Below, one piece after another: positions 1 through 64,000 of a stretch of DNA of 64,000 nucleotides. Origin of the DNA: Methanoculleus bourgensis MS2 (GTDB lineage Archaea; Halobacteriota; Methanomicrobia; Methanomicrobiales; Methanoculleaceae); assembly GCF_000304355.2 (NCBI RefSeq), contig NC_018227.2, positions 1-64,000 of the forward strand. Direction: 5' to 3'. The position numbers and the translations under genes were made by a program. The first letter of the stretch is position 1. Each line of letters begins with the position of its first letter. The notes below the pieces were generated by a model. That model had not been told where the DNA came from. It ran no database searches and saw only the letters and a program-made list of their open reading frames with translations.

Positions 1-210
1 CCTGGTTTGTAATTCAATAAACCGGGTTTATTGTCATCTTTTTGCATTTCCTTCCCAGTTTCGAACTTTTCTTCTTTTCTGATGCTTTCTCTGGCTCTTC
101 TTATTTTCCAGTACTTTTACGATATATCTTTATATCTTGAATTGTAGAGGTACACATGACTATTATCATCACTTTTGCATGCATGAGACAGCCCTGTATC
201 ATCATCACCC

Positions 211-230
211 TCCACTGGAAACAAAGGGGT
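211..230 (+). repeat. Origin recognition box 1
   Basis: The sequence TCCACTGGAAACAAAGGGGT matches the archaeal ORB consensus: a TCCAnTGGAAA core followed by a G-string. Orc1/Cdc6 binds such sites with its winged helix on the core and its AAA+ domain on the G-string. It has the same orientation as the box at 330-350. Confidence 0.85.
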
Positions 231-329
231 CGGGGCGTCACCGGGATCACCGCTCTGCTATTCTCCACCATTTCATCATCACTCCAGGGTCTTCACGGGT
301 CTTCTGCCGGCGATCACCCTGCTCTAAGT

Positions 330-350
330 TCCACTGGAAACGAAGGGGTT
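330..350 (+). repeat. Origin recognition box 2
   Basis: The box reads TCCACTGGAAACGAAGGGGT followed by T. It differs from box 1 only at one base within the shared 20 positions. It lies about 80 bp before orc1, so Orc1 bound here could also influence its own transcription (inference). Confidence 0.85.
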
Positions 351-427
351 ATCTGCGACAAGAACGATCATATTAAGAGCCCGCGACACGAAAATTTCCT
401 GTCCTGGCAACCTCCCCCGGTGACATC

Positions 428-1711
428 ATGTCGGACGATAAGACCAACCCAATGGGCCTATTCAAGAAATACCTGACCAATAGACGTATATTTAAGAACA
501 GAGAAGTGCTCCGTCATAGCTATCGTCCCCACATTCTCCCTCACCGGAAGCCGCAGATCGATGAACTGGCATCTATCCTTGCGCCCGCCCTCAACAATGA
601 AACCCCCTCAAACATCCTCATCTATGGCAAGACCGGGACGGGAAAGACAGCCTCGGCCAGGTATGTCGGGACTGAACTTGAGAATGCGAGCGCGCTCGCC
701 GGGACGAAGTGCAGGGTCATCCACCTCAACTGTGAAGTGATAGATACCCAGTATCGGGTGCTCGCCCAGATCGCGAACTGCCTCGACGATGCCGACCAGC
801 ACCCAAGCGACAGCCCCCGGACCCTCATCCCGATGACCGGGTGGCCGACCGATCAGGTCTACATGGAGCTCAAAAACCAGCTTGAGAGTAGCGGTGGAGT
901 CATGGTCATCATCCTCGACGAGATCGACAAACTCGTCAAGAAGAGCGGCGACGACACTCTCTACAACCTCACCCGGATCAACTCCGACCTCAAGTTCGCG
1001 AAAGTGAGCATCATCGGGATCTCAAACGACCTCCGGTTCACTGATTTCCTGGATCCCCGGGTCCTCTCCTCGCTCTCAGAGGAGGAGATCGTCTTCCCTC
1101 CCTACAACGCCCCGCAACTCTGCGACATTCTCCAGCAGAGAGCTGATATGGCGTTTATTGAGGGGGCGCTCGGCGAGACGGTCATCCCGCTCTGCGCGGC
1201 GCTTGCGGCACAGGAGCATGGTGATGCTAGGAGGGCGCTTGATCTCCTCCGGGTCTCGGGGGAACTTGCAGACCGCGAGAACGCCACGGGCGTGGGTGAG
1301 AAGCACGTAAGGATGGCTCAGGAGAAGATCGAGACCGACAGCATGGTGGAGTGCGTCTCCACCCTCCCGACCCAGAGCAAGGCGGTCCTCTACGCGATGC
1401 TGATCCTCGAGCAGATGGGGAAGAGGATCTTCACGAGCGGTGAGGTCACGGTGGTCTACCGGGAGATTGCGCGTATCATCGATCTCGATGTCCTGACGCA
1501 CCGCCGGATCACGGACCTCATCTCAGAGCTCAACATGCTCGGCGTCATCAACACCAGGGTCGTCTCACGCGGCCGCTACGGCCGGACGAAGGAGATGTGG
1601 TTTGATGCGACGACAAGCAAGATCGAGGAGGTCATCACGCGTGACCCGAGGCTCGACGACCAGAGGCTGAAAGAACTCGATATCAACCGATTAAGAGCAA
1701 TGTTCAGGTGA
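428..1711 (+). CDS. orc1: Orc1/Cdc6 replication initiator
   Basis: Initiator ATPase that binds origin recognition boxes and recruits the MCM helicase. The 427-residue product has a Walker A motif GKTGTGKT at about residues 67-74, a Walker B motif ending ILDEID near 163, a sensor-1 segment (IIGISND) near 197 and a C-terminal winged-helix region, in the order typical of archaeal Orc1/Cdc6. The ATG at 428 follows GGTGA at short spacing. Boxes lie on both sides of the orc1-lrp-aminotransferase block, so this is the cognate initiator of the local origin. The next gene starts 4 bp downstream. Confidence 0.95.
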   Translation: MSDDKTNPMGLFKKYLTNRRIFKNREVLRHSYRPHILPHRKPQIDELASILAPALNNETPSNILIYGKTGTGKTASARYVGTELENASALAGTKCRVIHLNCEVIDTQYRVLAQIANCLDDADQHPSDSPRTLIPMTGWPTDQVYMELKNQLESSGGVMVIILDEIDKLVKKSGDDTLYNLTRINSDLKFAKVSIIGISNDLRFTDFLDPRVLSSLSEEEIVFPPYNAPQLCDILQQRADMAFIEGALGETVIPLCAALAAQEHGDARRALDLLRVSGELADRENATGVGEKHVRMAQEKIETDSMVECVSTLPTQSKAVLYAMLILEQMGKRIFTSGEVTVVYREIARIIDLDVLTHRRITDLISELNMLGVINTRVVSRGRYGRTKEMWFDATTSKIEEVITRDPRLDDQRLKELDINRLRAMFR

Positions 1712-1715
1712 TACC

Positions 1716-2207
1716 ATGGACGAGAAGGACCTAATCCTCCTCCAGCTGCTGGAGGAGAACTGCCGCACACCGGTGAGCGATCTCGCGGTGATGGCCGAAC
1801 TAAGTGAGCAGGATACGAAAGACCGGATCAGCAGGCTGGAGGCGGCCGGCGTCATCCGCCGCTACGCGGCGGTCGTCGACTGGGAGCGGGCAGGCAACGG
1901 TAGCGTCACTGCGGTGATCGAACTGAAGGTCTCGCCCGAGCGGGACTTTGGCTACGATCGGATCGCGGAACGGATCGCCCGGTTCCCGCAGGTCCGGTCG
2001 CTCCGGCTGATGACCGGCACCTACGATCTCCAACTGCTGGTGACCGGTTCGAGCATGCATGAGATCGCACGGTTCGTGGCCGAGCAGATCGCACCCATGG
2101 ACCGGATCCGGGAGACGGCGACGCTTATCATCATGAAGACCTACAAGGAGAACGGCGTCACCTTCGCTGTGCGTGGCGAGGCCGAACGTCTCCCGTACTC
2201 GTTCTGA
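1716..2207 (+). CDS. Lrp/AsnC-family transcriptional regulator
   Basis: A 163-residue regulator with an N-terminal helix-turn-helix (about residues 1-55: leucine-rich helix, then a segment typical of the AsnC HTH with SRLEAAGVIRRY) and a C-terminal RAM/AsnC ligand-binding domain. It starts 4 bp after orc1 with a GGTGAT ribosome site and is followed closely by an aminotransferase, so the three are probably co-transcribed. Lrp proteins sense amino acids; regulation of the aminotransferase or of the operon itself is plausible but not shown. Confidence 0.9.
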   Translation: MDEKDLILLQLLEENCRTPVSDLAVMAELSEQDTKDRISRLEAAGVIRRYAAVVDWERAGNGSVTAVIELKVSPERDFGYDRIAERIARFPQVRSLRLMTGTYDLQLLVTGSSMHEIARFVAEQIAPMDRIRETATLIIMKTYKENGVTFAVRGEAERLPYSF

Positions 2208-2215
2208 GGTGAGGA

Positions 2216-3379
2216 GTGTTGAGGGATTTTGTCTCAGCACGGGCCCGCGCTATTCCTCCTTCCGGGATCAGGCGGTTCTTCGATATTGCCCAGACGATGG
2301 AGGATGTCATATCCCTGGGTGTCGGCGAACCGGATTTTGTGACCCCCTGGTGCGTCTGCGAGGCGTCCATCTACTCCATCGAGCAGGGGTCGACCGCCTA
2401 CACCTCGAACAAGGGGACGCCCCAGCTCAGGGGCGCAATTAGCCGCTACCTCGATACCAGGTTTGGTATCCGCTACAATGTCGATGAGGAGATCATCGTG
2501 ACCTGCGGCGTCTCGGAGGCGGCTGATATCGCCATCAGGGCTGTTGTGGACCCTGGCGACGAGGTGCTGGTCGCCGAGCCCTGCTACGTCTCCTACACCC
2601 CCTGCGTCTCGCTCGCCGGCGGGATCCCGGTGACGGTCCACTGTCGGGCTGAGGACGAGTTCCGGCTGACGGCCGATGCGCTCGCGGAGAGCATCACCCC
2701 ACGGACGAAGGTCCTGATAACAAACTTTCCGAACAATCCCACCGGCGGGGTGATGCAGGAGGCGGACTGGCGCGGGATCGCTGACCTCCTGGTCGACCAT
2801 GACCTCCTGCTTATCAGCGACGAGGTCTACGCCGAGCTCACCTATGACGGCAACCACTTTGCGCCGGCGGCGATCCCCGAGCTCCGCGAGCGGACGATCA
2901 CGCTCAACGGGTTCTCAAAGGCCTTCGCCATGACCGGATGGCGGATCGGCTACCTCTGCGCGCCGCCGGAGATCTCCGCGGCGGCCTTAAAGATCCACCA
3001 GTACGTCGCGCTCTGCGCTCCCGTCATGGGGCAGGTTGCGGCGTATGAAGCGCTCCGGAACGGGGAGGCGGAGAAGGATGCCATGGTCAGGGAGTACCGG
3101 CTCCGTCGCAATCTCTTCGTCGACGGATTAAACAAACTCGGTCTTACCTGCCACCTCCCGAAGGGTGCGTTCTACGCCTTCCCCTCGGTGGAGAGCACCG
3201 GTATGACCGATACGGAGTTTGCGGAGGCGCTCCTCCGCGAGCAGCACGTGGCGGTCGTCCCGGGAAGCGTCCTTGGGCCGTCCGGCGCCGGTCATGTGCG
3301 GTGCGCCTATGCGGTATCGCGTGACGATCTCAAAGAAGCCCTTGCACGCATGGGGCTTTTCCTGCAATCGAGAAAATAA
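2216..3379 (+). CDS. Class I/II pyridoxal-phosphate aminotransferase (aspartate-type)
   Basis: A fold-type I aminotransferase of about 387 residues. The PLP-binding lysine lies in NGFSKAFAMTGWRIGY, and the upstream NFPNNPTGG and ISDEVYAEL motifs are those of aspartate/aromatic aminotransferases. Methanogen homologues often transfer amino groups between glutamate and oxaloacetate or aromatic keto acids; the exact substrate cannot be read from sequence. The start is unusual: GTG at 2216 abuts the GGTGAGG ribosome site, so TTG at 2219 is an equally good start. It is probably co-transcribed with the Lrp regulator. Confidence 0.9.
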   Translation: MLRDFVSARARAIPPSGIRRFFDIAQTMEDVISLGVGEPDFVTPWCVCEASIYSIEQGSTAYTSNKGTPQLRGAISRYLDTRFGIRYNVDEEIIVTCGVSEAADIAIRAVVDPGDEVLVAEPCYVSYTPCVSLAGGIPVTVHCRAEDEFRLTADALAESITPRTKVLITNFPNNPTGGVMQEADWRGIADLLVDHDLLLISDEVYAELTYDGNHFAPAAIPELRERTITLNGFSKAFAMTGWRIGYLCAPPEISAAALKIHQYVALCAPVMGQVAAYEALRNGEAEKDAMVREYRLRRNLFVDGLNKLGLTCHLPKGAFYAFPSVESTGMTDTEFAEALLREQHVAVVPGSVLGPSGAGHVRCAYAVSRDDLKEALARMGLFLQSRK

Positions 3380-3396
3380 AAACAGCCTCTGGGACC

Positions 3397-3421
3397 CCCG
3401 GTGGCAAACCGGCACTTTTTT
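3397..3421 (+). terminator. Possible terminator after the aminotransferase
   Basis: A GC-rich CCGG-containing dyad is followed by a run of six T residues ending at 3421, about 35 bp after the stop codon. Archaeal termination mainly needs the T run; the dyad may be incidental. Confidence 0.35.
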
Positions 3422-3483
3422 AACCATCCTCTCTGCATAAGCGGCTGGCATTCCATTGTCAGACAAGGGAATGACGGGCAGAG

Positions 3484-3504
3484 AACCCCTTTATTTCCAC
3501 TGGA
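3484..3504 (-). repeat. Origin recognition box 3 (opposite strand)
   Basis: Read on the minus strand this is TCCAGTGGAAATAAAGGGGT followed by T, a full ORB match. It faces the opposite way to boxes 1, 2 and 4, giving the inverted arrangement expected around a bidirectional origin. Confidence 0.85.
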
Positions 3505-3702
3505 GATGTGGATCAATTCGGGGATTTTGATCGGCGGATGCGCCGCCATGCTCACTTCCTGGCTATGCCCCCGGTCCTGGAAATGCCGGGCAGATTGTCG
3601 GGTTCGTATCCGCGCTCTGATCGTGAAACTCCCATGACAGATCACCCTGTCAGTTTGGGGAAATCTCAATGTGGCGGTCTTGAATATTCAGGAGATGAAG
3701 TT

Positions 3703-3722
3703 TCCAGTGGAAATGAAGGGGT
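3703..3722 (+). repeat. Origin recognition box 4
   Basis: The sequence TCCAGTGGAAATGAAGGGGT matches boxes 1-3. It lies 198 bp from box 3 and in opposite orientation to it. Confidence 0.85.
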
Positions 3723-4437
3723 CTAGAATCTGGAGGTGATCGGTTCGGAGGATCTTCTGCGGCTGCAAAGGTTGATATGGAATGCCCGGTTGCTTGCCCG
3801 AATACCAAATATAAGCGTATATCGGCGGAAAGCGGATACGGTCGGTCGGGGTCCCGCGCCGGACGATGCGCTCTCCGCGGTCATGGTAATTGCCCCGGAA
3901 TATACTCGGAAATCTATTTTCGTCGAGCAATAAATTCCGCTGGAGAAATTCTGCAGAATCCTTGAGTGGTGATGGCGGCGAGGATATGACCTCTACCGGG
4001 AGGTTTTCCCCCGATCTGAGATTCACAGGGGAGTCTTCCCATCCTCAGTTGTTCCCGGGGCATTAGTGGCCAATTGCATCTAACATTTTGCACGCGACAT
4101 TCCCTTGTGCGGAAGTGCGCGAGGCCTTGATGCCCGTGGGGTCACTATGCTCCCCTTCGCGATCTCCCGCGTGGCTTTCCGCGTGAGGTGGTGATCGCTC
4201 CCACGCATCAGGACCACACGATAAGGTGAAATTGGTCCACTACTGAAGCATTTCATCGAGGATTGCGATTAACCTATACCTTGAGGCCCCCCTGGCTCAT
4301 ATGAACTCTACAAAGTCCTTGTTTTTGGGTTAATAGCTATCCTCCATCTACTATTGTGCATGAAGACCTCCCCCGGGGCGACCGGGAGGCTCCCCTGTTC
4401 TGTTCCACCGTGCCCCCAGGGCGATTCCCACCACGGT
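3723..4437. other. Gene-free stretch downstream of the origin
   Basis: About 700 bp without a believable gene; the short open frames lack ribosome sites and family features. A weak, G-string-less resemblance to an origin box occurs near 3936. Positions 4415-4437 partly match a dispersed motif seen better at 17636 and 25394 (CCACCACGGTCC). The rest shows nothing recognisable. Confidence 0.6.
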
Positions 4438-4668
4438 CCCAGTACTTCGCTAAAATTTTTGAGGAAGCCAACCGGAGGTCAAACCACCGACTTTCCTTCG
4501 CGCCTTTCGCGCCTTTCGCGTGAGGCTTTGTTTGTTACGCTTGTACGTTACCTCACGCGAAGACGCGAAGAACGCGAAGTCCGGGTCCGGGTGCTACCAA
4601 ATCCTCTTTTTAGCGTCGCGCGAGCCACATCGATCATTGCTGGGTGCCAGAATTAGCGAAGTACTGGG
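4438..4668. mobile_element. MITE-like non-coding element with 16-bp terminal inverted repeats (copy A)
   Basis: The left end CCCAGTACTTCGCTAA (4438-4453) is the exact reverse complement of the right end at 4653-4668. Inside is a long hairpin: left arm 4496-4525 and right arm 4551-4579, both built of CGCGAAG-type heptamers and capped by CCTCACGCG/CGCGTGAGG. No coding capacity is visible. The same modules recur, reverse-complemented, at 26482-27018. Perfect terminal inverted repeats, small size and lack of a gene fit a miniature inverted-repeat element. No clear target-site duplication is visible, so transposition is inferred. Confidence 0.65.
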
Positions 4669-4734
4669 TCCACTGCTACGTCGGCGAGCCTGGAAAATAG
4701 GCGCTTTCATGCGTACAGCTTCTCGTGCTCTCGC

Positions 4735-4868
4735 GCGAAGCGTGCTATGAGCCTTCGGCTCATAGATGAGCATGAAAACCGGCTATGGCCGGCCTGTATT
4801 GGTAATAGCTGCCTCTTCCAGCGGATGCTCTCCATATCCAAAGGGTGGTTTTCATATCAGCCTTGACG
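4735..4868. repeat. Dispersed 134-bp repeat module (copy A)
   Basis: Starts GCGAAGCGTG and contains a 9-bp perfect stem with a TTC loop (4745-4765: CTATGAGCC / GGCTCATAG). The module recurs at 26825-26957 with most bases conserved, including the GATGAGCATGAAAACCGGC segment and the pair of ATATCC / CATATCAG blocks near the end. It is not translated in any consistent frame. It could be part of a mobile element or encode a small RNA. Confidence 0.6.
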
Positions 4869-4892
4869 CCCATGTATCTCCTCCCAACCGGA

Positions 4893-4924
4893 ACCCTTCG
4901 CGTCTTCGCGTCTTCGCGTGAGAG
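4893..4924. repeat. Half-hairpin of CGCGAAG heptamers
   Basis: Three direct copies of a CTTCGCGT unit, ending CGCGTGAG, match the right arm of the hairpins at 4496-4579, 26613-26785 and 28233-28313, but no left arm is present. Confidence 0.55.
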
Positions 4925-5134
4925 ACCGGCGATCACTCCAACGCACCCTCACGTTAAGGTGAAAATGATCCGCTACCCACAGTCACGGCGGAGGCCTTCG
5001 GCCTCCCCCCGGGCGCGGGGCGGCGCTCGGCAGGCGGTGCAGGACCCGGTCATCTTTAAGCGGAACTGCCGCTCTCCCGGTGTCACATTGTAACGTTTAT
5101 CAGCATGTATCACTCCATCCTACTTGATAGAACA

Positions 5135-6145
5135 ATGAGCTGTACTATTATCGTCGGCGGGTTCTTTGGTGACGAGGGAAAAGGAAAGATCGTGGCCCAC
5201 ATCGCTCACCAGGACAAACCATCCATCATTTCGCGGGGCGGCGTCGGCCCGAATGCCGGGCATACCGTCTGCGTCGGAGACAAGGAGTATGGTGTCAGGA
5301 TGGTCCCCTCCGGGTTCGTCTATCCGGAAGCGGACCTTATGATAGGGAGCGGCGTCCTCGTCGACCCCCGTGTCTTCCAAAAGGAGGTCGACCTGCTCGG
5401 CGTCAAGGGCAGGATCTTCGTCGACGGGCGGTGCGGTGTCATCGAAGAGGAGCACATCTCCCGGGACCGGGGAAGCGAGCATCTGCACAAGAAGATCGGG
5501 AGCACAGGGACAGGGTGCGGACCGGCGAACGCCGACCGCGTGCTCCGGACCTCCCGGCAGGCAAAAGACGTCCCGGAACTGGAAGACTACATCACCGATG
5601 TGGCCCAGGACTTAAACGACGCCCTGGACGAGGGTAACGTGGTGCTCCTCGAGGGGACCCAGGGCTTCGGGATATCGCTCTACTTCGGGACCTACCCCTA
5701 CGTGACCAGCAAGGATACGTCGGCTTCCCAGATCGCCGCTGACAACGGTGTCGGCCCCACCCGGATCGACGATGTTATCGTCGTCTTCAAGGCCTACCCC
5801 ACCCGGGTCGGCGAAGGCCCCTTCGCAACCGAGATGTCGCTGGAACAGTCGCACGAGCTCGGTATCGAGGAGTTTGGCACCGTCACCCGCCGTCAGCGCC
5901 GCATCGGCCTCTGGGACGGGAAGATGGCCCGCTACTCGGCGATGATCAACGGGTGCACCCAGGCTGCGATAACCGGGATTGACCGGATTGATCCGGCCTG
6001 TTTCGGCGTGACCGACTACGACCGGCTGACCGGGAAGGCGAAGGACTTCATCGCCCGGGCCGAGAAAGACATCGGCAAACCCGTCACCCTGATATCGACG
6101 GGCCCCGAGATGTCCCAGATCATCGATCTCCGGAGTGAGCTATGA
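5135..6145 (+). CDS. purA: Adenylosuccinate synthetase
   Basis: Joins IMP and aspartate using GTP, the first step from IMP to AMP. From the ATG at 5135 the product is 336 residues, matching the short archaeal form (the bacterial enzyme is ~430). The N-terminal [13 protein letters not shown] is the conserved GTP/IMP-binding loop; GPNAGHT, GSTGTG and EGTQGFG blocks follow. An in-frame ATG at 5105 would add ten unconserved residues and sits at the promoter: a TATA-like CGTTTATC lies near 5093, about 40 bp before 5135. The last four bases overlap the next start (ATGA). Confidence 0.93.
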
Positions 6146-6327
6146 GACGGAGCCTCATGGAGATCCTCTGCTGCCCGGTCTGCAAGGGCGACCTGCTGCT
6201 GACCGTGACCGAAGAGAACGATGAGGAGGTGCTGGAGGGGACTCTCCGGTGCGAGGCGTGCCGCGCCGACTACCCCATCAGTGAAGGTATCCCGAACCTC
6301 CTCCCGCAGACCGCCTGCGAGGAATGA
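6142..6327 (+). CDS. Trm112-like zinc-ribbon protein
   Basis: A 61-residue protein with paired CPVC and CEAC knuckles (residues 11-14 and about 39-42) and the ending [10 protein letters not shown], typical of Trm112/UPF0434 proteins. In archaea and eukaryotes Trm112 activates and stabilises methyltransferases acting on tRNA, rRNA and release factor. It overlaps purA by ATGA, so it is translationally coupled. Confidence 0.85.
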
Positions 6328-6860
6328 TCCCGCCGATGTCGGAGATTCACCTCAACCGCCGCGGGATCAACTTCATCGAGGTCCCGGAAGAGGTAGAGGC
6401 GACGCCGGGGAGCGACGTTACCCTCCATATCATCAATCACGGCTCTCCGCTCCACATCACCCTCGCCTCAACAAACTCCTCGATCTTCACCGATTTTTTC
6501 CACGAGAACCTCTACGTGGTCGGGGATGCGGAGTTCACCATTCCTATCCGGGAGGGCACATACCCAGGGGTCTTCTCCGTGGAGGTCATCTCGGGATACG
6601 GCGCCCGGAGGGCGGAGTTCCGGGTTGTGGTCAGGGAGCGGGCGGCCCCGGAGCCCGAGCCGGTTGAGGTCTCCCCGGCGGCGTCGGTTCCGGCGGTCTC
6701 CTCCGGGTGGCGTTCCTCCGCCCCGGTCGTTCTCCTCGGCGCCGCTGCCCTGGCGCTCTACGGGTTGTGGCTGGTATACCGGGTTGATCTCCTAAACGCC
6801 GCTGCGTTTGCGGTGCTCTTCCTCGGGGTCATCCTCACATGGTTGCGGCAGCGGTCGTAG
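6324..6860 (+). CDS. Membrane-anchored archaeal protein of unknown function
   Basis: The 178-residue product starts with a soluble, beta-rich domain (residues 1-105) that resembles an immunoglobulin-like or cupredoxin-like sandwich with no metal ligands seen. A proline/glutamate-rich linker (110-125) and two hydrophobic helices (about 132-150 and 157-173) follow. It overlaps its neighbours at both ends (ATGA with the Trm112 gene, 22 bp with cobD), so it belongs to the same operon. The family is not one I can name with certainty; no enzymatic role should be assumed. Confidence 0.75.
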   Translation: MIPPMSEIHLNRRGINFIEVPEEVEATPGSDVTLHIINHGSPLHITLASTNSSIFTDFFHENLYVVGDAEFTIPIREGTYPGVFSVEVISGYGARRAEFRVVVRERAAPEPEPVEVSPAASVPAVSSGWRSSAPVVLLGAAALALYGLWLVYRVDLLNAAAFAVLFLGVILTWLRQRS

Positions 6861-7759
6861 TCGCCGCGTCGCTGCTGGTGGATCGGCTGGTCGGGGACCC
6901 GCACTCCCGTTACCATCCGGTGGCGCTCCTCGGCCGGTTCATCGGGTGGTGGGGAGTCCCGGGCCGCTACCCGGCCGGTATCGAGCGGGCTTGCGGTGTT
7001 GCGGGAACCGTTCTGACCGCGGCGCTCTTCGCCGCCCCGTTTGTCTTCGTCCAGTTCGCTGCCCCCTGGTACCTCTACCTCCTCCTTGCGCCCCTCCTCC
7101 TCAAGGTCTGCCTGGCCTGGCGGTCGCTTGAGGAGCATACCGCGGCGGTGGTGCAGGCGCTCGGGGACGGCGGTATCGATGCGGCCCGCGCCCGGGTCGG
7201 GATGGTGGTGAGCCGGGATACGGCGCACCTTGAGCGCGAACACGTCCTCTCGGCCGCCTATGAATCGATGACCGAGAACCTGGTGGACAGCATCATCTCA
7301 CCGCTCTTCTACTTCGGGTTCTTCGGCCTTGCGGGGTCGGCGGTCTTCCGGTCGGTCAACACCATGGATGCGATGCTCGGCTACCGGGACGAGCGGCTCC
7401 GAATCGGGTGGTTTCCGGCACGCGCAGACGACGTCTTAAACTTCATCCCTGCCCGGGTCACCGGGATCATCCTGCTCGCCTACTTTGCCGTGAAGGGCCG
7501 GTTTGCCCCGGCTTGGGCAGCCCTCCGCCGGGACGCGAAGAAGCGCCCCGGGTTCAACGGCGGGATCCCGATGGCTGTCATCGCCGGCGGCGTCGGGATC
7601 AGGCTTGAGAAGCCGGGGGTCTACACGCTCGGGGACCCCGAGCGCACGCTTGAGGAGGGGGGCGCCGGGATCGTCCGTGCGGTCAGGGCGGCGGTGATCA
7701 TCTTTGCCATCTTCGAGATCGCCGCACTATTTTTATTGGGGTCCATGAGCTATACATAA
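6839..7759 (+). CDS. cobD: Adenosylcobinamide-phosphate synthase (CobD/CbiB)
   Basis: Membrane enzyme that attaches aminopropanol (or its phosphate) to adenosylcobyric acid in corrinoid synthesis. The 306-residue product starts with the diagnostic [21 protein letters not shown]-type segment. It carries the conserved SRDT (residues 122-125), the [18 protein letters not shown] block and [13 protein letters not shown], and has several hydrophobic helices. Methanogens need corrinoid for the MtrA methyltransferase. The start lies inside the preceding gene. Confidence 0.92.
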
Positions 7760-7764
7760 GAATA

Positions 7765-8664
7765 ATGAAACTCGAGGAACTGAGATTTGGCACCGAGCTG
7801 ATCGAGCGCGGCTTTGCGTCGCTGCAGAACGGCGGCGTCATTATGGACGTCGTCAACGCAGAGCAGGCAGAGCTCGCCGAGGAGGCCGGTGCCGTCGCCG
7901 TTATGGCGCTTGAGAGAGTCCCTGCCGATATCAGAGCGGCCGGGGGCGTGGCCCGCATGGCCGACCCACAGAAGATCGTCGAGATCATCGACGCGGTCTC
8001 CATCCCGGTGATGGGGAAAGCGAGGATCGGCCACTTTGTCGAGGCGCAGATCCTGGAAGCGCTCGGTGTGGATATGGTCGACGAGAGCGAGGTGCTGACC
8101 CCGGCGGACGAGCAGTTCCATATTGATAAGACACGGTTTGATGTCCCGTTCGTCTGCGGCGCCCGGAATCTCGGGGAGGCGCTCCGCCGGATCGATGAGG
8201 GAGCAGCGATGATCAGGACGAAGGGCGAGGCCGGGACCGGCAACGTCGTGGAAGCGGTCCGCCACATGCGGGCGATCATGGGTGGGATCCGGGCGCTCGC
8301 CGGCCTCTCCACGCAGGAACTCGTCGACCGGGCCCGCGAGATCGAGGCGCCCGCAGAACTCGTCGTCGAGTGCGCAAACCTCGGCCGCCTTCCTGTGGTG
8401 AACTTCTCGGCCGGCGGTATCGCAACACCCGCCGACGCGGCCCTGATGATGCAGCTTGGGGCTGACGGTGTCTTTGTCGGGTCGGGTATCTTCAAGTCGG
8501 CAAACCCCGAGGTGACCGCCCGGGCGATCGTGAAGGCGGTGGAGCATTACGATGATCCGAAGGTCATCGCCGAGGTGAGCAGGGGGCTTGGCGAGGCGAT
8601 GAAGGGGCTTGATATCCGCGTGCTCCGGGAAGACGAGATCCTCCAGACCCGCGGGCGGGCCTAA
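7765..8664 (+). CDS. pdxS: Pyridoxal 5'-phosphate synthase, synthase subunit PdxS
   Basis: TIM-barrel subunit that builds PLP from ribose 5-phosphate, glyceraldehyde 3-phosphate and ammonia. The 299-residue product is full length. It carries the N-terminal [14 protein letters not shown], the catalytic lysine in [10 protein letters not shown], the second lysine in [11 protein letters not shown], and [22 protein letters not shown] near the end. A TATA-like TATTTTTATT lies about 30 bp upstream inside cobD, so it may have its own promoter. Its usual glutaminase partner PdxT is only a remnant just downstream. Confidence 0.95.
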
Positions 8665-8676
8665 AACCTCGTCCCG

Positions 8677-8880
8677 ATGCACGTTGCGCGCAACGCCTTC
8701 GGGCGGCAGGTCGACTCCTGCGAGGTTTTTCTTGACGTAGGGAGACTTGCCCGCCCGGACCCCGGAAGGGATCGTGGTGGTCAGGAGCGGCCAGCATATG
8801 GCGTTTGCCTTCCACCCGGTGCTCGGCGGTGACTTGCGCCTGCACCGGATGTTCTTAGAGCGCCTCGGGGTAGAGGCCCG
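8677..8880 (+). pseudogene. pdxT: Remnant of pdxT (glutaminase subunit of PLP synthase)
   Basis: Directly after pdxS two short PdxT-like pieces survive in different frames. The first (8677-8745) reads VARNAFGRQVDSCEVFLDVG, matching the RRNAFGRQVDSFE region of PdxT. The second (from about 8765, shifted frame) contains SGQHMAFAFHPVLGG and DLRLHRMFLERL, matching the C-terminal catalytic His-Pro-Glu region; the expected glutamate of HPE is lost (HPV). The N-terminal ~120 residues, with the cysteine nucleophile, and ~40 residues between the pieces are gone. Identification is by remembered family motifs. Confidence 0.75.
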
Positions 8881-8888
8881 GGCCCCGC

Positions 8889-9290
8889 TTATCCCCTTTC
8901 GCCCGGCTTGTCTGCGGCGGTGTCCGCCAGCCGCTGCGCCCACGTCTCGCCGTCGGCGGTCAGCCGGTAGATGATCCAGTTGCCCTGCGCCTCGCCGGCG
9001 ATCAGCTCCGCCTTCCTCAGGACACCGAGATGGTAGGAGAGCCGTGAGTCGGCGATGCCGAGCACCGCCTTGATGACGCAGACGCAGAGCGGTTGCACGA
9101 AGAGCATCGCGAGGATCTTCAGCCGGATCGGGTCAGCGAGTGCGCGGTGAAGACTGCTCTCTCTTCGAAGGACCTCATTCTCCGGCAGCCTCTCCGTCAA
9201 CCCCGCGATGCCCCCGCACCGGCAGAGCGACTCCTCGACCTCCGGTGGGAGGGGGAGCGTCTCTTCCTGGCACTCGTTCTTCTCTACCAT
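8889..9290 (-). CDS. arsR: ArsR-family metalloregulatory repressor
   Basis: A 133-residue winged-helix repressor. The ATG at 9290 is preceded by GAGGTGA at good spacing; longer in-frame starts would run into the operator. The helix-turn-helix spans about residues 50-105 (DPIRLKIL ... SRLSYHLGVLRKAELI). A cysteine pair LCVC (C69, C71) sits in the helix where ArsR proteins bind As(III)/Sb(III). Extra cysteines (C7, C23, C25) lie in the N-terminal extension. It is transcribed away from the arsenic genes and has a degenerate operator just upstream (9310-9325), suggesting autoregulation. Confidence 0.9.
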   Translation of the reverse strand: MVEKNECQEETLPLPPEVEESLCRCGGIAGLTERLPENEVLRRESSLHRALADPIRLKILAMLFVQPLCVCVIKAVLGIADSRLSYHLGVLRKAELIAGEAQGNWIIYRLTADGETWAQRLADTAADKPGERG

Positions 9291-9309
9291 CCGGCTATCA
9301 CCTCGCTGG

Positions 9310-9325
9310 TTTAAGTTAATATGAA
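9310..9325. promoter_or_regulatory. Degenerate ArsR operator at arsR
   Basis: TTTAA-GTTAAT-ATGAA keeps the half-site spacing of the better sites at 9543, 12967, 14433 and 14485 (TTCAA-N6-TTGAA) with two mismatches. Confidence 0.5.
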
Positions 9326-9542
9326 ATGAGACGGCATATACCTTTTCCGTACTGCCGTACGCTCTGTCGCGTGGCCCCACTGCGACGCTAACACCGCAGG
9401 AGATGGGTGTTGCCCGGTACGGAGCCTGCCTGCTCGTACGGGTCGAAGGCACGATCGTCCGTCACTGCCCCCCCGTTCTGGGAGGATGAGTCCGGCGGGA
9501 TGCAGGGCATCGTAACGTTTATCCCCGATCCGGCACCACAAT

Positions 9543-9562
9543 ATTTCAAATAAAGTTGAAAT
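9543..9562. promoter_or_regulatory. ArsR operator before the first arsenic operon
   Basis: The inverted repeat ATTTCAAATAAAGTTGAAAT contains TTCAA-N6-TTGAA and overlaps the likely TATA region, 15 bp before the start at 9577. A repressor bound here would block transcription-factor access (inference). Confidence 0.75.
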
Positions 9563-9576
9563 AGTGGATCTCACTC

Positions 9577-10656
9577 ATGATTGACCTACTCATCAGCGCC
9601 CTCGCATCAGGGCTTGTCTCCGTGCTTGACTACCTCTCGGCGCACGTCCTCACCTGCCTGGTCCCGGCGTTCTTCATCGCCGGCGCCATCGCAGCCTTCG
9701 TCAAGAAAGAGGCGGTGCTGAAGTACTTCAGCCCGGACACCCCGAAACCGGTCTCTTACGGGATCGCATCGGTCTCGGGGACGATCCTCGCGGTCTGCAG
9801 TTGCACTATCCTCCCGATCTTTGCCGGTATCCTCAAGAAAGGGAGCGGCATCGGCCCGGCGACGACGTTCCTCTACGCCGGTCCGGCGATCAACGTCCTC
9901 GCGATCATCTACACCGCACGGGTGCTTGGGTTCGACCTCGGGGTGGCACGGGCGGTCTCTGCCGTGGTGCTCGCCATCGTGATCGGGCTCGCGATGGCGC
10001 TGATCTTCCGGTCCACCGACGTCGAGACCCTGAAGCGGAAGGAGATGACGCCAGGCGTCGCCGGGGCGTGTGAGGCAGAGAAGCCGCGCTGGGTCACGCC
10101 AGCGTTCTTTGCCCTCCTCATCGGGGTGCTGGTCTTTGGCGCATCACAGCTCGACTGGGTGATCCGGCTCTCGATCGTCTACGTCCTGACCCTCGCCATC
10201 GCCGTCCTGCTCATCTACTACTTTGACCGCGATGAGGTGACCGACTGGGGGCTTGAGACCTGGGACCTGACAAAGAAGATCTTCCCCATCCTGATCGCAG
10301 GAACGTTCCTCGTCGGGATCATCGCGTTCTTCCTCCCGCCGGAGACCTTCCAGCCCTACTTCGGGAACAACTCGCTCGCAGCAAATTTCCTCGCGGCGGT
10401 CGTAGGGACGATCCTCTACATGCCGACGCTGCTTGAGGTCCCGATCATCGGCACAACGTTCGGCTACTCGTCCGGGATCATGGCCGCTGGCCCGGCGCTT
10501 GCCCTCCTGCTGGCCGGGCCGACCGTCAGCCTGCCCTCGGTGCTTGTCATCTACCGGATCGTGGGCGCGAAGAAGACGGCGGCCTACGTGACGCTGGTCG
10601 TGATCTCGGCGACCATTGCCGGGTTTGTCTACGGAAACGGGATGCTGCTCGTATAG
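9577..10656 (+). CDS. arsP: ArsP/DUF318-type permease 1
   Basis: A 359-residue polytopic membrane protein of the YraQ/ArsP permease family, whose studied members export trivalent organoarsenicals. The family signature CSCTILPIFAGI is near residues 73-85, with a paired hydrophobic half in the C-terminal part (PTLLEVPIIGTTFGYSSG) and about eight membrane segments. With the operator so close and no ribosome site, the transcript is probably leaderless. It leads an operon continuing to about 12680. The substrate (arsenical or another soft-metal species) is inferred from context. Confidence 0.85.
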   Translation: MIDLLISALASGLVSVLDYLSAHVLTCLVPAFFIAGAIAAFVKKEAVLKYFSPDTPKPVSYGIASVSGTILAVCSCTILPIFAGILKKGSGIGPATTFLYAGPAINVLAIIYTARVLGFDLGVARAVSAVVLAIVIGLAMALIFRSTDVETLKRKEMTPGVAGACEAEKPRWVTPAFFALLIGVLVFGASQLDWVIRLSIVYVLTLAIAVLLIYYFDRDEVTDWGLETWDLTKKIFPILIAGTFLVGIIAFFLPPETFQPYFGNNSLAANFLAAVVGTILYMPTLLEVPIIGTTFGYSSGIMAAGPALALLLAGPTVSLPSVLVIYRIVGAKKTAAYVTLVVISATIAGFVYGNGMLLV

Positions 10657-10661
10657 GAGAC

Positions 10662-10943
10662 ATGCGTATGGAGAGTAATAAAGAGAGAGAAAAACCCTGC
10701 TGCGCCGCCGAAGCCCTGCGACGCGTTCGCCGGATCGAGGTCGGGGGGACCGTCGTCGGGCTCGTGATGCTCGACGACATCCTTGCCGGGACAATCGATC
10801 TCGGCCTCTCAGGCGAGGGTGCTATCTGTAATGAACTCATCAGACAGGTAAAGATCTACAACTACATCCCAAAGGAGGCCGAGCCGCTCTACCGGGCAGC
10901 GCTCCTTTGTGAATATCAGAATGAGGTGAAGAAGCAATGGTAA
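10662..10943 (+). CDS. Small uncharacterised protein in the arsenic operon
   Basis: A 93-residue protein I do not recognise. Its N-terminal part has EKPCCAAEALRRVRRIEVGG, with vicinal cysteines. A hydrophobic strand-rich middle and a C-terminal helix (YIPKEAEPLYRAALLCEYQNEV) follow. A second start at 10668 is possible. A 26-residue peptide at 15657 begins with a similar EKPCSAADAL, also beside an ArsP-type permease, so the family seems tied to these permeases. It overlaps the next gene by 7 bp. Confidence 0.8.
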   Translation: MRMESNKEREKPCCAAEALRRVRRIEVGGTVVGLVMLDDILAGTIDLGLSGEGAICNELIRQVKIYNYIPKEAEPLYRAALLCEYQNEVKKQW

Positions 10944-11179
10944 AAATCGAAGTACTGGGAACCGGCTGCGCCAAATGCAGGCGGCTCGCAAAGAACGTAG
11001 AATCAGCAATCAACGACCTCGGAATCGACGCCGAGGTCGTCAAGGTCGACGACATCACCGAGATCATGGACCGGGGGGTTATGTTGACGCCCGCCCTTGC
11101 CGTCGACGGCGAACTGAAGGTCTCCGGCCGGGTGGCCGATGTCCGGGAGATCAAAGAGATCCTGCATGGTGCTGATTGA
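10937..11179 (+). CDS. Thioredoxin-like small redox protein 1
   Basis: An 80-residue mini-thioredoxin of the redox-active disulfide protein family (glutaredoxin-sized, MTH895-type). The active-site CAKC is at residues 11-14, a cis-proline region MLTPALAVDG near 50-60, and a short C-terminal helix follows. It could supply electrons to arsenate reductase or accept a metal. It is about half identical to the next gene, with which it overlaps by 14 bp, so the pair is a tandem duplication. Confidence 0.88.
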   Translation: MVKIEVLGTGCAKCRRLAKNVESAINDLGIDAEVVKVDDITEIMDRGVMLTPALAVDGELKVSGRVADVREIKEILHGAD

Positions 11180-11408
11180 AGTCTTCGGGACCGGCTGCGT
11201 CAAGTGCCGGCGGATGATCAAGAACGTTGAGACGGCCGTCAAAGACCTCGGGATCGATGCCGAGGTCCGAAAGATCGAGAGCCTCGATGAGATCATGGAC
11301 CGGGGAGTGATGCTGACTCCCACCCTCTACGTCGACGGGGAGCCCAAAGCCGTCGGCCATGTCCCCTGCGTCGAAGACATCAGGCGGATCCTGCTCGGAG
11401 AGATGTGA
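11166..11408 (+). CDS. Thioredoxin-like small redox protein 2
   Basis: Tandem paralogue of the previous gene: 80 residues, active-site CVKC at 11-14 and MLTPTLYVDG. An upstream in-frame ATG (11139) lies inside the previous gene and would add nine unconserved residues, so the ATG at 11166 is preferred. The second cysteine in VPCVEDI (about residue 67) is not in the paralogue. Confidence 0.88.
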   Translation: MVLIEVFGTGCVKCRRMIKNVETAVKDLGIDAEVRKIESLDEIMDRGVMLTPTLYVDGEPKAVGHVPCVEDIRRILLGEM

Positions 11409-11410
11409 GC

Positions 11411-12265
11411 ATGAGAGAACAGAACCTGCCCCGGTGCGCCTGCGGCAGTGGCGTGGAGCCGGCAGGCGGAACGAAACGGATCATCTTTGCCTGCGCCGGC
11501 GCATCGAACGCCGGACAGGTCTCGAACGAGGCTGCCGTCCAGCTGACGAAGGAAGGATACGGGAATATCGCCTGCACGGCGTCTCTTGCCGTCGGGACGC
11601 CCTCGACCAGAAAGAACGTCGAGGAGGCCGACGAGGTGATCGTCATCGACGGCTGTCCGGTCGGGTGCGCCCGCCAGATTATCGAAAGGACCGGGATTAC
11701 GCCCGACCAGGAGATCGTGGTCACTGATCTCGGGATCAAGAAGGGTGGGAGCCTCGACCTCTCAGAAGAGGACGTGGAGACGGTCGTCTCCGCTGCCTGG
11801 GAGGGGCGGGGAAGAGAGACGCGGAAGCAGAGGCCTGAGCCCTCCGGCGGCTGTGGTTGCGGCTGCGGAGGATCGATGGAAACCCTTGTCGTCGAGTGGC
11901 GGCATATCGGCAGCAACGTTGAAGAGACCTGCGAGCGGTGCGGCGAGACAGGGCGTACAGTGATGGGCGTTGTCGAAGAGATACGCCCAATCCTTGAGGA
12001 GGAGGGCATTACGGTCCGGTTCGTCGAGACAGTTCTCCCGGACGAGGCGATAGCGGAGTCAAACAGCATCCTCTTCAACGGCGTGCTGCTCGAGGATCTC
12101 ATCGAAGGCATGGAGGTTACCAGCACGCCCTGCTGCTCCTGCGCCTGCATCACCGGGCAGGACGACGCGGAGTGCCGGGCAGTCAAGTATAACGGCGAGC
12201 GTTACGAGGCGATCCCGCCGGAGCTGATCGCCCGGGCAGCGCTGAAAGCACTCGGGCTTGAGTGA
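11411..12265 (+). CDS. Fusion of a DGC zinc-binding domain with DUF2703
   Basis: A 284-residue two-domain protein. Residues ~1-140 are a DGC-type putative zinc-binding domain, with RCACGSG at the start and the name-giving DGCPVGCA. A cysteine/glycine linker GGCGCGCGG lies near 146-154. Residues 156-284 are DUF2703, with CERC and CCSCAC clusters. In this island the same two domains recur as separate neighbouring genes (16849 and 17246), so the fusion implies joint function. Cysteine clusters in this setting suggest arsenite or metal binding or transfer; no activity is established from sequence. GTG at 11405 is an alternative start. Confidence 0.85.
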   Translation: MREQNLPRCACGSGVEPAGGTKRIIFACAGASNAGQVSNEAAVQLTKEGYGNIACTASLAVGTPSTRKNVEEADEVIVIDGCPVGCARQIIERTGITPDQEIVVTDLGIKKGGSLDLSEEDVETVVSAAWEGRGRETRKQRPEPSGGCGCGCGGSMETLVVEWRHIGSNVEETCERCGETGRTVMGVVEEIRPILEEEGITVRFVETVLPDEAIAESNSILFNGVLLEDLIEGMEVTSTPCCSCACITGQDDAECRAVKYNGERYEAIPPELIARAALKALGLE

Positions 12266-12271
12266 CTATCC

Positions 12272-12680
12272 GTGAAGAAGAGGGTCCTCTTCGTCTGCAC
12301 CCATAACTCCGCCCGCTCGCAGATGGCGGTAGGGTACATGAACGCCCGTTACGGCGACCGCTATGAGGCCTTCTCCTCCGGCACCGAACTGGGGACCCTG
12401 AACCCCTATGCGGTCAGAGCCATGGCCGAGATCGGGATCGAGATCTCCGGCCACCGCTCAAAGGATCTCGATGAGTTTGATGAGCAGGAAATGGACCTCC
12501 TCGTCGCCGGTCTGTGAGGGAGGGATCTGCCCCTCCTTCCCCTGGGCGAAGGAAGAGATCCACCAAGAGTTCCCCGACCTGTCGAAACTCACCGGCACCG
12601 ACGAGGAGATCATGGTCGGCGTCCGACGGATCCGGGACGGGATCACTGCCTGGATCGACGCAACGTTCGGAGGAGCGTGA
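12272..12680 (+). pseudogene. arsC: Arsenate reductase (ArsC, low-molecular-weight phosphatase type), frameshifted
   Basis: The first frame from GTG 12272 encodes [13 protein letters not shown], the P-loop with catalytic Cys of thioredoxin-coupled ArsC, and runs to DLLVAGL then a stop at 12515. The second frame continues the family, starting [16 protein letters not shown], with the resolving-cysteine region, and ends at 12680. Removing one G of GG at 12509-12510 joins them into a normal 135-residue ArsC. Either a sequencing error or a recent inactivation; the C-terminal half shows no further damage. The adjacent thioredoxin-like proteins would be natural electron donors. Confidence 0.85.
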
Positions 12681-12966
12681 CAATAGCAGTCGCCAGTCGT
12701 CATCTGGTCGGGGTTCCCGATAGTCGAAAGACGGTATTCCCGACCGCTCTGGCGGCTCGGTCGGGGCGTGCATCATGGCAATCCGGTTGACTGCGCTGCC
12801 GGAGAGCGCTGTCCGCCATGCGGATCGCACCCAGGTTGATGATACAGTCCGCCTTTCTTTTCGCTTTGCGAAGATGGACATAATGGTTTTTCTGTCGGCA
12901 ACGATCGTCACCCCGGGAGCGGTCAGAGAAAGGTATGTATATTCGTGTGAATAATAAGCCAACACC

Positions 12967-12986
12967 ATTTCAATATAAATTGTAAT
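12967..12986. promoter_or_regulatory. ArsR operator before arsF/arsG
   Basis: ATTTCAATATAAATTGTAAT contains TTCAA-N6-TTGTA and the TATA-like AATATAAA in its centre, about 30 bp before the start at 13015. The 286 bp before it (12681-12966) hold no supportable gene. Confidence 0.7.
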
Positions 12987-13014
12987 GCTGGACCAAGCAC
13001 CAGGGGTGTCCCTG

Positions 13015-13554
13015 ATGAGACGAACACAATCAAGCAATTCCAAACCACGGCGCATGCGGGCAGAGTTTGCCTGCAGCGCATCCGGACGGAATATCCTGCC
13101 GTTAGCCATTCTAGCGGCACTCCTCGCCTGCACCGCCCTCTTCACAGGATGTGTATCATCACCCGACGGAGTGGGTGCCACTACCGCCCCGCCGCTCAAC
13201 GGCACCGTCACCAAGGTCGAGGTCATCCACTTCACCGCGCCGAACCAGTGCCACTCCTGCGTGGTGCTCGGTGATTACGCCGAGGAGACCGTAAAGACGC
13301 ACTTCTCCGAAGAACTCGGCTCCGGGAAGCTGGTCTTCGACCACATTGATGTTGCCGACCCACAGCAGCAGGAGATCGTCGAGCGCTACGGTGCAACCGG
13401 CTCGTCGCTCTGGCTTGGCACCTACGACGACCAGGGCGGGTTCTCTAAAGAAGAGGACATCCGGGTCTGGTACAAACTCAACGACAAGCCCGGTTACATG
13501 CAGTATCTCAAGACGCTGATCGGGATGCGTCTCGCCGGGGACTTCTCGCAATGA
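13015..13554 (+). CDS. arsF: ArsF-like thioredoxin-fold lipoprotein
   Basis: A 179-residue exported protein: basic N-terminus, hydrophobic segment and lipobox LFTGC (Cys 46), then a thioredoxin-like domain with CHSC at 79-82. It matches the family annotated as ArsF, found next to ArsG permeases. I recall that family from arsenic loci; the nitroreductase label used for some members is not supported by anything here. The ATG at 13015 has AGGGGTG six bases upstream; an ATG at 12985 overlaps the operator and is unlikely. It overlaps arsG by ATGA. Confidence 0.8.
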   Translation: MRRTQSSNSKPRRMRAEFACSASGRNILPLAILAALLACTALFTGCVSSPDGVGATTAPPLNGTVTKVEVIHFTAPNQCHSCVVLGDYAEETVKTHFSEELGSGKLVFDHIDVADPQQQEIVERYGATGSSLWLGTYDDQGGFSKEEDIRVWYKLNDKPGYMQYLKTLIGMRLAGDFSQ

Positions 13555-14267
13555 GCCTGATGGGGTTCATGGAGACGATGGGGACGAGTAGCGTCCCCCT
13601 CGTCGCCGCGTTCTTCATCGGGCTGATGATGGCCCTCTCTCCCTGCCCGCTTGCGACAAACGTCGCCGCGATCGGCTACCTCTCCCGCCGGATAGGGAGC
13701 CCGGGGCAGACCATCCTTGCCGGGGCGCTCTACAGCGCGGGGAGGATGGCCGTCTACGTCGGGCTCGCGGCGCTTATTGTCATCTTCGGCCTCTCCGTCC
13801 AGGGGATCTCGCTCTTCCTCCAGACCTGGGGCGAGGTGCTCGTCGGCCCGCTGCTGATCGGGATCGGGGTCGTGATGCTCGATCTCATTCCGCTCCCCTC
13901 CTGGAGGGGCGGGGGCAGGCGATTTGCCGCGTTCAAGGAGCGGGTTGCCGATCAGGGGCTGGCAGGGAGTTTTCTCCTCGGCGTGCTCTTCGCACTGACC
14001 TTCTGCCCGTTCTCGGCGGTGCTCTTCTTTGCGATGCTCGTCCCGCTGGCGCTCCGGACCTCTGATCCGCTCGGCGTCCCGGCGGTCTTTGCCGTCGCCA
14101 CCGCCCTGCCGGTGATCGCGTTCTCGCTGATCATGGTGACCGGGGTCGCGAAGGTGGGGAGCGCGATGAAAGCGGCGGAGAAGTTTGAGTACTGGACGCG
14201 GCGCATTGTCGGGGTGTTCTTCATCGGGATCGGGGTCTACCTCCTCGCGGCAATGCTGTTTGGGTGA
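13551..14267 (+). CDS. arsG: ArsG-like permease (DsbD/CcdA superfamily)
   Basis: A 238-residue membrane protein with six predicted helices in two homologous halves. Each half has a Pro-Cys motif near the start of a helix (SPCPLATN near residue 31 and TFCPFSAVLFF near 150), as in CcdA/DsbD proteins that shuttle electrons across the membrane. Its coupling to the exported CHSC protein suggests that the pair moves reducing equivalents to the outside or exports an arsenical. Translation is coupled to the preceding gene. Confidence 0.8.
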   Translation: MSLMGFMETMGTSSVPLVAAFFIGLMMALSPCPLATNVAAIGYLSRRIGSPGQTILAGALYSAGRMAVYVGLAALIVIFGLSVQGISLFLQTWGEVLVGPLLIGIGVVMLDLIPLPSWRGGGRRFAAFKERVADQGLAGSFLLGVLFALTFCPFSAVLFFAMLVPLALRTSDPLGVPAVFAVATALPVIAFSLIMVTGVAKVGSAMKAAEKFEYWTRRIVGVFFIGIGVYLLAAMLFG

Positions 14268-14432
14268 TGCCCTTCCTGTGGGGCCAGTGCTCTTTCGGCA
14301 CTGTGGGGAACCTTCCTGTGGCTGCCCGGAAAACTCCCGCAGCCCTTCTCTCCTTCCATGCCGCGCTCCTGTCCACGTTTGGTCTGAAGACTACACTGTC
14401 CTGCAGGTCCCTGCCGCATACTGTTCCACACC

Positions 14433-14452
14433 ACTTCAATTTTTGTTGAAAT
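14433..14452. promoter_or_regulatory. ArsR operator, site 1 of a pair
   Basis: ACTTCAATTTTTGTTGAAAT contains perfect TTCAA-N6-TTGAA. The region 14268-14432 between arsG and this site has no gene. Confidence 0.75.
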
Positions 14453-14484
14453 GGAAACCTTCATACGCCAGCACCACCAACAGT

Positions 14485-14504
14485 AATTCAAATCTGATTG
14501 AAAC
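14485..14504. promoter_or_regulatory. ArsR operator, site 2 of a pair
   Basis: AATTCAAATCTGATTGAAAC contains perfect TTCAA-N6-TTGAA. Its centre is 52 bp from site 1, five helical turns, so dimers would bind on the same face of the DNA. Confidence 0.75.
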
Positions 14505-14533
14505 TCCCCGGCGCACCGACCGGGGCAGACGTG

Positions 14534-14695
14534 ATGACCATGACAGGCGAGAAAGATAACAAAGAAGGAACAAAAATAGGATCGCGGATAAAGAACCTCT
14601 TCTCCTCGGGCTGTGGCTGCGGCACCGGCGGCGGCTGCTGCGGTACCAGGATCGTCCCGAAGAAGAAGGAAGAACCTGACACAGGAGAGCAGTAA
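14534..14695 (+). CDS. Small cysteine/glycine-rich peptide
   Basis: A 53-residue peptide (start at 14534 or the ATG at 14540) with a charged N-terminal half and a cluster GCGCGTGGGCCG, five cysteines in twelve residues, followed by TRIVPKKKEE. The cluster resembles the linker of the DGC-DUF2703 fusion. It lies directly behind a double ArsR operator and ahead of an ArsP-type permease, so a metallothionein-like arsenite-binding or delivery peptide is a reasonable guess. A cysteine-rich modified-peptide precursor cannot be excluded. An in-frame ATG at 14498 lies inside the operator. Confidence 0.65.
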   Translation: MTMTGEKDNKEGTKIGSRIKNLFSSGCGCGTGGGCCGTRIVPKKKEEPDTGEQ

Positions 14696-14718
14696 ACTAT
14701 CGGTGAGGGAGAGATCTG

Positions 14719-15630
14719 ATGGACCTTCTGGCAACGCTTGCCACCGCCGGGCAGTTCTTTGTCGTGATCGCCGGGGAACTGATCCTGCTCTTTGTCGGGA
14801 TCACGTTCCTCGTCGGGCTGCTCCAGGCCTACATCCCTGAAGAGCGGATCCGCAGCGTGCTTGCCGGGAGGCGGCAGGGTGTCGGGAACGTCATCGGGGC
14901 CGGGTTCGGGGCGCTCACCCCGTTCTGTTCCTGCTCGACCATCCCCATCCTGCTCGGGCTCCTTGAGGTCGGGATCCCCTTCGGGGTCTGCATGTCGTTC
15001 CTGCTCGCATCCCCGCTCCTAAACCCGATAATCCTCTCACTTCTCGTCGCGCTCATCGGGGTCGTGCCGACCGCCGTCTACGCTGCCGTCACCTTCACCG
15101 CCGCCGTCGGCATAGGCTGGCTTCTCGGGCGGCTCGGCTACGGGCGCTACGTCAAGGACGTGATGGTTGAAGGAAGACCGGAGCCCTGTGACTGTGCCGT
15201 TGCCGTAAGCCACGGCACCCGCATCCGCAGGGCATTCTCTTTCGCAGTCAGTCTCTTCCGGCAGGTGCTCCCCTACCTCCTCCTCGGTGCGGGCATCGGC
15301 GCGTTCATCTACGGATTCATCCCTGAAGGCCTGATCGTCTCCCTCGCCGGGCCAAATAACCCGCTTGCCATCCCGGTGGCAGCGGTGATCGGGGTGCCGA
15401 TGTATATCCGGGCAGAGACGATCATCCCCATCAGTGCCGTCCTCCTCGAGAAGGGGATGGGCATCGGGGCGGTCATGGCCCTGATCATCGGCGGCGCGGG
15501 GGCAAGCATCCCGGAAGTGACGCTCCTTGCTGCGATCTTCGAACGGAGGCTGGTCGCCGCCTTTGTGGCGACGATCCTCACGGTCGCCGTCCTTGCCGGC
15601 GTCGTGTTCCAGGTGCTCAGCGTGATCTGA
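14719..15630 (+). CDS. ArsP/DUF318-type permease 2
   Basis: A 303-residue polytopic permease of the same superfamily as the gene at 9577 but only distantly similar. The signature TPFCSCSTIPILLGLLEVG is near residue 71, and the second half carries GVPMYIRAETIIPI. A cytosolic loop near residue 155 holds CDC. It follows the Cys-rich peptide by 23 bp with a purine-rich ribosome site. Confidence 0.85.
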   Translation: MDLLATLATAGQFFVVIAGELILLFVGITFLVGLLQAYIPEERIRSVLAGRRQGVGNVIGAGFGALTPFCSCSTIPILLGLLEVGIPFGVCMSFLLASPLLNPIILSLLVALIGVVPTAVYAAVTFTAAVGIGWLLGRLGYGRYVKDVMVEGRPEPCDCAVAVSHGTRIRRAFSFAVSLFRQVLPYLLLGAGIGAFIYGFIPEGLIVSLAGPNNPLAIPVAAVIGVPMYIRAETIIPISAVLLEKGMGIGAVMALIIGGAGASIPEVTLLAAIFERRLVAAFVATILTVAVLAGVVFQVLSVI

Positions 15631-15656
15631 CCTGCCCGTCATGAGGTGAACGAACC

Positions 15657-15737
15657 ATGGATGAGAAACCCTGTTCTGCCGCGGATGCGCTGTATGCCGC
15701 CGCGCTTGCGGGAGAGCTCCGGCCTGGCGGGTGGTGA
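15657..15737 (+). CDS. 26-residue peptide, apparent truncated paralogue of the 10662 gene
   Basis: Begins MDEKPCSAADALYAAALAGE, close to the EKPCCAAEAL start of the protein at 10662, then stops at 15737. A strong ribosome site GAGGTGA lies nine bases upstream. No continuation is found in other frames before acr3 starts at 15744, so the rest is deleted or this is a deliberately short peptide. Confidence 0.5.
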   Translation: MDEKPCSAADALYAAALAGELRPGGW

Positions 15738-15743
15738 CCGGCG

Positions 15744-16838
15744 ATGGGCACCACCGACCAGGGGACCTCCGGCTCCCGGCTCTCGTTCCTCGACCGCTAC
15801 CTGACCCTCTGGATCATCCTTGCCATGGTGGCCGGGGTCGCCGTCGGCTACTTCGTCCCCGCGGTCCCGGCAGCGATCACGGGGTTTTCGGTCGGGACAA
15901 CCTCGATCCCCATCGCCATCGGGCTGATCCTGATGATGTACCCGCCGCTTGCGAAGGTCCGGTACGAGGAGCTCGGGCTGGTCTTCCGGGACAGGAAGGT
16001 GCTCGGCCTCTCCGTCGTCCAGAACTGGGTCGTCGGTCCGGTGCTGATGTTCCTCCTTGCGGCGTTCTTCCTTGCGGGCCGGCCTGAGTTCATGTACGGC
16101 CTTATCCTGGTGGGCCTTGCCCGGTGCATCGCGATGGTGATCGTCTGGAACGACCTTGCCGGGGGCGATTGCGACTACTGTGCCGCCATCGTGGGCTTGA
16201 ACTCCGTCTTCCAGGTGCTCTTCTATGCCCTCTACGCCTACGTCTTCATCACCGTCCTCCCGCCGCTCCTCGGGATCGGGGCCGGGACGGAGGTGCCGAT
16301 CACGATCTCGGGCGTCGCCGCGACGGTCTTTGTCTACCTCGGTATCCCGTTCATCGCCGGGTTCGTCACCCGGTTCACGCTCCTCCGTGTGAGGTCGAAG
16401 GAGTGGTACCATGAGCGGTTCATCCCGAAGATCTCGCCGATCACGCTCATCGCCCTGCTCTTCACGATCGTCGTGATGTTCTCGACCCAGGGTGGGAACA
16501 TCGTCGCGCTCCCGCTGGACGTCCTCAGGATCGCCATTCCGCTCACGATCTACTTCCTCGCGATGTTCTTCGTCTCGTTCTGGATGTCCTGGAGGCTCGG
16601 GGTCGACTACGGCCGGAGCACGGCGCTTTCGTTCACTGCGGCAAGCAACAACTTTGAACTTGCTATCGCCGTCGCCATCGGGGCCTTTGGGATCGGATCC
16701 GGTGTGGCGTTTGCCACTGTCATCGGCCCGCTGATCGAGGTCCCGGTGCTGATATCGCTCGTGAACGTGGCGCTTCTGATCCGGGACCGGTGGTACGGGG
16801 GAGAGGCGATGGGAAGATATCCCATTAATTCCCAGTAG
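15744..16838 (+). CDS. acr3: Arsenite efflux permease Acr3
   Basis: A 364-residue member of the bile-acid/arsenite (ACR3) superfamily that expels As(OH)3. The family hallmark [16 protein letters not shown], with the conserved transport cysteine, is near residue 130. [20 protein letters not shown] is near residue 298, and about ten membrane helices are present. It is in the operon begun by the Cys-rich peptide. Confidence 0.95.
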
Positions 16839-16848
16839 AGATGGTATC

Positions 16849-17241
16849 ATGAAGAAGGAACTCGTCATCGAATGGAAGCACATCGGAAAAGACATTGAGC
16901 ACACCTGTGAGCGGTGCGAGGAGACCGGGATGGCGCTCAATGCGGTTCTCGCGGAGATCAGCATGCTCCTTGAGATGGAGGGAGTCAGCGTGCGGATAAT
17001 CGAGACCGTCATCGAAAACGACGCGGTCGCGGAGTCAAACAGCCTCCTCTTCAACGGGGTGCCGATCGAGGAACTCCTCGAGGGGATCGAGGTGACCACC
17101 ACGCCCTGCGGCTCCTGCTCCTGCATCACCTGCGATGCGGAGACGGAGTGCCGGGCGCTCCGCTATAACGGCGAGGAGTACGAGGCGATCCCGCCGGACT
17201 TGATCGGGCGGGCGGCCGCAAAAGCGCTTGAGATGGAGTGA
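16849..17241 (+). CDS. DUF2703 protein (stand-alone)
   Basis: A 130-residue protein closely similar to the C-terminal half of the fusion at 11411. It conserves HTCERCEETG, the ESNSLLFNG segment and the TPCGSCSCITC cluster. The cysteine clusters suggest metal or metalloid binding. It follows acr3 by 10 bp. Its function is unknown. Confidence 0.85.
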   Translation: MKKELVIEWKHIGKDIEHTCERCEETGMALNAVLAEISMLLEMEGVSVRIIETVIENDAVAESNSLLFNGVPIEELLEGIEVTTTPCGSCSCITCDAETECRALRYNGEEYEAIPPDLIGRAAAKALEME

Positions 17242-17245
17242 AGTT

Positions 17246-17610
17246 GTGGCGGATCCCGTCACCCTCATCACCTGTTCCGGCCTCTCGAAGACCGGGAAAC
17301 TGACCAACCCCGGGCGGGCATGGTGCTCCTGCGGGCGAGTCCGGGCCTTGTGGAGGCATGCGTCCCGGCAGACCGGCCGCAGGTGTTGCTTGAGGAGGCG
17401 GCGCGCTACGCAGAGCGGATCCTCGTGCTCGACGGGTGCAGCGATGCCTGTGCGCTCCGGAAACTCCAGGGGATCGGGGTCGAGCCGGACCTGCACATTA
17501 TCGCGACCGAGTGCGGGATAGCAAAAGGCGGCATGGCAGAGCCCCAGTTCGACGAGATCGAGAGGCTCGCCGGGGCCTTGCTCGCGGTCCTCCGGGGCGA
17601 GAGGGAGTGA
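17246..17610 (+). pseudogene. DGC zinc-binding domain protein, frameshifted
   Basis: From GTG 17246 (ribosome site GGAGTGA) the first frame gives LITCSGLSKTGKLTNPGRA, the typical DGC-family start. The continuation, in a different frame from about 17320, carries LDGCSDACALRKLQ and ends at 17610. One missing base around 17311-17320 (GGGCGGGC) separates them; the repaired product is 121 residues. The same domain is fused to DUF2703 in the gene at 11411, and here it again follows DUF2703. Confidence 0.75.
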
Positions 17611-17635
17611 ATTTTCGTTGGCGGGTTTCTCCCCC

Positions 17636-17691
17636 GGGTGATCCCCACCACGGTCCACCACCCGGGGAAAGGCTGTTTTCATCCGTGCGGT
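17636..17691. repeat. Dispersed repeat, left copy
   Basis: GGTGATCCCCACCACGGTCC, a following CCCGGGG, and a downstream TTTTCATCCGTGCGGT correspond to a similar series at 25394-25501. The two copies bracket the metal-uptake/radical-SAM locus. The rest of 17611-17837 shows no gene. Confidence 0.45.
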
Positions 17692-17837
17692 ATGGGGCGC
17701 TGCCTCATGTGGGTTTCATGGTTGTCTGTGGCCGGGATTGTGCGGTCGGATCGGAGAGAACCTGAGAACCAGAGGGTATGAGCGTGCTCCTGCTCCTGGA
17801 CCGGTACTGCCGGGCCGGGGCGGCGTATTTTAACGTA

Positions 17838-17854
17838 TATTTGTTAACATCATT
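17838..17854. promoter_or_regulatory. Putative metal-regulator operator before the binding-protein gene
   Basis: The core TGTTAACAT (17842-17850) is identical to the centre of the perfect palindrome at 25218-25233, which precedes the matching permease operon. A TATA-like TTTTAAATAA lies about 20 bp further on. Confidence 0.55.
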
Positions 17855-17958
17855 GTAGAGTTAAATAGGTATTTTAAATAAGGCTCACGTCCCAACTACG
17901 GTACCAGAATCCTCCGATACCTCCCGTCCAGGAGCGTGCCGGAGAAGACCGAACGGAC

Positions 17959-19041
17959 GTGGTAATTATTACAAAACGTTGTCATATTCTGCTTGTAATG
18001 CTCGGAGTCTGTGCAGTTCTCCTCTGCGCCTCCGCTGCATGCACCGGCACCCAGACCATCGAATCCCCTGCAGAAAACCGCACGATCACCGATATGGCGG
18101 GCCGGACCGTCGTCGTGCCGTCGGAGATCAAGAGCGTCCTCTGCACCTCGCCGCCGTCGACCAATCTCGTCTATATGGTCGCGCCCGACCGGCTTGCGGG
18201 CTGGAGCTTCCTGCCTGAGAAGGAGTACACCCCCGAGAAATACGCAGCGCTCCCGGTCGTCGGGGGCTGGTTCGGGAAAGAGACCGGCAACTACGAGAAC
18301 TTCATATCGATGCATCCCGACATCGTCATCGAGGGCTACACCACCGACGGCGGGGCGGCGCGCGCTACCGTCGCCGAACGGCAGGAGAAGATGGGTTCCA
18401 TCCCGGTCGTCGCCGTCGAGGATACCACCAACTCCACCGGCTACTCCGCCCCCATCAGGTTCATGGGCGAACTCCTCGGTGAGGAGGAGCAGGCCGAAGC
18501 GATGATCGCCTTCTACGAGGGCGTGCTCGCCACGGTGACGGAGCGGGTGGCCTCGATCCCCGACGACGAACGGGTGGGGGTCTACTACGCCGAGGGTCCC
18601 AGGGGGCTCACGACCGATCCCACTGGCTCGCAGCACTCCGAACTCATCGAACTCTGCGGTGGGAGAAACATTGCAGATTGCGCGATCACGCCCGGGATAG
18701 GGATGACCGAGGTCTCGATGGAGCAGATCATCGCCTGGGATCCAGAAGTCATCCTGGCCGGGGATCCGGGGTTCTACGCCACGGTCTGGACCGACCCGCT
18801 CTGGCAGGACATCACCGCCGTGAAGAATGGCCGGGTCTACCTCACCCCGCGGACGGCGTTCTGCTGGTTCGACCGCCCGCCCGGCATCAACCGGATCATC
18901 GGGATCGCCTGGACCGCGAAAGTCCTCTACCCGGACCTCTTCGGCGACATGGACCTTGAGGGCCTCGTCCGGGAGTATCACGAGACATTCATCCACGTAT
19001 CGCTCACCGACGACCAGATTCACCAGATCCTGAATCCCTGA
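17959..19041 (+). CDS. Metal-chelate ABC transporter substrate-binding lipoprotein
   Basis: A 360-residue exported lipoprotein of the FecB/BtuF helical-backbone binding family. It has a signal peptide with lipobox-like ASAAC (Cys 28), then ITDMAGRTVVVPSEIKSV, a typical domain start. Further motifs are SMHPDIVIEGY, EQIIAWDPEVILAGD and NGRVYLTPRTAF. Siderophore-iron, cobalamin and related chelates are the usual ligands. Its permease and ATPase are encoded 5 kb away on the other strand under a similar operator. The start (GTG 17959) lacks a clear ribosome site; the ATG at 17998 would truncate the signal peptide. Confidence 0.88.
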   Translation: MVIITKRCHILLVMLGVCAVLLCASAACTGTQTIESPAENRTITDMAGRTVVVPSEIKSVLCTSPPSTNLVYMVAPDRLAGWSFLPEKEYTPEKYAALPVVGGWFGKETGNYENFISMHPDIVIEGYTTDGGAARATVAERQEKMGSIPVVAVEDTTNSTGYSAPIRFMGELLGEEEQAEAMIAFYEGVLATVTERVASIPDDERVGVYYAEGPRGLTTDPTGSQHSELIELCGGRNIADCAITPGIGMTEVSMEQIIAWDPEVILAGDPGFYATVWTDPLWQDITAVKNGRVYLTPRTAFCWFDRPPGINRIIGIAWTAKVLYPDLFGDMDLEGLVREYHETFIHVSLTDDQIHQILNP

Positions 19042-19047
19042 GGCCTG

Positions 19048-19686
19048 ATGAGCATGGGACATGAAAAGGACCGTGAGGGGGCACAGCGCATGGACCGGGT
19101 CGCAAAGACCACCTTTGCCCCGGTCTACCCGGTGATCGCGGAGCAGATCCTTGACCGGTGCGGGATCTCCCGCGGCCGGTGTCTCGACGTCGGCAGCGGC
19201 CCCGGGTCGCTCGGGATCGCGCTTGCGCGGGCGAGCGATCTTGCGGTCACGCTCCTCGACTCCTCCCCCGATATGCTCGAGACCGCCGAGGGGAACATCA
19301 GGGAGGCTGGGCTTTCGGGCCGCCTCTCGCTCCTTCGAGGCGACGTCCACGCGATCCCGCTCCCCGCGGGGTCGGTCGACCTCGTGGTCAGCCGCGGCTC
19401 GGTCTTCTTCTGGGAGGACCTTGCCCGGGCGTTCTCCGAGATCTACCGGGTGCTTGCGCCCGGCGGGAAGACCTACGTCGGGGGCGGGTTCGGGAACGCC
19501 GAACTTCGGGACTCGATCACGGCCACGATGACGAGGGAGAACCCTGACTGGAAGAGTTTCCGCGATAAAAACCTCGGCCCTGATAACCGGGCGCGGATCG
19601 CAGGCGTCCTCGCGGATCTCGGGCACTGTCACCGGATCATCAACGACGACTCAGGGCTCTGGGTCATGATGGAGAAGGGGGAGTAG
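19048..19686 (+). CDS. Class I SAM-dependent methyltransferase
   Basis: A 212-residue Rossmann methyltransferase. Motif I, CLDVGSGPGSLG, is near residues 45-56, the acidic end of strand 2 is LLDSSPDM, and an LAPGGKTYVGGGF post-motif block follows. It is of the UbiE/small-molecule type, with a substrate that cannot be deduced. It sits 6 bp after the binding protein and 2 bp before a radical-SAM gene, so it is co-transcribed with both. A role in modifying the imported chelate or a cofactor made from it is an inference from position. Confidence 0.85.
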   Translation: MSMGHEKDREGAQRMDRVAKTTFAPVYPVIAEQILDRCGISRGRCLDVGSGPGSLGIALARASDLAVTLLDSSPDMLETAEGNIREAGLSGRLSLLRGDVHAIPLPAGSVDLVVSRGSVFFWEDLARAFSEIYRVLAPGGKTYVGGGFGNAELRDSITATMTRENPDWKSFRDKNLGPDNRARIAGVLADLGHCHRIINDDSGLWVMMEKGE

Positions 19687-19688
19687 GC

Positions 19689-21426
19689 ATGCGGTGCTCT
19701 ATCTGCGAGAACCGGTGTGTCATCCCGCTCGGGGGGACCGGGCGGTGCAGGATGTACACAAACGAGGACGGGGCGATCGTCGAGCGGTTCCCCGACCACT
19801 ACATCGCTGCCATGCCGATATCCATCGAGACGATGCCGATGTGCCATTACCACCCCCGGGAGACGTTCCTGCAGGCGAGCGGCATCGGGTGCACCTTCTC
19901 CTGCGGGGGGTGCATATCAGAGACGGTCGCCCACCACGCCGAGGCAGTCTCCGGCGCCCTCAAGCATATCCCGCCCGCCGCCCTGGTCAGGCGCGCCCGG
20001 GAGGAGGGGTGCCGGGGGATCGCGTTCTGCCTCAACGACCCGACCGCCATGCACCAGACCTTCCTCCGGGTGGCGCGGGCGGCGCACGATGCGGGGCTCC
20101 TGGTCGGGTGCGCGACAAACGGCTACTACACCGAAGAGTCCCTCCGTGACCTTACGCCCGCCATCGACTTCGCAAACATCGGGCTGAAAGGCGTGTCTGA
20201 TGCGTGCTACCGCGCATGCGGGGCGGTCTCGGCCGAACCGACCTTCAGGACGGTGCGGGCGCTTCATGATGCAGGCGTCCACGTCGAAGTCTCCTGCATC
20301 TACGCCCGGGGTTCTCGCGACGAACTCCGCGCCGCTGCCGCCCGGGTTGCGGAGATATCCCCTGATATCCCGTTCCTCGTTATGCGGTTCATACCGTTCG
20401 GCGACGAGCCCCCGGAGAGGGAGCCGACGATCGCTGAGTCCGAGCAGATCTGCGACGAACTGCGACGGACGCTCTCCTACGTCTACCTCTTCAACTCGCC
20501 CGGAACTGAGTATCTCAATACGGCGTGCCCCTCCTGCGGGGAGACGGTCGTCAGGCGGGAGTTCTTCGGGCCGATGGGGGCGCGGACGATCGCGATACCC
20601 GCGGATGCCCGGTGCTCCTGCGGGTTTTCGCTTCCCGGTGGTCGGGAGTATCGGGGAGATGCCCTACGCCGAGCCCGGTATGATGGGCGGCTACCGGTTC
20701 ACGAGGGCGCTTGAGATGGTCCACGCCATCCTGGTCTGCCTTGGTGTTACGTCTGACGCCGACCTCGCCCGGATCTGGGCCGGGGTGATCAGGGACGACT
20801 TTATCCATGACCTCCACGGGAAGATCCAGCGGATAGACGGGTACCTCGGCCTCATCCGTGAGCTCGGGGAGCGATCGGGCCGCCCAGAGGCGGCGGAGCG
20901 GCTCGCCTCCTACATCAGCGACCAGGTGGCTTTGGTCTCGTCGGCGGTCGAGGGCTGCCGCCGGCCCCGGGTCTACTACTCGATGGGGACACCGCTCTTT
21001 GCCCTGAACGCCGAGCGGTTCGAGATGGACCTCGTGGAGGCGGCCGGCGGCGACCCGGTCAACCGCAGGATCGAACGTGCCGGGAAACCGGGCGTCAACA
21101 TAACCCCGGAAGAGTTTGCCGCGTTCAACCCAGAGTACATATTCATATCAGGGTTCCTCTCGGCACCGGCCTCAGATTACCTTGCGGCATGCCGGAGGAT
21201 GGGGCTTTCCGCCGACGCCATCGAGCTCGGCCGAGTCTACACCATGCCGCCGGGCTGGGACTTCGGCAACCCCCGCTGGGTTCTCGGCCTCACCGCCATC
21301 GCCGGCACCCTCCACCCGGAGCGTGCTAAATTCGACATTGCTGCAGAACAGGACCGGTTCTACCGGACGTTTTACGGGACCAGCGCAGCCGCGGTATCAG
21401 GAAACAGGTCGTTCTACCGCCCGTAG
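19689..21426 (+). pseudogene. Radical-SAM protein fused to a binding-protein-like domain, frameshifted (copy 1)
   Basis: The N-terminal frame (19689-20628) has a zinc-ribbon-like start (Cys 3, 6, 10, 20), the radical-SAM triad CTFSCGGC (Cys 68, 72, 75) and a second CPSCG...CSCG ribbon. The family resembles PflX-type activases. The frame would end at 20714, but the homologous continuation runs in the +1 frame from about 20629 to 21426. Dropping one T of TTTT at 20625-20628 gives a 578-residue protein collinear with the intact 575-residue copy on the other strand. The C-terminal ~150 residues resemble the second lobe of FecB/BtuF proteins but lack a signal peptide. Confidence 0.8.
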
Positions 21427-23141
21427 GTGATCTCCCCGCCCACCGCACGGACGCACGAGAGCACCGCTTCCTCGACCTCCCCCGGGGCCGGGCACCCGGC
21501 GTTGGGGTGGAGGATGCCTGCCACGGCCGCGATCGATGCCGCCCACCCGAGGAACCCCGTCTTTTTTCCGGCCGGGAGCCGGTATACGGCACCCCGCCTC
21601 ACCGCTTCTGTGAGCACTCCCGCATCAAGGCAGGCCCGGACAAAGGTCTCCGTATCGACCGGGGCGACCGCCTGGTAGAATACGACCTCCGGCCGGAGCG
21701 CCTCGATCTCCCGGGCCGTGACCGGTCGTGCGTCCCGGTCGCTCCGTCCCAGGTTACGGTTCACCGGGTAGCCGCCGGCGGAACTGATGAGCGAGATCTC
21801 CGGTTTGTCGGCAAAGAGCGGGACCAGGGGGTGGCCGAGCGCCACATAGACCCGTGGCCGCCCCATACCGACGGTCTTATCCCTGATCCCTGATACGATT
21901 GAAAGGAGATCCGAGGCGAGCTGCTCCCCCTCGTCCGGCCTTCCGCCGGCGGCCGCATATGACCGGAGGGCAGAGCAGAACCCCCGTGGCGTGGCTATCC
22001 TCTCGTGGAGCGTCGAGAGCCCCCCGCTTGCGAGTTCAGCGGCAAGAACCCTGCCCTGCGCCGCCCGGTCGGTGACGCCCGCCGCCGCGAGCATGCCCCG
22101 GATGAGCTCAAGCCCGCGCGTGGGCCGGTAGCCGCCGGCGTACCTCGCCTCAGGCCGCCACTCTGTGGTCATCCGGCCTGATACCGGCACCCTCGCGCCG
22201 CACGCGCACCGCTCTCCCGGGTGCACCCACTCGTTCCTTGCCCCCATCGGCCCATTGAAGGCCCGCCTGATGAGGATGCGCCCGCAGGCCGGGCACCTGG
22301 TGGAGAGCCGGCTCGTCCCCGGGGTGTTGAAGAGGTAGACGTTCTCGAGGATCGAGGAGACCGTCTCTGCAAGGTCTTCGGCCTCGCATGCCGCAGGCGC
22401 TCTCTCCTCCTCTCCTCCAGAGAACGGCATAAAGCGCATGATCTGGAAGGGGATGGCGGCGTCCGTAGCGGCAACCCTCTCCGCGGCCGAGACGACCTCA
22501 CCCTCGCGGCCCCGCACGTAGACCGCCGAGACCTCGACGTGGACACCCGCCTCATGAAGCGCCCGCACCGTTCTGAAGGCCGGCCCGGCCGAGGCGCCGC
22601 CGCACTCCCGGTAACACGCATCAGACGCCCCTTTCAGCCCCACGTTGACACAGTCGAGGAGCGGCGCGAGGGCACACGTAGCCTCGTCCCCCAGGTAGCC
22701 GTTTGTCGAGCACCCGAAGAGCAGCCCGGCATCGTGTGCGGCATCAGCAAGGCGGAGGACGGTCGGCAGGGATACCGCGGGCTCGTTGATGCAGAAGAGG
22801 ATTCCCCGGCATCCTGCTGCCTCTGCTTCACTGACCACTTCGTCAGGCGGCAGGCGCACGAGTGCCCCGGTGAGGGTGCCGGGGTCGGTGGTCAGGATTG
22901 CTGAGACGCATCCGGGGCAGGAGAGGTTGCAACCGACTGAGGAGACGGCATAGAAGGTATGTCCCGGCCAGAAATGAAGGAAAGGGACCGTCTCTATGGC
23001 GGTCGGGTAGCGTGCCAGGTAGGAGTCGGGGAAGACCTCGACGGCCGCTCCTCCGGCACCCCGGTACATGCCGCATCTGCCGCACTCCCCCTCAGGGATC
23101 AGGCAGTGGTGTGCGCAACAGCGGCACTCATGCGTTAGCAT
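21414..23141 (-). CDS. Radical-SAM protein fused to a cytosolic binding-protein-like domain (copy 2, intact)
   Basis: A 575-residue three-part protein. Residues 1-330 are a radical-SAM domain of the PflX/activase type, with N-terminal Cys cluster, CNLSCPGC (Cys 71, 75, 78), the glycine-rich ATNGY-like SAM region (CSTNGYLGD) and a closing zinc ribbon CPACG...CACG. Residues ~333-427 are helical. Residues 428-575 start RPRVYVALGHPLVPLF and resemble the C-terminal lobe of FecB/BtuF binding proteins. No signal peptide is present, so this lobe is cytosolic. The gene is the last of the permease-ATPase operon and meets copy 1 tail to tail with a 13-bp overlap. Substrate unknown. Confidence 0.85.
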   Translation of the reverse strand: MLTHECRCCAHHCLIPEGECGRCGMYRGAGGAAVEVFPDSYLARYPTAIETVPFLHFWPGHTFYAVSSVGCNLSCPGCVSAILTTDPGTLTGALVRLPPDEVVSEAEAAGCRGILFCINEPAVSLPTVLRLADAAHDAGLLFGCSTNGYLGDEATCALAPLLDCVNVGLKGASDACYRECGGASAGPAFRTVRALHEAGVHVEVSAVYVRGREGEVVSAAERVAATDAAIPFQIMRFMPFSGGEEERAPAACEAEDLAETVSSILENVYLFNTPGTSRLSTRCPACGRILIRRAFNGPMGARNEWVHPGERCACGARVPVSGRMTTEWRPEARYAGGYRPTRGLELIRGMLAAAGVTDRAAQGRVLAAELASGGLSTLHERIATPRGFCSALRSYAAAGGRPDEGEQLASDLLSIVSGIRDKTVGMGRPRVYVALGHPLVPLFADKPEISLISSAGGYPVNRNLGRSDRDARPVTAREIEALRPEVVFYQAVAPVDTETFVRACLDAGVLTEAVRRGAVYRLPAGKKTGFLGWAASIAAVAGILHPNAGCPAPGEVEEAVLSCVRAVGGEITYGR

Positions 23142-23186
23142 CCCGCTTCTCTTCCTTTGCCGCGGTGGATCGCGGTATCGGGGTCA

Positions 23187-23990
23187 TTATGCCTCCCCTT
23201 TGCCCCGGCAGCCGCAGGGGTTTATCGGGATGCAGACCGTCCGCCCGGCCTCCTCGATGTAGTGGACGCAGATATCGACCCCGTATGCTTCACGGAGGTT
23301 CTCCTTCGTGATGACGTCCTCGGCCGGTCCTTTCGCGATCAACCTGCCGTCCTGGAGGATGGCGGCCGAATGCGAGACCAGGAATGCGTGGTCGGGGAAG
23401 TGGGTGCACATCAGGATGGCGATCCCGTCGGCGGCGAGGCGGTCGATCGTCGCGATCACCTTCATCTGGTTGCCGATATCGAGGTGCGACGTCGGTTCGT
23501 CGAGGATGAGCAGCGAGGGCTCCTGGGCGAGGGCGCGGGCGATCATCACCATCTGCGCTTCCCCGCCAGACATCTCTGAGATGGGCTTCTCCCGGAGATG
23601 GGATATCCCGATCCGCGCAAACGCTTCATCCGCCTTCTCGTAGTCCTCCTCTTTCGGGACCGAGAAGGTCGAGATATGGGGTGCCCTCCCCATGAGGACG
23701 AAGTCAAGCGCCGAGAAAGGGAAGACGGAACGGTGGCCCTGGGGGACGTAGCCGACCTCCCGCGCGACCTCGTCGGGCCGCATACTGCTGACCCGGCGGC
23801 CGTTGATCTCCACCTCCCCCTTCTGGAGCGTGAGGATGTTTAGGATGCACTTGATCAGGGTCGATTTTCCCGTGCCGTTCCTCCCGAGGAGGGAGAGAAC
23901 CTCTCCTCTCCGGAGGGAGAGGGAGACATCTTCAAACTGTTTTGTGATGCCGTCGTATGAGAACGACGCGCACTTGACGTTCAGAATCAT
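23187..23990 (-). CDS. Metal-chelate ABC transporter ATP-binding protein
   Basis: A 267-residue FecE/BtuD-type ATPase with Walker A GRNGTGKS, Q-loop YVPQGH, signature MSGGEAQ, Walker B LLILDEPTSHLD and the H-loop THFPDH. The start at 23990 overlaps the permease stop by ATGA. The C-terminal tail ends PCGCRGKG, two cysteines not usual in the family, which might touch metal or the radical-SAM partners (speculation). Confidence 0.93.
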   Translation of the reverse strand: MILNVKCASFSYDGITKQFEDVSLSLRRGEVLSLLGRNGTGKSTLIKCILNILTLQKGEVEINGRRVSSMRPDEVAREVGYVPQGHRSVFPFSALDFVLMGRAPHISTFSVPKEEDYEKADEAFARIGISHLREKPISEMSGGEAQMVMIARALAQEPSLLILDEPTSHLDIGNQMKVIATIDRLAADGIAILMCTHFPDHAFLVSHSAAILQDGRLIAKGPAEDVITKENLREAYGVDICVHYIEEAGRTVCIPINPCGCRGKGEA

Positions 23991-25171
23991 GTCCAGCCGA
24001 CCTTCTTTTGTGTTAAGAGGTATGCGAAGAACGGCGCGCCGACGAGCGCCGTCAGGATGCCGAGCGGGATCTCGGCTGCGGTCAGGGTTCTTGCGATATC
24101 GTCGACGACGAGAAGGAACGAGGCCCCGAGGATGGCTGATACCGGGATGAGCCTGCGGAAATCGGGGCCGACGAGCATTCTTCCTATATGGGGCACGACG
24201 AGACCCACCCAACCGACGATCCCGCTGATGCAGACCGCTGAGGCGGTGATGACGGTTGAGGCGACGATGAGCACCACGGTCATCCTCTTCGTGTCGAGCC
24301 CGAGTGCCTGCGCCTCCTCTTCGCCAACCGCGAGGAGGTTGATCCGCCACCTGATGAGAAAGAGGCAGAGGCTCCCGAGAAGAATCGGCGGGGCGACCGC
24401 GATGATCTCGGCGTTTGAGACCGCAGAGAGGCTTCCCATCAGCCAGAAGACGATCGCAGGCAGGGTATCGTAAGGGTCGGCGGCGTATTTGGCGAGGGAG
24501 AGGAGGGCGGAGAAGAGGGAGCCGACGATGATCCCCGCGAGGACGAGGACGAGGGTCGAGGAGTTGTGGTAGACGCGGCCGATGCCGTAGGTGACGGCGA
24601 CCGCGACGATCCCGAAGATGAAGGCAGAGACCTGGATGATCCCGGGGTTGCCGGAGATGAGGATCCCGAGCGCCGCCCCGAACCCGGCGCCGGCGGAGAC
24701 GCCGAGGATATCGGGAGAGACGAGGGGGTTTCTGAAGAGGCCCTGGAACGAGGCGCCGGCGATGGCGAGCCCTCCGCCGACGAGCATCGCTGCTATCACC
24801 CGCGGGAGCCTGATCCGGAAGACGACCGTCTGTTCTGATGCCCCCCAGGTCTGCTCAAAGGAGGGGAGGAGGACCTGATGGCCTGAGAGTGCCGAGAGCA
24901 GGGATGATCCCCAGTCGAGGAGTGCGTTTGCCGACCCGATGACGAGGATCCGGAGCGTCTCCACCGGTTCCATCATGTACCTCCCGAAGAAGAGGGAGAA
25001 GAAGAAGAGGGCGACCGGGAGGAGGTAGATCGCCCTCTCTACCGGGATGTGCCGGAGGACGGTCTCATAGACCGGCGTGTCGCTGCGGTAGGGAACCCAC
25101 GGAGGAGTGATTGTGACGTTCCTTTCGGGCTCCTGCCCGGTCTCTGCGGTCGTTTCTTTCCCGAAGGTCAT
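23987..25171 (-). CDS. Metal-chelate ABC transporter permease (FecCD family)
   Basis: A 394-residue permease with a hydrophilic N-terminal extension of about 50 residues. The FecCD core follows with roughly ten helices: the LPRVIAAMLVGGGLAIAGAS start motif, GVSAGAGFGAALGI, and GIVGWVGLVVPHIGRMLVG near the end, which contacts the ATPase. Translation from the ATG at 25171 is favoured because the upstream in-frame stretch contains the operator at 25218. Confidence 0.92.
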   Translation of the reverse strand: MTFGKETTAETGQEPERNVTITPPWVPYRSDTPVYETVLRHIPVERAIYLLPVALFFFSLFFGRYMMEPVETLRILVIGSANALLDWGSSLLSALSGHQVLLPSFEQTWGASEQTVVFRIRLPRVIAAMLVGGGLAIAGASFQGLFRNPLVSPDILGVSAGAGFGAALGILISGNPGIIQVSAFIFGIVAVAVTYGIGRVYHNSSTLVLVLAGIIVGSLFSALLSLAKYAADPYDTLPAIVFWLMGSLSAVSNAEIIAVAPPILLGSLCLFLIRWRINLLAVGEEEAQALGLDTKRMTVVLIVASTVITASAVCISGIVGWVGLVVPHIGRMLVGPDFRRLIPVSAILGASFLLVVDDIARTLTAAEIPLGILTALVGAPFFAYLLTQKKVGWT

Positions 25172-25217
25172 CCGGCGCACCAGTTCATAGCATATCTGGA
25201 TACCACATTTATTTAAT

Positions 25218-25233
25218 TTTATGTTAACATAAA
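25218..25233. promoter_or_regulatory. Perfect 16-bp palindrome, putative metal-regulator operator
   Basis: TTTATGTTAACATAAA is an exact palindrome about 47 bp upstream of the permease start, in an AT-rich island that also supplies the TATA box. Its core recurs at 17842-17850. DtxR/MntR-type regulators bind such sites, but no regulator gene of this type is in the window. Confidence 0.7.
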
Positions 25234-25393
25234 CGACATAACATTTACTTTGGTGGTAAAAGGGTTTGGTTGAAACCCGGTTCCGGGCGTGGCGGTGATG
25301 TGCGGGGCCCCACATCACCGATGCGCCGGGTGCCGGATCCGGGTGGGCCCGGTCCCCTGTGCCCCTCCGGTGCTCAAACGCGGTTCCCGCGCG

Positions 25394-25501
25394 AGGTGAT
25401 GCCCTCCACGGTCCACTGCCCGGGGTGAGCCCGGCGGAAAAGATGGGTCGAGTCGAACCTGCAACCACCTCCAGCCAGGAGGTCGGTTTCATGCGTGCGG
25501 T
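25394..25501. repeat. Dispersed repeat, right copy
   Basis: AGGTGATGCCCTCCACGGTC, then CCCGGGG, and at 25485-25501 GTTTCATGCGTGCGGT, in the same order and orientation as at 17636-17691, with about 50 bp more between the two conserved parts. The remaining bases of 25234-25592 hold no gene. Confidence 0.45.
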
Positions 25502-25592
25502 CTCTGGTGCGATTCAGGTGAGAAAAAAGCGGAGGGTGTTCCGGCAAGCGCCTGTTGTTATTCTGCCCCGGCAAAACTGGTGCGGTTCTCCC

Positions 25593-26285
25593 TCACCCCT
25601 CGGGGCTGTAGCGCCTTCGGAGGATTGTCGGGGTATCTGCGGAGGCTCCGGCGGCGGCGCCTGCAAGCACCGGGGGTTCGAAGGCGTTGCGGCCCCCGGG
25701 AAGCGGGGGTACCGGGAGACCGGATCTCGTCTGGGCCTCCCGCCACTCCCAGATGGCGTCCATCACGTCGCTTGCCGTCGCCATCACGCTCGCGGTCCTG
25801 ACATCCACCACCACCGGGTTTCTGATCTCCCAGTTCTGGATAGCCGTATCGAGGAGCCGGCGCCGGACGGTCCAGACCATCGGGGGGTGCGGGAGCGTGA
25901 CCAACCGGTCGATCTGGTCAGCCCAGACCGCGCCCTGGAGCTCGAACCGTCCCACTTCGTCGATGACCATGAGGTCGGTCTCCCGTGGGTCAGGCGGGAC
26001 GAGCGCCCTGCGGCCGAAGGCGAGCCCTTCGGGCCGGAAGTAGTAGCGACCATGGACCTCGCACCGCGGATCGGGGTCGATCGAACAGAGTTCCTCGTGC
26101 TCGCCGGTGGCGAGGTTGATGAGGGTAAATCCGGATCTCCTGCCGTCCCGTACGTGGCCGGGAGCGAGAACGCCCCTGATCCGGACGTTTGCCCCGACGG
26201 TGAGGCTGAGGACCAGGTGCAGGAACGTCGTCTTGCACTGGCCCTGCTCGCCGGTGATGATAAAGACAGGCGTCTGGTCGCTCAT
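25593..26285 (-). CDS. P-loop NTPase of the THEP1/NTPase_1 type
   Basis: A 230-residue nucleotide hydrolase. Walker A is GEQGQCKTT (residues 12-20), a Walker B-like LMVIDEVGRFE is near 123, and the RIRGVLAPGHVRDGRRSGF segment followed by LINLATGE is typical of this family. The C-terminal 40 residues are a glycine/alanine-rich tail. The start at 26285 is preferred over 26330, because the family begins just before the P-loop. The cellular role of these NTPases is unclear; here it lies beside the metal-uptake locus and may or may not belong to it. Confidence 0.75.
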   Translation of the reverse strand: MSDQTPVFIITGEQGQCKTTFLHLVLSLTVGANVRIRGVLAPGHVRDGRRSGFTLINLATGEHEELCSIDPDPRCEVHGRYYFRPEGLAFGRRALVPPDPRETDLMVIDEVGRFELQGAVWADQIDRLVTLPHPPMVWTVRRRLLDTAIQNWEIRNPVVVDVRTASVMATASDVMDAIWEWREAQTRSGLPVPPLPGGRNAFEPPVLAGAAAGASADTPTILRRRYSPEG

Positions 26286-26612
26286 CCGGGAAGACCCCCG
26301 CTGCCGGAGTACATGCATATACTTCTGCAACAGCCCATATAAAACATTTTTACTTCAGACAATTGTTCAGGTGATACTATTGACTCCGGCATTCCTGAGC
26401 CTGATAACCAATTCCGGCTCGCCTCAACCCAGGTGACGAGACTGAGCCCGGCGTTGCGATCGCATTGAGTGGCAGACCCGGTAATTCGCTCATTTTGGCA
26501 CCTGGCAGCGATGTGGCGCATGCGATGCTGCAACGAGGAGTCGGTAGCACCCGGACTCCACGTTCTCCCGCGTGCATTCGCGTGAGGTGATGTACAGGGG
26601 TAACGAACAAGG

Positions 26613-26785
26613 CCTCACGCAAAAGACGCGAAGGGGCCTCTCTACACCCATGACCAAACTTCGCGCTCTTCGCGTGAGGTATCGGTGTGGGATAATGATA
26701 GGGTCTCACGCGAAAGACGCGAAGACGCGAAGGGGACTGTCTACACCTATGACCAAACTTCGCGCTCTTCGCGACTTCGCGTGAG
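26613..26785. repeat. Tandem CGCGAAG-heptamer hairpins
   Basis: Two adjacent hairpin units, 26613-26679 and 26705-26785. Each starts CTCACGC(G), runs through one to three AGACGCGAAG-type heptamers, has a conserved loop CTACACC(C/T)ATGACCAAAC, and closes with CTTCGCGCTCTTCGCG...GTGAG. The conserved loop as well as the stem suggests duplication of a whole unit. Confidence 0.65.
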
Positions 26786-26824
26786 TTTTCAGCACAGGGG
26801 GTGAGCGAGCCTCTCGCGTTGGTC

Positions 26825-26957
26825 GCGAAGCGTGCCATGAGCCTTCGGCTCATAGATGAGCATGAAAACCGGCGATGGCTGGCCCGTATGGTAATAGCGG
26901 CCTCTTCGAGCGGAGGCTTTCTATATCCAAAGGGTGTTTTTTATATCAGCCTCGACG
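26825..26957. repeat. Dispersed 134-bp repeat module (copy B)
   Basis: Matches 4735-4868 in the same orientation from GCGAAGCGTG to CAGCCTCGACG, with the GAGCC-TTC-GGCTC hairpin conserved. Differences include a one-base gap and scattered substitutions. Confidence 0.6.
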
Positions 26958-27183
26958 GGAATTCGGTGGTGTTTGACCTCCGGTTGGCCTCCTCAAAAAT
27001 TTTAGCGAAGTACTGAGACCGCGACTGCACGGGGTACGGATTGATCGTGTGGGGGATTCGTGAACCCGAAGAAGGGACGCCGCTCTCATCCCCGGCGTCC
27101 GGCAGGGGTCTTTCTGCTCACGCCGTCTTCACCCCGCAGAGATAAGTATCAACGGCGAACAATACTTTACGGAGATTATTCGT

Positions 27184-27681
27184 ATGGCAGACAGGAAGAA
27201 CGCAACGCTGGTCGTGCTCCACACGACCATGGGCGATATAACGATTCGCCTCTACGACGATATGCCGGTGACCGCGGGGAACTTTGAGAAACTTGTGAGA
27301 TCCGGGTTCTACGACGGCACGATCTTCCACCGGGTCATCGACAGGTTCATGATCCAGGGCGGCGACCCCACCGGCACCGGGACGGGCGGGCCCGGCTACA
27401 CCATCACCGATGAGTTCGTGAAGGGCCGCTCGAACCGCCGGGGCACGCTCGCCATGGCGAACACCGGCCGCCCGAACACCGGCGGCAGCCAGTTCTTCAT
27501 CAATCTGGTGGACAACACCTACCTCGACTGGGACGACCCCCGGACCCCGAGCGCCCACCCGGTCTTCGGCGAGGTTGTGGAGGGACTCAACGTCGTCGAC
27601 AAGATCGGGAAGGTGAAGACGAACGCCGCCGACAAGCCGAAGGTCCCGGTCAAGATCGAGAAGGCGGAAGTCGTAGAGTAA
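27184..27681 (+). CDS. Peptidyl-prolyl cis-trans isomerase (cyclophilin)
   Basis: A 165-residue cytosolic cyclophilin. The catalytic arginine is in FHRVIDRFMIQGGD; GSQFFINL and the VFGEVVEGLNVVDKI region complete the active site. Archaeal cyclophilins assist protein folding. It is followed 11 bp later by the RNase III-like gene. Confidence 0.93.
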   Translation: MADRKNATLVVLHTTMGDITIRLYDDMPVTAGNFEKLVRSGFYDGTIFHRVIDRFMIQGGDPTGTGTGGPGYTITDEFVKGRSNRRGTLAMANTGRPNTGGSQFFINLVDNTYLDWDDPRTPSAHPVFGEVVEGLNVVDKIGKVKTNAADKPKVPVKIEKAEVVE

Positions 27682-27692
27682 CTTCATCCAGC

Positions 27693-28163
27693 ATGAAACG
27701 CAGTACCGCTGGCCGCTGGAGTCCGGGCGTGGTCGAGGAGCGGATCGGCTACACCTTCCAGGACCGCTCACTCCTCGAGCGGGCGCTCACCCGCCTGGCC
27801 TACACCCTGGAGGCGGGCCTCCCCCCCGAGGCCCACATGGACGCCCTCGCGACGCTCGGCGATGCGGTCATCAACGTGGTGGTCGTGGAGGTGGTGGTCA
27901 TGGGCGGGGCGCACGACAAGGGCGCGATCAGCAACCGGAAGATGAACCTGGTGAACATGACCCGGCTCCGCGGGCTTGCAGAGGACCTCGACCTCGAGGA
28001 GTACGTCCGCTGGGGAAAGGGCGAGGCCGCCCAGGCGGTCTGGACCTCAGGCCGGGTCCTTGCCGAGTGCATGGAGGCGCTCATCGGCGCCGTCTACCTG
28101 GACGGCGGAATGGATGCGGCCGCCGGTGTGCTCAGGCGCCTTGGGCTCACGGAGAGCGTGTAA
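27693..28163 (+). CDS. RNase III-domain protein without dsRNA-binding domain
   Basis: A 156-residue protein made only of an RNase III catalytic fold: DALATLGDAVINVVV corresponds to the NERLEFLGDAVL signature and ECMEALIGAVYLDGG to the second signature. The invariant aspartate of LGD and the glutamate of MEAL are kept. The second acidic residue of the signature (LEF) is alanine and the D of the ADxxEA block is glutamate. It may be a minimal RNase III with altered metal binding or a non-catalytic RNA-binding relative. RNase III is uncommon in archaea. Confidence 0.8.
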   Translation: MKRSTAGRWSPGVVEERIGYTFQDRSLLERALTRLAYTLEAGLPPEAHMDALATLGDAVINVVVVEVVVMGGAHDKGAISNRKMNLVNMTRLRGLAEDLDLEEYVRWGKGEAAQAVWTSGRVLAECMEALIGAVYLDGGMDAAAGVLRRLGLTESV

Positions 28164-28232
28164 CCGTTCTCTCCGTCGAATGCTTCACACAACCCCCGGG
28201 GAAACCCGTTCGTCGATAGAATGGCAGTATAG

Positions 28233-28313
28233 CCTCACGCGAAGTGCGCGAAGCCGCGAAGGGGAGTTGCTCTCGGATAACCGTTCTTCGCGTCCTTCGC
28301 GGCTTCGCGTGAG
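28233..28313. repeat. CGCGAAG-heptamer hairpin, isolated copy
   Basis: Left arm CCTCACGCGAAGTGCGCGAA and right arm CTTCGCGTCCTTCGCGGCTT closing with CGCGTGAG; loop GGAGTTGCTCTCGGATAACC. It lies between two convergent genes (ending 28163 and 28370), where it could act as a bidirectional terminator or insulator. The rest of the 206-bp gap is blank. Confidence 0.65.
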
Positions 28314-28369
28314 TCAATGATTTAGGATAATTTGAAGGAACTCATCCTTAGCGGAGCGATTCCTCTAAG

Positions 28370-29671
28370 TCAATTACCCTGTTCTTCCACCGCCGATCCC
28401 GGCAGGGGCTCTCTCGCCGGAACGCCGGCCGGCGGCCGCATCAGGAGCCAGGCGACAATGAGCCCCACCGCGGCGAGGCCGGCCACCGCGGGGAAGACCC
28501 CGAGGTAGGTCCCGGTCGCCGTCCTGATGAACCCTGCAAGTTGCGGCCCGGCGATGGCGCCGGCGCCGTAGGCGAGGAAGACGATCCCGTAGCACCGCGG
28601 GTAGTCGCATGTCCCGAAGTAGGACGCGGTCGCGGTCGGCGCGATGGCAAGCCACCCTCCAAGGCACCCCCAGAGGACCGCAAACGCGATGACGTAGGCA
28701 GGCACCCCCGGTGCGAGCCAGATCAGGACTGATGCGGCCGCGATCAGGGCAAATGTCAGCATCGCCGTGGTGCGGGGGGTTATCCGGTCGGCGAGGCTGC
28801 CGAACGCCGGCCTTCCCAGCCCGTTGAAGACGGCGAAGAACCCGACGAGGATCGTCGCGAGCCCGGCATCGACCGCCGCCACCTCGGTCCCGACCGGCTT
28901 TGCGATCGAGATCGCGGCGAGTCCGGCGAGGCAACCGATGAAGTAGCAGAGAAAGAGCCCGTAGAAGGCCCCTGTCCGGAGCATCGCCCTTCGGTCGCAC
29001 TCACAGAGCGGCACGGTGCCCGTGCCGGGCGCGGGCGGAACCCATCCCGCCGGCCGCCAGCCTTCCGGCGGGAACCGGAGCGGCAGGGCCGAGAGCACCA
29101 GCACGACGATGAAGACGGCCCCGAAGATCCCGAACGTTGCCATCACCCCGTATGCGGCGATCAGGGCTCCCGCGGCGTTTGCGGTGACAAACGCCGAAAA
29201 CCCAAACCCGAGCAGGGTAAGCCCGACGGCAAGCCCCCGGCGATCCGGGAACCACCGGGCCGCCACGGCAACCGGCGCCCCGTAGGCGATCCCGACCCCC
29301 AGCCCACCGATGACCCCGTAGACGATGTAGAGCACCTGGACGGATGTCGCCGTCGAGGCGAGGAGCCACCCGAGGCCGGTGAGGAGCCCGCCCGCGATCG
29401 TCATCGCTCGCGGGCCGTAGCGTTCGATGTACTTCCCGGAGAGCGGCATCGCGACGGCGAAGAAGGCGAGGAAGACCGAGAACGGGAGGAGCGCCTCCCC
29501 CGCCGTCACCTCTCGGCCGAGCGTCGCGGAGAAGTGAGCCGCAAGCGGCGTCACAAAGACGCTCCAGGAGTAGATGCTCCCGAGGCAGAGGTTGATGAGG
29601 AGCCCGAGGGCTACGAGCCCCCATCTCCCCCTCTCTGCGGGCATGCCGAAGACCTCCGGCGCGACGGGCAT
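28370..29671 (-). CDS. Major facilitator transporter of the oxalate/formate antiporter (OFA) type
   Basis: A 433-residue, twelve-helix carrier. The N-terminal half begins GLLINLCLGSIYSWSVFVTPL, characteristic of OFA transporters; further cues are YGVIGGLGVGIAYGAPVAVA and NGLGRPAFGSLADRITPR. Transport of a carboxylate such as acetate or formate is likely. It lies 25 bp behind acetyl-CoA synthetase on the same strand, which favours acetate or another small acid. The start at 29671 has GGGTGAGG upstream. Confidence 0.85.
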   Translation of the reverse strand: MPVAPEVFGMPAERGRWGLVALGLLINLCLGSIYSWSVFVTPLAAHFSATLGREVTAGEALLPFSVFLAFFAVAMPLSGKYIERYGPRAMTIAGGLLTGLGWLLASTATSVQVLYIVYGVIGGLGVGIAYGAPVAVAARWFPDRRGLAVGLTLLGFGFSAFVTANAAGALIAAYGVMATFGIFGAVFIVVLVLSALPLRFPPEGWRPAGWVPPAPGTGTVPLCECDRRAMLRTGAFYGLFLCYFIGCLAGLAAISIAKPVGTEVAAVDAGLATILVGFFAVFNGLGRPAFGSLADRITPRTTAMLTFALIAAASVLIWLAPGVPAYVIAFAVLWGCLGGWLAIAPTATASYFGTCDYPRCYGIVFLAYGAGAIAGPQLAGFIRTATGTYLGVFPAVAGLAAVGLIVAWLLMRPPAGVPAREPLPGSAVEEQGN

Positions 29672-29696
29672 ATCCCTCACCCCCTCAGCGGGAGGG

Positions 29697-31586
29697 TCAC
29701 TCCTCCAGGGTGGAGATATCCCCCGGATCGATGCCGAGCTCACGGGCTTTCAGAACCCGGCGCATGATCTTGCCGCTCCTGGTCTTCGGGAGCCGGTCCA
29801 CGTACTCGATCTCGGCCGGCACCGCGACGGGCCCGAGGCTTTTCCTGACATGGCGGGCGAGTTCGGCGGAGAGCCCGTCGCCGGGGCTCACCCCCACGCG
29901 GAGGGTGACGAAGGCCTTGATGACGTTCCCTTTCAGGGGATCGGGCTTCCCGATGACGGCCGCCTCAGCCACCGCATCGTGGGAGACGAGCGCGCTCTCG
30001 ACCTCGGCGGTGCCGATGTTGTGCCCGGCGACGATGATCAGGTCGTCGGCCCGCCCGAGGATCATGATGTAGCCCTCCTTATCCTTCACCGCGAGGTCTC
30101 CGGCCGTGTAGCACCCCGGGATGGTCTCCCAGTAGGTGCGGTAGCGCTCATCGTTCCGGTAGACCGTCCTGAGCATGGCGGGCCAGGGTTCCCTGATGAC
30201 CAGGAACCCGCCGGTGCCGGGGGGGACCGGGTTGCCCTGGCGGTCGACGACGTCCACGACGGCGCCTGGTATGGGTTTTCCGGCAAACCCCGGCTTCATC
30301 GCCTCGCCGATCATCGTGGTGATGATGTGCATCCCGGTCTCGGTCTGCCACCAGGTATCCACGACCGGGCATCGCCCGCCGCCGATATGGTGGTAGTACC
30401 ACTCGAACGCCTCAGGGTTGAGGGGTTCACCGACCGACCCGAGCACCCGGAGCGTTGAGAGGTCGTACTTCGCCGGCCACTCATCACCGTAGCGCATGAA
30501 CATCCGGATCGCGGTCGGGGCGGTGTAGAAGATCGTCACCCCGAGGTCCTGGACCAGATGCCAGTAGACGCCCGGGTCAGGGTAGTCGGGGGTTCCCTCG
30601 ACGATGACGACTGTCGTCCCGACCGCGAGCGGGCCGTAGACGACGTAACTGTGGCCGGTGATCCAGCCGGGGTCGGCGGTGCACCAGAAGACGTCGGTCT
30701 CCTTGATATCGAAGTCGTGGCGGGCGGTGTAGTAGGTCCCGACCGCGTAGCCGCCGCAGGAATGAACGATGCCTTTCGGCGCGCCGGTCGAGCCGCTGGT
30801 GTAGAGGATGAAGAGGGGATCCTCCGCGTCCATCGTCTCTGCCGGGCAGTCCGGTGCTGCCTCGCGGCAGAGGTCGGCGTAATCGACCTCCCGGGCGGGG
30901 TCGAGGTCGACGGCCGGAGTCCCGCGCCGCAGCACGACGACCTTCTCGACGCAGGGGGTGTGGGTGAGCGCCTCCTTTGCGATCTCCCGGAGCGGGACGG
31001 CCTTCCCCCGCCGGTAGCCGACGTCAGCGGTGATGAGGACCTTTGCCTCCGCATCGTTGATCCGCATCGCAAGCGCGTCCGGCCCGAACCCCCCGAAGAC
31101 CACCGAGTGGACGGCCCCGATCCGGGCGCAGGCGAGCATCGCGACGACCTGCTCGGGGACGAGCGGCATGTAGATGCAGACCCGGTCACCCTTCCCGACG
31201 CCGAGGCTTTTGAGGCCGTTTGCGAACCGCATCACCTCGCGGTAGAGGCCGTCGTAGGTGAGCCTCCGCTCCTCCCCTCCTTCCCCGCGCCAGACGAGCG
31301 CCGGCTTATCCTTCCGCTCGCTGGTGACGTGGCGGTCCAGGCAGTTGTAGGTGATGTTCATCTTTCCGTTGACGAACCATTTCGCGTAGGGGTGGTTCCA
31401 TTCCCTGACCCGGTCCCAGGGCCCGAACCAGACCAGTTCGCGGGCGATCCGGTCCCAGAAGGCGTCCGGGTCGCGCATGAACTCCTGGTAGGCCCGGGTG
31501 TAATCGGGCGTCCAGGCGGTCGCCTTGAACCGCGGATCGGGAAGGTAACGCTTCTCTTCCAGTTTCACAGCAAACGTCCCTGTCAT
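29697..31586 (-). CDS. acs: Acetyl-CoA synthetase (AMP-forming)
   Basis: A 629-residue acyl-adenylate enzyme converting acetate, ATP and CoA to acetyl-CoA. Motifs: [15 protein letters not shown] (P-loop), [24 protein letters not shown], and the catalytic lysine near the end in [13 protein letters not shown]. Hydrogenotrophic Methanomicrobiales assimilate acetate as a carbon source, and this enzyme with the adjacent carrier fits that role. A GAAGGGAG ribosome site precedes the ATG. Confidence 0.95.
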
Positions 31587-31937
31587 CTCCCTTCAATCCT
31601 ACATGATTAATCGTTACTAATTTGCTCCGGTCGAACCCTGAGAGGGTCCTGATACCGTGCAAAAGCGCTGAATCTCCCGGGTCCGTCGACCTCCCGACCG
31701 ATCGTCCCGTGGTCATGCTGCCATACACCGGTCACCGGCAGAGAACGCCGGTGGCCGCCAGGGGCACTGGTTCCCGGTGCCCGACTCCCGTATGGTCACC
31801 TCCGAATTTAACACGATTAATAGCGTCCATTCCTGAGATAAACCTTGCGGTCGTGGAAGGGGATCCCGGCCATCTCCCCGCCGTCTCCCGCTCCCCCTCA
31901 TGGGGGTCGGGGCAACTCCCATACTATCCCTTCCCCA
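31587..31937. other. Intergenic region upstream of acs
   Basis: Contains an AT-rich patch near 31600-31620 that can supply the acs promoter on the minus strand. Nothing else is recognisable; the small open frames show no family features. Confidence 0.5.
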
Positions 31938-32252
31938 TCACGGCAACGGTGGCGGGTGTCCATAGTAGGATATCAGAAACATCGAAACAGCGGCAATAAC
32001 TATCGTCATAGTTCTGTAGAGACGTACAACGCCCGGACCGGCGTTGGCAGCAGCAAATCTGGCGGTGACGGATCGCGTGGACAGGGCCAGGAGAATGACG
32101 GGAACTGCGGCCAGTCCAAGCAGTATCGATGATAACAGGTGTGCCGGGCCTATGTACCCCGGATACCAGATCAGCGCGGTGTACCGGACGGCGGTGGCGG
32201 CTACAAAAAGCATCACAGCCGTAAGGAATAGTCTGATTCTCGATCTCAGCAT
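31938..32252 (-). CDS. Small integral membrane protein, unknown
   Basis: A 104-residue product with three to four hydrophobic segments (about 7-25, 37-56, 80-96) separated by short basic loops. The ATG has GAGGTG eight bases upstream. No family is recognised, and it may be a lineage-specific gene or remnant. Confidence 0.5.
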   Translation of the reverse strand: MLRSRIRLFLTAVMLFVAATAVRYTALIWYPGYIGPAHLLSSILLGLAAVPVILLALSTRSVTARFAAANAGPGVVRLYRTMTIVIAAVSMFLISYYGHPPPLP

Positions 32253-32421
32253 AGCCGGGCACCTCTTGTTCCGACGCTGGAGTTGCCTGCTCCTCCATAC
32301 CCTGTTCCTGGCCTGAGAGGAACGTAAGCCATCGGCGGCGGCACCGGCGCTCCTCCCAGGATCCCGGAGAACGCACGCATTCCGGCACCAGCCCCGGATA
32401 CGCCCACCGGAAGTCCCGCCA

Positions 32422-33135
32422 TCAGGAGACCTCCAGCATCCGGGCTATCCGTTCGGGGTCGTCGGTATAGATCGCGGCGATCTTTTTATTGGCGGTCGTT
32501 ATCGTCAGGGATCGCGGATACCGTGCCCGCGCAGAGGTGCAGCAGGTCATCACAGGGAAGAAGACCACGGCTGCAATCCCAAGAATGAACCGCATCGATG
32601 CCGGGTTGGAGAGCCCCCCGTAGATACTGGCGACCGCCGATACGAGGATCACTCCCACCAGCGCCACGAGGAGCCAGGAAGGTCCGGGAAGTTTGTTCTC
32701 CCTCACCTCCGCCTTCACGATGGCATCCTTCGGTATGACGACTGCCGGGAGGATCGGTCGCCTGAGGGTTATGGCATCGCGGGAGATCTCGATACCGGTC
32801 CTCCGTATGACCCCGTACAACTCCATAACCGAGAGGGTCAGGGCGATAGCAAGCAGAATAAGGCTTCCAGAAGGCGGAAACGCGACAGAGAGGTACATGA
32901 CGAGGATGAAGAAACCGGCGCCGGCCACCGCCATGACCACCGCCGCGACCGCCGGAATATCGCTTGATCCATAGTCCACGACTGCACCGCCCACCACCTC
33001 CCGACCGCCGTCTACCGCCGCCATCCCGCTCCTGCTCTCGTTCCCGGGCACGGCATCTCGCCGGCAGGTCGCAGCGGCGGTCGCGTTCGGGCACCAGCCC
33101 AGGTACAGCCGTATCGTCTCCATATGTGGCATCAT
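32422..33135 (-). CDS. DUF1673-like membrane protein
   Basis: A 237-residue protein starting METIRLYLGWCPNA (after three extra residues), the hallmark N-terminus of a methanogen membrane family I know as DUF1673. Four hydrophobic helices lie at about 60-80, 90-107, 150-170 and 182-200, with a cytosolic loop between. The start overlaps the stop of the upstream regulator by ATGA, so the two form an operon. Function unknown. Confidence 0.75.
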   Translation of the reverse strand: MMPHMETIRLYLGWCPNATAAATCRRDAVPGNESRSGMAAVDGGREVVGGAVVDYGSSDIPAVAAVVMAVAGAGFFILVMYLSVAFPPSGSLILLAIALTLSVMELYGVIRRTGIEISRDAITLRRPILPAVVIPKDAIVKAEVRENKLPGPSWLLVALVGVILVSAVASIYGGLSNPASMRFILGIAAVVFFPVMTCCTSARARYPRSLTITTANKKIAAIYTDDPERIARMLEVS

Positions 33136-33578
33136 ATGACCTCCTTCAGTTTCGCGAAGAGTTCGTCGGCCATCCGGGTCGGGTCATCGGTCTTCGTGAG
33201 TGCAATACCCAGTTCGTCCGCGTAGTCCCAGAGGAGCTCGATGCACCGTGCATACCGGGGGCAGGCGCCGCAGTCACCCTCGTGTTCGTACCAGACCTGC
33301 ACCCCGTGGTCTTTCGAGACAAACACGATTGCGCCTGCATCGAACGGGATGGATTGCCCGAAGAGAACCCCAATCTCTGCGTTCAGGCGCTCGACCTCGA
33401 TCTGGTTTGCGTTGGCTATATCAAGGAGCGTCTCCTCGACTTTCCGGTCCATGGTGAGGAGCGCCTTCGAGACCGCCTGGCGGGATATGCGGAAACGCTC
33501 CGCGATCCTGATGTTGGGGAGGCCGCTGCGGCGGAGGCTCCAGAACGCAAACTGTCTGCTGTCGAGGGAGAGTGGCAT
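33132..33578 (-). CDS. Helix-turn-helix regulator with a cysteine cluster
   Basis: A 148-residue protein. The N-terminal HTH is at about residues 8-45 (LRRSGLPNIRIAERFRISRQAVSKAL), resembling Tfx/sigma-like or LuxR-like helices. The C-terminal domain contains CGACPRYARC (near 105-114), a possible Fe-S or zinc site. A perfect inverted repeat lies 3 bp ahead of the start codon, so autoregulation is likely. It forms an operon with the DUF1673-like gene. Confidence 0.75.
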   Translation of the reverse strand: MPLSLDSRQFAFWSLRRSGLPNIRIAERFRISRQAVSKALLTMDRKVEETLLDIANANQIEVERLNAEIGVLFGQSIPFDAGAIVFVSKDHGVQVWYEHEGDCGACPRYARCIELLWDYADELGIALTKTDDPTRMADELFAKLKEVI

Positions 33579-33580
33579 AA

Positions 33581-33600
33581 GTCAACATGCGTATGTTGAC
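33581..33600. promoter_or_regulatory. Inverted repeat operator before the HTH gene
   Basis: GTCAACAT-GCGT-ATGTTGAC has perfect 8-bp arms, adjacent to a TATA-like AATATATGCG at 33601-33610. It sits between the TATA box and the start codon, a classic archaeal repressor position. Confidence 0.7.
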
Positions 33601-33697
33601 AATATATGCGTTGTGGTTCGTTGATGCTATGTCATTGGGCGAGATCGTGCAAAAACAGATCTCTGAATGATGACCTGTAGGACGGTCGGGACATTCA

Positions 33698-33886
33698 TCA
33701 GCGGAAACCTGTGATCATCGTGGGGATGGCGATGATGGCTATCGAGGTGCGGAGCTTTACGATGTTGCCCGGTATGGTCGGGGCGGAGGCGCCCATCTCT
33801 GTGAAGATCGCCGGGCAGGTCTTCGCCATCTTGATCACCTGCCCGTTCTCGATGCTGTCCTCAGAAGAGGTCGGTTTTGCCCGCAT
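33698..33886 (-). CDS. Possible small membrane peptide
   Basis: A 62-residue open frame, with a charged N-terminal half and a hydrophobic C-terminal stretch (TSIAIIAIPTMITGF). The codon pattern looks plausible but the ribosome site is poor and no family is recognised. The region 33601-33947 holds nothing else. Confidence 0.3.
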   Translation of the reverse strand: MRAKPTSSEDSIENGQVIKMAKTCPAIFTEMGASAPTIPGNIVKLRTSIAIIAIPTMITGFR

Positions 33887-33947
33887 ACACCCGGGGCGGG
33901 GCTGATCCTCCCGGCCGGGGGCACCGGCGGTGCTCCGAAAAGTGGGA

Positions 33948-35705
33948 CTACAGGACCCGATCGCGGTCGCCGTGCCCCTCCTGCGCATCGACTCCGGGGA
34001 CGCGGCGCCCGACCGGGAAGTCGGCGGCTCTCTCCCGGTCGTCTCCGACTGCCGGGCTCTGCAGTGCAAGCGGACCGTCCCCTTTGAGTGACGCTGGTTC
34101 GCTCCCCTTCTGGACGGAGTACTGCTCGGCAAGCTTGCGGAGATCCCGCACTTTGGCGTTCGCCGCCTCGATGATCGAGAGGACCTCAAGGTAGCGGCTG
34201 TCCCCGAGATCGCCCTCCCTGCGGAGACTGACGAGCTGCTCACGGTAGTGCTTGTTGATGGCACGCTGGAGTTCGGCGTCCCGGGCGCGGAGTTCCGCAA
34301 CGGTCGTATCCTGGATCCCCGGGAAGAGGCGCCCGAGCCCGACGATGTTCTCGTCGAGAATCCGGTAGACAGTCTCCGTCTTCTGCACCAGGTCGGCGGG
34401 GACCCCGTTTCCGTTCCGCGACGCCCTGCGGAAGAACTCCCCGAGATCCACCCCGAGGTAGCCAAGCCGCTCGATCTCGTTCGACATCCGGACGAGGAAG
34501 ACCACCTCGTTCGCCTCCCGGTCCGAGAGCTGCCTCGCGGAGATCGTCCGGAGGGCCCGTTCGATCCTCCTATCAAGGTGGCTGTTGAGGTTCTTGAGCC
34601 GCTCGACCATCTGGTAGTCGGCCTCCTTTGATGTGGCGAGGTACGTCATCACCGCCCGGAAGAGGTTGAGCGTGACCTCGTGTGCGTGCCCAAGTTCCTT
34701 CCTGATCAGTTCGAACCCCAGGTGCGTCTCCTCGGGGATACCGTCCTCGAGGTAGCGCGTCCGCATCAGGATCTCGGGCTCGCTCCCGGGCACCAGCCAT
34801 TCGACGATCCGCCCGAACCGTCCGATGAAGAGGAGGAAGATTGCCGCCGTGATCAGGTTGAAGGTGAGGTGGGCGTTCGCCACCATCTGCGCCTCGGTCC
34901 CGCCGATTGTCGTCACGAGCCCGGTGAACGGTACGAGGAAGGGCAGGATCAGGAGCACCCCGCCGAGGTTGAAGATGAAGTGGGCTACCGCCGCCCTCCG
35001 GGAGTAGAGGTTCATCCGGGAGGAGGCGATGAGGGTTGTCGTGGTTGAACCGATGTTTGCGCCGAGCAGAAGCGGGATCGCCTGCGGGAGGGTGAGCAGC
35101 CCCTGCTGGGCGAGGATGACGGCAAGCCCGGTCGTTACTGCGCTCGACTGCACCATGGTCGTCACGAGAAACCCGATCAGGATGGCGAGCGGGAGCGCCG
35201 AGTATTCCGTGATAAGCCCGATGATCTCGGGGTCGTTCTGGAACGGTACAAGCGCCGTGGATATGAGGTTTAAGCTGAAGAAGACCAGACCGAAGTAGAA
35301 GAGCGGTTTCCCGAGAAACCGGTAGCGCCGCCCAAAGATCCCGACGAGAAAGCCGACCGGGATCAGCACCTGCCCAAACGCCGTCATCTTGAAGGCGACG
35401 AGCTGGGCGGTGACGGTCGTCCCGACGTTTGAGCCGATGATGATCCCGAGGCTCTGGACGAACGAGAGCGTCCCGGTATTGACGAGGTTGACGGTGATGA
35501 TCGTCGTCGCCATGCTCGATTGGACGAGGGCGGTGACGGCAGCGCCGAGGAGTGCGCCGAGGATCGGCCGCTCTGTCACCCTGCCGAGGATCGTAGCAAA
35601 GCTGCCTCTCGCGACCGCGAGAATCTCACGGGAAAAGTTCTCGATTCCGTAGAAGAAGAGGATCAGGCCGGGAACGACGGCGAATACTATTTCCCACGGG
35701 ACCAT
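33948..35705 (-). CDS. Na+/phosphate symporter with PhoU-like domain
   Basis: A 585-residue protein. Residues ~1-310 form a NptA/PNaS-type transporter with two inverted-repeat QSS motifs (QSSMATT near 62 and QSSAVTT near 182). Residues ~335-545 are a helical PhoU-like cytosolic domain, as in YjbB-type proteins. The last ~30 residues are charged and unlike the family, perhaps an extended tail from stop-codon loss. It probably mediates sodium-coupled phosphate movement under regulation by the PhoU part. Confidence 0.88.
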   Translation of the reverse strand: MVPWEIVFAVVPGLILFFYGIENFSREILAVARGSFATILGRVTERPILGALLGAAVTALVQSSMATTIITVNLVNTGTLSFVQSLGIIIGSNVGTTVTAQLVAFKMTAFGQVLIPVGFLVGIFGRRYRFLGKPLFYFGLVFFSLNLISTALVPFQNDPEIIGLITEYSALPLAILIGFLVTTMVQSSAVTTGLAVILAQQGLLTLPQAIPLLLGANIGSTTTTLIASSRMNLYSRRAAVAHFIFNLGGVLLILPFLVPFTGLVTTIGGTEAQMVANAHLTFNLITAAIFLLFIGRFGRIVEWLVPGSEPEILMRTRYLEDGIPEETHLGFELIRKELGHAHEVTLNLFRAVMTYLATSKEADYQMVERLKNLNSHLDRRIERALRTISARQLSDREANEVVFLVRMSNEIERLGYLGVDLGEFFRRASRNGNGVPADLVQKTETVYRILDENIVGLGRLFPGIQDTTVAELRARDAELQRAINKHYREQLVSLRREGDLGDSRYLEVLSIIEAANAKVRDLRKLAEQYSVQKGSEPASLKGDGPLALQSPAVGDDRERAADFPVGRRVPGVDAQEGHGDRDRVL

Positions 35706-35753
35706 TGCTGTTCAGAGGATATAGGATCTCTGCTCTGAAATACCTCCCGAAAT

Positions 35754-36530
35754 GTGTTCTCGGTGGGGTTTCCCTGCAACAGGACGGTGTATTCTTCCCG
35801 GGGTAGTGACCCGGCAGGGCCTACAGAACCACAGGTATTTCCTGTCACAGCGCAACCTCTTTTTGTGGCTTCCTTCGACCCGTCGGTCCTCGGGGTCTTC
35901 ATCTTCGGCCTCGTCGCCGGCATCTGCCCGTGCAACAGCGTCCTGTGTCTCGGGCTGATCGGCTACCTGACGAGCGGGGAGACGAACCTCTCGCTCGCGA
36001 ACCTCCTCAAGCTGACCGTGTCGTTCTCGCTCGGCACCGTCCTCGTCCTCCTGCCGCTCGGGGCGGTCGCCGGATACCTCGGAGAATACCTCCTCTTCCT
36101 CAACGATACCATCGCGTGGGCCATCGGCGGGGTGCTGATGATCCTGATGGGGCTGCAGCTCCTGCATGTCTACAAGCCGCCGATACGGAGCATCTTCAAC
36201 TTCTTCCGGGCCCCCATCTCCTACACCGTCACGGGGGCGTTCCTGCTCGGGCTCTCGTTCGGCGCGATCACCGTGGGGCGCGGGGCGCCGATGCTGCTTA
36301 TCGTCCTGACCTACATCGCGCTCTACCAGACGGCCCTCGAGGGGCTTTTCACAATCCTCGTGTATGCCGTGGGGCTCTCGATCCCCTTGATAGCGATCAG
36401 TTCGCTTGGGGGTGCGCTCGGGAAGAAGGTCAAGGAGAAGGCGCGGGTGAGCGGCGAGGTCTTCGACCGGATTATCGGTGTCGCGATCATCGCGATCGGG
36501 GTTTATTTCCTGTATCTGGCGTTTTGGTAG
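35754..36530 (+). CDS. ccdA: CcdA/DsbD-family thiol-electron carrier
   Basis: A 258-residue protein with six helices. The first helix pair carries GICPCNSVLC with conserved cysteine, and the rest follows the CcdA pattern. A ~45-residue N-terminal segment precedes the first helix, and the true start may be further in (for example GTG at 35865), although neither has a good ribosome site. CcdA proteins pass electrons from cytosolic thioredoxin to exported thiol proteins. Second member of the superfamily in the window besides the gene at 13551. Confidence 0.8.
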   Translation: MFSVGFPCNRTVYSSRGSDPAGPTEPQVFPVTAQPLFVASFDPSVLGVFIFGLVAGICPCNSVLCLGLIGYLTSGETNLSLANLLKLTVSFSLGTVLVLLPLGAVAGYLGEYLLFLNDTIAWAIGGVLMILMGLQLLHVYKPPIRSIFNFFRAPISYTVTGAFLLGLSFGAITVGRGAPMLLIVLTYIALYQTALEGLFTILVYAVGLSIPLIAISSLGGALGKKVKEKARVSGEVFDRIIGVAIIAIGVYFLYLAFW

Positions 36531-36644
36531 GGAAGGGTCTGCGTCAGGTCGCGCGGGCCACCGGTCACGGCGATGAAGAGTACGCCGTGGTCGGAGGAAG
36601 GGCAAGCGGCCGGATGAGGGTAACGACGATAGCCGGAAGAAGTG

Positions 36645-37145
36645 TCAGCGGTCGAACATCGCTGAGAGGCTCAACCGCTTCTCGCGGATGGTCGATGTGA
36701 ACTCGAATCGCCCTTCTCCAGGTTCAAGCGGGAAGCAGGATACGCTTAACGTTCCGGAATTGACCCTTCCCGTTTCCCGGGCGGCGGTGTGGGGTAGCCC
36801 CGTGGGGTCCCAGACCGTCAGGGTGAAGACAGCCGTCTTTGCGCTGCCGAATTCATTTTTCTGGTTGTTTCTCCACGTGGCGGTGAAGACGCTTCTTCCG
36901 GTTCCCGTCTCGATCGAGGAGATCGAATTCGAGAAAACCATGTCGGTCCCGAAGTCGGCCGAAGCTCTGGCGAGAGTGTGGACGCCATGGGAGGTGTTCT
37001 CCTGGAAGATGATTTTGCCGCTGGAGGTGGTGGTATTCACGATTACATCCTCCTCGGCGCATGCTATCCCGTGCGCCAGAAGAAGACCGGCGAAGCCCAG
37101 CACCAGGATGATGCTGCATGATAGTTTACCGCTCAATCTGATCAC
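36645..37145 (-). CDS. Exported protein of unknown function
   Basis: A 166-residue protein with a clear signal peptide (residues 1-30, hydrophobic stretch then GIACAEED) and a beta-rich mature domain with several NTT/NTS glycosylation-type sequons. The GTG start overlaps the stop of the upstream small gene (GTGA), so translation is coupled. No family recognised. Confidence 0.7.
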   Translation of the reverse strand: MIRLSGKLSCSIILVLGFAGLLLAHGIACAEEDVIVNTTTSSGKIIFQENTSHGVHTLARASADFGTDMVFSNSISSIETGTGRSVFTATWRNNQKNEFGSAKTAVFTLTVWDPTGLPHTAARETGRVNSGTLSVSCFPLEPGEGRFEFTSTIREKRLSLSAMFDR

Positions 37146-37357
37146 CGTTCTCTCTCAGTATCGAACCAATCGTGCGTCTCGCACCAGAGTTCGTACTGGG
37201 CGTCGCCGCTGCCCTGCGAATCAAAGCTCTTGACGACAGGGATCTGTTGGTCGATCCGGGCTGCAGAGACCGCACCGACAGGTGCCGGTACAACCAGTGC
37301 CAGCACTGCCCAGACTGCGATAGATCCATTTCTTCGCATCATCCAGCCATGAACCAT
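37142..37357 (-). CDS. Small exported protein, unknown
   Basis: A 71-residue product: signal peptide (MRRNGSIAVWAVLALVVPA region), then about 40 residues ending CETHDWFDTERER. GTGA overlap with the next gene supports that it is translated. Starts at 37342 or 37339 are also possible. Confidence 0.55.
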   Translation of the reverse strand: MVHGWMMRRNGSIAVWAVLALVVPAPVGAVSAARIDQQIPVVKSFDSQGSGDAQYELWCETHDWFDTERER

Positions 37358-37426
37358 AGATGTGGCGCCGCAACTTTTCCGAATGCCCGATTCCGGATGT
37401 CCGCACTGCTACGTCAGCATCGCAGT

Positions 37427-37690
37427 ATTTATCTTTTCTCTCACTTCTCTCTACATGTTCGCGGTCTTCTTCGGAAAGCGGAAGGCCGGATACATCCTAT
37501 ACGGCTCACGGAACTGGAGAGGGTCCCGGCCGGAACTGGGAGTGCCGGGGCTCCGTACCCGGTCCCGCTCCCTCCAAGGTGTGCTTACCGGATGTCCATC
37601 CGCAGGAACCTCGTGTATGCAATAGCGAAGAAGACGACGGGGTAGATGGTCAGGGCCGCAATACTCGACCATATCTCGCCGAGCGTATCC
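37427..37690. repeat. Duplicated segment, copy 1 (permease 3' end plus downstream DNA)
   Basis: About 260 bp near-identical to 41397-41655: starts TCTTTTCTCTCACTT, includes CGGTCTTCTTCGGAAAGCGG, CTCCCTCCAAGGTGTGCTTA and the last ~30 codons of the ABC-2 permease on the minus strand. The duplication carries the permease end and its 3' flank together. Confidence 0.75.
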
Positions 37691-37790
37691 TCAAGGGTCG
37701 CCCCCGGGGGAGACGTGAGTCCTCAGGATCAAGTCGTTGACGGCCGTCCGCAGCAAGAAGAAGGTTGTGGCGCCCTTGATTTGCGCACTG
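37588..37790 (-). pseudogene. C-terminal remnant of an ABC-2 permease
   Basis: The minus strand encodes GEIWSSIAALTIYPVVFFAI and FLRMDIR at its end, as in the intact genes at 40202 and 41555. A frameshift near 37700 and a degraded LLRTAVNDLI stretch (intact copy: LLSPQMAVNTLI) lead into unrelated sequence up to the gene ending at 37896. Confidence 0.7.
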
Positions 37791-37895
37791 ACACTAACTG
37801 GGACCCCCTCTTCACGGGGCCTGGTGTCGATCGCCCGGATTCTGGCTCTCTTTCTGCGCCTCAACCCGTCTCTAGTTCCCTCAATGTTTGCTCTC

Positions 37896-39185
37896 TCACC
37901 ATCCTGCCTCCTCTCTCGCCATCCTGAGCGCATAATCAACAGGGCTCCAGTATATCAGAACCGTCCTGTTGTGCATCACGGTGCCGTTCAGTGCCTCATT
38001 TTCGGGTGTACGGTTGAACACCCACATATCGATCTCTGTGGCCGATGTCGCGAAACTCGATATCTGCAATTCGGGATGGTCCTTTTGGAGTTGCATCAGT
38101 TCGGCCGCAAGTTGCTCTAAGTCCTTCTCATGCTCCTTCTCATAATTGACATCGTGGATGACCGTAAATGTCCAGCCGTCGACCTGCTTGCCCTGAATGG
38201 CATCCACGTCGTTTTCCTTCGGTATGGAGTACACATAAACGGTAGCCTGTTTGTTTTGGGGATCAAGCTCCCACGTTCGTATACTCCCGATCTCTGCGGA
38301 TTGCACGATATTCTTCATTTCCTCTTTCACTTCATCTGATAACTCCTCCGGTGTCATATTCGCCTCTTTCAGCGCTTGCCTCACGGCTACAGGCACATAA
38401 CGTTCCTGGACGACGTTAAATGTCCAGCCGGCGACCTGCCTGCCCTGAGCGGCCTGCACCTCTTTTTCATGCTTTGCATCCCCGGAAAAGTACGTATGGG
38501 CGGTGACTCGGTTGTTTTGAGGATCAAGTTCCCACTTCCGTATATCCCCGATTTGAACACCAATGTTCTCCATTTCCTCTTTTACTTCATCCGGCAACTC
38601 TTCCGGCGTCATATTCGCCTCTTTCAGCGCCCGCTTCACGGATGAGGGCACATAGGGTTCCCAGACGACGTTAAAGATCCAGCCGCCGACCTGTCTACCC
38701 TGGAAGGCACTCAACTCTTTCTCATGCTCTTCATTCCGTGCAGAGACCGCATAGATGACGACCTGTTTGTTTTGGGGATCAAACTCCCACGTTCGGACAA
38801 TACCTTCAAACTGCACGGTGGTTTTCAGTTCTTCTGTTACGTCGTCGGGCAGTTCATCCGGCGTCATATTTGCCTCTTTCAGCACTCGCTCCACGGTGCT
38901 CGACCGATACCAGGATGCATAGATCTCCTGGGCACGCTCCCAGACCTCTTTCGATGTCATGTTCTTAACCCGCTTTACTTCTTCAGGTGCCTGGTTCGGC
39001 GTTGCATTTCGGCTTATATCCCCGGGCAGGGCCGACACTGTCGGCGACCCCTCCGGCATCACGTTCCCGGTCTCTGGACGGTTGTTCCCGCCAGGAAGGC
39101 GTACTGCTACGATCAGCACTACCACGCAACAGACGACTCCGATTGCGACAACAGCGGCGATGGTTCGTGCAACGGGCTTTGTCAT
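37896..39185 (-). CDS. Membrane-anchored protein with three tandem 85-residue repeats
   Basis: A 429-residue protein: N-terminal membrane anchor (residues 8-28), Pro/Thr-rich linker, then three repeats starting at residues 98, 183 and 268 (exact 85-residue period). Each repeat carries LKEANMTPEEL, D(E/D)VKEEM, WELDPQN, an HEKE acidic patch and QGRQVxGWTFNVV. A different 80-residue C-terminal domain contains SSFATSATEIDMWVFNRTPEN. The NMT in each repeat is an N-glycosylation sequon. The whole mature part is probably outside the cell. Function unknown. It overlaps the preceding gene by ATGA. Confidence 0.8.
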   Translation of the reverse strand: MTKPVARTIAAVVAIGVVCCVVVLIVAVRLPGGNNRPETGNVMPEGSPTVSALPGDISRNATPNQAPEEVKRVKNMTSKEVWERAQEIYASWYRSSTVERVLKEANMTPDELPDDVTEELKTTVQFEGIVRTWEFDPQNKQVVIYAVSARNEEHEKELSAFQGRQVGGWIFNVVWEPYVPSSVKRALKEANMTPEELPDEVKEEMENIGVQIGDIRKWELDPQNNRVTAHTYFSGDAKHEKEVQAAQGRQVAGWTFNVVQERYVPVAVRQALKEANMTPEELSDEVKEEMKNIVQSAEIGSIRTWELDPQNKQATVYVYSIPKENDVDAIQGKQVDGWTFTVIHDVNYEKEHEKDLEQLAAELMQLQKDHPELQISSFATSATEIDMWVFNRTPENEALNGTVMHNRTVLIYWSPVDYALRMAREEAGW

Positions 39186-39754
39186 TCCTCTTCCTCCGGG
39201 GTGACGGTGCCGTATTCGTCAATCAGAAATACCGCTTTAGGTGACTCTGGAACATAGTCGGGAAGAGCGCAGGTTATTATTCCGGTTATTTCGTAGATCT
39301 TCACCTTCGTATCCTCGGTTTTCGTCCCGTAGGGCATCTGCCAGTCACCGGGCTTAATGTCCAGGTTGCCAAACAGATAGAACTTCCAGTTGGAGAACGT
39401 CTGCATATTCCCGCCCAGGAATTCGGCGCAGGCTGCATGGCCGAGCCTCCGGGAGTTGTTTATGAGCGACACCATGTAGAAGTCCAGATCGAAGGTCCCC
39501 TCGATGTAGCAGTGCTCGGGGCAGCCGTCCCTCTCCATCCAGTAACAGCCCGCCAGTTTCCGGAGATGCTTGAGGCATTTCCGGGTCCGGGCATACCGTA
39601 TCATCATGTTCGGCAGGCAACCGGCACTCTTCCATGGACCCAGACCTCCCCCACAGTCCGAAAGCCCGTGGCGGTAATACGAGATAGGGAAGGGCAGATA
39701 CGCGCCTGTCGACGCGTGGCAGTCCCCATCCAGGGTGCCTTTTTCCTGTGTCAT
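39182..39754 (-). CDS. Cysteine-rich protein of unknown function
   Basis: A 190-residue soluble protein with ten cysteines, mostly in the first 110 residues (DCGGG, AGCLP, RKCLKH, AGCYW, DGCPEHC, AACAEF), and no signal peptide or membrane helix. GGAGGAAC precedes the ATG at good spacing. The ATGA overlap with the triple-repeat gene marks a two-gene operon. The pattern suggests a metal cluster; no family is recognised. Confidence 0.7.
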   Translation of the reverse strand: MTQEKGTLDGDCHASTGAYLPFPISYYRHGLSDCGGGLGPWKSAGCLPNMMIRYARTRKCLKHLRKLAGCYWMERDGCPEHCYIEGTFDLDFYMVSLINNSRRLGHAACAEFLGGNMQTFSNWKFYLFGNLDIKPGDWQMPYGTKTEDTKVKIYEITGIITCALPDYVPESPKAVFLIDEYGTVTPEEEE

Positions 39755-40201
39755 TTTTTGTTCCTCCTGTTTTTCGGAAAAGTGTCCGGAGGAACTCTGG
39801 ATCGTAACGGCTATCCCTGATGGGCGCCAACAGCCCTATTGCCCTCCGGGCACGCGGTGGGGGTCGGGGCACGACGCCAATCGAGACACCCGGCCCCCGC
39901 GGGATACCACTTGCGGCTTCCCCGAACGAGACGTCGGCGTTGTTCCCCTTAACGTTTCTGTGCATTGCGTTGAACTGTCGCCACGGTACCGGGCTGCCAT
40001 ATTCTCCTGATATGTCGTTGTCTCATTTGCCTGCAGCTCGATCGGTTTTCAGTGGAAATGGATCTTGACTCCAGATCGAGGAATGGAGTAGATGTCCGGT
40101 TAAGAACCCTGCATACCCTCCCCGGATACCGAAATCCGGGGATATCGTCGCCACGCTCCCGGTGCAGTTCCTCCACATGGTGGCAAGTGCGTGTCTGCTT
40201 G
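39755..40201. other. Intergenic region
   Basis: Contains the promoter side of the 39754 gene, a dyad CCCCGGAT-ACCGAA-ATCCGGGG at 40119-40142 suited to termination of the permease gene, and a chance TCAGTGGAAATGG string at 40051 that lacks the G-run of an origin box. No gene seen. Confidence 0.5.
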
Positions 40202-41164
40202 TCACCTGATGTCCATTCGCAGGAACCTCGTGTATGCAATAGCGAAGAAGACGACGGGGTAGATGGTCAGGGCCGCAATACTCGACCATATCTTGCCGAA
40301 GGTATCCTCAAGGGTCGTCTCCGGGGATCTGGATATCCCGTTGATGAGGGTGTTGACGGCCATCTGCGGGGAGAGGAGGTTGACAGCGCTCTCGATCACC
40401 TTCATCTGCTCGGCGTATGCTGTGATCTCCGCCTGGTAGCCTTCCGATGAGGTATCCCCTCCATATGCCCCCGGATCGGGCTTCTCCATCATGAGGGCCA
40501 TGCCTACCTGCGCGGTGGTGTAAGGGGCCAGGAACACGAGGAGAATGAAGACGACCACCGCGAGGAGCAGGGCGCTGCCGCTCTTCCGGCAGAGGGTGGA
40601 GAAGGCAAGCGCGATGGAGAAGAACGTCACGAGGAAGAGGAGGGTGACGCCGGCATAGGTCAGGATCATCCAGAGGTCGTCCGGGGAGGGCACGAACGAG
40701 AAGACAAGGAGCAGCGCCGTGGAGATGGCAAGCACGCTCCCGACAACGAGGACGAGCAGCGCCACGCCCCCGAGCGCCTTGCCGTTGATGATCTCATCCC
40801 GGTAGACCGGTCGGGCGAGGAGGGTTTTGAGCGACCGGGACTCCTTCTCCTTCGAGACCAGGTCGAACCCGAGCGCAAGCGCGAGTATGCCCCCGTAGGA
40901 GACCAGTGTCTTGAACATCGAGGAGTAAATGTCCGCGACCGGCGGCTTTGATGGCATCATTCGTTCCGGTCCGTCGTCCGCCGTCTCCATTGCGATCAGG
41001 TCTTCGGTATACCTCGTCAGGTCGCTCTGGTAATACTCAATCCCGGTGTATGTCCCCATCAGGGCAAGGCTCAGGAAGAGGGCGAGGATCACCAGGAACC
41101 GCCAGCCCGTGATCTGGTCGGTGAACTCTTTCCGCGCCACGATGAAGACCCGTTCTGCCGTCAT
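40202..41164 (-). CDS. ABC-2 type permease (NosY-like), orphan copy 1
   Basis: A 320-residue membrane protein with an N-terminal helix and a large external loop (about residues 38-85). A conserved block LVSKEKESRSLKTLLARPVYRDEIINGK sits at the cytosolic face, followed by five helices, the last in YPVVFFAIAYTRF. This is the NosY/ABC-2 permease pattern. No ATP-binding partner is encoded next to it. Copy 2 lies just upstream and is about 70 percent identical by eye. Confidence 0.85.
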   Translation of the reverse strand: MTAERVFIVARKEFTDQITGWRFLVILALFLSLALMGTYTGIEYYQSDLTRYTEDLIAMETADDGPERMMPSKPPVADIYSSMFKTLVSYGGILALALGFDLVSKEKESRSLKTLLARPVYRDEIINGKALGGVALLVLVVGSVLAISTALLLVFSFVPSPDDLWMILTYAGVTLLFLVTFFSIALAFSTLCRKSGSALLLAVVVFILLVFLAPYTTAQVGMALMMEKPDPGAYGGDTSSEGYQAEITAYAEQMKVIESAVNLLSPQMAVNTLINGISRSPETTLEDTFGKIWSSIAALTIYPVVFFAIAYTRFLRMDIR

Positions 41165-41396
41165 GCGACCCCTCGGGAGATCGATATCCGGGCGGAATTC
41201 CTGCCCGCCGCAGGGGTTTTTGCACGCTGATGTGCCTGCATCTGCACCCGCCCCGTTGCCGTCGATTTTGTTGTCATACCATCACCCTCTATTATCGTGC
41301 AGAACCGCACCGGTTCTGCCTATCAACACTGTCTGTTCTTTCCGGGCCCGAAAACGCCGTCCGGGCATTCTCATCCAGAGACTCGGTTATAACTCT

Positions 41397-41655
41397 ATTT
41401 ACCTTTTCTCTCACTTCCCTTTACATGTTCGCGGTCTTCTTCGGAAAGCGGAAGGCCGGATACATCCTGTACGGCTCACGGAACTGGAGAGGGTCCCGGC
41501 CGGAATCGGGAGTGTCGGGGCTCCATACTCGGTCCCCCTCCCTCCAAGGTGTGCTTACCGGATGTCCATCCGCAGGAACCTCGTGTACGCGATAGCGAAG
41601 AAGACGATAGGATAGACGGCCAGGGCCGCAACGCTCGACCATATCTTGCCGAGCG
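41397..41655. repeat. Duplicated segment, copy 2
   Basis: Counterpart of 37427-37690, with the same order of non-coding flank and permease 3' end. The 390-bp gap between the two permease genes (41165-41554) has no other recognisable content. Confidence 0.75.
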
Positions 41656-42526
41656 TATCTTCAAACGTCGCTCCTGATGATAAGGAGTTGCGCATCTCCT
41701 GGATCAGGTTGTCGGCCGCCATTCCGGGGGAGAGGAGGTTTCTGAAGCTTGCGATCAAATTTAGCTGTTCGTAGTATGCCGTGATCTCCGTCTGGTAGCC
41801 TTCCGAGAAGACATCTCCTCCGTATGCGGCGGGGTCGGGCTTCTCCATCATGAGGGCCGTGCCGATATGCGTGGTGGTGTAGGGGATCACGGACGAGAGG
41901 AGGATGAAGACGACCACCGCGAGGAGCAGGGCGCTGCCGCTCTCCCGGCAGAGGGTGGAGAAGGCAAGCGCGATGGAGAAGAACGTCACGAGGAGAAGGA
42001 GGGTGATACCGGCATAGGTCAGGATCATCCAGAGGTCGTCCGGGGAGGGCACGAACGAGAAGACAAGGAGCAGCGCGGTGGAGATGAGGAGCACCCCACC
42101 GACGACGAGGACGAGCAGCGCCACGCCCCCGAGCGCTTTGCCGTTGATGATCTCGTCACGGTAGACCGGGTGGGAGAGCAGGCTTTTGAGCGACCGGGAC
42201 TCCTTCTCCCCGGAGACCAGGTCGAACCCGACGGCGATGGCGAGGAGGCTCCCGTAGGAGATCAGCACGAGAAACATCGAGGAGTAAACGCCCTCAACCG
42301 GCGGTTTTGCGGGCATCGTCATCCGCCCCGGTTCGTCGAACCGGTCGTCCATCGTCGCCAGTTCCTGGGCATACCTATCCAGTTCTCTCTCGTAGCTCCC
42401 GACCCCGCTGTACGTTCCCGCCAGGGCGATGGCGAGGAACAGGGCGAGAATCACCAGGAATCGCCAGCCCGTGACCTGGTCGGCAAACTCTTTTTTGGCC
42501 ACAATGAAGACCCGTTCCGCCGTCAT
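41555..42526 (-). CDS. ABC-2 type permease (NosY-like), orphan copy 2
   Basis: A 323-residue paralogue of the gene at 40202, starting MTAERVFIVAKKEFADQVTG and ending FLRMDIR. Differences cluster in the external loop (residues 38-85) and in the hydrophilic segment near 215-275, suggesting different external partners. The ATG at 42526 follows AGGGGATC and is favoured over earlier in-frame starts. No ATPase is nearby. Confidence 0.85.
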   Translation of the reverse strand: MTAERVFIVAKKEFADQVTGWRFLVILALFLAIALAGTYSGVGSYERELDRYAQELATMDDRFDEPGRMTMPAKPPVEGVYSSMFLVLISYGSLLAIAVGFDLVSGEKESRSLKSLLSHPVYRDEIINGKALGGVALLVLVVGGVLLISTALLLVFSFVPSPDDLWMILTYAGITLLLLVTFFSIALAFSTLCRESGSALLLAVVVFILLSSVIPYTTTHIGTALMMEKPDPAAYGGDVFSEGYQTEITAYYEQLNLIASFRNLLSPGMAADNLIQEMRNSLSSGATFEDTLGKIWSSVAALAVYPIVFFAIAYTRFLRMDIR

Positions 42527-43271
42527 GCGATCCCCTGGAGAGTCCGACTCTCCCCGCCGGAGACCCGGTCCGGCGCGTGCATTACGCGTGGCGTGTCCGG
42601 TTCTCTTTCCGGAACCTGGGTGTCGATCGCACAAAAACCGACCGGTATCCCGGGCAGAGGGTACGTTTCGCAAAAGAAGTCTACTGGCATATCTCCATTT
42701 CCTCCGTATAAAGTCTTACTTGCCGGGTCAGAGCGCCGCAGGACCGCGAACGGCCACCACTCACCGCTACTCTCCGGACATCGGTCACCCCGATGTCCGT
42801 TCGGCACGATCGGGTTGGCCTGGATGCCCCGTTCAGGCGTCACCATTCTGAGATTGGGCCTCGACGTGCGGATCAATGTTGTGGTCATCCAGATCAATAT
42901 CGTGATAGTAGGCGTAGGTGCTTTTGCACCGGTCTCCGCGTCCCGGAGACGCTCACGGCGATACCCGCCCAGGCTTGCGCATGCTGCGACCGAGACGAGC
43001 GGCGGGATCGTCAGCGAGAATCGGCTCCGGGTGAGAGAGGCGATGATCGTACCTGACATACCGCACCGTTCGGGACGTGGGTTCGGCTGCCGGATCTTGT
43101 AACGCTTGATGAGAGCTCAACCTCTCTCTATAAACGATTTCTGTCACGATCGTCTACATGTCAGGGCGTTTCGGTCCATTTCGTTCCGGATCCAACCCCG
43201 GCCAACCGAAAAAGAGGGTCGGGCTCCTGCAGGTAGCTCACCCGATACCGACCGTCATCACAACCCTTATG
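42527..43271. other. Intergenic region before the MarR/Lon unit
   Basis: About 745 bp. One 178-codon open frame on the minus strand (42523-43059) has no ribosome site, no domain and an odd composition, so it is not called. No repeats or RNA genes were recognised. Confidence 0.5.
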
Positions 43272-43291
43272 TTTAGGTCAAGCCAAACTAA
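43272..43291. promoter_or_regulatory. MarR operator 1
   Basis: TTTAGGTCAAGCCAAACTAA shares TTAGGT-N7-AACTAA with the site at 43744. It lies between the probable TATA (CCTTATG) and the start codon of the regulator. Confidence 0.7.
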
Positions 43292-43303
43292 CTAGTATCA
43301 ACC

Positions 43304-43723
43304 ATGTCGGCAAGAGTTGAGCATCTGGTCGAAGCATTTGGTCGCCTGATGGTCATCAAGAACGAATGCTCTTCTGAGATCTTCTCCGAATGCGGACTCA
43401 CGGATTTGACGGTGACGCAGATCGCCTACTTAAAGGCCATCGACGAGCACCACGACGTGACGTTCAGCAGGCTTGCCGAGATCACGAGAACCTCAAAACC
43501 CACCGTCACGGAGATGGTTAATCGGTTCGCCAGGATGGAGTGCGCGTACCGGCAGAAGTGCCCCGACGACGGGAGGGTCACCTACATCCGCCTGACCGAG
43601 AGGGGGCGGATGATAGCAAACGCCGAGCAGAACGCGCTCCACCGGATGATCGAGAGGATAGTACGGGCGCTCGACGAGAACGAAGTGGATCTCCTCCTTG
43701 AGATCCTCAAGAAGGTCGGGTAA
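43304..43723 (+). CDS. MarR-family transcriptional regulator
   Basis: A 139-residue winged-helix regulator. The DNA-binding domain spans about residues 30-105 (VTFSRLAEITRTSKPTVTEMVNRFARM; wing with CPDDGRVTYIRLTERG), with a C-terminal dimerisation helix. Matching inverted repeats at its own promoter and at lonA indicate that it controls both. Cysteines at 23, 29, 79 and 86 might allow redox sensing (inference). Confidence 0.9.
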   Translation: MSARVEHLVEAFGRLMVIKNECSSEIFSECGLTDLTVTQIAYLKAIDEHHDVTFSRLAEITRTSKPTVTEMVNRFARMECAYRQKCPDDGRVTYIRLTERGRMIANAEQNALHRMIERIVRALDENEVDLLLEILKKVG

Positions 43724-43730
43724 TTTTTTT
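43724..43730 (+). terminator. T7 terminator after the MarR gene
   Basis: A run of seven T residues directly after the stop codon, the standard archaeal terminator. It separates the regulator from lonA, which has its own operator. Confidence 0.6.
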
Positions 43731-43743
43731 GGCCGACAACAAA

Positions 43744-43763
43744 GTTAGGTAAATTCGAACTAA
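43744..43763. promoter_or_regulatory. MarR operator 2, before lonA
   Basis: GTTAGGTAAATTCGAACTAA has the same TTAGGT-N7-AACTAA layout as the site at 43272, 15 bp before the chosen lonA start. Confidence 0.7.
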
Positions 43764-43778
43764 ATGATTGGAGTCACC

Positions 43779-46160
<2,382 letters not shown>

Positions 46161-46297
46161 CGACCCTCTCCTCACGTTCTCCTGATTTTTCTGGCGGTTC
46201 CCTGCACGGGTTACTCCCGCCGTTCGGTGCGCCTCTCGTTCCGGGGTTTGTACAGGAGGTTTCTGGTCTGGGAGTGATTGGAAGGGTCCAACATCCC

Positions 46298-46346
46298 GAC
46301 GCGTGTCACAGAGATCATTAATAGGAGGAGGTCAACCTCTCCCACG
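46298..46346 (+). promoter_or_regulatory. Shared promoter/leader motif, copy 1
   Basis: GACGCGTGTCACA (46298-46310) is identical to 62229-62241. It is followed by an AT-rich box and an imperfect hairpin (GGAGGAGGT / ACCTCTCCC), in the same order as upstream of the 62411 lipoprotein. Confidence 0.5.
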
Positions 46347-46395
46347 TGGAAAACCCGGGTGCACCTGTCCCGGGAGATGCACCAGAGGAAACAGA

Positions 46396-46986
46396 ATGAA
46401 GCAATCTCACGTGGGGGGCATCGCCCTCCTGGTATGCCTGATCGTTGTAGTGGCGATCGCTCTGGGTTCAGGCGCTCAGGATGGCACGGGGTCCCCGGGC
46501 GCGGATGACAACACCCCGCCCCTGGTCATCGGCGACACCATGACCGTGCTCGTCACGGGCGCCGCGTCGCTCTCCGATCTCGCGGCCGCTGGGATCCCGG
46601 CACCGGAAGAACTGCAGATCCCGAAGGGCATCAAGCGGTACGACGTTGTGACGTTCGACCACGCTGCCCTCTCGCGAGAGATCCGGGATGGACTCCCGCT
46701 TTCTATCCATGGTACGGCGTACCGGACCGAACAGCACGGGATGAACTTCGAACAGATCGATGACGGTATCAACACCTACGAAGGAACGATCGTCGGCGTT
46801 GACGAAAGCGATATCCTCCTGACGACCGGGAACAACGCCCTCGTCGGGAGCATAGTCTTCGGCAACGAGACGTTCTGGATTATCCCGGTCGAGCCCCGTG
46901 CGCGTGCCGAGCAGTCGGCGTCCCCGTTGCACGTCATATACAGTTCAAAGGATGTGCCCGCGGGGCCCCTCGTTCCGATAGATTAG
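46396..46986 (+). CDS. Anchored exported protein resembling a metalloprotease propeptide
   Basis: A 196-residue protein: N-terminal hydrophobic segment (about residues 8-26), then a domain with YEGTIVGVDESDILLTTGNN, GSIVFGNETFWIIPVE and LHVIYSSKD. To my recollection that is the pattern of the propeptide of secreted reprolysin-like zinc proteases. No catalytic HExxH domain follows; the frame ends at PLVPID. It is therefore either a free inhibitor/propeptide-like protein or the stump of a protease gene. The start at 46396 is chosen because the signal-like segment begins there. Confidence 0.65.
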   Translation: MKQSHVGGIALLVCLIVVVAIALGSGAQDGTGSPGADDNTPPLVIGDTMTVLVTGAASLSDLAAAGIPAPEELQIPKGIKRYDVVTFDHAALSREIRDGLPLSIHGTAYRTEQHGMNFEQIDDGINTYEGTIVGVDESDILLTTGNNALVGSIVFGNETFWIIPVEPRARAEQSASPLHVIYSSKDVPAGPLVPID

Positions 46987-47018
46987 GAGCCCGCAGAATA
47001 TTCCGGTGTGGTGATCGT

Positions 47019-47291
47019 ATGGAGTCTAGGAACAACAAACATCTGATTGCCGTAGGGATTCTCGCGTTCATCGGCGTCGTCCTCCTCGTCGCGACGGTTG
47101 TAGTTGTGTTTACCGCCTTCGTTACCCTGAGCACGGGAATCGACGGTCTTCCGCAGGAGCTGACTGTGCAGGTGGTCGGGGAAGAGGATCTGCAGAATGT
47201 CTCCGTCATCCACCAGACCGATCAGGATTTGAAGCAGCACCCGGCGCTCCTCCTCGCGGCTGTGGTTACAGCGCCGGAGCGTGTCCCATGA
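47019..47291 (+). CDS. Truncated paralogue of the 58555/59032 anchored protein family
   Basis: A 90-residue product. Its start MESRNNKHLIAVGILAFIGV and VSVIHQTDQDLKQHPAL match the proteins at 58555 (SIIHLTEKDFEQNPAL) and 59032. It lacks their final ~70 residues, and no continuation is seen in other frames. One membrane helix at about residues 8-30. Confidence 0.6.
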   Translation: MESRNNKHLIAVGILAFIGVVLLVATVVVVFTAFVTLSTGIDGLPQELTVQVVGEEDLQNVSVIHQTDQDLKQHPALLLAAVVTAPERVP

Positions 47292-47337
47292 TCTACGGGT
47301 CCGGCATGAGATCGCACCCGCAACTGATGGTGACGAG

Positions 47338-47934
47338 ATGAAACAAACCCCTCTCCTCCTGGTTACGCTGATCCTGCTGGTGTTCGGGGCCGGTTGCACC
47401 GATTCCGTGGAGGTTAACGCATCGGAGAACACCACGCCTGCCCCGGTCCTCTACTACGAGCAGGAGAACACCTCCATCACCCTCAACCTCTCGGAGGTCA
47501 CCGTGGACGTTCCCGGAAATTTCACCGCCAACGTCACGATGGTGCTCGAAACCCTTCTGGCCGACCAGCGGGCCGGGATTCTGCTTGAGAACGGGTGGAA
47601 CATTACCTCGGTTCGGATGGCCTCGAATGAGGATGACCCGAACCGGGCGTATGTCGAAGTGGAGTTCAGGCACGATGGACTGTCGTTCTTCATCGGGGTC
47701 GACGAAACGGCCCGCCGGACGCTCGACGGGCGTTGCGGGGCAGAGTGGTGGCTCTCGACACCCGTATCGGGGCCTCTGCCCGAGGGCTACCATCAGGCAA
47801 CGGATAAGAGTACAAAAACTTACCACGTCTTCGACGAGCGGAACAAGAGGGTAGCCATGATCTACAACGATACGACGATCTTCTATCTTTACCCGTCGTA
47901 CTCGATAATCAACATGGAGGGAATACTTGGCTGA
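47338..47934 (+). CDS. Lipoprotein of unknown function
   Basis: A 198-residue lipoprotein: signal peptide with lipobox FGAGC (Cys 20), then a mature part rich in N-x-T/S sequons. A ribosome site GGTGACGAG sits just before the ATG. The hydrophilic domain contains DGRCGAEWWLSTP. No family recognised. It follows the two anchored proteins on the same strand and may share their promoter. Confidence 0.7.
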   Translation: MKQTPLLLVTLILLVFGAGCTDSVEVNASENTTPAPVLYYEQENTSITLNLSEVTVDVPGNFTANVTMVLETLLADQRAGILLENGWNITSVRMASNEDDPNRAYVEVEFRHDGLSFFIGVDETARRTLDGRCGAEWWLSTPVSGPLPEGYHQATDKSTKTYHVFDERNKRVAMIYNDTTIFYLYPSYSIINMEGILG

Positions 47935-48030
47935 TCTCACCCTGGCTCGTTTTCCGGTGGTTTTGGAGCAGCAGGTGTCCGTAGGTTCTCAGGAGAGCAG
48001 GCCCCCCCGACCGCGCTCGGCCCTGACCCC

Positions 48031-48516
48031 CTAAACCCTCCTCGCGATCGTCTCGATCGCCTCGATCAGCGTCTTCTGGTGCGGCTTGATGATCGCCACC
48101 GGACAGTCGACGATCTTCTCTACGATCGGTGCAAGGATGGGGGCGCAGATGATCCCGAGCGCCCCCTCCTTGTCGGCCCGTACTGCGGCGATGATGCACT
48201 CCTCAAGGGAGTCAGCTGAGTAGCCCCGGATCCGGTATTTCCGGTTCCCGACTGTGATGTCGCGGTTGTCGAGTTCGTCGAGCAGGAACCGCGCTGCGAT
48301 CGCGGCGATGAAACTCTTCTCCCTGGGTTCGAGGGCGTTGACAATCTTCCGGACGGTGGAGAGCCGGGGATCGGTCTTCCCTGACGTGAGTTTGTAGAGG
48401 GTGGCGGGCGGGATCCCTGCCAGGTCTGCAAGTTCCCGGGCGGTCATATCCTGGCGGTCCAGTTCTTCCTGGAGCGCCTCGGCAAACTCGGTCTCAAAGA
48501 TCCTTCGTGACAGCAT
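48031..48516 (-). CDS. XRE-type helix-turn-helix regulator, divergent from the coenzyme M operon
   Basis: A 161-residue protein. The N-terminal HTH is at about residues 24-62 (MTARELADLAGIPPATLYKLTSGKTDPRLSTV). The C-terminal ~80 residues contain SLEECIIAAVRADKEGALGIICAPILAPI, a conserved archaeal extension that may bind a ligand. It is divergently placed from the ABC ATPase gene with an AT-rich 100-bp spacer, so control of that operon is plausible. The frame runs on upstream, but the ATG at 48516 begins the HTH family homology. Confidence 0.85.
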   Translation of the reverse strand: MLSRRIFETEFAEALQEELDRQDMTARELADLAGIPPATLYKLTSGKTDPRLSTVRKIVNALEPREKSFIAAIAARFLLDELDNRDITVGNRKYRIRGYSADSLEECIIAAVRADKEGALGIICAPILAPIVEKIVDCPVAIIKPHQKTLIEAIETIARRV

Positions 48517-48618
48517 CACTCTATTGTAGTAGATTATTTGAGATATAATTTTCCTCGTATGGTCACATTTTATGGACACAAGGCAAATCTTATCAAGGCC
48601 TGCGACAATTCTCCCCCT

Positions 48619-49398
48619 ATGAACCCCACACCCATCCGGGAGATCACGATCCTCCCCGGCCGGAGCAGGAGCGGCGAGCCGGAGAGGTTCGAGGCGATCA
48701 CCATCCGCCCGGGCGACACGATATCCATCGTCGGCCCCACCGGCTCCGGGAAGAGCGCCTTCATCAACGACATCGAGGTCTTCGCCCAAAACGACACCGC
48801 CACGGGACGGACGGTCCTCGTCAACGGCGAATACCCACCCGAGGAGTTCGTCCGCGACCCGGCGCACAAACCCGTCGCCCTGATCACCCAGAACACCCAG
48901 TGCCTCGCCGACCTCACGGTTGAGGAGTTCCTTGCGATGCACGTCCGGTCCCGGAAGATCGAGGACGAGGAGATCGTCAGCCGGACGATCGACCTCGCAA
49001 ACGAGTTTACGGGTGAGAAGATCCGGCCCGATGCCCGGATGACCGCGCTCTCCGGCGGCCAGACCCGCTCGCTCCTGGTGGCCGACGCGGTCCTGATCGC
49101 GGCTGCACCCGTCCTCCTCCTCGACGAGGTGGAGAACGCCGGGATCTTCAAGGAGCGGGTGATCGAGGTTCTCCGCGCCGGGGGGAAGGCGGTCATCTTC
49201 GTCACCCACGACCCCCTGGTCTCCCTCCTCTCTGCCCGGCGGATCGTCATGCGGGACGGAGCGGTCGAGCGGGTCATCGAGCCTGACGGCCGTGAGAACG
49301 CCGCCCTCAGGGAGGCCCGCCGCCTCGACGGCATCCTCCGGCAGATGCGGGAGGAGATCCGGGCCGGCAACCTGATCACAGGGTCGGTCGGGGCATGA
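48619..49398 (+). CDS. ABC-type ATPase at the head of the coenzyme M operon
   Basis: A 259-residue ATPase with Walker A GPTGSGKS, Q-loop (ITQNTQ), signature LSGGQTRSLLVADA, Walker B VLLLDEVENAG and H-loop VTHDP. No permease is encoded in the operon, so it may act as a soluble ATPase, for example in cofactor or metal-cluster assembly, rather than in transport (inference). A TATA-like CAAATCTTATC lies about 30 bp upstream, and the ATG is near the expected transcript start (leaderless). Confidence 0.85.
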   Translation: MNPTPIREITILPGRSRSGEPERFEAITIRPGDTISIVGPTGSGKSAFINDIEVFAQNDTATGRTVLVNGEYPPEEFVRDPAHKPVALITQNTQCLADLTVEEFLAMHVRSRKIEDEEIVSRTIDLANEFTGEKIRPDARMTALSGGQTRSLLVADAVLIAAAPVLLLDEVENAGIFKERVIEVLRAGGKAVIFVTHDPLVSLLSARRIVMRDGAVERVIEPDGRENAALREARRLDGILRQMREEIRAGNLITGSVGA

Positions 49399-50102
49399 GA
49401 CTCGTCGTCATCGCCGGGCCGCCCTCCGCCGGGAAGACCGCCGTCGTGCGGCAGACCATCCGTGCCCTCCTGGACCGGCACCAGATCGCCTACCTCAAGA
49501 TCGACGTCGTCCGGGCGTTCGAGGACGAGGAACTCGCGGCCGAGTTCGGGATCCCGGCACGGAAGGTCTACTCAGGCGATCTCTGCCCTGACCACGCCGG
49601 GGTCATGGTGATGCGGGACGCCATCGCCTGGGCCGGGGAGGAGGGCGCCGACCTCCTCCTGGTCGAGAGCGCCGGGCTCTGCCTCCGCTGCTCCCCCTAC
49701 ACGACGCAGGGGCTCGGAGTCGCCGTCCTCTCCGCAATATCGGGGACGAACACGCCCCTGAAGATGGCCGCGATGCTCGCGCTTGCCGACATCGCGGTCG
49801 TGACCAGGATCGACCTCGTCTCCCAGGCCGAGAAAGAGGTCTTCCGGGAGCGGATCCGGGAGGTGAACCCGCGCCTCGACATCGTGGAGACGAATGCTCT
49901 CCAGGGGACCGGGATGCGCTACCTCCTCCGGGCGATCGAGGACTGCCCTGCGATAACCGACCCGGATGCCATCGTGCTCCGGGGTGCGCCGCCGCTCGGG
50001 GTCTGCACCATCTGTATCGGGAAGACCGAGATCGGGTGGCAGCACCACTTCGGGGTCATCCGGAGACTCGAGGGCGCCGACTACCTCTACCGGGGGGACT
50101 GA
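49395..50102 (+). CDS. HypB/UreG-like GTPase
   Basis: A 235-residue P-loop GTPase: GPPSAGKT near residues 8-15, KIDVVRAFEDEE, a cysteine/histidine-bearing loop LCPDHAG, LLVESAGLCLRC, and the guanine-specificity TRID motif. HypB and UreG relatives load nickel into enzymes; cysteines near SAGLCLRC and CTICIGK could bind metal. It overlaps the ATPase gene by ATGA. Confidence 0.85.
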   Translation: MRLVVIAGPPSAGKTAVVRQTIRALLDRHQIAYLKIDVVRAFEDEELAAEFGIPARKVYSGDLCPDHAGVMVMRDAIAWAGEEGADLLLVESAGLCLRCSPYTTQGLGVAVLSAISGTNTPLKMAAMLALADIAVVTRIDLVSQAEKEVFRERIREVNPRLDIVETNALQGTGMRYLLRAIEDCPAITDPDAIVLRGAPPLGVCTICIGKTEIGWQHHFGVIRRLEGADYLYRGD

Positions 50103-50106
50103 CCCT

Positions 50107-50727
50107 ATGGCATGGACTCCGCCCGGGAAGGACTGCGGGGCCTGCGGCTCCCCGACCTGCGAGGCCTTCCTTGCCCTGGTCAGGCTGGGGAAGAAGGACC
50201 TCCCGGACTGCGTCTTCTACCGCACCGGAACTGCTTCCTCCCGGTTCGAGGGCGAGGCCCTCCATTCCGGCCGGGACGTCCTCGGTGTGGAGTACGACTT
50301 CATCCTTGAGCCCCTGCCCGGCGAGGTCTCGGCCCGGAAGATCATCCTCCCCTTCCGCCCTGACCTCGTGGAGAAGTGGGAGATTGTGCCCGGGGATATC
50401 GTCGTCGGGAGACCGGCCGGTGCGGGCTGTCCGGTCCAGCACGTCCTCCAGGTCCTCCACGCGAGTCCTGTGAGCGGCCTTCTCACCTGTCTGGTCGTCG
50501 GGCCGGAGGCCTCCCGGGCCGGAGGGTTTAAGGATATTGAGGCATACCACATCGTCGGTTTTGAGGGGATTTGCCGGACGGTGCGGCGCGAACCCATATT
50601 CGGGATGCGGCAGCGGTTCATGCCCGGCTACTGCATGATGAACCTTGCACATACGGGTGTCGTGAACATGGTGCTCGCACAGTCCTCAGGTCTCCATGTG
50701 CGGGTGGAGGATATCAGGTTGTTATGA
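50107..50727 (+). CDS. Fe-S cluster protein in the coenzyme M operon
   Basis: A 206-residue protein. The N-terminal DCGACGSPTCEAFLALV plus a later DCVF cysteine is the four-cysteine [4Fe-4S] module found in the corrinoid Fe-S protein and related proteins. The C-terminal part contains IVPGDIVVGRPAGAGCPVQH and a final region with GMRQRFMPGYCMMNLAHTG. It is probably a partner or assembly factor for the next protein. Overlaps its neighbour by ATGA. Confidence 0.8.
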   Translation: MAWTPPGKDCGACGSPTCEAFLALVRLGKKDLPDCVFYRTGTASSRFEGEALHSGRDVLGVEYDFILEPLPGEVSARKIILPFRPDLVEKWEIVPGDIVVGRPAGAGCPVQHVLQVLHASPVSGLLTCLVVGPEASRAGGFKDIEAYHIVGFEGICRTVRREPIFGMRQRFMPGYCMMNLAHTGVVNMVLAQSSGLHVRVEDIRLL

Positions 50728-51965
50728 AGACGATGAGAGAGATCGACGAGAAGATCAGGAATGGTTCGGCGGTCGTCTACACTGCCGCTGAGTTCAAGCG
50801 CCTCATCCGCGAGGGTGCGGAGGTCTCGGCCGCGGACGTGGATGTGGTCACCACCGGAACCTGCGGGGTGATGTCGGGGACCGCGGCGATCCTTTCGGTG
50901 CCGGTCGCGGAACCGGGGGCCTTCGAACGGGCGGAGCGGGCCTGGGTAAACGGGGTTCCCTGCATGCCCGGCCCCTGCCCGAACGAGCGGCTCGGGCTCC
51001 TCGACCTGATCGTCTCCGGGACCGCTCACGCCGGGGCGGGGTACGGGGGCGGACACCTCTTCCGCGATATCGTCGAGGGACGCGGGATCGAGGTGGTCGT
51101 GGAGGCCGCCGACCGCTCGGTCGAGGCACGGGTGACGCTCGACGACTTCTCCTACGCCCGGCTCTTCACCACCCGGAGCGCCTACCGGAACTACACCGCC
51201 TACGTAAACACCCAGCCGACCCGGGTGAAGACGATCTTCTCCCTTGAGGGGCTGCAGGGGCCCTGCCGGGAGGTCTCGGTCAGCGGGTGCGGCGAGATCA
51301 ACCCCCTCCAGAACGACCCGCTCGGGCTCGCGGTCAGTGCCGGGACGCCGGTCCTCCTGAACGGCTCCGTCGGTATGGTGACCGGCGAAGGGACCCGGAG
51401 CACTCCTTCGCGCCCCAACCTCACGGCCATCGCCGACATGGCCAGGATGCGGCCCCGCTACATGGGGGGTTTTAGGACCTCAGCCGGCCCCGAGTGCATC
51501 ACGAGTCTCGGCGTCGCCATCCCGGTCCTCGACGACCGGCAGGTCGCGGGGCTCCGGGTCCTCGATGAGGAGATCCCTCTCCCGGTCGCCGACATCAACA
51601 CCCGGGCCGTGGTCGGGGAGGCGACCTACGCCGATGTCTGGCAGCGGCCCGACCGTGAGGTGACCTACCACCCCGAGTGGTGCGAGGAGTGCTCGACCTG
51701 TGTCGTGGCCACGGTTTGCCCGACGGGTGCATTCTCCCGCGAGACCGGGATCGACCGTGACCGCTGCCTTGCCTGCACCGCATGTCTCACCGCCTGCCCA
51801 AACGACGCTCTTTTGGCCGGCGAGGGCTCGCTCCGGGTCGGGGGACGGAAGGTCCCGATCACGCTGCGCCAGTCGGGCCGGACGCTCGCTGAGGACCTCT
51901 GCCGGGACTTACAAGAGATGATCCTTGACGGCCGGTTCACCTTCACGGGAGGCGGGATGCGGTGA
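50724..51965 (+). CDS. Methanogenesis marker 16 metalloprotein (DUF39 plus two [4Fe-4S] modules)
   Basis: A 413-residue protein. Residues ~1-325 are the DUF39 domain, related to the sulfurtransferase that makes homocysteine from aspartate semialdehyde; conserved TTGTCGVMSGTA holds the likely active cysteine. Residues ~330-380 carry two ferredoxin motifs (CEECSTCVVATVCP and CLACTACLTACP). Its place in an operon with cysteate synthase and ComDE supports a role in putting sulfur onto sulfoacetaldehyde, the last step to coenzyme M (the ComF step); this is an inference. Confidence 0.88.
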   Translation: MKTMREIDEKIRNGSAVVYTAAEFKRLIREGAEVSAADVDVVTTGTCGVMSGTAAILSVPVAEPGAFERAERAWVNGVPCMPGPCPNERLGLLDLIVSGTAHAGAGYGGGHLFRDIVEGRGIEVVVEAADRSVEARVTLDDFSYARLFTTRSAYRNYTAYVNTQPTRVKTIFSLEGLQGPCREVSVSGCGEINPLQNDPLGLAVSAGTPVLLNGSVGMVTGEGTRSTPSRPNLTAIADMARMRPRYMGGFRTSAGPECITSLGVAIPVLDDRQVAGLRVLDEEIPLPVADINTRAVVGEATYADVWQRPDREVTYHPEWCEECSTCVVATVCPTGAFSRETGIDRDRCLACTACLTACPNDALLAGEGSLRVGGRKVPITLRQSGRTLAEDLCRDLQEMILDGRFTFTGGGMR

Positions 51966-53254
51966 GGGAGAAGTACCTTCTCCGGTGTCCTGGGTGCGGC
52001 CGGTCCTTCCCCGACCGCTACACCCTCAACTGCCCGTCGGGGTGCGACACCCTCCTCCGGACCGTCTACGCCGAGCGCCGCCTCACCCCCCGGAGCCTCC
52101 CCGGAATCTTCCGCTACAAGGATTGGCTCCCAATCGAGGGTCACCTCCGGGTCGATGCCGGCCCGGTCTCCTACGAGAGCGAACATCTTGCCCGGGAACT
52201 CGGACTTCTCCACCTCACCATCACCTTCTCCGGCTACTGGCCCGAGCGGGGTGCGGGGATGGAGACCTGCTCCTTCAAGGAACTCGAGGCACAGCCGACG
52301 GCCCTGCGCCTCAGGGAGAAGGGGGCCGGGGGGGTCATCCAGGTCTCGTCGGCGGGGAACACCGGCCGGGCGTTCTGCCAGGTCTCGGGCCTGACCGGGG
52401 CCCCGGTCGTGGTGGTGGTCCCGACGGCCGCTGCCGGGCGGCTCTGGACGACCGTCCCGGCAGAGAACGTCTGCCTCATCACGGTGGACGGGGACTACTC
52501 AGACTCCATCGCGTTCGGGCGGGAGGTCTGCTCTCTCCCGGGAATTGTCCCCGAGGGCGGGGCGAAGAACGTCGCCCGCCGGGACGGGATGGGGACGGTG
52601 ATGCTCGATGGGACGCTTTCCGCCGGGAGACTCCCCGACTACTACTTCCAGGCGGTCGGGAGCGGGACCGGGGGGATCGCCGCCTGGGAGGCCGCGGAGC
52701 GGCTCGTCGCCGACGGCCGGTTCGGCCCCCGCCTCCCGGAGCTTCACCTCTCCCAGAACCTCCCCTTCGTCCCGATGGTCCGGGCCTGGGAGGCGGGGAG
52801 GAGGACGATCGTGGCCGAGGATATGCCGGATGCCGAAGCCGCGATTGCCCGTGTCTACGCCGACGTCCTGACGAACTGCCACCCGCCCTGGGGGATCCGG
52901 GGCGGGGTCCGGGACGCATTTCTGGCCTCGGGCGGGAGGATGTATGCGGTCGCAAACGAGGATGCCCGGGGCGCCGGGAGAATTTTTGCCGAGACCGAGG
53001 AGATCGACCTTGACCCGGCAGCCGCGGTCGCGGTTGCGTCGCTCGCCCGGGCGATGGAGGAAGGTCTCATCGACCCGGGGAAGCACATACTCCTGAACGT
53101 GACCGGCGGGGGGTATCAGCGTGTAGCAGAAGACCTCGACCGCTACCCGGTCGATCCCTTCCTCCGTGTCGCGGCCGGGACGACCCTCGACGGGGACCTC
53201 AGGGATGACATCGAGGCCTGGCTTGCGGAGCAGGAGGTGGCGGCCTATGCGTGA
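51962..53254 (+). CDS. Cysteate synthase
   Basis: PLP enzyme related to threonine synthase that converts phosphoserine and sulfite to L-cysteate, the committing step of one coenzyme M pathway. The 430-residue product has an N-terminal zinc ribbon (CPGCG...CPSGC), the PLP lysine in METCSFKELEA, and a phosphate-binding SSAGNTGRA loop. It starts at GTG 51962 in a 4-bp overlap with the marker 16 gene. Confidence 0.92.
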   Translation: MREKYLLRCPGCGRSFPDRYTLNCPSGCDTLLRTVYAERRLTPRSLPGIFRYKDWLPIEGHLRVDAGPVSYESEHLARELGLLHLTITFSGYWPERGAGMETCSFKELEAQPTALRLREKGAGGVIQVSSAGNTGRAFCQVSGLTGAPVVVVVPTAAAGRLWTTVPAENVCLITVDGDYSDSIAFGREVCSLPGIVPEGGAKNVARRDGMGTVMLDGTLSAGRLPDYYFQAVGSGTGGIAAWEAAERLVADGRFGPRLPELHLSQNLPFVPMVRAWEAGRRTIVAEDMPDAEAAIARVYADVLTNCHPPWGIRGGVRDAFLASGGRMYAVANEDARGAGRIFAETEEIDLDPAAAVAVASLARAMEEGLIDPGKHILLNVTGGGYQRVAEDLDRYPVDPFLRVAAGTTLDGDLRDDIEAWLAEQEVAAYA

Positions 53255-54365
53255 GGGCTGTGTCCTCGACCGTCTTGCCGCCCTCGGGGTCGATACCGTG
53301 GCGTCGCTCCCCTGTGATCGGACCCGGGACCTCTGCGCCCTGATCCCGGAGCGGTTCCATGCAGTGAATCTTACCCGGGAGGAGGACGGCGTCGGGATCT
53401 GCGCAGGGCTCGCGATGGCGGGGGGGCGGCCGGTGCTCCATATGCAGAGTTCGGGGCTCGGGAACTCCTTAAACGCGATCATGTCGCTCACCGTCACCTT
53501 CGGCCTCCCCCTCCCCATCCTCGCGAGCTGGCGGGGGGTCTACCGGGAGGCGATCCCGGCCCAGGTGCCGTTCAACCGGGCGGTCCCGGAGGTGCTCGCG
53601 GCGCTCGGGATACCCTTCACGATCATCCGCGATCCCGGGGATGAGGAATTAATCGATACGGTCGTCCGCGACGCCTACGACGCCATGCGGCCGCACGTGG
53701 GGCTGATCCTCCCCTCGTTCTGGGAAGGGGAGGAGGCCTGCCTGCCGGAGCGGGTGTTTCCGAGCCGGGCCCGGGAGTCGGCGCTTGCCTACCGGCGGAC
53801 GTTCCGCGACCCGGTGATGACCCGGTATGATGCAATCCGCGTCATCGCTGCCGCCCTCGACGGCGAGGCGGTGGTCGCAAACATCGGGGTCCCTTCAAAG
53901 GAGCTCTACGCGGCGAACGACCGGGACCTCAACTTCTACATGCTCGGGAGTTACACCCAGGCGACCCCGATCGGCCTCGGCATCGGGCTTGCGACGGATA
54001 GAGACGTCGTCGTCCTCGACGGCGACGGGAGCCTGCTCGGGACCGCTGTCCTCCCGGTCGTGGCGGAACAGGCCCCGGAGAACCTCACGATCGTCTGCCT
54101 GGACAACGGGGCCTTCGGGAGCACCGGGAACCAGCCCACCCCGGCCTCCGGCCTCGTGGACATGGAACTCCTCGCCCTCGCCGCCGGTATCCGGAAGACA
54201 TGCAAGGTGCAGGATGAGAAGGAACTCAAGGAGGCCTGGGAGAGCCGGGGACGGGGGCCGACCTTCATCCACGTTGTTCTGAAACCCGGGAATGCCAAGG
54301 TTCCGAATATTCCGCTTACCCCCGGGGAGATCCGGGAGCGGTTCGTGCGGGCGCTTGGGAGGTAG
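53247..54365 (+). CDS. comDE: Sulfopyruvate decarboxylase, fused ComD-ComE
   Basis: Thiamine-diphosphate enzyme that turns sulfopyruvate to sulfoacetaldehyde. The 372-residue product fuses the two subunits. Residues ~1-165 (ComD) contain the pyrimidine-binding region with the NLTREEDGVGICAGLAMAG block. Residues ~190-372 (ComE) contain the TPP motif beginning GDGSLLG and ending CLDNGAFGSTG. An aminotransferase linking cysteate to sulfopyruvate is not in this operon. It overlaps cysteate synthase by 8 bp. Confidence 0.93.
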   Translation: MREGCVLDRLAALGVDTVASLPCDRTRDLCALIPERFHAVNLTREEDGVGICAGLAMAGGRPVLHMQSSGLGNSLNAIMSLTVTFGLPLPILASWRGVYREAIPAQVPFNRAVPEVLAALGIPFTIIRDPGDEELIDTVVRDAYDAMRPHVGLILPSFWEGEEACLPERVFPSRARESALAYRRTFRDPVMTRYDAIRVIAAALDGEAVVANIGVPSKELYAANDRDLNFYMLGSYTQATPIGLGIGLATDRDVVVLDGDGSLLGTAVLPVVAEQAPENLTIVCLDNGAFGSTGNQPTPASGLVDMELLALAAGIRKTCKVQDEKELKEAWESRGRGPTFIHVVLKPGNAKVPNIPLTPGEIRERFVRALGR

Positions 54366-54698
54366 GTATCCGGCTCGTTCCTGTGGCGGAGCAAGTACAC
54401 TCTCTTTTCCCCGCTGGTCATATCGGGTAGCGGAACTTTTCCCGCATCCTGTTTCTCATCGCACCCCTTGAGGGTTGCCAGCCGGAAACGGTTGCACACA
54501 CCGTCGCAAGAAGAATGATCTCCTGTGCTTTTTACTCAGGAGGAGGATTTGTTTTCGGCAGTTTTGATAACGGCCCCAGAACGTGTAAAGGAATGGGACA
54601 GAATTTATAAGTGGAGTTCTGTACAAGTCATTGTGGGGGCGCCAGGTGATGCGTCCGCAATAGTTTGTGGGGTTCCCCCATCTGGAGGAAGATAAGGC
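54366..54698. other. Intergenic region with promoter of the 54699 gene
   Basis: A TATA-like TTTATAAG at 54604-54611 follows GAACGTGTAAAGGAATGGGA (54579-54598), which resembles the sequence before the TATA box at 57604-57636. No gene or other structure was seen. Confidence 0.45.
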
Positions 54699-55025
54699 AT
54701 GAACGTTATCGGTAGAGGACGGTTGATCTGTGTTGTCCTGCTGCTCTTCATCCTCGCTGGCGGCGGCATGGCGCATGCATCCGCTCAGCCGGGTGAAGAC
54801 GTGCGGATCGACCCGACAAACGGTGAGGCATTGTCAGTTGATACAGAGAATGCCCGGCAGACCATGCTCGAAGAACCCGCAGATACGGTGGCGTATCAGG
54901 GATCCGAAAGTGCATTCAGCGTATTCTATAATCCTGTGCTTCTGGGGTTTGCTCTGGGAGCCGTGATCGTGCTCTCGGTGGGGTACTATCTCATCCGGAC
55001 GCATCGCCGGAAGGATGCGCCGTAA
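54699..55025 (+). CDS. Small anchored exported protein
   Basis: A 108-residue protein with a signal peptide (residues 1-29, cleaved near AHASAQ), a ~45-residue external part and a C-terminal membrane helix (about 80-100) ending in basic residues RTHRRKD. Ribosome site GGAGGA. Function unknown. Confidence 0.65.
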   Translation: MNVIGRGRLICVVLLLFILAGGGMAHASAQPGEDVRIDPTNGEALSVDTENARQTMLEEPADTVAYQGSESAFSVFYNPVLLGFALGAVIVLSVGYYLIRTHRRKDAP

Positions 55026-55142
55026 TGCGGTGGGATTCGCAGATTTTATCTCTTCGAGTGACGGACTGGAGATACTTTCTGGTGTTCCGGTTTGGGACAG
55101 TGTTCGGTTTACAATAGCAGTTTCATAACAGGTAGATAAAGC

Positions 55143-55373
55143 ATGCGGCAAAAGGTATCGATAGACTCTATTTTAACGGGATTGTTTGCCGTGCTGCTCT
55201 TCCTTTTACTCTCCTATCACTCCATTAAGGAGTTTTATCCGGAGTTCGATCCCTTCCTCATGATCTTTGGCCAGGTTGTCGGTCTTGTTCTCGCGATACT
55301 CCTTATATTCTGCTCCATTGGTCTGGCTCTGCTGGTCATTCGGCGCTTGTACCGTCGTTTGTATCACCGTTAG
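55143..55373 (+). CDS. Small membrane protein with two helices
   Basis: A 76-residue product with helices at about 11-30 and 40-66 and a strongly basic tail (RRLYRRLYHR). No family recognised. A ribosome site is weak (GATAAAG). Confidence 0.55.
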   Translation: MRQKVSIDSILTGLFAVLLFLLLSYHSIKEFYPEFDPFLMIFGQVVGLVLAILLIFCSIGLALLVIRRLYRRLYHR

Positions 55374-55429
55374 CGGATCATTCGGTCGATGTCTGGTTGT
55401 TCCCGGAATGGAGGGGAGATGCAGATTAA

Positions 55430-55669
55430 GTGGAGATACACGTGGCCTTGCTTGGTCAAGCAACTTTTATCGCTGACGCGGATATTCGCCACGACGAGAT
55501 AGATCGAACGCGGTATCCGTTTGGGGTCATACTTTGTGGTGATGACGGTCGTAATCCAGATGGGCAGATCCATTTCGGGATACCCAACCCTGTGCCCGGG
55601 CTCTGGAAATTTAAGGTCTGCGGAGAGGATGTGACCGGGATTCAACCGTGCGTATTTAACTATTTCTGA
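55430..55669 (+). CDS. Possible small soluble protein or gene fragment
   Basis: A 79-residue frame starting with GTG. Its composition is protein-like (FGVILCGDDGRNPDGQIHFG), but nothing is recognised and the gap between start and ribosome site (GAGGGGAG) is long. It may be the tail of a decayed gene. Confidence 0.35.
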   Translation: MEIHVALLGQATFIADADIRHDEIDRTRYPFGVILCGDDGRNPDGQIHFGIPNPVPGLWKFKVCGEDVTGIQPCVFNYF

Positions 55670-55708
55670 AACTAAACATTTTTATTGCCACTAGTTTTAT
55701 GTAACTCC

Positions 55709-56527
55709 ATGGCTCCTGGGTCACGAATTGCCAGAATTGCTCTGATCGTCTTCTGCATCGTGCTACTGCCGTCTGCCGTGTGCGCCACTCCCATTCAGCC
55801 AGTTCATGGCCCATACCCGGAGCAGTTACCTTCAGATCCGACTCCGCTGTATATCTGGAATGTTCCCCTGAGCATCCTTATCCTCGAATTCGTGTGCGTA
55901 TCCTCCCCGGCGCTCTTCATCCCGATGCAACTCCTCTTCTCGCTCTCCGTATGGCTGCGCCTCGGCCAGAAAAGAGTCACGTACCGGAACGTCCTGGACA
56001 ACGAAAACCGAAATGCGGTGTATATGTGCATACAGGAGAACCCTGGAATCCATATGAAAGCTCTTTCCCGGGTGCTCGGTATGAACATCGGGACCACCAG
56101 ATACCACGTGGAAGTGTTATGCAGGGTGGGTAAGGTTTTCCTGGAGCAGAACTCCGGAGGAGTGAGTTATTTTGTCAATGCAGATCCTTTCTCCGACCTG
56201 GAGAGGAAGATCGCCGGATATCTCCATGATCACCAGAAGAGCCGGATATTACGCTTTGTCCTGCAGCACCCGGGATGCACGAGAAAGGATATCGCGTTCA
56301 GGCTCATCATGTCGGGCCCGAATGTCACCTGCCATATGAGGTCGTTGATCAGGGATGGCATCATCCGAAACGAGAGGGACGGGCGAAATATGCGATATTA
56401 TCTCTGCCCGGATGTGGATGAGTATCTAGAGGATCATGGATCATGGAATTCCTGCGCACACCCTGAGGCGGGGAAGCAGGCACTTTACGCTGCCGTGAAA
56501 CTCCGGGGATCCAGGGATTCGGGATGA
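55709..56527 (+). CDS. Membrane-anchored double winged-helix regulator
   Basis: A 272-residue protein. The N-terminal signal-like segment and a second hydrophobic helix (about 47-80) are followed by two winged-helix domains (~98-155: NPGIHMKALSRVLGMNIGTTRYHVEVL; ~172-235: HPGCTRKDIAFRLIMSGPNVTCHMRSL). This layout occurs in archaeal membrane-bound regulators that sense external or membrane signals. A TATA-like TTTTTATT at 55679-55686 makes the ATG at 55709 the likely leaderless start. It precedes a cluster of anchored exported proteins it might control. Confidence 0.8.
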   Translation: MAPGSRIARIALIVFCIVLLPSAVCATPIQPVHGPYPEQLPSDPTPLYIWNVPLSILILEFVCVSSPALFIPMQLLFSLSVWLRLGQKRVTYRNVLDNENRNAVYMCIQENPGIHMKALSRVLGMNIGTTRYHVEVLCRVGKVFLEQNSGGVSYFVNADPFSDLERKIAGYLHDHQKSRILRFVLQHPGCTRKDIAFRLIMSGPNVTCHMRSLIRDGIIRNERDGRNMRYYLCPDVDEYLEDHGSWNSCAHPEAGKQALYAAVKLRGSRDSG

Positions 56528-56567
56528 TCTCTCCCAAAATTGGAACCGGCCGGATTGAGCACCCAAA

Positions 56568-57254
56568 TCATGCGTAAACAACCGTATCGGCTAGGGCGAT
56601 ATCCCGCTCGGTGAAGAGGATAAGGCGATCGGGTACACCTTCTGTGGTCGGACCTCCCTCCGACCGCACAACCTCCGGGACGATCTCGATCGTGTACCAG
56701 CAGGTGCCCTGAGAGAACGCCGCTTCTTTCAGGGGACGGAGCGAGCCTTCCGAGAGGACGCAGAGGTCGCCGTGGGTTTCGTTATATCTTTGCTCTTTCT
56801 CATGTTTGAGTGTCTGAAGCGTTAGATTGCATTCTCCCCGGGTGAGGTCGGCAAAATTGATCAGGGTTGCTTCGCGGAAGATGGCGAGGGGATGCGCTCC
56901 CTGCAGGGGGAACTCGAGTACCTGGTCTTTATAGAGCACATTGCCGCTCGGATAGGCATACACTTCGTAAACATGCCGCTCTCCGTCCACATCTCCGGTA
57001 TAATACATCTGGGTGCACTGCACCGCCCCGTCCTTATCGACGAACTGATTCAATTGAATGAGTATGGCCGACTCGTTCGCGAACCCCTGTTCATGCACCA
57101 GTGCGTCCCAGAGGTTCACGAGATCGGGCTGACGCTCCCCTAGGTCGATCCTCATCTCTCCCGTGACGATCTCGGGCTTTTCGGGCGTGTAGAAGTAGTG
57201 CACGAAGACGAGGCAGATGAGGATTACCCAGACGATGAGCGGGATCTTTTTCAT
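56568..57254 (-). CDS. Anchored exported protein, unknown
   Basis: A 228-residue protein with an N-terminal membrane helix (residues 4-22) and an external domain holding several N-x-T/S sequons and paired cysteines (GECNLT, DLCVL, GTCWYT). A GGAGG ribosome site lies seven bases before the ATG at 57254; longer frames contain no signal. Function unknown. Confidence 0.7.
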   Translation of the reverse strand: MKKIPLIVWVILICLVFVHYFYTPEKPEIVTGEMRIDLGERQPDLVNLWDALVHEQGFANESAILIQLNQFVDKDGAVQCTQMYYTGDVDGERHVYEVYAYPSGNVLYKDQVLEFPLQGAHPLAIFREATLINFADLTRGECNLTLQTLKHEKEQRYNETHGDLCVLSEGSLRPLKEAAFSQGTCWYTIEIVPEVVRSEGGPTTEGVPDRLILFTERDIALADTVVYA

Positions 57255-57618
57255 TATTGAACCTCCGGACCAGGACGCGTAGTCTCGATAGTTGATGGTA
57301 CCGTTGTCACGGATGATAGGACTTGCGTAGTTACCCTGCAGGCCTGTTTGGTCTGCAGAATTCCTCCGTTGCCGGGAACCGGGCATAACCGTTACATGAG
57401 TGCGGCTCTGGAGGGGCCCTTCTACCAGAAGAGGTCATCTATCTTCCATTGACCACAGGGTTGCTCCGGGTTATCTAAAGAACCATGACTGCAGCTATCG
57501 GTGGTGCTGCTCCTGGCACACTATCCACTGCAGCCGAACGGGCCTCCTTGTTCTTTTTGTCTCTTACCGGGGTTCTGTTCCTTCATTTCTGGGCACATCT
57601 CTGAACGTGTAGGGGATT

Positions 57619-57645
57619 GTGACAGAAAAGGTATATGCCAGAACG
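57619..57645 (+). promoter_or_regulatory. Shared promoter motif before the 57738 gene
   Basis: GTGACAGAAAAGGTATATGC followed by CAGAACG resembles GTCACATAAAAGGTATATAG at 62236-62255. It includes a TATA box. The remainder of the gap 57255-57737 shows nothing recognisable. Confidence 0.5.
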
Positions 57646-57737
57646 TCCAGGTCATTGTATGGCCGCTCAACGCGGTGCACCCTGTGGGGTTGGGATATGA
57701 TCGGGTGTGCTGCAGATCGGCCCTCTTTGGTGAGCGA

Positions 57738-58427
57738 ATGGATGAAAAACATCAAACAACCCGAAAGCAGGTCAAGAACCTGCTCATAGCACTCTGCATC
57801 CTCGCCGTGGTGGTCGTCCTGATGATCTTCCTCATGTTCCTTGGTCCGGCGTTTGTCTCGACGGCGACGCCGAACAACGCCTATATAATCGAGATCACCG
57901 GCATTGGCAGTCTTGACGTGAACGGCACCGCCACGGTCATGATCCCGGTTCCGGCGAACGCAGAGGGTGAACCGGTGATGTCGGAGGTATTCTCCAGCAA
58001 GCAGGTCTTTGGGTGGCGGACGGCGATCCGGGAGACGCCGTATGGGAAGATGCTTGCGTTCACGACCACGGACGGCTACGGGCCAAGCATCTCCGTGCCG
58101 TTCGGGGAGTTCGAGACGAAAGAAGAACCCCGGCTGCTCGTCCCTGTGCTTGCAACGCCCGATAACATGAGCGTCGAAGAGTTCAGCCGAACATCGGGCG
58201 GGACCTACACCACGGTCGTCTTCCTCGACGGCTTCATCCCGCCGCCGGAGGAGAACGCCACCCCGATCTCGTTCAACCTCAGGTACCAAGGAGGCGGAGG
58301 CATGAAACACCTGATAAAGGAGAACGTCTGGACGGCGACGGTGAATGCGACCGTTCCGGGCACAGCATCCGGGTTCATCCCGGTCCCAGCCGAATACCAT
58401 GTCACTCCCGGGGGCATCTATCTCTGA
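57738..58427 (+). CDS. Anchored exported protein, family A member 1
   Basis: A 229-residue protein: basic start, membrane helix (about 13-36), then an external beta-rich domain with NGTATVMIPVPANAEGEPVM, ETPYGKMLAFTTT, EPRLLVPVLATP and GTYTTVVFLDGF. It is about 55 percent identical to the gene at 59509. Both share the CTTTGGTGAG leader before the start codon. No known domain was recognised. Confidence 0.75.
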   Translation: MDEKHQTTRKQVKNLLIALCILAVVVVLMIFLMFLGPAFVSTATPNNAYIIEITGIGSLDVNGTATVMIPVPANAEGEPVMSEVFSSKQVFGWRTAIRETPYGKMLAFTTTDGYGPSISVPFGEFETKEEPRLLVPVLATPDNMSVEEFSRTSGGTYTTVVFLDGFIPPPEENATPISFNLRYQGGGGMKHLIKENVWTATVNATVPGTASGFIPVPAEYHVTPGGIYL

Positions 58428-58554
58428 TGGATGAATCCAGGCGAAAAGTTACCGAAGGGTTTGGGGGTACAGAAATCAGGGGCAACATGCGTCAGAAAGG
58501 AAGAATGGGTAAAGCGTTCTCCTTCCGCCAGGATCGGATGATAAAGGAGGTCAT

Positions 58555-59004
58555 ATGGAATCGAAACCTGACAGACGTTTGATCATCGTGGGAGTTCTTG
58601 CGTTCATCGGCGTCATCCTCCTCGTTGCGACGGTCGTGCTCACGTGCACTGCTCTCTTCACCTGGCTCGAAGCAAGCGGTGGATCCCCGAGATTGAACGT
58701 CTGGGAGATCAGGGGCGAACTGCCGCCGGAGAATGCATCGATCATCCACCTGACCGAGAAAGACTTCGAGCAGAACCCGGCGCTCGACTCCGCGATCCGG
58801 GGCGACAACCGCGATCCCGGGAGTTGGTATCAGGGGGACACACCGTACGGTGTCCTCGACAAGCGAACGATCGGGAGTGCTCCGGTGACGTATGTGGAAC
58901 GGGGAGTACTTATCGAGTCGTTCGGTCCCGATGTCGAGGCGAGGAACCAGCCGTACCTCGAATACGAGGGTGCGTATTACTACTTTCTCACCCTGATACC
59001 CTAG
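58555..59004 (+). CDS. Anchored exported protein, family B member 1
   Basis: A 149-residue protein with a membrane helix (about 10-35) and an external domain containing IIHLTEKDFEQNPALDSAIR and ending YLEYEGAYYYFLTLIP. Related to the next gene and to the truncated gene at 47019. Strong ribosome site AGGAGGT. Confidence 0.75.
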   Translation: MESKPDRRLIIVGVLAFIGVILLVATVVLTCTALFTWLEASGGSPRLNVWEIRGELPPENASIIHLTEKDFEQNPALDSAIRGDNRDPGSWYQGDTPYGVLDKRTIGSAPVTYVERGVLIESFGPDVEARNQPYLEYEGAYYYFLTLIP

Positions 59005-59031
59005 GGTCAGGTCAAAACGGTGGCTATCGGA

Positions 59032-59478
59032 ATGGAAGAAGATAAGAATCCAAAATCCAGAAACCCGCTCAAAACAGCGGGCCTCATCGTAACCTGCGGC
59101 CTCGTCGGTGTCGTCGCCGTCGTCCTCGGCTTCATGCTCGCCGACGCCCTCATCGTCTATGCTTACGAGAGTTCAGGCGGGCAGCCGATGCTCTACGTCA
59201 TGGAGAGAGCGGAGCCGGGAGAGAGCATGATCGTTCCCCTGACCGAGCAGGACTTCGAACGGCATCCCGCACTCGACGCAGTCATCCGGGGCGAGGAACG
59301 GAATCCGTCGGCATGGGAGTGGGGCTACCGGGACCAGCGTGTCATCGGGGGAACTAAGGTCTCGTACCGGGAGAGCAAGGCGCTCCACGATGCCTACGGT
59401 CCCCAGGGGGAGAGGGGGCTGTACCCGCTCATGGAGTACGGGGGTGCGTACTACGTGGTCCTGACGACGTGGCCCTGA
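59032..59478 (+). CDS. Anchored exported protein, family B member 2
   Basis: A 148-residue paralogue of the previous gene: membrane helix at about 18-42, PLTEQDFERHPALDAVIRGE, and the ending YPLMEYGGAYYVVLTTWP. GTG at 59020 is an alternative start, but the GGTGG spacing favours ATG 59032. Confidence 0.75.
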   Translation: MEEDKNPKSRNPLKTAGLIVTCGLVGVVAVVLGFMLADALIVYAYESSGGQPMLYVMERAEPGESMIVPLTEQDFERHPALDAVIRGEERNPSAWEWGYRDQRVIGGTKVSYRESKALHDAYGPQGERGLYPLMEYGGAYYVVLTTWP

Positions 59479-59508
59479 ACGTCGACCGGACCCCCCTTTG
59501 GTGAGAAG

Positions 59509-60246
59509 ATGGACGAACAACGTAAGAGAACCCGGAAAACCATACTGACCGTGCTCGTTGCACTTTGCATCCTCGCCGTGGCGATCTTCCTCTTTGCTCC
59601 CGCGTTCACCGAGACCATTCTGCCGGGCAACTTCTACGCGATCGAGATCACCGATCTACCCAGCCCTGCCGCGAACGGCACCGCCGTTGTCATGGTCCCG
59701 ATCCCGGCGAACGCAGAGGGTGAACCGGTGATCCCGGAGGGGGTCTTCTCCGGCAACCGGGTTACCGGGTGGCAGACGGCGATCCGGGATACACCCTACG
59801 GGAAGATGCTTGCGTTCACGACGACGGGGGAGTACGCGCCCGGTATCTCCGTATCGTTTGAGGTGCTGCAGGCGGAAGACGAGTCGCGACAGTTGCCCCT
59901 GTACCTGCGGCCTACCAACCTGACCGCATGGGAGATGAAGAGAGAGCCGCGGCTGCTCGTGCCGGTGCTCGCGACCCCCGACGATCCCGGTGTCGCTGAG
60001 TTCAGCTTGACATCAAGCGGGACCTACACCACAGTCGTATTCCTCGACGGCTTCGTCCCGTCGCCGGAGGATGCAGCGGCGGTCACGTTCAGCCTCGAGT
60101 ACCGGGGAGTGGGGGGCACGAAACGCTTGATAAGAGAGAATACCTGGATGACAACGGTGAGTACGGCCGTTATGAGCACTAAGTCCGGCTTCGTCCCGGT
60201 TCCAGCCGACTACCGGGTTATCGCAGGAGGTATCGACTTCTCATGA
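59509..60246 (+). CDS. Anchored exported protein, family A member 2
   Basis: A 245-residue paralogue of the gene at 57738. It shares NGTAVVMVPIPANAEGEPVI, DTPYGKMLAFTTT and EPRLLVPVLATP, plus a 15-residue insertion near 130 (RQLPLYLRPTNLTAW). The arrangement A-B-B-A of genes from 57738 to 60246 suggests duplication of gene pairs. Confidence 0.75.
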   Translation: MDEQRKRTRKTILTVLVALCILAVAIFLFAPAFTETILPGNFYAIEITDLPSPAANGTAVVMVPIPANAEGEPVIPEGVFSGNRVTGWQTAIRDTPYGKMLAFTTTGEYAPGISVSFEVLQAEDESRQLPLYLRPTNLTAWEMKREPRLLVPVLATPDDPGVAEFSLTSSGTYTTVVFLDGFVPSPEDAAAVTFSLEYRGVGGTKRLIRENTWMTTVSTAVMSTKSGFVPVPADYRVIAGGIDFS

Positions 60247-60425
60247 GGATCAGGGCTGTATGTCTCTACGGGATTACGGTGACGGCTCTTGCCGCTGTTT
60301 AGGGGATTCTTGACGATCTATTGCGAACAGCCCGCTGCCGTGAGATCGTGTGCGGAGGAGAGTATGATACATGGTAAGCGTGGTCTAGGGAGGATGATCC
60401 GATAAAAAGAAGATCGTTAACATAG

Positions 60426-60554
60426 CTCTTCCTTTCCCTTTTGGCAGCGCTGCTCGGGGGCCTGCTCTTCCTCCACGCACCGGGTGCGGGCGCTGTGCAG
60501 GGCCCGGCGGTGGAACCGACCCCGGTCGAAGAGCCCGGGCAGGCCGGTCTGTAG
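60426..60554 (+). pseudogene. Possible decayed small exported peptide
   Basis: The frame reads LFLSLLAALLGGLLFLHAPG, a signal-peptide-like stretch, then a Pro/Glu-rich tail to a stop at 60552. Upstream basic residues (KKKIVNI) are in another frame, so a one-base shift near 60420 breaks it. The rest of 60247-60587 holds nothing. Confidence 0.25.
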
Positions 60555-60587
60555 TCGACCTCACACCTGTCCGTGCGTGCTCCCGCC

Positions 60588-61520
60588 CTACAACAGCACC
60601 GTCGTCATCAGCGGGATCGTGACAAGCGACCCGATCGTCGAGACGAAGACGATCTGAGACGCAAGGCGGGCATCGGCGCCGTACTGCTCCGCGAAGATGG
60701 CGGTGTTTGCGGCGGCCGGCATCGCGGCCATCGTGATCATGACCCCGTTGATGAGGGGGTCAGAGAAGACCGGGGAGAAGAGGTAGCAGTAGGCCACCGG
60801 GACCGCGAGGAGGAGGACGGCGCTTGCCGCCCAGATCCGCCAGTCCCCGACCATCTCCCGGGCCGGGAACGTGGCGAGCATCGCCCCGACGATGATCATC
60901 GCAAGCGGCGTGGTCACCCCGCCGAGGAGGCCGATCGCGTCGATGAACGGGCTTGGGATCTCCACCGACCCGAGGAAGAGGAGGAACCCGGCGGCAGAGG
61001 CGGCGATCCCGGGGTTTGCAAGCAGTCTTGGGTCAAATCCCCCCTCCCGCTCCCCGGTGAGCATCGCTATCCCGACCGAGAAGACGAGGACGTTGAAGAC
61101 GAGGTTGAAGATGGCGACGTAGAAGAGGGCGTCGGCGCCGAAGAGCGTCTGGGCGACCGGGAACCCCATGAACCCGACGTTCCCGAAGACGATCGCGAAC
61201 TCAAAAACACCCCTCTCCGAGGAGGTCATCGGCATCGCCCTCGAGGCGGCCCAGGCGACGGCGAACGAGAAGACGAAGAAGACCCCGGTCGCGAGGAGCA
61301 GGGTCTCGGCACCCGCGAGGCGTGCGGGGGTGAAGGGCACCTGCATGGAAGCGATGATCAGCGCCGGGATGGTGATATTGATGAGGAGTCCGGAGAGCCC
61401 CCGGGTGGCTCGGGGGTCCATGATCTTTGTGGAGACGGCGACGTAGCCGGCGGCGATCAGCAGCACCAGGATAAAGATCTGGTCGGCGACGACCAGGAAA
61501 TCAGTGACCATACCGTTCAT
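60588..61520 (-). CDS. AEC-family transporter (auxin efflux carrier type)
   Basis: A 310-residue, ten-helix permease in two five-helix halves: LINITIPALIIASMQ in the first, NVGFMGFPVAQTLFG in the middle, and MPAAANTAIFAEQYGAD in the second. Prokaryotic members move small organic acids such as malate or malonate. No operon partner is seen. Confidence 0.88.
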   Translation of the reverse strand: MNGMVTDFLVVADQIFILVLLIAAGYVAVSTKIMDPRATRGLSGLLINITIPALIIASMQVPFTPARLAGAETLLLATGVFFVFSFAVAWAASRAMPMTSSERGVFEFAIVFGNVGFMGFPVAQTLFGADALFYVAIFNLVFNVLVFSVGIAMLTGEREGGFDPRLLANPGIAASAAGFLLFLGSVEIPSPFIDAIGLLGGVTTPLAMIIVGAMLATFPAREMVGDWRIWAASAVLLLAVPVAYCYLFSPVFSDPLINGVMITMAAMPAAANTAIFAEQYGADARLASQIVFVSTIGSLVTIPLMTTVLL

Positions 61521-61623
61521 GGATTGAGGCGCCCCCTCCTGATCCAGCAGTATGGGTTCTGATGGCTCTTTACGGTTCTGCCGCAGGAGAGGTTTTTCTA
61601 TCGGCAGGGATCTATCTCGCCGT

Positions 61624-62022
61624 ATGCCCGAAAAACCGTTCTACCTCGCTGTCTCGGCGCTCATCCGGGACGGCGTTGGGAGGGTTCTCCTCCTGAAGCG
61701 TGCCGCCGCCGACCCCATCAACCCGGGGAAGTGGGACCTCCCCGGAGGGACGCTCGATCCCGGTGAGATCTTCGACCGTGCCCTCCGGCGGGAGGCTAGG
61801 GAAGAGACCGGGATGCTGGTCACCCTCAGGCACGTCGCGGGCGCCGGGGAACTCGACCTCCCGACGAAGAGAATCGCCTACCTGATCATGGCCTGCGATG
61901 CCGACAGGACCGAGGTCAGCCTCAGCCCTGAGCACGAGGCCTACGCCTGGGTCGCGCCCGGGGAGGCGGCGGCGATGGACCTTGCGGAGCAGTTCCGGGG
62001 GTTGTTTGGGGGCGGCGGGTGA
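61624..62022 (+). CDS. NUDIX hydrolase
   Basis: A 132-residue NUDIX-fold enzyme. The box GGTLDPGEIFDRALRREARE(E) with ETGM fits GX5EX7REUXEEXGU. It hydrolyses a nucleoside-diphosphate-linked compound; the substrate is unknown. A TATA-like TTTTTCTATC about 35 bp upstream and no ribosome site suggest a leaderless transcript. Confidence 0.88.
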   Translation: MPEKPFYLAVSALIRDGVGRVLLLKRAAADPINPGKWDLPGGTLDPGEIFDRALRREAREETGMLVTLRHVAGAGELDLPTKRIAYLIMACDADRTEVSLSPEHEAYAWVAPGEAAAMDLAEQFRGLFGGGG

Positions 62023-62228
62023 GTGGGAGGCGGGGTAGTTACCCACGGGATCCCGTCCAAAAGAAGAGCGTCCTTCACGCCGCCTGGAGGATTGGCGATC
62101 GGTGACCGGAGCGGCCGTGAGCCCGCCTGGGGTGAGGGGTTTTTGCCCCTGCCGTTCGGCGCGGCCCCGGCACCCGGGTTGTCGCGGCTGTTTCCGGAGA
62201 ACATTCGATTTGGGAGCTCCAATGTGCA

Positions 62229-62278
62229 GACGCGTGTCACATAAAAGGTATATAGCAGGACGAGTGAGCTCTCACTCG
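62229..62278 (+). promoter_or_regulatory. Shared promoter/leader motif, copy 2, with perfect hairpin
   Basis: GACGCGTGTCACA (62229-62241), a TATA-like AAGGTATATAG, then the palindrome CGAGTGAG-CT-CTCACTCG (62261-62278). It stands 130 bp before the lipoprotein gene at 62411. The 13-base block recurs at 46298. No gene was recognised elsewhere in 62023-62410. Confidence 0.55.
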
Positions 62279-62410
62279 TGGATAGCGGGGTTGCCCATCC
62301 CCGGGTTTGACGCCCGGCGGCAACAGGGTCTACGCATTCCGTGTGCGAAGGTATCCCTCTCCCGCCTTAGGCTGTGGAATCTACCGCGGCGTCCAATCAG
62401 AGGTTTTGAC

Positions 62411-63349
62411 ATGCGATTAAAGATTGGTGCACTCATCTGCCTCGCTCTCGCGATCATAGCCGGGTGCGTATGGGTTCTTGGTCCGGGCCAGGCTCCGGAA
62501 AGCCCTCTTCCCGCCGGGGCGGGCTCAGGCGAAGAGAAGTACTCTCTCACCGCTGAGTTCCCGGAGGTGCGGGACTCGTACACGCTCTACCGGGTAGTCC
62601 CTGCCGCCATCACGGAAGAGCAGGTCCGGGAGGTTGCGGAGCGGTTTGGACTCTCGGGGGAACCAGGGGCGATGAACAAAAAGACGGGGGCGTCCCTCCT
62701 CATCGACGCCTCGAAGGATCCGGAGGAGCAGGTATCGGTGTATGCACATTCCGGCGCCGTGGCCTACCACATCCCTGACCTGGAACTGCCGACCGAGGTG
62801 ACCCGGCAGCCGGACCTCCCGACGGATGCGGAGGCAGAGAAGATTGCGCTTGCGTTCCTTGAGAAGACCGGCATGCAGTCGCCGGATGCCCGGGTCGTGG
62901 AGGTTGGGGTGAACCAGAAGCAGGAGGTCTGGAAGGCGGGCGAGAGCGAGCCGGAGGCGTCGTACGATGTGACGAAAGCAGTCCGGTTCGGCCGTTCACT
63001 CGACGGGCTGCCGGTCTATGGCGACGAATTTGCGGTGATCCTGGGCGACGGCGGCGAGGTCGTCGGGCTCGTGAAGACCTGGCGGGAGGTGACGCCGGAC
63101 GGGAATGCCAGCCTCCGATCCTCCAGGGAGGCGTATGAGGATCTCCTTGCAGCAAAGACTGTCCGCCCCCACGGGGGTGGGGAGTATGATCAGATCACGA
63201 TCGAGAACGTCGCGATCGGTTACTGGATGGAGCCGGGAGGTGTCGTCCAGGATCTGGTCCGGCCGGTGTATGCGTTTTCCGGAACCGCGGTCCGGGGCGG
63301 TGCTCCTGAACCATATATCGAATACGTCTTTGCTGATGCAGGGGAGTGA
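62411..63349 (+). CDS. Lipoprotein of unknown function
   Basis: A 312-residue exported lipoprotein (signal peptide with AIIAGC, Cys 19). The mature part contains ITEEQVREVAERFGLSGEP and TDAEAEKIALAFLEKTG, PepSY/propeptide-like helices, and FGRSLDGLPVYGDEFAVILGD. This could be a regulatory domain of secreted proteases; the family is not certain. It is followed 8 bp later by the next exported protein, so the two are probably one operon. Confidence 0.7.
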   Translation: MRLKIGALICLALAIIAGCVWVLGPGQAPESPLPAGAGSGEEKYSLTAEFPEVRDSYTLYRVVPAAITEEQVREVAERFGLSGEPGAMNKKTGASLLIDASKDPEEQVSVYAHSGAVAYHIPDLELPTEVTRQPDLPTDAEAEKIALAFLEKTGMQSPDARVVEVGVNQKQEVWKAGESEPEASYDVTKAVRFGRSLDGLPVYGDEFAVILGDGGEVVGLVKTWREVTPDGNASLRSSREAYEDLLAAKTVRPHGGGEYDQITIENVAIGYWMEPGGVVQDLVRPVYAFSGTAVRGGAPEPYIEYVFADAGE

Positions 63350-63357
63350 TTCGGGAG

Positions 63358-64000
63358 ATGATGAAGAGCATCAAAGTGCGGCTGCCTGGTCTGCTGCTGG
63401 CATCAGTGCTCATCGGGACGTTCTTCGTTCCGGTGGTCTCTGCCGGTGGGGAGAACACAAACTGGCTTGATACCTTCGACGAGTGGGTCACACCCCGGGA
63501 TATGTCGATGTACAACAAACCGATAGTTACGAAAGAGCCGGTGCGCCCGGGCCCCGAAGACCTGGCCAGGCACCCCGGCATGATCCTGCTCGGGGAGAAT
63601 GTGACGTTCCCCGATATCGCATCTGCGACGGTGTCGGGCTTCCCGTCCGGCCCTACGGTTGGCGTGGTTGTGACCGATCCGGGCTACTTCAGCCCGGTCC
63701 CGCAGGCCGGCGAGGTGAACCTCACAAATCTCCCGCCCCTCCGGAACTACGACCTCGCGACCGCCGACCCAGGGGCGTTCGTCGCCGACGTGGGTTCGGG
63801 GAGCCCGGTGACGCTCCGCCTCTCCGGCCGGGAGTTCGTGCTCGACCTCAAACCGGTGCCGGGTCCCGTTGCAGAAGGCGCCCGGGCTTTTGTGAAGAAC
63901 GAGTCGGGCACGTTCGCCGTCGCTCTCCCCCGTATTTGGTCCTTCGAGGGGATGATCGCCGGGGAACCCGGGAGTTCCGCATCCTTCACGGTCGGCGATG
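63358..64000 (+). CDS. Exported protein, cut by the end of the window
   Basis: The open frame from ATG 63358 (or 63361) runs past the window end. It has a signal peptide (residues 1-30, SAGGENT) followed by LARHPGMILLGENVTFPD and a beta-rich region (SPVTLRLSGREFVLDLKPVPG). The latter part resembles the propeptide-like protein at 46396, so a secreted reprolysin-type protease is possible. The catalytic region, if any, lies outside. Confidence 0.65.
   Translation, partial: MMKSIKVRLPGLLLASVLIGTFFVPVVSAGGENTNWLDTFDEWVTPRDMSMYNKPIVTKEPVRPGPEDLARHPGMILLGENVTFPDIASATVSGFPSGPTVGVVVTDPGYFSPVPQAGEVNLTNLPPLRNYDLATADPGAFVADVGSGSPVTLRLSGREFVLDLKPVPGPVAEGARAFVKNESGTFAVALPRIWSFEGMIAGEPGSSASFTVGD

Follow-up and report, generated by a model that had tools for sequence, protein, structure and literature searches.

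A radical-SAM enzyme fused to a binding-protein lobe accompanies a predicted MolABC-type molybdenum/tungsten importer in Methanoculleus bourgensis and other anaerobes

A FecBCD-type importer locus with two radical-SAM fusion genes

The locus lies within a 64,000-nt window, the whole stretch of Methanoculleus bourgensis MS2 DNA that was analysed, and has the genes of a FecBCD-type importer divided between two convergent operons. This layout, read from the bare DNA in an earlier note together with a SAM methyltransferase gene in the left operon, was confirmed on both points by gene calls and Pfam matches. The features are as follows:

17842-17850 (+): left promoter element TGTTAACAT, a short way upstream of a TATA-like TTAAATA (17861-17867)
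17959-19041 (+): extracytoplasmic substrate-binding lipoprotein, MolA-like; GTG start, lipobox-like ASAACTG, Pfam PF01497 (E=1.3e-25)
19048-19686 (+): class I SAM methyltransferase, partner of the radical-SAM fusion family; Pfam match, PDB 3dlc (E=2.5e-73)
19689-20714 (+): N-part of the left fusion, a frameshift-truncated radical-SAM ORF of 341 aa; extra G at 20637/20638
20659-21426 (+): C-part of the left fusion, binding-protein lobe in the +1 frame; Peripla_BP_2 (E=1.1e-5), C-terminal domain (CTD) profile (E=2.7e-111)
21414-23141 (-): right radical-SAM/binding-protein fusion, intact, 575 aa, a divergent paralogue; Radical_SAM match and fold evidence
23187-24005 (-): ABC ATPase, MolC-like; PDB HI1470 (2nq2_C)
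23987-25171 (-): FecCD-type permease, MolB-like; PF01032 (E=2.8e-85), PDB HI1471 (2nq2_A)
25221-25230 (strand not assigned): right promoter element ATGTTAACAT, with TGTTAACAT exact at 25222
25593-26330 (-): NTPase_1 (THEP1-like) P-loop gene, a recurrent neighbour of the module; PF03266 (E=1.7e-18)

Each operon had been described as ending in a radical-SAM protein of about 575 residues, which holds for the right operon and not for the left, where a single additional G at 20637/20638 shifts the frame and the lobe reads on in another frame to 21426, with a possible restart ATG at 20659. The frameshift rules out the left copy as an ordinary 575-aa protein. Its orthologues in close relatives (L034 and L072) are unbroken, and the extra G may be a sequencing error or a real mutation.

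The exact occurrence of TGTTAACAT at both promoters (17842 and 25222), pointed out earlier, stands, but the site they share is not a conserved operator. In the Methanoculleus genomes compared, M. bourgensis included, TTAACAT is kept in six of seven left promoters and in two of six right ones, and the exact palindrome is not conserved among them. Nor is the site in excess in the genome, with 47 matches against 42 for the reversed pattern when one mismatch is allowed. Of the two other exact TTGTTAACAT sites inspected, one is close to a heterodisulfide-reductase-like and a ParA-like gene (L174) and the other has no recognisable Mo/W gene nearby (L175). The poor conservation and the lack of a genome-wide excess give no support to TGTTAACAT as the marker of a regulon or as an operator that is conserved. 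A possible arsenic link comes from upstream genes for Acr3 and ArsP-like proteins, which are found beside the locus in Methanoculleus relatives only.

Fold and distribution of the fusion

The radical-SAM half of the fusion carries a CxxxCxxC motif, whose cysteines C71, C75 and C78 are invariant across 45 sequences, and matches Pfam Radical_SAM (PF04055, E=1.9e-13). AlphaFold models of the right fusion (pLDDT 90.2, pTM 0.88) and of an intact left orthologue (pLDDT 92.2, pTM 0.91) gave PDB fold matches for both halves. The C-half resembles FecB-type binding proteins (Z 16-22; MolA 3psa, Z 18.5), and a profile of the lobe recovers ordinary members of that family at E values down to about 1e-26; the possibility raised earlier, that this domain is unrelated to binding proteins, is thereby dismissed. 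The lobe is clearly identified by this fold and profile evidence despite Peripla_BP_2 scores below the Pfam cut-off of 27.5 bits (17.4 bits for residues 386-524 of the right copy, 25.4 bits for the left copy). What the fusion retains of Peripla_BP_2 is the C-lobe and the inter-lobe helix; the N-lobe beta-sheet is absent, model residues about 330-429 being helical and without strands. The earlier note was right about the likeness to the C-terminal lobe of FecB/BtuF and about the absence of a leader, but the lobe spans the final ~235 residues of the right fusion rather than ~150, and about residues 334-581 of the intact left orthologue. No signal peptide or leader is visible in the fusion sequence, in which the lobe sits behind a radical-SAM half starting CxxCxxxC; the binding-protein lobe is cytosolic.

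The closest solved fold to the N-half is that of pyruvate formate-lyase (PFL) activating enzyme (3cb8, Z 20.8), with which it shares 14% identity. Such a match would suit a sensor or docking role for the lobe, with the radical-SAM half activating or modifying a protein in the manner of a PFL activase and so coupling that protein to Mo/W status. However, neither a glycyl-radical partner in the neighbourhood survey nor any glycyl-radical enzyme family among the top neighbour families was found, and such a role leaves the methyltransferase pairing unexplained; of the readings considered here we give it the least credence. The N-half also aligns over most of the NCBIfam model for AmrS/AmmeMemoRadiSam (TIGR04337; E=5e-25 and 6e-31), but the two copies score 88.1 and 107.7 bits, well below the 220-bit cut-off, and the fusion differs from AmrS in its additional binding-protein lobe and in its neighbours. 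Literature searches, like the earlier note, came upon no description of a radical-SAM/binding-protein-lobe fusion; a proteome study of Methanococcus voltae on FeS2 concerns different radical-SAM proteins.

The survey of such fusions that had been proposed for archaea revealed a widespread family, present in Methanomicrobiales, Methanosarcinales, sulfate reducers and syntrophs, and hence in both archaea and bacteria. The fusion is usually accompanied by a methyltransferase, found nearby at 30 of 40 archaeal loci against 1 of 40 controls, and often by an importer in the same operon; an NTPase_1 gene is nearby at 10 of 40 loci (controls, 0 of 40). In the tree every fused lobe falls into one clade (support 99) and 33 operon binding proteins into another (100), the fused lobe not being adjacent to the operon's own binding proteins. 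Descent of the lobe from the operon's own binding protein, which we had considered, is therefore not what these two separate clades show. Among the genomes searched, the right paralogue is found only in M. bourgensis MS2, G048 and G074, and its lobe lacks 23 of 51 family-conserved residues. Since stand-alone radical-SAM relatives without the lobe occupy similar operons (L277, L279 and L281), the lobe is not always needed.

Transporter type and the link to molybdenum and tungsten

The importer was compared with MolABC (HI1472/HI1471/HI1470; PDB 3psa/3psh, 2nq2), through which Haemophilus influenzae takes up molybdate. Among solved structures the permease matches MolB (HI1471, 2nq2_A) best, at 238 bits against 173 for FhuB, 168 for HmuU and 144 for BtuC, a margin of 65 bits; for three other permeases of the same genome, used as paralogue controls, HmuU comes out on top instead and MolB is in fourth or last place. 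For the ATPase, the top PDB match, HI1470 (2nq2_C), is also the sole one at E<1e-40, the paralogue controls having covered the permease. The binding protein matches MolA (HI_1472, 3psa) at E=1.9e-22, and at E=6e-44 with the operon profile, 4pag and 4ovk scoring higher than 3psa. Our best reading of these rankings is that permease, ATPase and binding protein form a predicted MolABC-type (BtuCD-fold) Mo/W importer. To our knowledge MolABC is not accompanied by a radical-SAM enzyme or methyltransferase, both of which are present here.

Regulatory RNAs of bacterial relatives point to the same metals. In Rfam scans covering about 40 bacterial loci, a Moco RNA (RF01055) lies immediately upstream of fusion-bearing operons in L111, L118, L120 and L268, and a Moco-II RNA (RF01713) in L132 and L134. 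Of about 35 bacterial loci with the fusion, 6 thus have such an RNA directly upstream and about 29 do not; a further RNA of this kind precedes a stand-alone homologue (L280). In those of these genomes where they were counted, they number only 3-15 genome-wide. Moco RNAs precede genes for Mo/W transport and for the cofactor, with at least 15 in S. wolfei, and have been proposed as sensors of the cofactor; the part of that report available to us mentions no radical-SAM fusion among the controlled operons and lists other genes as of unknown function (PMC2408646). TonB channels have been noted near molybdopterin riboswitches in Pelobacter carbinolicus, where the sections available describe no radical-SAM/binding-protein fusion or conserved module (PMC3543383).

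In archaea, ModABC genes directly precede the methyltransferase-fusion pair in L039 and are divergent from it in L068, and ModB is near the fusion in L050 and L056. An unbiased neighbour scan returned ModB four times and ModA, MoeA, XdhC and FmdE twice each, none of which appears among the 25 top families of the controls. From the transporter ranking, the Moco and Moco-II riboswitches in bacteria and the ModABC, FmdE, MoeA and XdhC neighbours in archaea, the metal of the module is very probably molybdenum or tungsten. The earlier suggestion of an imported metal complex, for which tests with Fe, Co and Ni were proposed, is upheld as to uptake, with Mo/W instead as the most likely metal.

An iron, cobalt (corrinoid), nickel or haem system, its Mo/W link reflecting chromosomal neighbourhoods shared in anaerobes, might be argued from the many metals handled by the FecBCD superfamily, from the NCBIfam search, in which a BtuC model ranks first for the permease and no MolB model is listed, and from the Nik-type transporter that L045 has close to the fusion. 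We consider it very improbable, in view of the MolB ranking with its paralogue controls and of the top 25 neighbour families, which include no Fe, Co or Ni family. Cobalamin uptake in particular was rejected: across the bacterial loci scanned, the only cobalamin riboswitch (L276) is downstream of the fusion. The Moco riboswitches, as proposed cofactor sensors (PMC2408646), and the MoeA and XdhC neighbours could also mean that what the module takes up, modifies or salvages is not a metal chelate but a pterin-type Mo/W cofactor (Moco/Tuco or a precursor), its enzymes remodelling the pterin. But MolA and other metal-type proteins are the nearest matches of the binding proteins, and none of the core genes matched a pterin-binding family; we regard this reading as quite improbable.

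Proposed processing of the imported ligand

The computation supports the gene content, both folds, the single clade, the co-occurrence with importer and methyltransferase, riboswitch control in bacterial relatives and the Mo/W neighbours. The core idea advanced earlier, of metal uptake combined with a cytosolic radical-SAM/lobe protein and a methyltransferase, stands on gene content, fold and co-occurrence. Our preferred explanation, with a probability of roughly 0.4, is MolABC-type Mo/W acquisition in which the cytosolic radical-SAM/lobe enzyme and the methyltransferase process the ligand and thereby free the metal for Moco/Tuco assembly. The importer would take in molybdenum or tungsten as an oxyanion or a chelate, and in the cytosol the C-lobe would capture this species or its ligand beside the radical-SAM active site. 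The 5'-deoxyadenosyl radical and then the co-encoded methyltransferase would alter the ligand and so release the metal. Three points here are our inference: binding of the imported species by the lobe, the ligand as substrate, and a reaction that breaks rather than makes. In L039 the methyltransferase-fusion pair accompanies ModABC with no FecBCD at the locus, so a chelate imported by FecBCD is not necessarily what the pair acts on.

Methyltransferases make up 23 of 125 neighbours against 2 of 119 in controls, many loci carrying several, and this strong enrichment is compatible with ligand synthesis as well as with breakdown. The radical-SAM enzyme and methyltransferase(s) might thus build a small Mo/W metallophore in the cytosol. 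Once secreted, it would pick up metal and return through the MolABC-type transporter, with help from a TonB receptor in Gram-negative relatives and with the lobe recognising the finished ligand. TonB receptors in the fusion operon (L132 and L134) and Opp/Nik-type importers (L045, L085 and L135) would fit such a scheme. We nonetheless think it rather unlikely, as no exporter, ligase or NRPS family is among the top neighbour families and a synthase with a lobe that binds its own product would be prone to product inhibition.

Ligand processing that frees the metal may, more tentatively, represent an undescribed anaerobic Mo/W pathway, in which a single fusion event joined the lobe to a radical-SAM enzyme, the resulting cytosolic receptor-enzyme passes the imported Mo/W complex straight into its radical active site and frees the metal, and methylation caps the spent ligand. 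If true, this would be the anaerobic equivalent of siderophore or haem breakdown, common to archaea and bacteria. How anaerobes supply scarce Mo/W to formate and formylmethanofuran dehydrogenases in sulfidic settings is poorly understood, and a module of methanogens, sulfate reducers and syntrophs that riboswitches link to the Mo/W cofactor and that includes a putative receptor-enzyme fusion provides a concrete and testable lead. It also suggests a function for many genes annotated merely as iron-complex transporter or radical SAM protein.

The module and its two fusion copies

The window is the beginning of one single 2.79-Mb contig, and the flagged 7.4 kb consist of a pair of convergent operons, left (+) and right (-):

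17959-19041, +, binding protein
19048-19686, +, methyltransferase
from 19689, +, left radical-SAM protein
21414-23141, -, radical-SAM/binding-protein (PBP) fusion, intact
23187-24005, -, ATPase
23987-25171, -, permease

The closest relative in the named collection, Methanoculleus chikugoensis, shares 96% identity over the right fusion. The earlier note had each operon ending in a ~575-residue fusion, but on the left an extra G at 20637/20638, relative to loci L034, L038 and L072 of other genomes, interrupts the gene: its radical-SAM ORF is 341 aa long, and the lobe follows as a separate ORF in the +1 frame. Independently, the reading frame of a second species (genome G075, locus L038) is cut short by a stop codon within the linker affected here, and the domain boundary may tolerate splitting. 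The usual layout in other Methanoculleus genomes is binding protein, methyltransferase and fusion facing ATPase and permease, with the right paralogue absent; at >80% identity, this paralogue was found, among the genomes searched, only in the window genome, G048 and G074. Since its lobe keeps 28 of 51 family-conserved residues, compared to 71 of 78 for its radical-SAM half, the only intact fusion of the window is the divergent one.

AlphaFold models of the right fusion (pLDDT 90.2, pTM 0.88) and of the intact left orthologue from L034 (pLDDT 92.2, pTM 0.91) concur: PFL-activating enzyme is matched by residues ~34-336, at a Z of about 19-21, and FecB-type binding proteins by residues ~340-575, for which 4hn9 gives the top Z of 21.7 and MolA 18.5. 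Both models have the inter-lobe helix and C-lobe but lack the N-lobe beta-sheet of FecB-type proteins. A lobe profile also retrieved ordinary binding proteins genome-wide and in the PDB. The structural proposal of the earlier note, a radical-SAM protein joined to a binding-protein lobe, holds.

An arsenic-type cluster adjoins the module (12985-17610: thioredoxin-fold lipoprotein, CcdA-like, ArsP-like permease, Acr3/SBF transporter, DUF2703 and DGC-type protein) and is retained beside it in several Methanoculleus genomes, with Acr3 in L064 and L072.

Distribution of the family

The fusion is a real family common to archaea and bacteria. Full-length members occur across Methanomicrobiales and in Methanosarcina, Methanolobus, Methanohalophilus and Methanolliviera, and in bacterial-labelled records of Desulfobacula, Desulfovibrio, Pelobacter, Syntrophomonas, Pelotomaculum, Desulfosporosinus and Synergistales (names are from record labels, and some records are metagenome bins). 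In a quick tree all fused lobes, archaeal and bacterial together, form one clade (support 99), separate from that of the operon binding proteins (n=33, support 100). Methanosarcina and Methanolobus have five-gene operons (binding protein, methyltransferase, fusion, permease, ATPase), and bacteria have such operons in other gene orders.

Stand-alone relatives of the radical-SAM half (~340 residues, without lobe) are encoded beside their own FecBCD set in L277, L279, L281, L114, L119 and L121. In the first three the importer operons are similar to the fusion's, and the tie of this radical-SAM family to importers is therefore broader than the fusion; in G611 (L280) a Moco riboswitch precedes the stand-alone gene.

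An Opp/Nik-type ABC importer adjoins the fusion in L045, L085 and L135, with an NTPase_1 gene directly upstream of it in the first two. In Desulfosporosinus (L129:6199-9905), nitrogenase-like NifD/NifK/NifH lie between transporter/methyltransferase and fusion.

Metal specificity

The metal, left open by the earlier note, can be narrowed with good confidence (about 85%) to molybdenum/tungsten on three lines: transporter type, regulation and archaeal neighbours. The window permease scored 238 bits with HI1471 (MolB of the Haemophilus influenzae molybdate importer), compared to 173 with FhuB, 168 with HmuU and 144 with BtuC; HI1470 (MolC) was the sole match of the ATPase under 1e-40, and the binding protein matches MolA. 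The HI1471-best ranking is not general to archaeal permeases, since for three other FecCD permeases of this genome HmuU is the top match and HI1471 comes fourth or last.

Directly before same-strand fusion operons lie Moco RNA (RF01055; L111, L118, L120, L268) or Moco-II RNA (RF01713; L132, L134), counted genomes having 10-15 RF01055 (Syntrophomonas-type) or 3-4 RF01713 elements. The chance of a Moco RNA at 4 of 10 Syntrophomonas-class fusions is roughly ~5e-5 if a density of 15 elements per 3.2 Mb and a target of 5 kb are assumed, the true value being higher because L118 and L120 are close relatives.

In L039 a complete ModABC, its modA and modB scoring above the NCBIfam cut-offs, stands immediately before the methyltransferase and fusion genes, and in L068 ModA lies divergently together with a ModB-like permease and a WtpC-like ATPase. 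An unbiased neighbour scan recovered ModB, ModA, MoeA, XdhC and FmdE, none of them in the top 25 of the control set, and no Fe, Co or Ni family among its own top 25; aldehyde ferredoxin oxidoreductase is among the neighbours in L137, a Desulfovibrio-type locus. In 17-kb archaeal loci (n=40), compared to 40 random regions from the same genomes, the fusion's neighbours included methyltransferases (30/40 vs 1/40), permeases (17/40 vs 1/40), DUF364 (13/40 vs 1/40), NTPase_1 (10/40 vs 0/40), FmdE (8/40 vs 1/40) and ModB/WtpB (6/40 vs 1/40, not significant alone), with Fisher p-values indicative only, as loci of related genomes are not independent.

Possible breaking or making of a ligand

L062, L066 and L089 have several methyltransferase ORFs of one subfamily around the fusion, with DUF364 and FmdE, suggestive of a small cluster for biosynthesis or catabolism. 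One random control region (L229, G197) resembles the fusion loci but lacks the fusion itself, its cluster comprising binding proteins, permease, methyltransferases, DUF364 and FmdE.

Computation shows the parts of the module, their folds and their association. In the proposed mechanism, the lobe would hand a Mo/W species taken up by the cell to the radical-SAM site, and radical-SAM enzyme and methyltransferase would alter its ligand. That these two enzymes make a ligand is a serious rival reading given the abundance of methyltransferases in its surroundings (23/125 neighbours of the fusion vs 2/119 in controls), but no exporter or assembly enzyme recurs among the top neighbour families. For this reason, and because a high-affinity receptor is sensible on a breakdown enzyme and methylated donor atoms would stop re-chelation, we favour breaking of the ligand.

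Follow-up and report, generated by a model that had tools for sequence, protein, structure and literature searches.

A six-gene operon of Methanoculleus bourgensis MS2 constitutes a type-2 methanogen operon for coenzyme M (CoM) synthesis, and three of its genes, encoding an ABC-type ATPase, a HypB/UreG-like GTPase, and a [4Fe-4S] protein (hereafter the trio), form one unit that does not track the CoM synthase gene MMP16 and that is also found in bacteria, in several of them beside ComA. The trio is accompanied by sulfite-fixing enzymes in separate lineages, namely cysteate synthase (CS) in archaea and ComA in Clostridia, and all that these two enzymes have in common is that they fix sulfite into a sulfonate. 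We tentatively infer that the trio provides or handles the sulfite used in the first, sulfonate-forming step.

The operon and a divergently oriented regulator gene are located in the analysed window, i.e. positions 1 to 64,000 of contig NC_018227.2, as follows.

48031..48516, - strand, XRE-type HTH regulator (PF01381), divergent from the operon
48619..49398, + strand, ABC-type ATPase, first gene of the trio (PF00005, 54 bits)
49395..50102, + strand, HypB/UreG-like P-loop GTPase, second gene of the trio (PF02492 CobW/HypB/UreG, 51 bits)
50107..50727, + strand, [4Fe-4S] protein, third gene of the trio (PF04060, C-x2-C-x4-C-x16-C)
50724..51965, + strand, MMP16, assigned as CoM synthase, ComF (TIGR03287, 503 bits; PF01837, 319 bits)
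51962..53254, + strand, CS, forming cysteate from phosphoserine and sulfite (TIGR03844, 645 bits)
53247..54365, + strand, ComDE, fused sulfopyruvate decarboxylase alpha and beta (TIGR03845 and TIGR03846, both above cut-off)

The six genes lie head to tail at 48619-54365, where the initial annotation had recognized a six-gene CoM operon, and all six were recovered there by profile matches. The overlapping frames described in that annotation exist as 4-base overlaps and one 8-base overlap (CS/ComDE), but the GTPase and Fe-S protein genes are separated by a 4-base gap. Because the identical arrangement is kept in all 24 MMP16-bearing genomes of the Methanoculleus order, the gene order is not due to chance. 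The score of CS is well above the curated cut-off of TIGR03844 (325 bits), and ComDE is a single chain in which both decarboxylase models are matched. In the encoded pathway, CS would add sulfite to phosphoserine, a general aminotransferase would yield sulfopyruvate, ComDE would convert this to sulfoacetaldehyde, and MMP16 would replace the aldehyde with a thiol. The XRE-type protein is a candidate regulator of the operon; among the loci searched, 55 have a homologue of it, nearly always immediately 5' of the ABC ATPase gene and otherwise close to MMP16 or CS at loci from which the trio is missing or where it lies elsewhere.

MMP16 matches TIGR03287 (cut-off, 364 bits) over model positions 1-390 of 391 and is composed of a COG1900 domain (PF01837, formerly DUF39) and a two-cluster ferredoxin tail (Fer4). 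In 91 sequences, C85 and C189 are conserved in 96 and 91%, respectively, and the eight ferredoxin cysteines in 98-100%. The initial annotation regarded this protein as a strong ComF candidate and expected its knock-down to affect CoM. The identification is correct and was already published (White 2019; Chadwick 2025, PMC12068725): as related in PMC12068725, White 2019 found that MJ1681 enables the conversion of sulfoacetaldehyde to CoM in E. coli, and deletion of MMP16 from Methanosarcina acetivorans results in a CoM auxotroph without sulfide, defining MMP16 as the primary CoM synthase (Chadwick 2025, PMC12068725). By analogy with these homologues, for which the reaction is established, the M. 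bourgensis protein is expected to convert sulfoacetaldehyde to CoM. The homocysteine-making relative, of which a homocysteine-type COG1900/PF01837 copy is present at 1,899,390 of the MS2 genome, shares the family and an analogous aldehyde-to-thiol chemistry with MMP16, but its catalytic Cys occupies another sequence position, and C200/C202 of MMP16 are dispensable in vivo (PMC12068725).

The same six genes appear in the CoM clusters presented by Chadwick 2025 (PMC12068725, Fig. 2B), in which genes for an ATPase, a Ni-binding GTPase, and a COG2000 Fe-S protein are often co-located with MMP16 and were left without an assigned role. Bacteria, Methanoregula strains lacking MMP16, and a link of the trio to ComA or sulfite are not discussed in the main text of that paper. 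In our survey of genomes outside Methanobacteriales and Methanococcales, which use the ComA pathway, the full trio was found at 35 of 93 MMP16 loci and a partial set at none of them, and the GTPase and Fe-S protein are encoded by an identical set of 49 genomes. The trio is absent from 46 of the 92 genomes containing MMP16, including five Methanosarcina-like genomes. Within the Methanoculleus order, it was detected in 25/25 genomes with CS vs 1/13 genomes without CS. One genome of this order (locus L167) and five further Methanoregula genomes, one of them complete, carry the trio with CS and ComDE and lack MMP16; the MMP16-less Methanoregula genomes contain a COG1900a L-ASST-type protein, and L-ASST has been proposed as a backup CoM route (PMC12068725). 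Literature searches on the CoM requirement of Methanoregula returned nothing usable. The trio also adjoins CS in family f8, a Methanosarcinaceae type with the order CS-ABC-GTPase-FeS, and in family f21, and three loci (L056, L249, and L252) contain the trio and MMP16 with no CS nearby. SsuA/NMT1-like binding-protein genes adjoin some trios, an SsuABC-like transporter flanks the trio-less CoM clusters of family f10, and a paralogous GTPase-ABC pair adjoins putative heavy-metal-chelation genes (DUF364/DUF4213), FecCD transporters, and solute-binding proteins.

In total, 29 bacterial genomes, mostly of Clostridia, possess the trio, and 25 of these have ComA. Two bacterial MAG contigs (L245 and L259) were left out of this count; they encode MMP16 and appear to be contaminating methanogen sequence. 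In seven genomes, the trio immediately follows ComA or ComA-ComB, and in four it lies 5-7 kb from ComA; most bacterial trios are not close to ComA, and ComDE, CS, and MMP16 were not found at the bacterial trio loci. Since ComA is present in 77 of 85 genomes of the Desulfotomaculum class with or without the trio, co-occurrence with ComA was dropped as evidence and proximity alone was kept. A link to L-ASST in bacteria was also rejected, as co-occurrence was not strict (14/22). In the tree of the Fe-S protein, the bacterial sequences form one supported clade, except for L205 and L212; the L172 sequence is out of frame and its branch was not used. At L172, a NifS-like desulfurase gene is located within the trio.

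The aligned ABC ATPases conserve GPTGSGK (Walker A), the LSGGQ signature, DEVENAG, and THDP, and Walker A, LSGGQ, Walker B, and the H-loop are kept in 23/23 sequences. As had been stated in the initial annotation, the ATPase has no permease in the operon, and at the loci examined no permease accompanies the trio. The GTPase belongs to the CobW/HypB/UreG P-loop family of the nickel-delivery GTPases HypB and UreG, which are also its matches in the PDB, and has Cys/His residues in the metal-site region. The alignment revealed invariant C64-P-D-H67, C96/C99, C204/C207, and H218; C64 coincides with the Cys of HypB and with the CP(H) motif of UreG, and C96/C99 flank the second HypB Cys, all being putative ligands. 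It differs from HypB/UreG, however, in its score with the HypB model TIGR00073 (69 bits; cut-off, 121), the lack of an N-terminal extension with a metal motif, the presence of an additional C-terminal CxxCxG...H motif, and the absence of hydrogenase or urease genes from its neighbourhood. The Fe-S protein, whose family is COG2000 (PMC12068725), consists of an N-terminal cluster domain and a beta-rich domain in which C108, H112, C176, and H182 are invariant. The cluster domain resembles the [4Fe-4S] domains of CFeSP (AcsC) and RnfB type (48% identity over 31 columns), but no convincing match was obtained for the other 160 residues, and there is no corrinoid domain. A fold search with the AlphaFold2 model (mean pLDDT, 90) matched the cluster domain only; for the remainder, the hits were weak and to small barrels (Z not above 5.5), and thus no function was read from the fold. 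None of the three proteins resembles sulfite-forming enzymes. Together they make up an autonomous, ATP/GTP-driven unit.

The initial annotation proposed that the three accessory proteins likely equip MMP16 with sulfur or a metal/Fe-S cluster for the thiolation of sulfoacetaldehyde. The position of the trio immediately 5' of MMP16 in 24/24 genomes of the Methanoculleus order, the three loci with MMP16 and no nearby CS, and the ferredoxin tail of MMP16 would fit such a role. The co-occurrence check suggested with this model, however, turned against it: half of the MMP16 genomes lack the trio, and trios without MMP16 are found beside CS-ComDE in Methanoregula and in bacteria. In addition, MMP16 functions in E. 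coli and Methanosarcina (PMC12068725), and the five sampled Methanosarcina-like genomes have no trio. On these co-occurrence data, loading of MMP16 was discarded as the principal role and is considered quite unlikely; the trio may still take part in sulfur or metal handling at another point of the pathway. The trio-CS-ComDE clusters of Methanoregula might suggest that the trio itself stands in for ComF, as a backup or replacement that forms the thiol in the absence of MMP16. This is highly improbable, given that those genomes retain the L-ASST-type protein, that the trio is usually accompanied by MMP16 in the Methanoculleus order, and that the bacterial loci contain none of ComDE, CS, and MMP16.

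The trio may alternatively mature or metallate another enzyme of the pathway or the cell (with Ni, Zn, or Fe-S), being tied to sulfonate synthesis only through regulation. The HypB/UreG-like GTPase with its metal-type Cys/His residues, the neighbours of the paralogous GTPase-ABC pair, and the desulfurase gene at L172 are consistent with this explanation, which by itself does not account for the recurrent CS or ComA partners or for the ATP sulfurylase contrast described below, and which we regard as somewhat unlikely. The known cofactors of CS and ComA, PLP and Mg2+, require no loading of the metal/Fe-S type. Uptake, retention, or sensing of sulfonates with a permease borrowed from elsewhere would agree with the SsuA/NMT1-like and SsuABC-like neighbours, but no permease accompanies the trio at the examined loci, and we know of no transport precedent for a GTPase or Fe-S protein of this type; this role is very unlikely.

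Supply of sulfite remains the favoured reading, because several bacterial trios also adjoin other enzymes that convert sulfite to sulfonate. The trio would provide or handle sulfite for CS (archaea) or ComA (Clostridia) in anaerobes without sulfate activation, either by making or carrying sulfite or by loading a metal/Fe-S cofactor into an unlinked sulfide-oxidising enzyme. It could possibly, although this is doubtful, represent an undescribed oxygen-independent system in which the sulfite for making sulfonates is derived from reduced sulfur and which takes the place of sulfate activation and PAPS reduction; if so, it would serve CoM in methanogens and sulfolactate or a relative in Clostridia. 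CoM is required for biological methane formation, its first step uses up sulfite, the source of this sulfite is an acknowledged gap (PMC6286981), and sulfite inhibits methanogenesis (PMC8351635). Should the trio supply sulfite, this gap would gain named, testable genes in archaea and bacteria, and the focus for the trio shifts to the sulfite step, ahead of the already solved ComF step.

As for sulfate activation, ATP sulfurylase is encoded in 0/13 trio-bearing vs 58/64 trio-less ComA-positive genomes of the Desulfotomaculum class, a contrast predicted in writing beforehand that corresponds to two or three evolutionary events on the ComA tree and is not significant after tree correction. The raw Fisher p of 1e-10 was discarded because of this small number of events. 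ATP sulfurylase is likewise absent from all 29 trio bacteria, and six ComA-positive genomes of the class have neither the trio nor ATP sulfurylase. Because ATP sulfurylase is also missing from many trio-less CoM makers (Methanosarcina-like and family f10), there must be a further source of sulfite. Genome G009 has both the trio and ATP sulfurylase, and its trio surrounds a NifS-like desulfurase gene. In B. subtilis, the yitBA-yisZ genes, which encode sulfate activation and PAPS reduction enzymes, are found instead of an ABC/GTPase/Fe-S trio. This dedicated sulfite-making set acts with ComA/ComB (yitCD) in spore sulfolactate synthesis (PMC517825). A similar arrangement is seen in the trio-less archaeal CoM cluster L047, in which genes for ATP sulfurylase and PAPS reductase adjoin MMP16-ComDE-CS.

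The initial annotation had proposed a six-gene coenzyme M (CoM) operon, which gene calls and family searches confirmed by naming all six genes; the genome that carries it has its closest relatives in Methanoculleus and consists of one contig of 2,789,774 bases.

48619-54365, + strand: CoM operon, six genes head to tail
Operon gene 1, + strand: ABC ATPase (PF00005)
Operon gene 2, + strand: GTPase of the CobW/HypB/UreG type (PF02492)
Operon gene 3, + strand: [4Fe-4S] protein (PF04060)
Operon gene 4, + strand: methanogenesis marker 16, MMP16 (TIGR03287, 503 bits; PF01837)
Operon gene 5, + strand: cysteate synthase, CS (TIGR03844, 645 bits)
Operon gene 6, + strand: fused sulfopyruvate decarboxylase, ComDE (TIGR03845 and TIGR03846)
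48031-48516, - strand: HTH regulator, divergent from the operon
L160:9218-11706 (the window's own genome, position 1774217 onward): paralogous GTPase-ABC pair, near a DUF364/DUF4213 gene and an MtrH-like gene

Neighbouring genes of the operon overlap by 4-8 bases or, at one junction (GTPase/Fe-S), are separated by 4 bases. The HTH regulator is kept at 55 of the loci searched, is divergent from the operon headed by genes 1-3 (hereafter the trio) at most Methanomicrobiales loci, and sits close to MMP16 or CS at loci that lack the trio or have it in another place; it is a candidate regulator of the CoM operon.

The assignment of MMP16 as ComF, the CoM synthase, is right, yet it is already published. 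MJ1681 is reported to enable Escherichia coli to convert sulfoacetaldehyde to CoM (White 2019, as cited in PMC12068725), and deletion of MMP16 in Methanosarcina acetivorans causes slow growth without CoM and, when sulfide is absent, CoM auxotrophy (Chadwick et al. 2025, PMC12068725); this half of the claim is therefore correct and not new. The first ferredoxin motif of MMP16 (51681-51720, residues 320-332) has an uncommon, family-conserved spacing, C-x2-C-x2-C-x5-C.

Frequent co-localisation with CoM genes has been described for genes of an ATPase, a GTPase that binds Ni, and an Fe-S protein of COG2000, to which no role was assigned (PMC12068725). Among 197 genomes of the phylum, 90 contained MMP16 above the cut-off and 2 more contained fragments; in the 93 MMP16 neighbourhoods, the trio was complete in 35, absent in 58, and never partial. 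Full-length GTPase and Fe-S matches were found genome-wide in the same 49 genomes, and the order ABC-GTPase-FeS is constant across archaea and Clostridia, except in two MAGs (FeS-x-ABC-GTPase; L205 and L212). The trio is thus a single unit.

The three accessory genes had been cast as likely loading factors for ComF, which is not supported, since 46 of 92 MMP16 genomes lack the trio, among them the five whose gene layout is that of Methanosarcina. In the window's taxonomic order, the trio is present in 25/25 CS-positive versus 1/13 CS-negative genomes, and in 24/24 MMP16-positive versus 2/14 MMP16-negative genomes; its presence follows CS at least as closely as it follows MMP16. It adjoins CS in families f8 and f21, and lies apart from MMP16 in f21 and in genome G166. 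The arrangement trio-CS-ComDE without MMP16 occurs in G049 (L167) and five further Methanoregula genomes, the MMP16 gene being cleanly missing between the Fe-S and CS genes (L207, L208, L211, L216, L232, and L167; L208 is complete). The PF01837 proteins of those five genomes are of the COG1900a type only, and this homocysteine-forming relative of MMP16 (L-ASST) is a candidate for the thiol-forming enzyme in Methanoregula lacking MMP16.

In G003, of the same genus as the window, the CoM operon has decayed (L164:8873-10868): the ABC gene is frameshifted, and a deletion has fused the GTPase start to the ComDE end, removing the Fe-S, MMP16, and CS genes; this strain is likely a CoM auxotroph. CS of G022 lies in two overlapping frames (L047:11459-12651), a frameshift or sequencing error.

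Relatives of the Fe-S protein (49-62% identity) were found in 29 bacterial genomes, mostly Clostridia (for example Pelotomaculum, Heliobacterium, and Thermincola), each of which contains the trio (one locus is truncated at a contig end). No MMP16-type protein was found in the 22 of these tested, so that, with Methanoregula, the expected co-occurrence of trio and MMP16 failed. ComA (PF02679) is present in 25/29. The order is ComA-ComB-trio in L203 and L215 and ComA-trio in L228, L236, L244, G302, and G303; ComA lies 5-7 kb from the trio in four other genomes. In the Pelotomaculum class, ComA lies within 7 kb of 6/13 trios; it occurs in 77/85 genomes of this class, and bare ComA-trio co-occurrence is therefore uninformative. 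L245 and L259, contigs of MAGs labelled Bacilli and Nitrospirae, carry both the trio and MMP16 and are likely methanogen contamination.

The ABC ATPase retains all catalytic motifs in alignment. The GTPase has HypB/UreG-like Cys/His residues and a C-terminal CxxCxG...H motif, and the Fe-S protein combines a CFeSP-like cluster domain, the only part with a convincing match in structural searches, with a beta-rich domain (invariant C108, H112, C176, and H182). Taken together, the three proteins resemble a machine that handles sulfur or metal and is driven by NTP; the molecule on which it would act is inferred from gene context. General metal or sulfur delivery remains the main rival explanation: it accords with the Cys/His residues, with the paralogous GTPase-ABC pair, which has no Fe-S partner and adjoins putative heavy-metal-chelation genes (DUF364/DUF4213) and genes for FecCD transporters and solute-binding proteins, and with a NifS-like cysteine desulfurase encoded between the GTPase and Fe-S genes in G009 (L172:8968-10128), with genes for a ThiF-like protein and another NifS nearby.

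CS and ComA differ in acceptor and in cofactor and have sulfite addition in common. The enzymes encoded by yitBA-yisZ in Bacillus subtilis activate sulfate and form sulfite. There, yitCD, which code for ComA/ComB, work with yitBA-yisZ (PMC517825). The internal sulfite source for CoM has been described as unclear (PMC6286981). The best remaining idea, at less than even confidence, is that the trio may be a module that supplies or handles sulfite for the synthesis of sulfonates. A prediction recorded before the test was that trio-bearing ComA genomes lack ATP sulfurylase; it was present in 0/13 ComA genomes with the trio versus 58/64 without, a contrast that is suggestive and not significant because the ComA tree contains no more than 2-3 independent trio changes. 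ATP sulfurylase was found in none of the 29 trio-bearing bacterial genomes, and among archaeal MMP16 genomes the trio is present in 1/8 with the enzyme versus 45/84 without. In trio-less G022 (L047), ATP sulfurylase and PAPS reductase genes directly adjoin MMP16-ComDE-CS. The trio-less CoM clusters of family f10 (L039:5833-7437 and related loci) contain a CCG-domain, HdrD-like Fe-S gene before MMP16 and carry an SsuABC-like transporter.
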